From Elusimicrobia bacterium RIFCSPLOWO2_01_FULL_54_10 (GTDB lineage Bacteria; Elusimicrobiota; Elusimicrobia; 2-02-FULL-39-32), in assembly GCA_001799975.1 (NCBI GenBank), contig MGUQ01000050.1, forward strand, positions 44,288-61,903: DNA of 17,616 nt. The letters are read 5' to 3'. Under the pieces are notes generated by a model. The model did no database searches. It was not told where the DNA came from and saw only the letters and a program-made list of their open reading frames with translations. A program made the translations under genes and the position numbers. Below are positions 1 to 17,616 of the stretch, one piece after another (positions within the stretch are counted from its first letter, which is position 1; every line of letters starts with the position of its first letter).

Positions 1-776
1 TTCGCCGCGACAATCAGGCTGCGGCCCGAAGTTTCGGCAGTTTCGGCAATCTTGCGAAATGACTTTGCTTCCAAGCTCGCGCCGCCAACCAATGCGCCGT
101 TCACGTTTTTAACGGAAAAGATCTCTTTGGCGTTCTCCGGCTTGACGCTGCCGCCATAGAGAATTGGAATGTTCAGCCCAGCGTCCTGCCCCAGTTCCTG
201 GACCCTGTTTACGAGAAACGACCGGATGGCATCGTGCATTTCCTGGATCTGAACATTTGTGGGAGGTTTTTTTCCTTCCCCGATGGACCAGATGGGTTCA
301 TACGCAATGATGAGCTTGGTAACCTGCTCCGCGGTCAGGCCATTCAAGTCTTCGGCTAGCTGATTCAAAACATAATTCACATGGCCCTTCGCATCTCTGT
401 ACCATTGGGGTTCTCCCACGGCGAGGAGGAGGGTTTCGAATTTTCCATCGGCAGCCTTAAAAGCTGCATGAAGTTTTTCGTTGATTTGTTCGTCCGTATC
501 TCCGGCTTGCGTGACAAAAAGACCTCCCGTGTCCGGTTCATGTAATTGCCTTGTCTCGCTGTGGCCGATGATGCTGCCTTGCGCGCCGGCTTTTTTGAGG
601 AGAGGAATGTTGATTCTTCCCGTGAACTGGCCGACCAGGAGAGAGAACCACTGCCCGATGATTTTGGGAACATTGAACGACCGAGCAAGGGCGGTGGCAA
701 GTTCATCCGTTTTTTTCTCTGTCAAGGGCAAGATGGCAGACGGCGCAAGCGCCGTTTTCGTCCAGCGAAAAGTTTC
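1..776 (-). other. Triosephosphate isomerase region, apparently circularly permuted and cut by window edge
   Basis: Residues about 2455-2712. Seen in family order from beta-2: ALAPSAIL (beta-2 loop), IIGQW (beta-3), GQFTGRINIPLLKKAG, IIGHSETR (catalytic His2526), LLLAVGE, YEPIWSIGEGKKP (catalytic Glu2614), ILYGGSVKPENA and GALVGGASLEA (phosphate-binding loops). The usual N-terminal GNWKMN with the catalytic lysine is absent before beta-2; a stretch I do not recognise stands there. After the last helix the frame reads GRSLIVAA, and the next codon begins AA (complement of window bases 1-2). This fits R-x-L-I-x-A-N-W-K, i.e. beta-1 moved to the C-terminal side. TIM interconverts dihydroxyacetone phosphate and glyceraldehyde-3-phosphate. 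The family call is firm; the permutation is inferred from the last nine residues. Confidence 0.85.
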
Positions 777-3700
777 CTTAAACTGGGTAAGGCTAAAATT
801 GGCCAGCGCTTCGGGACCTCCGCGGGGCTGGACGGATTGGAAGGTGAATTCAAGCGCTTTTACAAGAAATTGCATCATCGTTCTTTCTAAGATTTCATCA
901 GTCAGATCGTTTTGGTACATCTGGATGATGAGGCGCGTGCCATCACTTTTGATAGAGTGAAAGGCCAACCCGGCATTATCCAAATCAGTTGACAATGAAG
1001 AAATGGCTTTGGATGGAACAATTCCCCCTTGCAAGTAGTTTTCCAGATCGACTTCTATCCTCACGGGATTTCGAGTGTTTTCGAGGGATCTGGGAACAAC
1101 GCTGAACCTGAACAAACTGGGGACATTGGCGTTCCAAATCCAGTGCGGGACATGGTGGAAGATGCCGAACCCGATGAAAGCTGCAAACAAGCTGGGAGCA
1201 ACAAAGGTGAACGCAATCCATGCTCCCAAAATGCCCAGCAAGTTTATACCGATAAATGCTGCGACGGCCCATCTGCTTGACAAAATGCTATAGATCCGTT
1301 CAAATGGATGAGATACCAGCCAAAGAAGTCCGCCGCCTACCATGATGCTTGCAAGCCTCTCAAAATTCAGGTCAGTGCCAAAGAACCATGAGGACAATCC
1401 CCAGGCACCCATAACGAAAAAAGCCAAAACCCAGCTTTCCCCCATGGGGTCCAAATGCTTTTCCAACCGTTCGATTTTAGCCTTGGCGCTGATTTCAGAC
1501 ATCCCGTCCATGCCAACGTATTTTTTCATGCGCCGTTCGCGGGAAATGACGGAAAAGAGGGGTGCGGCGGGAAGAGGCGCTGACTCTGCAGACACAAGCT
1601 TCTCATAAACAGGCACGTGCTTGCGCACGATTTCGTACAGGGGCTTGTCTCCCACTTTTTCGTTAACGACCGAGTGGAATAATTTCGCCAGGTCGTCGAA
1701 ATCCATGTCCGAAAGCACTTCCTGAACGCTCCGCGGCCCTTCAGGAGCCCATTCGGGGGAAAGTTCCATGATCATGGAAACCATGGCCTTGGTCATTTCT
1801 TGCCTGATCGTGAGCCAAAGTTCCCCGCCTTCGGAGGCGGCTTTCAAACGCGCCAAGGCAAGGGATGCGGCCAAAATGGCGTTCATGCCCAAATTTCCCT
1901 TTCGTTGAGCGACGGCGATGGGGTCGCTTACATTTTTGCCTCTTTCCGCGGCGGTGGCCAGTTCCAGCCCAAGCAGCGTTCGGTCAATGTCCACCACGCT
2001 TCCCAGATCCGACGCGCGCCTGCCGATAAACACCGGAGCAATCGCATGTTTGACATTGTGAACGGCGTTCCTCACGCCTTTTCCCTTGTAACGGTTGGCG
2101 CGCGCCCAAAGTTCCGAAATTTCCGAGTCATTGGCCGCTTTGATGGTTGCGTCATCCATGCCTTTCCTGAACTGCATTACCACGCCGTCACCGTTTTTCT
2201 GCACCTGGAAAAGTTCGGGGCGCCTTTTTGTGGCGCCATTGGGCTCAATCGTGTCGTCCGTGAGGTGGATGGCTTCCCCTTCGCCCGAAGAAGTGCCCAG
2301 GGGGGTGGAGCCGGAGAAAACCCTGCCGTCTTCGGTGATGACTTCCACCATCACGGTGGGGTTCCCGGAGTTGGTGGGGTTTTCATAAACCCTGAAGTCC
2401 TTGATGACCATGTCCCTGGGCTTGAGGTTCAGCCCGTGGCTGGCCTGCTGCATGATTTCGTTGATTCGGCCGAATTTGACGAGCCGCTCCGTGTTGGCGC
2501 CCCCGCCGAACTTGGCGCCAAGGCTGTTCACCCCAACAGCGAAATCGGCTTCAAATGTGTCATTAGGAGACTGGGAGCGGTGCGAAAGGATCAACTCCTT
2601 CCCGCGTCCCAAAACCACGAGCATAGCCAGGATGGTTTCCGCCACGGTGCCGATCTGATTGGCTTTTGTCAGCTGAGCGGTGATGACGTCCCTGTTTTCA
2701 TCGATGATGCGGTCATTGGTGACCACCAGGTCGTCGCCTACAATCAGGACGCGGTTCCCCATCCTTTCCATTATGAGCTTCCATCCCGCAATGTCCCGTT
2801 CGCTGAAGCCGTCTTCAATGGAAATAATGGGAACGCCTTCCATCATGGCCTGAATGTAGATTTCGAGAAGTTCTTCGCGGTCCATAACGGTGGAGCGCTT
2901 GGAATCCCGGTAAAAGTAATACCGGCCCACGGCTTCTTCCTGTTCAAATTTTTTGCGGAATTCGTTTTCAAGCTCGCTGGCTGCTGGATCAAGCGCTATG
3001 GCCACATGGACGCCGGGAGTGAAACCTTCGTCCCCCATGGCTTGCACCATGAGCCGCCAAAGGCGCTGTTCCGGGATTTTGTCGTTCTTTTCGGGCTCGA
3101 TGATGGGGGCCAGGCCGCCCTCCAGGCCAATTCCCTTGACCGTGCAGCCTTCGGTTTTGTTGATGATTTCAAGCAGCCGGCCCTGAAGCCGATTGATCAT
3201 TTCCTGCGCGTCTTCAATGGTGAGGGGCTGGTCTTCGCGCCCGGGAAGGGAAATGGGCATGAACATGGCTTCCTGCATGCTGATGTTGCTGTCCGGGTAC
3301 TGCTTGAAAGTGTGGGCTCCGCCCATTCCAGAGTTCCGGTAACCCCAAGGGGCGCGGACGGTCATTTCTTTTCCATCCACTTTAATTTTAAGCTCCCACG
3401 GGCGGCCTTGCTTGAGTTTGTCTTTAAGTTTGGGCGACCTGTCCCACCATGTGGTTTGGGAATCAGCCGAAGTTGCTTGCGCTTCCACGGCTTTTCGTTT
3501 TTCCTCGGCGGATTTTTCACGGGTCACGAATTTTTGATATTCGCCGGGGTCCGCCAGGTAATAATCTAACAAGCTCACCACGCCCAGGGGGAATACAAGG
3601 CGTCCTGCGATGATAACCCACTCAGAAGCGTGCAAAATGTCTGTTCCCAGGATGTTGTTAAGCACGAGAATGTTGATGGCGGTTCCGGCGGCAATCAGGA

Positions 3701-6700
3701 CAGCCCCAACAGCGAAAAATACTCTGGCCAGTTTCCAGCTTGCCGCGGGGCCGGCGGCGTTCACCGCCAGGTTGTTGTTGGCGTCTACATAGTAATTTAA
3801 GCCGTTCCGCACGATTCCGGGGAATTTTCCCAAGGGAGAGGTCAGGAACATGCGCGCTTCCCACTGCACTCGCTTCCACCCGCTTTTGTGCGCCTCCGCG
3901 TCCTTCATGTATTTTTTGTGCAGGGTGAGCAAGTCCACCGCTTTCCAATAATGGCCCCGCTCGTGCCACCAGACTTCTATCCAATAGGTGGCGAAGACCA
4001 GGAAGGCGGACAAGATGGCGTCGGGGCTGGCGTAAAGGTGAATGAAGGATTCCGCAAAAGAGCTGTGCAGGGTGGGCAAAACGGGCAGTGAAAAAAGGGC
4101 TGGGATCAATGAGGCATGGAAAGCGACCAAAATGTGGTTGGCGATGACCAGTTCTTTGTGGAGAAAAGATCCCTTGGCTGTGGCTTCAGGATTGGAGCCC
4201 AAGTCCGGCACCGCATCAAAAAGTCGAACATACCGCTCCTTCATAAAGGGGAAAGGAATGTCTCTGCCCATTTTCTCATTGCGGATATTTTCGAGAGACT
4301 TGTTGAATGCCGCAAGGTCTTCGGCCGATCTTTTGCCGGACAGCCGGCGGAATTTGGTTACGAACGCCGCGAACGCGGCGGGTTGGGCAATAAATATATT
4401 GGCGAAAGCGTGTAGCGCGTTTTCCACCCGCATCGGCCTATTTTCTGGAGTCACTCCGCTCAGGAGCCCCCAGTCAATCAAAAACACTTCCAGGGAATCG
4501 CCTTCTCCCACAATCCTGATGTGCTCCAGCAGGTTGTCCAGCCGGTGGACGACATGGTCATGAGCGCTGACGGTTAAATCAAACATCCAGAATGTTTTTT
4601 CAGCCAGTTTTCTTGCGGCCAAATTTTGCTCCGCTTGGCTTAACTGGGCCCACCTGTTTCTCATGGAAAGCTCGTCGCTGATGCTTTCTTCCACAATCAC
4701 GCCGCTCTGGCGCGGATCCGTGAATATAACCCGAGGCCCGATATTCGCCGCCGAGGCTTTTAAGGAGCGTTCGATTTCAAATTCCGGAACGGAAGTCTCG
4801 GTTTCTTTAACCGCGTAAGTCTTGATGGGTTTATTGTCTTCCGTATAGGCGGTTAAATAATGAATCATGGCATAGTTTTGCCTTTGCGAACCGCCGGGAT
4901 CCTGGCTGATGTGATGAACTGTTGCCCTCGTAACATTTGCGGAAATGTCAGAACGGATGGCGGCATGAATGGCAGGCATCAGGCCGGTTTTCTCCCTGCT
5001 CCCGGAGCTTCCCATGTTTCCTTCAACGGTCGCGGGAACCGTTTCTCCGGTTGTGAATAAGAGAATTTTTTTCCAGTCATCGACGGATCCAAGCGTTCCC
5101 GCAATCAGGAAAAGAACCGCAATGGAGCCGGCTAATGCCTGGGCCAGAATGCTCACACCCGGCCCTCTCATGGCGTCGAATCCAAAGAAAGCGAGGAGCA
5201 GGTCCACGAAAACGTCAAACGCGAGGTATCCTAAAACGACTGCTCTGCCGCGGCTTTTCGTGTTGACGACGATGACGCCTTCCAGCTTGCCGATGGTGCT
5301 TTTGCTCCAGTCAATTTCAAGCCCGAACGCCCATGCATAAACGACATGCCGGACTTCTTTGAAGGCATAGATGGGGTAGCTGACGAGGGACAGAATCGTC
5401 CGGAACGGCCTCTTGAGAGGGCTAAACACCCACTCGTACGGGGCCGCGCCGTGGCCTTCCAGTTTGGGTTGATCAAGCGTGCGAGCGCTGAGTCGCGCGC
5501 GGTCAATAATTTGGATAAACGGTGCATCCTTGCTTTTTTCGATTGTGAGTTGGGCGGTGATCTGCGTGAGAAGATTGGAAGCGTCCAGTCCAAAGACGGG
5601 ATTGTTGAGCGATTCCGCCAGAATTCTGCGGATAATGCTGCCCGCCTCCCCGTCCGTGAGAACTTCATCCGGCAAATCCGCCATGCGGAGGATGATCAAC
5701 TGTGTGTCAAGCTTGTCCCGTTCCCCCGCCCCCGCGTTGCGAATCCATGCCAGAACGCCGTCGACGTGAGATTCCCTGTCCGCGCCTTTGGTTTTAAGAA
5801 CTTTCCCAATCAGTCCCATCAGGGTGACATAGGACTCGGCTGAGTTGGTGGGTTTGCCGCGTTCAATCACCTCCAGCATCATTTGACCTTTCGAATATCC
5901 GAGTTTGGACGCCTTGCCAAAAAGCTCTTTTGCCAGACCGAAGTCCGGTTTGATCTGCGTCAAGGCTTCTCTCATGCCCGCGTAATAATTCCGGTAGGCG
6001 TCCGCCAGTTGATCGGCGGCGGCGTCAAAGGTACCGCGGACGAAGCTTCCAGCCACTCCGGCGGAAGCTTTGCTGATTTTTGTCGCGGGAGCCGGCACGG
6101 TCTCGGTCACATCCAATGCTTCCAGCGTCCCGTCTTCCTGAAGGTGGGCGGCCATGACGGCCGCTGCCATGGGCACGGAACCTATGCCGCTCAGCATGCT
6201 GGCGTTTCTCACGGATCCCATGGCGGCTTTGAGCTCGTCTTGCAAATCGGCGGTGGCAACCAGTGGAGTCTGGTATTTCCCCGCAAAGCGCATGGCAAAA
6301 TTGACCGTGGCCCTTTTGCCCTCGTACCGGCCGTTCAAAACGACGGAGCCGCTCTTGCGGACGGGATTTTCAAAGAAAAGCCGGTTTTGGAAAGTGTCCA
6401 GAACGGTTTCCAGCACTTCGGCGTCGATTTTGGCGTCTTTGACTTTGCGGAGGGCTTGCAGTTCCTTTATGTACTCCGAAAGGAGGGATTTAAAATCCGT
6501 TTTTTCAGAGGCGGGGATTTTTCCGCCGGACTCAACTGCGGTCAAATGAGGACGGACCACGACAAACGGAACATTCTTGCTTTTAAGATGCCGTGTGATG
6601 CCGGGAGTGTGGAAACCGCCGGCGATCAAGACCACCCGGTTCTGAGAAGCTTGTTTGGCAAGTTGCAGCGTGTTTTCCGCAAGGATGGAATCTCTCTTGA

Positions 6701-8138
6701 AAGCGAGCTTGTAATAGGATTCCTGCAAAAATTTCATTTCCGGCAGCGTGAGCTTGGGCTGGGCGACGCGGGAAACGGAAACGGGCTTGCCGCTGTAGTT
6801 AAAATCAGGGTTGATCCACGGGAGATGCAACCTGGATTCTTGCTCGTTCACAAAAGAATGGATTTCCTTCCAGCCCTGGTGGTCCATGCTCCCGCCTTCG
6901 GAATAGGTTTGCCAGTCCTGCGGCGAAAATCCTTCGCTCCAGAATTTCTTCTGGATCCTTAAGAAGGAATTCATCTGAACAAGAGTTTTAAAATCCTCCC
7001 GGCCGCTTGTATGAACGGCGTAGACGGAATTTTCCAGACGGCTGATTTCGGACACGATGGATTCGACATTGATTTTTTCGCCCTCCGCCAGATACCGGCA
7101 GTAGGACTCCACTTGAGGAGCGGGAAGTCCGTGAATTTTTGCCATTTGGAGGAGGCCCTGATGGAATTGAAGCGCGCTCAGCTTCCCCAGACGGTAGTTC
7201 AGGCTCATCTGCACGATTCCCGCCAGGGACGCCTTGTCCATGCCGGAACTCAACGATTCCACAAGTTTCTTTCGCTCGTCTTCCAGAGACCGCAAGGAAA
7301 GGGTTTGCTCAAGAGCGTAAACATCCAATATTTGAGAAAGGTTGGGCAAGCCGGCCGCATTCCATGCGGAAGGGGCGGATTTCCGGAGAAACCGCACATG
7401 ATCGGCAAGGCTGGACTGCTGGGCGTCATACAGAGCCGAAGCGCGGTCCAGGGCGAGAAGCTCTTCGGAATAAACCCGGCGCTTGATTCTGTCCAAGCGC
7501 GCGGAAAGCAGGCCGAGCTGCCGCTCAATGCCCCTGCGTTCAGGGTCCATCATCTTGCGGGTTTTCAAGTTGGCCTGGTACACCTGCTCGTCCTCAATGC
7601 CTTGAATCTCCAGGCCGCCTTTGAGAATCGCGGCATATTCTTCGCCCGTGATGGAGGCTTCTTTAAGGAGGGACTCAGCCATGCTTGCTTTGACCGTTTG
7701 ATCGGGCAGAACGGAGATCCACTCCGGGTGGACTCTTCGGGAAGCGCCTTCCACGCAGACCAGAGAAGTTTCAAGCGATTCTAGAATTTTTGAAGCGTTT
7801 TTCTGGGCTCCGTAGTGCTGGTGGGCGTCCTGGATGTGGATGACAAGCGGGGCGGAATCGGCAGGAGCAGCCGGATACCAGCTTTCCACGACCGTCCCCA
7901 AGTTTTCGGGGAGGTGGAGGCCGGTGGAATGCCCGGTGGAAAGGCGGGGCAGCAGAAAAGCAGACGCCGCGGCTTGGTGGACTTCTGATTTTTTAGATTC
8001 CTGCGTTTGGAGAGCGTTTCTTCGTTCGGACCACAAGGAGGCTTCTGCGAAAGGGGCGGAAAATGTCGAGAAGGTGAAGACTGCGAGGACTGAAAGGGAG
8101 AGGATCTGAGAGAATCTGGCGGGTTTTGCGGGGTTCAT
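1..8138 (-). CDS. Giant multidomain membrane protein with embedded permuted enolase and triosephosphate isomerase (3' end outside window)
   Basis: One frame runs from ATG 8138 to the window edge without a stop: 2712 complete codons plus two bases. I checked frame continuity at residue 1, at HERGH (1392), at the enolase small domain (Met1910) and at the last codon. The start is fixed by GGAGG seven bases upstream and by an ATGA overlap with the preceding gene. Domains in order: signal peptide or anchor (1-33, hydrophobic 12-28, Ala-rich cleavage region), Tiki/TraB-like domain (about 95-535), helical region, TM pair (966-990, 995-1019), kinase-like domain (about 1060-1290), membrane region with HERGH (about 1340-1525), permuted enolase (about 1590-2100), TM bundle (2237-2335), a region of about 110 residues I do not recognise, and permuted TIM (about 2455 onward). 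The domain recognition comes from motifs read by eye. What the whole protein does is unknown; a membrane-tethered metabolic assembly is one inference. Degenerate, non-catalytic domains are the alternative. Confidence 0.93.
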   Translation of the reverse strand, partial: MNPAKPARFSQILSLSVLAVFTFSTFSAPFAEASLWSERRNALQTQESKKSEVHQAAASAFLLPRLSTGHSTGLHLPENLGTVVESWYPAAPADSAPLVIHIQDAHQHYGAQKNASKILESLETSLVCVEGASRRVHPEWISVLPDQTVKASMAESLLKEASITGEEYAAILKGGLEIQGIEDEQVYQANLKTRKMMDPERRGIERQLGLLSARLDRIKRRVYSEELLALDRASALYDAQQSSLADHVRFLRKSAPSAWNAAGLPNLSQILDVYALEQTLSLRSLEDERKKLVESLSSGMDKASLAGIVQMSLNYRLGKLSALQFHQGLLQMAKIHGLPAPQVESYCRYLAEGEKINVESIVSEISRLENSVYAVHTSGREDFKTLVQMNSFLRIQKKFWSEGFSPQDWQTYSEGGSMDHQGWKEIHSFVNEQESRLHLPWINPDFNYSGKPVSVSRVAQPKLTLPEMKFLQESYYKLAFKRDSILAENTLQLAKQASQNRVVLIAGGFHTPGITRHLKSKNVPFVVVRPHLTAVESGGKIPASEKTDFKSLLSEYIKELQALRKVKDAKIDAEVLETVLDTFQNRLFFENPVRKSGSVVLNGRYEGKRATVNFAMRFAGKYQTPLVATADLQDELKAAMGSVRNASMLSGIGSVPMAAAVMAAHLQEDGTLEALDVTETVPAPATKISKASAGVAGSFVRGTFDAAADQLADAYRNYYAGMREALTQIKPDFGLAKELFGKASKLGYSKGQMMLEVIERGKPTNSAESYVTLMGLIGKVLKTKGADRESHVDGVLAWIRNAGAGERDKLDTQLIILRMADLPDEVLTDGEAGSIIRRILAESLNNPVFGLDASNLLTQITAQLTIEKSKDAPFIQIIDRARLSARTLDQPKLEGHGAAPYEWVFSPLKRPFRTILSLVSYPIYAFKEVRHVVYAWAFGLEIDWSKSTIGKLEGVIVVNTKSRGRAVVLGYLAFDVFVDLLLAFFGFDAMRGPGVSILAQALAGSIAVLFLIAGTLGSVDDWKKILLFTTGETVPATVEGNMGSSGSREKTGLMPAIHAAIRSDISANVTRATVHHISQDPGGSQRQNYAMIHYLTAYTEDNKPIKTYAVKETETSVPEFEIERSLKASAANIGPRVIFTDPRQSGVIVEESISDELSMRNRWAQLSQAEQNLAARKLAEKTFWMFDLTVSAHDHVVHRLDNLLEHIRIVGEGDSLEVFLIDWGLLSGVTPENRPMRVENALHAFANIFIAQPAAFAAFVTKFRRLSGKRSAEDLAAFNKSLENIRNEKMGRDIPFPFMKERYVRLFDAVPDLGSNPEATAKGSFLHKELVIANHILVAFHASLIPALFSLPVLPTLHSSFAESFIHLYASPDAILSAFLVFATYWIEVWWHERGHYWKAVDLLTLHKKYMKDAEAHKSGWKRVQWEARMFLTSPLGKFPGIVRNGLNYYVDANNNLAVNAAGPAASWKLARVFFAVGAVLIAAGTAINILVLNNILGTDILHASEWVIIAGRLVFPLGVVSLLDYYLADPGEYQKFVTREKSAEEKRKAVEAQATSADSQTTWWDRSPKLKDKLKQGRPWELKIKVDGKEMTVRAPWGYRNSGMGGAHTFKQYPDSNISMQEAMFMPISLPGREDQPLTIEDAQEMINRLQGRLLEIINKTEGCTVKGIGLEGGLAPIIEPEKNDKIPEQRLWRLMVQAMGDEGFTPGVHVAIALDPAASELENEFRKKFEQEEAVGRYYFYRDSKRSTVMDREELLEIYIQAMMEGVPIISIEDGFSERDIAGWKLIMERMGNRVLIVGDDLVVTNDRIIDENRDVITAQLTKANQIGTVAETILAMLVVLGRGKELILSHRSQSPNDTFEADFAVGVNSLGAKFGGGANTERLVKFGRINEIMQQASHGLNLKPRDMVIKDFRVYENPTNSGNPTVMVEVITEDGRVFSGSTPLGTSSGEGEAIHLTDDTIEPNGATKRRPELFQVQKNGDGVVMQFRKGMDDATIKAANDSEISELWARANRYKGKGVRNAVHNVKHAIAPVFIGRRASDLGSVVDIDRTLLGLELATAAERGKNVSDPIAVAQRKGNLGMNAILAASLALARLKAASEGGELWLTIRQEMTKAMVSMIMELSPEWAPEGPRSVQEVLSDMDFDDLAKLFHSVVNEKVGDKPLYEIVRKHVPVYEKLVSAESAPLPAAPLFSVISRERRMKKYVGMDGMSEISAKAKIERLEKHLDPMGESWVLAFFVMGAWGLSSWFFGTDLNFERLASIMVGGGLLWLVSHPFERIYSILSSRWAVAAFIGINLLGILGAWIAFTFVAPSLFAAFIGFGIFHHVPHWIWNANVPSLFRFSVVPRSLENTRNPVRIEVDLENYLQGGIVPSKAISSLSTDLDNAGLAFHSIKSDGTRLIIQMYQNDLTDEILERTMMQFLVKALEFTFQSVQPRGGPEALANFSLTQFKETFRWTKTALAPSAILPLTEKKTDELATALARSFNVPKIIGQWFSLLVGQFTGRINIPLLKKAGAQGSIIGHSETRQLHEPDTGGLFVTQAGDTDEQINEKLHAAFKAADGKFETLLLAVGEPQWYRDAKGHVNYVLNQLAEDLNGLTAEQVTKLIIAYEPIWSIGEGKKPPTNVQIQEMHDAIRSFLVNRVQELGQDAGLNIPILYGGSVKPENAKEIFSVKNVNGALVGGASLEAKSFRKIAETAETSGRSLIVAA
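1134..1430 (-). other. Membrane-helix bundle between the enolase and TIM regions
   Basis: Residues about 2237-2335 of the giant protein contain closely spaced hydrophobic stretches: WVLAFFVMGAWGLSSWFF, LASIMVGGGLLWLVS, and WAVAAFIGINLLGILGAWIA continuing into FTFVAPSLFAAFIGFG. They read as three to four transmembrane helices. The bundle separates the enolase region from the TIM region, so an odd number of helices would put the two glycolytic domains on opposite sides of the membrane, and an even number on the same side. The helix count by eye is uncertain. Confidence 0.7.
1839..3371 (-). other. Circularly permuted enolase region: barrel domain first, N-terminal domain second
   Basis: Residues about 1590-2100. 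The large TIM-barrel domain comes first (about 1590-1900). It keeps the counterparts of yeast His159 (GGAHTF, His1609), Gln167/Glu168 (MQEAM, Glu1623), Glu211 (GLEGGLAP, Glu1673), and the magnesium ligands Asp246, Glu295 and Asp320 (ALDPAASE Asp1717; SIEDGF Glu1775; VGDDLVVTN Asp1802). It also keeps the catalytic Lys345 (TKANQIGT, Lys1825), His373-Arg-Ser (SHRS, His1853) and Lys396 (GAKFGGG, Lys1876). The small domain that normally precedes the barrel follows it instead, from Met1910: KDFRVYENPTNSGNPTV, the flexible-loop counterpart GTSSGE (Ser1950), YKGKGVRNAV and GMNAILAASLALA. The usual S-R-G-N-P has Ser for Arg. No second copy of either half is visible. Enolase converts 2-phosphoglycerate to phosphoenolpyruvate; the retained residues argue for an active site, while activity itself is inferred. 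Confidence 0.88.
3564..4121 (-). other. Membrane region with HExxH and GP motifs, M50/site-2-protease-like
   Basis: Residues about 1340-1525. A hydrophobic helix (ILSAFLVFATYWIEVWW) runs straight into HERGHYWKA, with His1392, Glu1393 and His1396 as an HExxH zinc site. About 67 residues later comes VNAAGPAASWKLARVFF (Gly1463-Pro1464), leading into further hydrophobic helices up to about 1525. In M50 intramembrane proteases the HExxH also lies at the end of a membrane helix and is followed by an aGPlaN segment that heads the next helix. The third ligand motif (N-x-x-P-x-x-x-x-D-G) is not clearly visible; LGVVSLLDYY near 1515 contains an Asp that might substitute. If active, it could cleave membrane proteins or the giant protein itself. 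Confidence in the fold is moderate, in activity low. Confidence 0.45.
4269..4961 (-). other. Kinase-like domain inside the giant protein
   Basis: Residues about 1060-1290. Seen: TYAVKETE (Lys1111, like the beta-3 ATP lysine) followed by EFEIERSLKASA (Glu1121 or Glu1123, like the helix-C glutamate). Next comes VIVEESI, like the hinge. Then HDHVVHRLDNLL (Asn1202) and VFLIDWGL (Asp1222), resembling the catalytic loop and the metal-binding D-W-G of aminoglycoside or choline kinase-like enzymes. The catalytic-loop aspartate is not at the usual five residues before Asn, so the active site may be altered or the domain may be a pseudokinase. The substrate is unknown. Placement between two membrane regions suggests it sits on one face of the membrane, perhaps the cytoplasmic one. 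Confidence 0.5.
6534..7856 (-). other. N-terminal domain of the giant protein, Tiki/TraB/ChaN-like
   Basis: Residues about 95-535 of the giant protein. Seen: a beta-strand followed by IHIQDAHQHYGAQ (Asp104, His106, His108), then LVCVEGA (Glu130), a long helical stretch, and near the end VVLIAGGFHTPGITRHL (His510). The order is a strand with a His-containing loop, a strand ending in an acidic V-E-G, and a late G-G-x-H-x-x-G followed by a helix. This is the layout of the Tiki superfamily (TraB/GumN, ChaN, Tiki proteases), whose conserved Glu and His residues line a putative active site. The domain lies directly after the signal peptide, so it is probably outside the cytoplasm. I recall similar IHIQDAH starts on other proteins of Omnitrophota, but cannot check. 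The superfamily assignment is an inference from motif spacing. Confidence 0.5.
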
Positions 8139-8500
8139 GATTTAGCCTCCGTTGGCTTTTCCCCTCCACCGTGGGTGCAGAACGCTATCAGCGTTCGAAT
8201 CCCTCGTGTGGGCGGGGTCCATTTTGTCAATAAAATTGTGTCCGGGCGCTGCGTCCCCTCAACATTGAGGGGGATGAGCGCGCCGGCCGTCATTTTTGAA
8301 GCCGTCCAGTCTTCTTTTTTGGCGTAGGCGTCAAAGCGGTACGCCGTGATTTCCGCGCCGGACGACCGACTTTTGTCTGGGCGGGGCTGGGTTTTGGCGA
8401 TGGTCTGGGTTTGATGCGAAAAGTGCCGGACGGAAGCGAGAGAGGTGAATGAGAAGGCGGTGAGGATGGAGAGACAGAGGAACCGGGTTGGCGATTTCAT
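8135..8500 (-). CDS. Small exported protein, function unknown, coupled to the giant gene
   Basis: I do not recognise this 121-residue protein. It starts MKSPTRFLCLSILTAFSFTS, a clear signal peptide of positive, hydrophobic and small-residue parts with a likely cleavage near LAS (residues 21-23). The rest is polar with many Thr, Lys and Arg, no membrane helix, one Cys in the mature part and the ending GGGEKPTEAKS. ATG 8500 is chosen over an upstream in-frame ATG at 8530 because it begins directly at the signal peptide. A TATAAT-like -10 lies at 8510-8515, so the transcript may have almost no leader. Its stop codon overlaps the start of the giant gene (ATGA), so the two are probably translated together and may act together in the envelope. 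It could instead be only a leader reading frame, but signal peptide and coupling favour a real gene. Confidence 0.7.
   Translation of the reverse strand: MKSPTRFLCLSILTAFSFTSLASVRHFSHQTQTIAKTQPRPDKSRSSGAEITAYRFDAYAKKEDWTASKMTAGALIPLNVEGTQRPDTILLTKWTPPTRGIRTLIAFCTHGGGEKPTEAKS
8146..8150 (-). promoter_or_regulatory. Strong Shine-Dalgarno (GGAGG) of the giant gene
   Basis: GGAGG lies seven bases before ATG 8138, inside the last codons of the upstream small gene. It decides the start of the giant frame and, with the ATGA overlap, suggests both independent and coupled initiation. Confidence 0.85.
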
Positions 8501-8509
8501 GACATGACA

Positions 8510-8539
8510 ATTATAGGACATGGCTCCCAAGCCTGTCTT
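8510..8539 (-). promoter_or_regulatory. Probable promoter of the small exported gene and giant gene
   Basis: Reading the minus strand: AAGACA (8539-8534), 18 bases, then a perfect TATAAT (8515-8510). The expected transcription start falls at 8501-8505, zero to five bases before ATG 8500, so the messenger would be leaderless or nearly so. No Shine-Dalgarno lies at the usual distance from this start. Confidence 0.55.
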
Positions 8540-8546
8540 AAACTTT

Positions 8547-8576
8547 TTGTAACATTCTTGTAAATCTTTTTGTCAG
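8547..8576 (+). promoter_or_regulatory. Three direct heptamer repeats, PhoB/OmpR-family-like operator
   Basis: TTGTAAC (8547-8553), TTGTAAA (8558-8564) and TTGTCAG (8570-8576) recur with 11- and 12-base periods. Heptamers at an 11-base period are the layout of Pho boxes and related OmpR-family sites (consensus CTGTCAT). The site lies between two divergent promoters, eight bases upstream of the minus-strand -35 and about 30 bases before the plus-strand -35, so it could control both. The identity of the regulator is not shown by the window. Confidence 0.35.
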
Positions 8577-8607
8577 GTTTTCCGTACGCGTAGGGAAAAT
8601 CATCAAA

Positions 8608-8636
8608 TTGACATCCTATTTCGAATCAAATACCAT
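8608..8636 (+). promoter_or_regulatory. Promoter overlapping the sixA-like start
   Basis: A perfect -35 TTGACA (8608-8613) is followed after 17 bases by TACCAT (8631-8636), a 4/6 match to the -10. The -10 overlaps ATG 8635, and the expected transcription start (about 8643-8644) falls on the in-frame GTG 8644. If this promoter is the main one, the phosphatase would be translated from a leaderless GTG, three codons downstream of the annotated ATG. Confidence 0.45.
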
Positions 8637-9141
8637 GTGCCCTGTGATCATCTACATTTGGCGGCACGGCAAGGCTGAAAAAGATTCCTTGACGGGCAAG
8701 GATGATGATCGGGCGCTTGCGCCCGAGGGACGAAACGAAGTCATCGACGTTGCGGACTATTGTTTCGTCGTCAAAGGCCTGGAAAAGCCCGAGAAAATCT
8801 TTTCAAGCCCGTTCCTCCGGGCGCGGGAAACGGCGGAGATGATTCAGGGGTTTCTGGCGTGCGAAAAGGGGCTGGAGTTTCTGCCGGCCCTGAAATGCGG
8901 CGCAGCCTTTCCCGCCATGGCGTCGACATTGAGCGCAAAAGCAAAAGATATGAAGTGTTTCGCGGTGGTGGGCCATGTGCCGGACCTTGAAAGCTTGATC
9001 CACGCGCTCATGGGCGGCGGTCCAGCGGCCCCGGTCCATTTAAAGACGGGCGGGATCGCCCAGATTGAAATTGAACGGCTCGCGGAACCTTTCAAAGGCA
9101 AACTTCTACTTTCTCTTAACCCCGAAAGTATATCCGCTTAA
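8635..9141 (+). CDS. sixA: SixA-type phosphohistidine phosphatase
   Basis: This protein of 168 residues belongs to the histidine phosphatase superfamily. Seen: IIYIWRHGKAE (nucleophile His11 in the RHG motif), then ALAPEGRNEV, SSPFLRARETAEMI (the phosphate-binding Arg region) and VVGHVPDLESLI (second catalytic His114). Length and motif order fit SixA, which removes phosphate from phosphohistidine on histidine-containing phosphotransfer proteins in the cytoplasm. ATG 8635 is used here. A TTG at 8608 and a GTG at 8644 are in frame; the GTG gives the N-terminus most typical of the family and matches the predicted transcription start. It is the only plus-strand gene and is divergent from the giant-gene unit. 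A membrane histidine kinase lies in the neighbouring cluster, but any link between them is speculation. Other superfamily members act on small phosphorylated molecules, so the substrate is not certain. Confidence 0.88.
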   Translation: MCPVIIYIWRHGKAEKDSLTGKDDDRALAPEGRNEVIDVADYCFVVKGLEKPEKIFSSPFLRARETAEMIQGFLACEKGLEFLPALKCGAAFPAMASTLSAKAKDMKCFAVVGHVPDLESLIHALMGGGPAAPVHLKTGGIAQIEIERLAEPFKGKLLLSLNPESISA

Positions 9142-9162
9142 TAAATCCCATTTAATAAATCC
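9138..9162 (+). repeat. Short tandem duplication at the end of the sixA-like gene
   Basis: TTAATAAATCC occurs at 9138-9148, including the stop codon, and again at 9152-9162, a 14-base period. It offers a second TAA nearby. It is probably a small slippage duplication with no other visible role. Confidence 0.6.
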
Positions 9163-9195
9163 AAAATTCTCTAAAATTTCTCCTTGTCGCCCAAC

Positions 9196-9258
9196 TTAGG
9201 GGAACCCCCGTTGGTTCTCCGTGAGAAGTCCGGCGCGGAGAAGTAATCGCTAAAAATC
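9196..9258. repeat. Truncated copy of the palindromic intergenic element
   Basis: Bases 9202-9258 match 12687-12743 at 53 of 57 positions; all four differences are transitions. This copy has only the right-hand part of the full element at 12621-12747 and lacks its left terminal repeat. It keeps the hairpin GGGGAACC / GGTTCTCC and the alternative TTCTC / GAGAA hairpin. It lies in the 119-base gap between two convergent genes, where a stem-loop could stop transcription from both sides. Confidence 0.85.
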
Positions 9259-9260
9259 GT

Positions 9261-10058
9261 TTAGGGTAGGATTGCGAAGACTCGGGCGGGAAAGCCGGAG
9301 CCTTTTTCCGGTTTGGGAAATGTGATCACCGCAAGCGCGCCGAATTCCGGCACCTCGTCAGCATTGGCAATCAACCCGATCTGGTAACGATTTTCCCCTA
9401 AAATGTAGGTTTGGGCCGGATATCGGTCATCCGTGACGTCCAGGCCGCAGTCCGTGTTCAGCGTCTCGTGGCCGATGGCAATGATGTTCCGGTCCTGCAC
9501 CAGGAATTTGAGCGCGTCCACGCTCCAGCCGGGATATCTGGCGCGGCCCTTCACATCGGGATTCTCCATCAACAACGGGTCCGGCCAGCGTTTGCCCCAG
9601 TCGTCCCGCTTCACCACAAATGCTCCCGCAGGAATTTTTCCGTATTTGGCTTCCCAGCGCAGAACATCTTTCATATCAAGCGCCGTGTCCGGGTTTTCCG
9701 TTGTGCGCGAGCTGATGTCAATGACCACGAGCGGCGCAATCATTTCGCGCGGAGGGATTTCGTCCACGGTGCGCAGGCCCTGATGGAAATGCGCGGGCGG
9801 GTCCACATGCGTTCCCCATTGTCCGGTGAACGAATATCTTTCCGCCCGGAAACCGTCACGGCCGTACGAATAAAGCTGTTTCACCTGCTGGTTCGGGAAC
9901 CCTTTCCAGTGGGGAATGCCGGGCCTGAATGGGTGCGTCATATCCACAAATTTTTTGCCGGAAAGCGTTTTGTAAATGTCCCAAAGGGAAGGCTCCGCTC
10001 CCGCACAGGGCGCGGCAGCCAAAATGAAAAACAAAAACGGGATAATTCTATTTCGCAT
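9261..10058 (-). CDS. Exported cyclase-family hydrolase (kynurenine formamidase-like)
   Basis: 265 residues with a signal peptide (MRNRIIPFLFFILAAAPCAGA, 1-21), so the enzyme probably acts in the periplasm. The metal motif WGTHVDPPAHF supplies His84, Asp86 and His90, the H-x-D-x(3)-H signature of the cyclase/KynB superfamily. FVDMTHPFRPGIPHW near the N-terminus and IAIGHETLNTDCG later are also family-like. The superfamily includes metal-dependent arylformamidases, isatin hydrolases and polyketide cyclases; the substrate cannot be read from sequence. The start overlaps the last 11 bases of the preceding peptidase-hydrolase gene, so it is the last gene of that operon. Unlike typical KynB it is exported, and no other tryptophan-catabolism gene is near, so a kynurenine role is unlikely. 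Confidence 0.85.
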   Translation of the reverse strand: MRNRIIPFLFFILAAAPCAGAEPSLWDIYKTLSGKKFVDMTHPFRPGIPHWKGFPNQQVKQLYSYGRDGFRAERYSFTGQWGTHVDPPAHFHQGLRTVDEIPPREMIAPLVVIDISSRTTENPDTALDMKDVLRWEAKYGKIPAGAFVVKRDDWGKRWPDPLLMENPDVKGRARYPGWSVDALKFLVQDRNIIAIGHETLNTDCGLDVTDDRYPAQTYILGENRYQIGLIANADEVPEFGALAVITFPKPEKGSGFPARVFAILP

Positions 10059-11304
10059 GTTTTTCTATCCAGCCGACAATGCGTTTTTCCAGTTCCGAGG
10101 GCGCCTGAGGCGAGGCGCGCTGGAACATCTGCACGCCGTGGGCGGGCGAGCTCTTCTGGCGGATGACGGCCAGATTCGCCCGGCTTTTGGCGGCGCGCTC
10201 AAGCACGCCGACGGTGTGGAACGCATATCTGTCACCGGAACTTGCTGCCAGAAGCACCGGCCGCTCCGCAATGGAGCCGGCCAGATCCTCAGTGGACAGG
10301 CCCTGATAATTCAAACCCGGAGAGAGCAAAATGGCCAGGGCCAGCTTTTTATCCGCGGCAAAAGCGCGGAAAGCAATGTTGGCTCCGATGCTGGCTCCCC
10401 CCACTCCGATTCTTTGGCGGGGAATTTTATGCTGGGTGACCAAAAAATCCGCCGCGCGAGCGAGATCGTCCGACATTTTGGAAAAATCCTGGGTTCCGCC
10501 CTGGCTTTTTCCGTGTCCTCGGAGATCAAAATACAGTGCGCCTATTCCCCGCGTTTTGCAATAGCCGGCAAAGGCCTCCCATTCCGGCCGGTTGCTCAAA
10601 TAGCCGTGAAGGAGGATGAGAGTGACCTTTCCGGGAGCGGGCTTGATGAAATCCCCTTCCAGAGTGATTCCGTCAGAGGTTTTGAATGTCACGAGCTCGG
10701 CAAAAGCGGGGCGGGCGAGCAGGACGGCAAGGGCGCATAAAAGGCCAAAAGCCTTCATCATGGATTTGATGACCGCGGAAGTTTTTTCGATCATGGGAGG
10801 GTGAAAAACCGTCCGGGCTTCGGGGGAGCCGGTGAAACGCCAGTGCCAGGGTTCGTAGCTCACGCCCTGCCAGTTTTTGGGCGGAAATGAAAGTTCAAAT
10901 CCAAAATTTCCGGCGTTTATTTTAAGCCAGGCGGAAGCGGGGGTGGATTCAAACGCGGGTTCATCATCCGTTGCGGGGTGATTCTTATCAGCCAAATCAA
11001 AAACGTACCCCGTGTGATGCTCGGAAAATCCCGCCGGAGCCACCCAGAGCTTGCCGCGGCCCCTTCCGTGTCTGCGTTCGGCATCTTCAAAATAATTTTT
11101 CTGGAAATCATGAGTGCGGTGCGATGAAATGACCACAATTCCCACGCCGTCCCGGGACGCGGTGGAACAAAGGCGGATCAAGGCTTCGACGGCCTCCGGC
11201 TGGGCCAGGTAAGTTTTGGACGGATCGCGCGTGATGTTTTTCGGGATTTCAGACAGGGCTTCCTCAGGCGCTACGGAAAAAGGCATATGGAAAACAAATT
11301 TCAT
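10048..11304 (-). CDS. VanY-like D,D-carboxypeptidase fused to an alpha/beta hydrolase
   Basis: 418 residues in two parts. Residues about 1-165 are an M15 zinc peptidase: VISSHRTHDFQ, SEHHTGYVFD (His96, Asp103) and SYEPWHWRF (Glu151, His154) match the VanY family, which removes the terminal D-Ala of peptidoglycan stems. Residues 182-202 are a hydrophobic segment like an internal signal peptide (MMKAFGLLCALAVLLARPAFA). Residues about 203-418 are an alpha/beta hydrolase with LLHGYLSNR, the nucleophile GASIG (Ser305), SGDRYAF (Asp358) and SPAHG (His389). ATG 11304 forms an ATGA overlap with the permease gene; a longer frame upstream is antisense-like noise within the permease. The N-terminal part has no signal peptide, so the peptidase may be cytoplasmic while the hydrolase faces the periplasm. 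This is unusual and may instead mark an internal start near 10761, although I see no Shine-Dalgarno there. Confidence 0.88.
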   Translation of the reverse strand: MKFVFHMPFSVAPEEALSEIPKNITRDPSKTYLAQPEAVEALIRLCSTASRDGVGIVVISSHRTHDFQKNYFEDAERRHGRGRGKLWVAPAGFSEHHTGYVFDLADKNHPATDDEPAFESTPASAWLKINAGNFGFELSFPPKNWQGVSYEPWHWRFTGSPEARTVFHPPMIEKTSAVIKSMMKAFGLLCALAVLLARPAFAELVTFKTSDGITLEGDFIKPAPGKVTLILLHGYLSNRPEWEAFAGYCKTRGIGALYFDLRGHGKSQGGTQDFSKMSDDLARAADFLVTQHKIPRQRIGVGGASIGANIAFRAFAADKKLALAILLSPGLNYQGLSTEDLAGSIAERPVLLAASSGDRYAFHTVGVLERAAKSRANLAVIRQKSSPAHGVQMFQRASPQAPSELEKRIVGWIEKHAK

Positions 11305-12611
11305 CTTTTTTTCAGAATAAAATAAATGGGAATGCCCAACGCAACGATGGCCAGCCCCCAGAGGGAATCTTTGGGATTTTGAACCGCCGTGTTCACCACA
11401 ATCCACCCCATTCCCAGAATGAAAAGAACCGGAAGGACCGGATAGCCAAAACATTTGTAGGGAACCGCGCCCGGGTCACTCGCATTTTTTGAACGCAAAA
11501 TGATGAGGGAGAGGCCGTTGATGGCGGCAAAAAAGACCATGGGAACCGTCACGTAATCCAGAAGCTGGTCGAAGGTTCCGGTGACCGCAAGCAGGCAGGC
11601 CCAGATGCCATGAAACCAGATGGCTTTCGAAGGTGTCGCGAAATTGGGATTGACTTCCCCCGCGGCTTGGGGCAAAAGGCCGCTGCGCGCCATGGCAAAA
11701 ATGACGCGCGGGCCTGTGAGAATTGTGGCCGAAAGGCAGCCGATGACCGAGACCGCGACCATGGCGCCGATCACGTTTCCAACGGTGACTCCAAAAAGCG
11801 CCTGGGAGGCCACCGTCACGATGCGGCTTTTGTTTTCGGGTGTGACAAAGGGCTCGGCGTTGACGGGAAGCGCGTAAAGATAAAGGCAGGCCAGCGCCAG
11901 ATAAATCAGCATCACCAGAAGGCACCCGAAAAAGAGCGAGAAAGGAAGCGTCCGCGCGGGGTCTTTGACTTCACCCGCGACATAAACCGTGGCGTCCCAG
12001 CCGGAATAAGTGTACATGACGGGGATCAGGGCCAGAGGAAACGCGTAAAGAAAAGGCCGCGTGCTTTCAAGGGAGACGCCAAAGTTGGAGAACGAGCCGT
12101 GCCCGACGATAAATCCCGCGAAGATGAGGCCGAAAATCAGGGCCAGTTTGAGCACCATGAAGGAATCCTGAAGCCACGCGCCCTTGAGCACGCCGCGGTC
12201 ATTCACGAACGAGATGAGGAGAATGGAAGCGACGGCAACAGTTTTGGCCACAACCGGGTCCATGATGCCGGCGTATTTGGTGACGCCGATGGCCAGAAAC
12301 GCGGCGGTGCCGGGAATGGTGACTAAACTGGACGAGAACCCTGCTAAAAATCCTAAAAATGGGCCGAAAGCCTGGGTGATATAAACAAATCCTCCCCCGG
12401 CCCGGGGAAACCGCGTGGAAAGCTCGGCATACACAAGGCCGCCCGCAAGAGAGAGTAATCCTCCGACGATCCAGGCGGCAAGAATGGCAGGGGGATGGGG
12501 CAAGGTTTGGTAAATTCGTCCCGCGGTGATGAAAATGCCGATGCCGATCATGTTGCCGGCCACTAGCATGGTGCAGGAAAAAACTCCCAGGTCTCTTTTC
12601 AGTTCAGTCAT
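11301..12611 (-). CDS. APC-superfamily amino-acid permease
   Basis: 436 residues, almost wholly hydrophobic with about twelve membrane helices. The first helix carries LVAGNMIGIGIF, the substrate- and sodium-site signature of the APC superfamily. YAELSTRFPRAGGGFVYI after helix 2 and YSGWDATVYVAGEVKDPART in the middle are typical of the LAT/amino-acid transporter branch. It moves amino acids across the inner membrane, probably by exchange or proton coupling; the substrate is unknown. ATG 12611 has no evident Shine-Dalgarno and lies only ten bases after the terminal repeat of the palindromic element, which therefore forms the whole upstream region of this gene. Its stop overlaps the start of the VanY-hydrolase gene, suggesting that import and peptidase act together, for example in re-use of released D-alanine (inference). 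Confidence 0.92.
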   Translation of the reverse strand: MTELKRDLGVFSCTMLVAGNMIGIGIFITAGRIYQTLPHPPAILAAWIVGGLLSLAGGLVYAELSTRFPRAGGGFVYITQAFGPFLGFLAGFSSSLVTIPGTAAFLAIGVTKYAGIMDPVVAKTVAVASILLISFVNDRGVLKGAWLQDSFMVLKLALIFGLIFAGFIVGHGSFSNFGVSLESTRPFLYAFPLALIPVMYTYSGWDATVYVAGEVKDPARTLPFSLFFGCLLVMLIYLALACLYLYALPVNAEPFVTPENKSRIVTVASQALFGVTVGNVIGAMVAVSVIGCLSATILTGPRVIFAMARSGLLPQAAGEVNPNFATPSKAIWFHGIWACLLAVTGTFDQLLDYVTVPMVFFAAINGLSLIILRSKNASDPGAVPYKCFGYPVLPVLFILGMGWIVVNTAVQNPKDSLWGLAIVALGIPIYFILKKR

Positions 12612-12620
12612 AGTTTTTTG

Positions 12621-12747
12621 ACATGATTTTCAGTGATTGCTTCGAAACGACGTTCGGAGTGGGAGGCTCCAGCGAAGCTGGAGGGAGAACCCCCGTTGGT
12701 TCTCCGTGAGAAGTCCGGCGTGGAGAAGCAATCACTGAAAATCATGT
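12621..12747. repeat. 127-bp palindromic intergenic element with 23-bp perfect terminal inverted repeats
   Basis: The left end (12621-12643, beginning ACATGATTTTCAGTGATT) is the exact reverse complement of the right end (12725-12747). Inside lie CTCCAGC-GAA-GCTGGAG (12667-12683), GGAGAACC / GGTTCTCC (12684-12691 with 12698-12705) and an overlapping TTCTC-CGT-GAGAA (12700-12712). The element fills all but a few bases of the gap between the methyltransferase stop and the permease start. A truncated relative lies at 9196-9258. It has no coding capacity and no clear target-site duplication. It resembles a MITE or a REP/BIME-type repeat. As RNA it would form a long stem that could terminate transcription or stabilise message between two genes read in the same direction. 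Confidence 0.9.
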
Positions 12748-12755
12748 TAATTCAA

Positions 12756-13433
12756 TCATTTCTTTGAGGCTAATATCACCAAATGAGTCGAGCCATAGGT
12801 CCTCAACAGAGCGGACAGCGGTTGCAACATTTTTGCAATCCAGATTTGTGAGAGTAAAATCTTCACGGCCTCCCAATGGCGCACGGCTTTGAACCAGCTT
12901 TCAAACTGATACCACAGACGGTCGTTCAAGTATACAAGTTTTACTATTTTAAATCGTTCTCCGACGAAGCGGATGAACGGATCAAATTTCCCGGGGCGCA
13001 TGTAGTCGCTGAAAAGCACCGTTCCATTCGTTTTCATGAGCCGCTCAATTTCAGACAGGGCTTCGCCGCGGTGGGGTTCGGGGACATACTCATGAATGCC
13101 ATCCGCCACGACCACCAGGTCGAATTTTTCCGCTTGCCTGGGAATTCCCGGGAATTGCGCGGTGAAAAAATGGATTCCCTTGTTTTGTGGCAAGTTTTGA
13201 GCTTTTTGGACCGCGACGGCAGACACGTCACAGGCTGAGACATGGGCCGCAACGGATTTGAGCCGCCGGGTCAGGTGCCCCAGCCCGCAGCCGATGTCCA
13301 AGACATGCTCGAACCGTTTTCCCGTGTTTTTGAGCAATTCCTCGACGGAGCGGTGCCTCAAAATTTCCGCCGCGCGGCCGGAGTAATTCCACGGATCCGC
13401 GTCTTTTTCATAGAGCGTCTGGTAATCATTCAT
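12756..13433 (-). CDS. SAM-dependent methyltransferase, NodS-like
   Basis: 225 residues. The N-terminal YEKDADPWNYSGRAAEI resembles the PDPW segment that opens NodS-type methyltransferases. Motif I is VLDIGCGLGHLT (Asp46 in it), followed by acidic VSACDVS and FDLVVVADGIHEY (motif IV region), so the class I Rossmann fold and cofactor binding are clear. The C-terminal half (from LFSDYMRPGKFDPFI) holds a basic, aromatic helix pair and is less familiar. ATG 13433 is chosen because its frame opens at the conserved region and overlaps the preceding gene by eight bases (ATGAATGA); the frame extending further upstream lies within that gene and is proline/basic noise. The acceptor is unknown; a sugar, lipid or small-molecule target is possible. 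It is the last gene of the envelope-sensing operon, before the palindromic element. Confidence 0.85.
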   Translation of the reverse strand: MNDYQTLYEKDADPWNYSGRAAEILRHRSVEELLKNTGKRFEHVLDIGCGLGHLTRRLKSVAAHVSACDVSAVAVQKAQNLPQNKGIHFFTAQFPGIPRQAEKFDLVVVADGIHEYVPEPHRGEALSEIERLMKTNGTVLFSDYMRPGKFDPFIRFVGERFKIVKLVYLNDRLWYQFESWFKAVRHWEAVKILLSQIWIAKMLQPLSALLRTYGSTHLVILASKK

Positions 13434-15000
13434 CCGCGGGTTTTTCAGGTTCGGCGGGCGCGGGCTCTGCAACTGGCTTTGCAGGCGTGGAAGGCGTACC
13501 TTTGCCGAGGGCTTGCAGAACTTCCCCATGCAGGCGGATAACATCCGGATCTTCGGGCAAAATCATGTAGAGCGTTTCCACCCGTTTCAGGGCCTGGTCA
13601 TATTTCCCCTCCCGCTTTTCCTTGTGCGCCAGCTCGCCCAAAACCAATGTGAGGGAATTGCGGATGATGGAGTTTTCCGGATCCAGCTCAAAGGCGTCTT
13701 CAAGATGTTTGAGGGATTTTTCCAGGTCTCCGCGGGTGAACTGGTCGTTGCCCTTTTGCAAAAGAGTCTGCGCGCGCAGGCTTTTTCTCCCGCGCGTTTC
13801 AAAGAACACGAGGGACAGAGTGAGTCCGAAAAGCACCAGGCCCGTGACCACAAGGATCCAGCTTTCGCGCTTGCGCAGGAAGGTGACTCCTTCCTTGAAC
13901 GAAGGGTATTTTTCCGCGATCGCTTCGAGGTTGCTGTCCGCGTCCTTGTGGATGGAAGGCGGCGGAGGAAATTTGGCGGTCTGTGAATAAGGAACGGCGG
14001 GCGGCCGCAAGCCCAGTTTGGACTCAAGCTTGGAGAGAAGATCGACGGATTTTTCGGAGATGGTGAGCTCCTGGGACGCCTGCGAGCGGACGGAATCCAC
14101 CCAGTCTTCCCGTCTGCGGCGCACGGCTTCCTCATCTGAGATGATTTTTTCCTCCCGGGTGCGCAGGGCCGCTTCCCGTTCAGAACGGTCCCGGGACATT
14201 TTCTCCAGTTCCTGCTCCAGTTCCTTGATTTTGGTTTCGCGAAGCAGGACTTGTTCTGTCAGCCGGATGCGGTCTTCTCCCGACTGCGCGCTGTTTTTCT
14301 CGCGCTCGACGGCTGCCAGGCGGCGCTCTTCTTTCTCAATGTCCAGTTTTTTGCGGGTATCCGCCAGTTCTTCCTGTGCCTTGGCAATCTGGGACTCTTT
14401 TTCGTTCAAAAGATTTTGGATTCCTGCTTTTTCCGTTTCAGAAAATGTTTTGGCGTCGGCCAGCTCCCGCTTGAGTTTTTTGACGGTTTCTTCCAGTTTG
14501 GAGACGTCCTCCAGCTCTGTTTCCCGCCGTGAGAGCAGGTTTTTTTTGATGTCCTCGATCTCAAATTCCCGTCGGGAAGCCTCTTCCTGCCACTTTCTTT
14601 CTTTTTCTTCCCATTCTTCTTTAAGTTTCTGTTTGCCCGCGCGTTCTTCATCCAAATCGAGCTTGAGGGCCAGCATGTCTTTGCGGGCGGATTCCAAATC
14701 CCCTTCCATGCGGGCAAGGTGGGCGTTTAAAGAGCGCTTTTGAAGCTCGAGGGTGGAAAACGACTGCTGGATGATGCCGGATTGCTCGTTCTGCATTTCC
14801 TGGATTTTTTCCCGGAGGCGGCTGGTCTTGAGCGCCTGTTCCTGCAATTCTTTCTCAAGCCGCGCCACCGCTTCATCTTTGGAAGCGACGAGATTTTCCC
14901 AATAGCGCTTTTCCTTTTCAAACCTCTGCTGGAGAGCGCGGAGAGTTTGAGCGTGAATTGCGGATTGGGCTTCTTCGAATGACGGGGCGAGATTATCCAT
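13426..15000 (-). CDS. Coiled-coil, single-TM, TPR protein
   Basis: 524 residues. About 20-320 form a nearly continuous charged coiled coil (repeating Glu/Lys/Arg with Leu spacing). Then come a proline-rich linker (KFPPPPSIH), one membrane helix (381-401, SWILVVTGLVLFGLTLSLVFF) and two or three TPR-like units (about 412-492, e.g. KGNDQFTRGDLEKSLKHLED and KREGKYDQALKRVETLY). It ends in a Pro/Ala/Glu tail (TPAKPVAEPAPAEPEKP). No signal peptide precedes the coiled coil, so it probably lies in the cytoplasm and the TPR part outside, i.e. a type II orientation. TPRs bind proteins; coiled coils act as rods or oligomerisers, so a scaffold linking cytoplasm and envelope is a reasonable inference. ATG 15000 follows the histidine kinase stop by five bases, after a run of A residues and without a well-placed Shine-Dalgarno, suggesting coupled translation. 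Confidence 0.88.
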   Translation of the reverse strand: MDNLAPSFEEAQSAIHAQTLRALQQRFEKEKRYWENLVASKDEAVARLEKELQEQALKTSRLREKIQEMQNEQSGIIQQSFSTLELQKRSLNAHLARMEGDLESARKDMLALKLDLDEERAGKQKLKEEWEEKERKWQEEASRREFEIEDIKKNLLSRRETELEDVSKLEETVKKLKRELADAKTFSETEKAGIQNLLNEKESQIAKAQEELADTRKKLDIEKEERRLAAVEREKNSAQSGEDRIRLTEQVLLRETKIKELEQELEKMSRDRSEREAALRTREEKIISDEEAVRRRREDWVDSVRSQASQELTISEKSVDLLSKLESKLGLRPPAVPYSQTAKFPPPPSIHKDADSNLEAIAEKYPSFKEGVTFLRKRESWILVVTGLVLFGLTLSLVFFETRGRKSLRAQTLLQKGNDQFTRGDLEKSLKHLEDAFELDPENSIIRNSLTLVLGELAHKEKREGKYDQALKRVETLYMILPEDPDVIRLHGEVLQALGKGTPSTPAKPVAEPAPAEPEKPADE

Positions 15001-15005
15001 TTTTT

Positions 15006-16607
15006 TTAAGATTCAAACCTCTTTTCAAAATCATCCAGCCGTTTTTCCACGGAGCCAAAATTTGACCGCGCAGCCGCAGCAACACTTTCGTCGCCGTAGG
15101 CCGGAATGCGCACGGTGAACTGGGCGCCTTTGCCGGGCCCGGGGGACGCCGCCTCAATTTCCCCGCGGTGCATCTTCATGACATTATAGGAAATGGAAAG
15201 GCCGAGTCCCGTGCCTTTGCCGGGTTCTTTGGTGGTGAAAAAAGGATCGAACAGGCGCGGCAGGTTTTGGGGTTCGATGCCCGCGCCTGTATCGGCAAAT
15301 GTGACGGCGACATAATCGCGGGCAGGGTCAATTCCCTCGTTCAGGGCAAGGCCGTGCGGGCGGTATCCGGGCCTCTCCAGCGATGTTTGAACCGTGAGCC
15401 TGCCTCCCTCCGGCATGGCGGCCAGGGCGTTCAAAAGGATGTTCAAAAAAACCTGCTCGAGGTGGTTTTCGCTGGCCCACACTTTGGGAAGGCCCGGAGC
15501 GTTCACCCGCCGCACCTGGATGCTTTTCAAAGTCATTTCCGTTTCGCACATGCCGAGCGCGTGGTCCACGACGCCGTTCACGTCAAAAGCCTGAAATAAA
15601 TAGTCCGTTGGCCGTGAAAAATCCAGAAGCCCGCGAACAATCTTGCGGCATTTCTGCGCGCCGCGTTCGATGCGCTCCACATTGGTGCGGAGCGGGTCCG
15701 TCACCGAGAGCTTTTCGAGGAGGAACTGCGCCTGGCCCAGAACGCCGGTGAGCGGATTGTTGATTTCGTGGGCCACTCCGCCGGCCAATGTCCCCATGGC
15801 GCTCATGCGGTCCAGCTGGGTGATGCGCACTTGAAGGCGCGTCAGGGACTTGGCCATGTCTTCAAAAGAGCGGGCCAGCACCGCCAGCTCGGGCGGGTCT
15901 TGCACATCGATGCTCACATTCCATGAGCCTTCGGAAATGTTGCGCGTGCCCTCACGGAGCCGGGCCAGAGGGTGGGCCACAGAGCGGTAAAGCCCGATGG
16001 CCAGGCCCATTCCCGCCAGAAGGGTGGAAAGGAATAGCAGGGCCGATGAAAACAGCGACTGGCGGGCCAGGCGCTTGGCGTCAGTCCAGGCGGAATCCGC
16101 CTGCGCCTGCACCGAGAGGGCCAGAAGCCCGGCTTTTTTGGAAAGGCCGTCAAGAGCGGCCAGTGCGGAATCCTCCATTTTGTGGATGGCGGCGTTTCTC
16201 TGGCCCCGGTCCGCCAGTTCCAGCACGGGTTCCACCTGGGAGGCAAAAGTTTTGAGGGCGATTTCCAGCTTGCGCGCGTTTTCTTTTTCCAGAGGGAGGA
16301 CGGCAGAGCGCCGGAGCATTTCCAGATTTTTTTCCGCCTCCGCCGCATGGATCTCATACATTTGTCTGTTGCCCGCAGCACCTATAAGGTAGCCGTCCAC
16401 GGCGCTGCGCATGCTGTCCAGAGTTTTTTCGGTATCGGCCATGATCTGCTGGGAGCCGCGGAGGCGGTCGTAGTCCTCAGCCTGGCGCTTGAGTTCAAAG
16501 AGCGAGCGCAGGAGCGCGGTTCCCAAAATAAACGAGAGCCCCAGCATCAGTGAAAACGACAAGACCAGTTTGCGCTTGAAACTTAAGTTTTTTATCCAGC
16601 GTTCCAT
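15006..16607 (-). CDS. Membrane sensor histidine kinase (4HB sensor, HAMP, HisKA, HATPase)
   Basis: 533 residues. TM1 is at about 14-33 and TM2 at about 183-207, enclosing a periplasmic region of about 150 residues rich in helices (ENARKLEIALKTFASQVEPV and similar), as in four-helix-bundle chemoreceptor-like sensors. A HAMP linker follows (HPLARLREGTRNISEG), then HisKA with GGVAHEINNPLTGVLGQA (phosphoacceptor His280). HATPase follows with QVFLNILLNALAAMPEGG (N box), DTGAGI (Asp439), LFDPFFTTK (F box) and GTGLGLSI. Residues match the NtrB/ZraS-like subclass. It autophosphorylates in response to an envelope signal. No response regulator is encoded in the window, so the partner lies elsewhere. 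The frame extends about 107 codons upstream of ATG 16607 but that part is arginine/glycine-rich noise over the preceding gene; the chosen ATG begins directly before TM1. Confidence 0.95.
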   Translation of the reverse strand: MERWIKNLSFKRKLVLSFSLMLGLSFILGTALLRSLFELKRQAEDYDRLRGSQQIMADTEKTLDSMRSAVDGYLIGAAGNRQMYEIHAAEAEKNLEMLRRSAVLPLEKENARKLEIALKTFASQVEPVLELADRGQRNAAIHKMEDSALAALDGLSKKAGLLALSVQAQADSAWTDAKRLARQSLFSSALLFLSTLLAGMGLAIGLYRSVAHPLARLREGTRNISEGSWNVSIDVQDPPELAVLARSFEDMAKSLTRLQVRITQLDRMSAMGTLAGGVAHEINNPLTGVLGQAQFLLEKLSVTDPLRTNVERIERGAQKCRKIVRGLLDFSRPTDYLFQAFDVNGVVDHALGMCETEMTLKSIQVRRVNAPGLPKVWASENHLEQVFLNILLNALAAMPEGGRLTVQTSLERPGYRPHGLALNEGIDPARDYVAVTFADTGAGIEPQNLPRLFDPFFTTKEPGKGTGLGLSISYNVMKMHRGEIEAASPGPGKGAQFTVRIPAYGDESVAAAARSNFGSVEKRLDDFEKRFES

Positions 16608-16615
16608 GATTTGGC

Positions 16616-17616
16616 TCACTGCCCCTTCAATGACTGGAGTTCCCGCCGGATTTCGGACAAGTCCGCCGCAGTTTTGGAGAATCGGCTGATCATGGCGTCC
16701 AATAGCAGGACCCGTTCCGGCACAGAGGCGCCGCGCTCGGCGATTTTGCGGTAATAGTTCCAAGAGACAGCAAGATCCTCTTCGGCGCTGCCTTTGAGGC
16801 TTTCCAGCGCCGCCAGCTCGTTTTTGGCCACGGAAATGTCCAGGTCCGGATTGTTGAAGTTCGTCACGATCTGCCGGAGCATGACCAGGCGTTCTTCGAT
16901 GGTGGCGCCGTCGGATTTTTTCCGCCAATAACGCTCCATGGCCTCAGCAAACCTGGCGGCCAGGATTTTCAAATCCAGCGGGGCCTGCAGAGTCTGGCGC
17001 TGCTGAGCCAGCTTTTCGGATTCGTCCTTGAACCTTTGCAGTTCATAGGCCATTTTCCGGGCTTCTTCCTCTGCCAGTTCCGCCGCTCTCTGCGCCTTCT
17101 TCATGTCCAGCTCTGCGGAGCGCATGCGCACTTCGTAATCCGGCTCGACGATGACGGGCCCAAAACGCAGGGAAAGGGTGACGCGGTGGTTGCCCTGCGT
17201 GGTGCCGAGCGTCGCGCCCCGGAGCGGCATGAAAAATCCGTAATCCAGCTGCATGGCGGCCAGGCGCATGGACAACCCCATGGCCATGCGGACAAAATCG
17301 CGCGAACCGAAAGCGAGAGAACCCCGGAAAGCCAGGTCGCCATTGGCGAAAGCGGAGCCCAGCCACCACTTTTCCCCCGCCATGGTGAAGCGCATGTCGC
17401 GGTCAATGCCGCCTGCGCCCTTGCGGCTGTCGAGCGCGCTCATGAGCGTGAGGGAGCCGTCGCTGTACGCCATGCCGCCTTTGATCAACATGGGCACAGG
17501 ATCGCTGTTGCCTTTGGTGATGGAGAGGTCCGGCTCATTGATGTTTTCTATGGCAAAGCCGTAGGAATAATTGTAAGAGGGGCGGTAGAGAACGCCCAGA
17601 TCAAGGCCGATGTTCC
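16616..17616 (-). CDS. Outer-membrane beta-barrel protein with helical C-terminal tail (5' end outside window)
   Basis: The C-terminal 333 codons are present; the frame stays open to the right edge, so the start is outside. A GTG at 17497 is an internal valine, not a start, because the residues before it (LDLGVLYRP, YSYGFAIENINEPDL) continue the same barrel pattern. Residues in the first half alternate polar and hydrophobic or aromatic positions (e.g. GLSMRLAAMQLDYGFFMPL and HRVTLSLRFG), like the last strands of a PorV/PorQ or UPF0164-type barrel. From about SAELDMKKAQRAAEL the chain turns into a charged coiled coil (AEEEARKMAYELQRFKDE) and a helical tail of about 110 residues. A barrel followed by a long helical tail is uncommon; the tail probably lies in the periplasm and could touch the sensor kinase encoded eight bases downstream. 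The family is inferred from pattern; the function is unknown. Confidence 0.8.
   Translation of the reverse strand, partial: NIGLDLGVLYRPSYNYSYGFAIENINEPDLSITKGNSDPVPMLIKGGMAYSDGSLTLMSALDSRKGAGGIDRDMRFTMAGEKWWLGSAFANGDLAFRGSLAFGSRDFVRMAMGLSMRLAAMQLDYGFFMPLRGATLGTTQGNHRVTLSLRFGPVIVEPDYEVRMRSAELDMKKAQRAAELAEEEARKMAYELQRFKDESEKLAQQRQTLQAPLDLKILAARFAEAMERYWRKKSDGATIEERLVMLRQIVTNFNNPDLDISVAKNELAALESLKGSAEEDLAVSWNYYRKIAERGASVPERVLLLDAMISRFSKTAADLSEIRRELQSLKGQ

Follow-up and report, generated by a model that had tools for sequence, protein, structure and literature searches.

Results

A Giant Open Frame Contains an Enolase with Its Halves in Reverse Order

The window analyzed here is a stretch of 17,616 nucleotides of contig MGUQ01000050.1 from Elusimicrobia bacterium RIFCSPLOWO2_01_FULL_54_10, whose genome comprises 1.89 Mb in 129 contigs, is 79% complete, and has a canonical enolase gene (eno) on another contig. 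All features described lie on the minus strand. A giant open frame (3..8138) runs off the window, with 2712 residues inside it and 3122 in the contig (L003), and begins with a signal-like segment, recognized by its hydrophobicity, at residues 12–30. Three Pfam families were found in the 2712 in-window residues: Enolase_C at 1615–1897, Enolase_N at 1923–2108, and triosephosphate isomerase (TIM) at 2503–2700. Directly N-terminal of the enolase unit lies an M50-like membrane domain (3462..4181, residues 1320–1559), in which HERGH, an HExxH motif, occupies residues 1392–1396 (3951..3965). The TIM region (39..632) corresponds to profile positions 68–244 of 245 and is incomplete, the first 67 positions being absent; the histidine and glutamate motifs, IIGHSE and AYEPIW, are kept, while the catalytic lysine of TIM normally lies within the missing N-terminal stretch, in the N-terminal strand.

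Elsewhere in the frame, residues 1080–1320 (4179..4901) look kinase-like by eye (HRLDNLLEHI ... FLIDWG) and gave no Pfam match; similar stretches occur in L064, L049, and L065. The N-terminal region (6549..8027, residues 38–530), which starts near HIQDAHQHYGAQKN, is common to the giant proteins P0010, P0038, and L064, the match to L064, an Omnitrophica record, having an E-value of 2e-34; taken by itself, this match would make an Omnitrophota source of the window probable. A further frame in the window (10048..11454) combines, by eye, a D-Ala-D-Ala carboxypeptidase-like part with an alpha/beta-hydrolase-like part, and may represent two genes sharing a frame.

The conserved enolase unit spans residues about 1560–2110 (1809..3461). 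Its barrel half (2433..3371, residues about 1590–1902), delimited by Pfam Enolase_C, residue alignment, and structure aligners, comes first, with an Enolase_C match of E 1.9e-41 (142.7 bits against a cut-off of 21.5), and the small domain (1809..2417, residues about 1908–2110) follows it, with an Enolase_N match of E 1.3e-17 (64.6 bits against a cut-off of 35). No second Enolase_N stretch, upstream of the barrel or elsewhere, was found by Pfam in the 2712 residues scanned. A sequence-only reading of this DNA had placed the barrel before the small domain within one frame (1839..3371, residues 1590–2100), and the separate Pfam models confirm that order and detect no normal Enolase_N ahead of the barrel. 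Residues 1560–2110 are a circularly permuted enolase.

Structure prediction for this 551-residue unit, based on an alignment of 105 rows, gave a compact model that is confident overall (pLDDT 85.1, pTM 0.85); an earlier prediction from 9 rows scored poorly (pLDDT 65, pTM 0.46). The enolase barrel fold was recognized in the predicted model by structure aligners, which covered the barrel only. The compactness and confidence of the whole-unit model imply that the small domain and barrel would meet. When profile A1 was compared with solved structures, only enolase or phosphopyruvate hydratase entries appeared among the best 60 of 67 matches, the best-matching stretch lying in the barrel.

The Catalytic Positions Are Constant and Two Signatures Are Changed

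The sequence-only reading had also claimed a complete set of catalytic residues and a GTSSGE flexible loop. Every checked active-site position is present in the window copy (H1609, E1623, E1673, D1717, E1775, D1802, K1825, H1853-R1854-S1855, K1876, and S1950), and the GTSSGE loop lies at residues 1948–1953 (2280..2297), with S1950 as the counterpart of the catalytic-loop serine. In an alignment of 124 permuted domains (from P0001–P0121) with 7 canonical enolases re-ordered to the permuted layout, all 13 of the catalytic, metal-binding, and loop positions checked are identical in 124/124 permuted domains and 7/7 canonical enzymes; we take these positions to be those of yeast H159, E168, E211, D246, E295, D320, D321, K345, H373, R374, S375, K396, and S39. 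Two signatures depart from the canonical form throughout the family: the arginine of DSRGNPT is lost, being alanine in 123 of the 124 permuted domains and serine in the window (NSGNPT), and GDEGG has become GLEGG, with leucine for aspartate, in all 124, window included. The altered arginine may point to a changed subunit interface. The window protein falls below the TIGR01060 equivalog cut-off (200.9 vs 300 bits).

The window copy is the most drifted of the 105 aligned rows. Of 180 positions with at least 95% constancy across the remaining 104 rows, it deviates at 29; among those rows the median number of changes is 1, and the next highest, in the giant protein P0009, is 25. Its terminal branch in the barrel tree that includes it measures 0.86 against a median of 0.14, and its neighbors there are a Spirochaetes record and giant Omnitrophota copies. 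This drift, together with the canonical eno in the same genome, makes the window copy's own activity uncertain; we put its chance of being catalytically competent somewhat above even.

Permuted Enolases Form a Widespread Family

A protein search with residues 1560–2110 returned 311 proteins at E ≤ 0.001 among 7991 candidates scored. The best 120 of these are 1500–4300 aa long and, with the exception of P0006, which is the window's own protein in truncated form, are 45–52% identical to the query. The best 120 matches of a profile search (about 8000 candidates scored) are proteins of 580–976 aa with 44–51% identity. Among 121 proteins (P0001–P0121) examined by BLASTP, the barrel comes first in all 118 that show both halves, and the barrel alone was detected in P0006, P0013, and P0038; this search was biased toward the permuted order, because a sequence of that order was the query. 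A scan of genome contigs with two short peptide patterns, which set a lower limit, found at least 70 permuted loci in about 13 phylum-level groups, all of them records of metagenome-assembled genomes (MAGs). The groups are Omnitrophota, WOR-3/Stahlbacteria, WOR-1/Saganbacteria, Planctomycetota, Acidobacteriota with Aminicenantes and Thermoanaerobaculales, Krumholzibacteriia, several Gammaproteobacteria, Myxococcales and Deltaproteobacteria, Desulfonatronum, Gemmatimonadales, Dehalococcoidia, Spirochaetes, and Cloacimonadota, with Spirochaetes, Dehalococcoidia, Desulfonatronum, Gemmatimonadales, and Cloacimonadota each represented by one MAG record. The permuted order is present in the chromosomes CP070664, CP070750, and CP070780. 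The survey that the sequence-only reading had proposed finds the reversed order in many genomes. Closer to the window genome, a match to the whole query was found only in G029 among 59 other genomes (E 6.8e-132). G002 has an unusual frame of 682 aa, which proved to be canonical eno (75.5% identity).

In a barrel tree of 46 permuted and 28 canonical rows, built without the window copy and P0098, the two sets are split by a long branch with 100/100 support. A second barrel tree, which includes the window copy among 67 permuted rows and keeps 6 of the 28 canonical rows, recovers the 100/100 split and carries a long-branch warning. From this branch, present in both unrooted trees, we read the permuted enolases as sharing a single origin, and the family is old. 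In P0002–P0005, two permuted enolase units stand in tandem, each near an M50-like stretch. In the WOR-3/Stahlbacteria genomes G063, G064, G069, and G070, canonical eno and the permuted gene share a strand and are about 2.3 kb apart, and in L039 canonical eno (11994–13277) comes after the permuted gene (9338–11947) on that strand. One route offered by the sequence-only reading is tandem duplication of eno with loss of the outer halves; the tandem units and canonical neighbors are compatible with a duplication and do not prove it.

Two other readings of these proteins were set aside. The single PHROG match is an enolase-type family (phrog_35063) and adds nothing to a phage interpretation, and no PADLOC match at E ≤ 0.01 was obtained for P0001, P0018, or P0150 to indicate anti-phage defense.

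The Permuted Enolase Is Coupled to an M50-like Membrane Domain

Family members occur as free-standing proteins of about 850 aa, as dikinase-type fusions of about 2050 aa, and, as in the window, as parts of giant proteins. The segment preceding the permuted enolase matches window residues 1320–1560 in 65 of 71 loci, with 36–43% identity in the best matches. HExxH occurs somewhere in 232 of 241 proteins, and the full HExxH-GP-LD-DPG pattern in 187 of the 241, some of which are fragments; in A2, an alignment of 94 of the best 120 profile-search proteins, the H, E, and H of HExxH each reach at least 90% conservation. The Pfam M50 family, PF02163, gave no match at E ≤ 1 in the window protein, scored below threshold in P0018 (21.7 vs 27.2 bits) and P0083 (18.9), and is the precomputed domain for P0066, P0188, P0208, and P0213. 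Against solved structures the M50-like stretch returned nothing convincing (E 0.23 and 0.34). The region consists of hydrophobic segments followed by basic residues, an arrangement that, by the positive-inside rule, would place the permuted enolase on the cytosolic side of the membrane.

Proteins of 1900–2400 aa usually continue to PPDK_N and PEP-utilizers domains, and the histidine motif G-[GS]-x-[TS]-S-H-x-A is present in 105 of 111 proteins in this size range, the exceptions being P0006, P0007, P0008, P0050, P0083, and P0109. Proteins of the P0018 class (about 2050 aa, several phyla) run from the M50-like domain through the permuted enolase and a long helical-looking stretch to PPDK_N and the PEP-utilizer domain; in P0018, the sole fully scanned member with a PPDK_N match, no PEP/pyruvate barrel domain was reported. 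Giant Omnitrophota frames join the unit to other domains: PFK, PGM, and PGI in P0009, a UDPGP domain in L064, and glucosamine-isomerase-type, PIG-L, and 2-hydroxyacid dehydrogenase domains in L049. The Omnitrophota frames of L037 and L049 that hold the permuted enolase are 10113 and 10304 residues long.

Canonical Enolase Is Missing from Many Planctomycete Carriers

In one planctomycete class, 397 genomes were screened for the permuted form, first by per-genome best E-values and then by applying profile A1 to weak-scoring or multi-match genomes. This gave 25 carriers: 19 without canonical enolase, 2 (G380 and G484) with only broken canonical remnants that show a frame change and lost stretches, and 4 (G090, G294, G368, and G495) with an intact canonical gene. 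The carriers without an intact canonical gene are thus G071, G078, G087, G104, G108, G109, G127, G135, G136, G137, G329, G374, G380, G404, G407, G410, G448, G454, G463, G469, and G484. A few of the 19 canonical-less carriers have weak matches in frames of about 380 aa, which we took for other enolase-superfamily proteins, and in G136, G137, G109, and G407 even the permuted gene is split or truncated where a contig stops. Enolase_C is matched in 377 of the 397 genomes and in 352 of the 372 non-carriers; its absence from 20 of the 372 indicates that a missing gene may also be a draft gap. The permuted gene is the sole Enolase_C match in G448 (a contig of 5,840,692 bases in a 5.8-Mb genome) and in G469 (a contig of 6,198,157 bases in a 6.2-Mb genome), and both encode phosphoglycerate kinase (PGK) and pyruvate kinase. 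Across the 21 carriers without an intact canonical eno, PGK is present in 20 (missing in G136) and pyruvate kinase in 17 (missing in G404, G127, G136, and G108).

Within the order of the planctomycete G104 (n = 38), 22 genomes have the canonical form only, 9 the permuted form only, 7 neither, and none both (Fisher p 7e-5, uncorrected for common descent). In the trees the carriers belong to two or more distinct permuted clades, one near L122/L053 and another near L137/L138, a pattern that suggests more than one replacement of canonical eno. In a wider set, 50 of the 70 permuted loci, from planctomycetes and others, were checked for a canonical counterpart: 37 of the 50 genomes have a full-length canonical match, G077 has a fragment, and 12 have none. 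Where a full-length canonical enolase is present, glycolysis does not depend on the permuted form, and coexistence outside the planctomycete clades argues that it is not merely a spare housekeeping enolase; a second role, tied to the membrane domain, is likely.

Discussion

Enolase is among the most constant enzymes of central metabolism. The window protein resembles canonical enolase (PF03952 plus PF00113; TIGR01060) in having both domains, the active-site residues, the loop serine, and the barrel fold, and the permuted family differs from it in the reversed order of the halves, insertions in both halves, the M50-like fusion, and the 100/100 branch, in addition to the altered DSRGNPT and GDEGG signatures and the sub-cut-off TIGR01060 score of the window protein. 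The membrane domain recalls peptidase M50 of the site-2 protease type (PF02163) in that its HExxH precedes a GP motif and an LD..DPG motif amid hydrophobic sequence; in contrast to that family, the Pfam scores are subthreshold in P0018 and P0083 and absent in the window protein, and the domain is at most a putative protease. Members of about 2050 aa carry PF01326 (PPDK_N) and PF00391 (PEP-utilizers) as do PEP synthase and pyruvate phosphate dikinase, but P0018 has no reported PEP/pyruvate barrel, the permuted enolase sits at the other end, and Pfam finds no dikinase domains in the window protein. The window protein is akin to the giant ORFs of Omnitrophota: it is encoded in one long frame, begins with a signal-like stretch, contains several hydrophobic segments, and matches L064 over residues 38–530. 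It differs from them in having recognizable glycolytic domains; those ORFs are reported to have few annotated domains, and the word enolase does not occur in the main text of the paper describing them (PMC10066038).

We propose that in these proteins a short linker joins the last helix of the barrel to the first small-domain strand, and that the small domain folds back so that its catalytic-loop serine can reach the barrel active site. The core unit of the family is the permuted enolase with an M50-like membrane domain in front of it, and most members very probably catalyze the ordinary interconversion of 2-phosphoglycerate and phosphoenolpyruvate (PEP) at the cytosolic membrane face, the reaction, its direction, and the side of the membrane being inferred. 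In some planctomycetes the permuted form would have displaced canonical enolase; in many members from other phyla the unit continues into a helical stretch, then a PPDK_N-type ATP-binding domain and a phosphohistidine (PEP-utilizer) domain; and in the window it has become part of a giant Omnitrophota-type protein that also contains an incomplete TIM, the copy having drifted while keeping its catalytic residues. We regard this account as a whole, of an old permuted family that mostly acts as ordinary enolase, has displaced the canonical enzyme in some planctomycetes, and has drifted in the window, as probable. The sequence-only reading had spoken of a possible working permutant; for the family, the loss of canonical enolase in carriers supports this well, whereas the drifted window copy leaves the claim uncertain at the locus itself.

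Three rival explanations bear on this account. An assembly chimera or frame accident joining two enolase genes might be entertained for a draft genome of 129 contigs, but the same order recurs at 45–52% identity in proteins from many sources, in three named chromosomes, and in two genomes with a contig equal to the genome; it is refuted for the family, and we give it virtually no credence. It is conceivable, if improbable, that the family has turned the enolase scaffold to a different reaction or to sensing PEP or 2-phosphoglycerate (2-PGA) and thereby controlling the membrane domain, with canonical-less carriers tolerating a pathway gap or using another route. Such a role would fit the constant M50-like coupling, which suits regulation, the family-wide change of the DSRGNPT arginine and GDEGG aspartate, and the retention of canonical enolase in most genomes outside the planctomycete clades (37/50). 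It sits poorly with 13 unchanged catalytic positions in all 124 domains and with a canonical eno that is absent or broken in 21 of the 25 carriers of one class in which PGK and pyruvate kinase stay. The permuted family is most likely a working enolase.

The third rival concerns the window copy only, which could be a drifted, inactive enolase-like piece with a structural purpose in a giant surface protein, beside the incomplete TIM. This is a serious contender, although we lean against it. The number of changed family-constant positions, unmatched even by P0009, the truncated TIM profile, and the canonical eno in the genome all favor it, as do the surface roles proposed for giant Omnitrophota ORFs with few annotated domains in PMC10066038. 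Free drift would not, however, keep all of the checked catalytic residues, and the fold is predicted with confidence.

A broader form of the preferred account, whose chances we place just short of even, is that this is a second old natural enolase, permuted and anchored in the membrane by a site-2-protease-like domain, that it occurs in about 13 phylum-level groups, and that it can entirely displace eno, which would be decaying in two planctomycetes. The form of about 2050 residues would then make PEP from 2-phosphoglycerate and pass its phosphate on via a histidine, the enolase barrel perhaps replacing the missing PEP/pyruvate barrel, and giant Omnitrophota-type proteins would gather the unit with pieces of PFK, PGM, PGI, or TIM. 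Among the papers found in searches of the open-licence PMC literature, none describes a natural permuted enolase in its title or abstract opening; PMC2575518 contains both terms and, in its available text, describes no natural permuted enolase.

Database names such as "enolase," "PEP-utilizing enzyme," and "hypothetical protein" make the permutation easy to overlook. The fixed M50-like link suggests either membrane-tethered production of PEP or a protease that PEP or 2-PGA controls, and we know of neither from any described enolase. A natural permutant that replaces the canonical enzyme, if it is indeed one, would be a direct test of how freely the halves of enolase can be re-ordered and of how a gene essential to glycolysis comes to be displaced. 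Draft genomes labeled as missing enolase may be complete.
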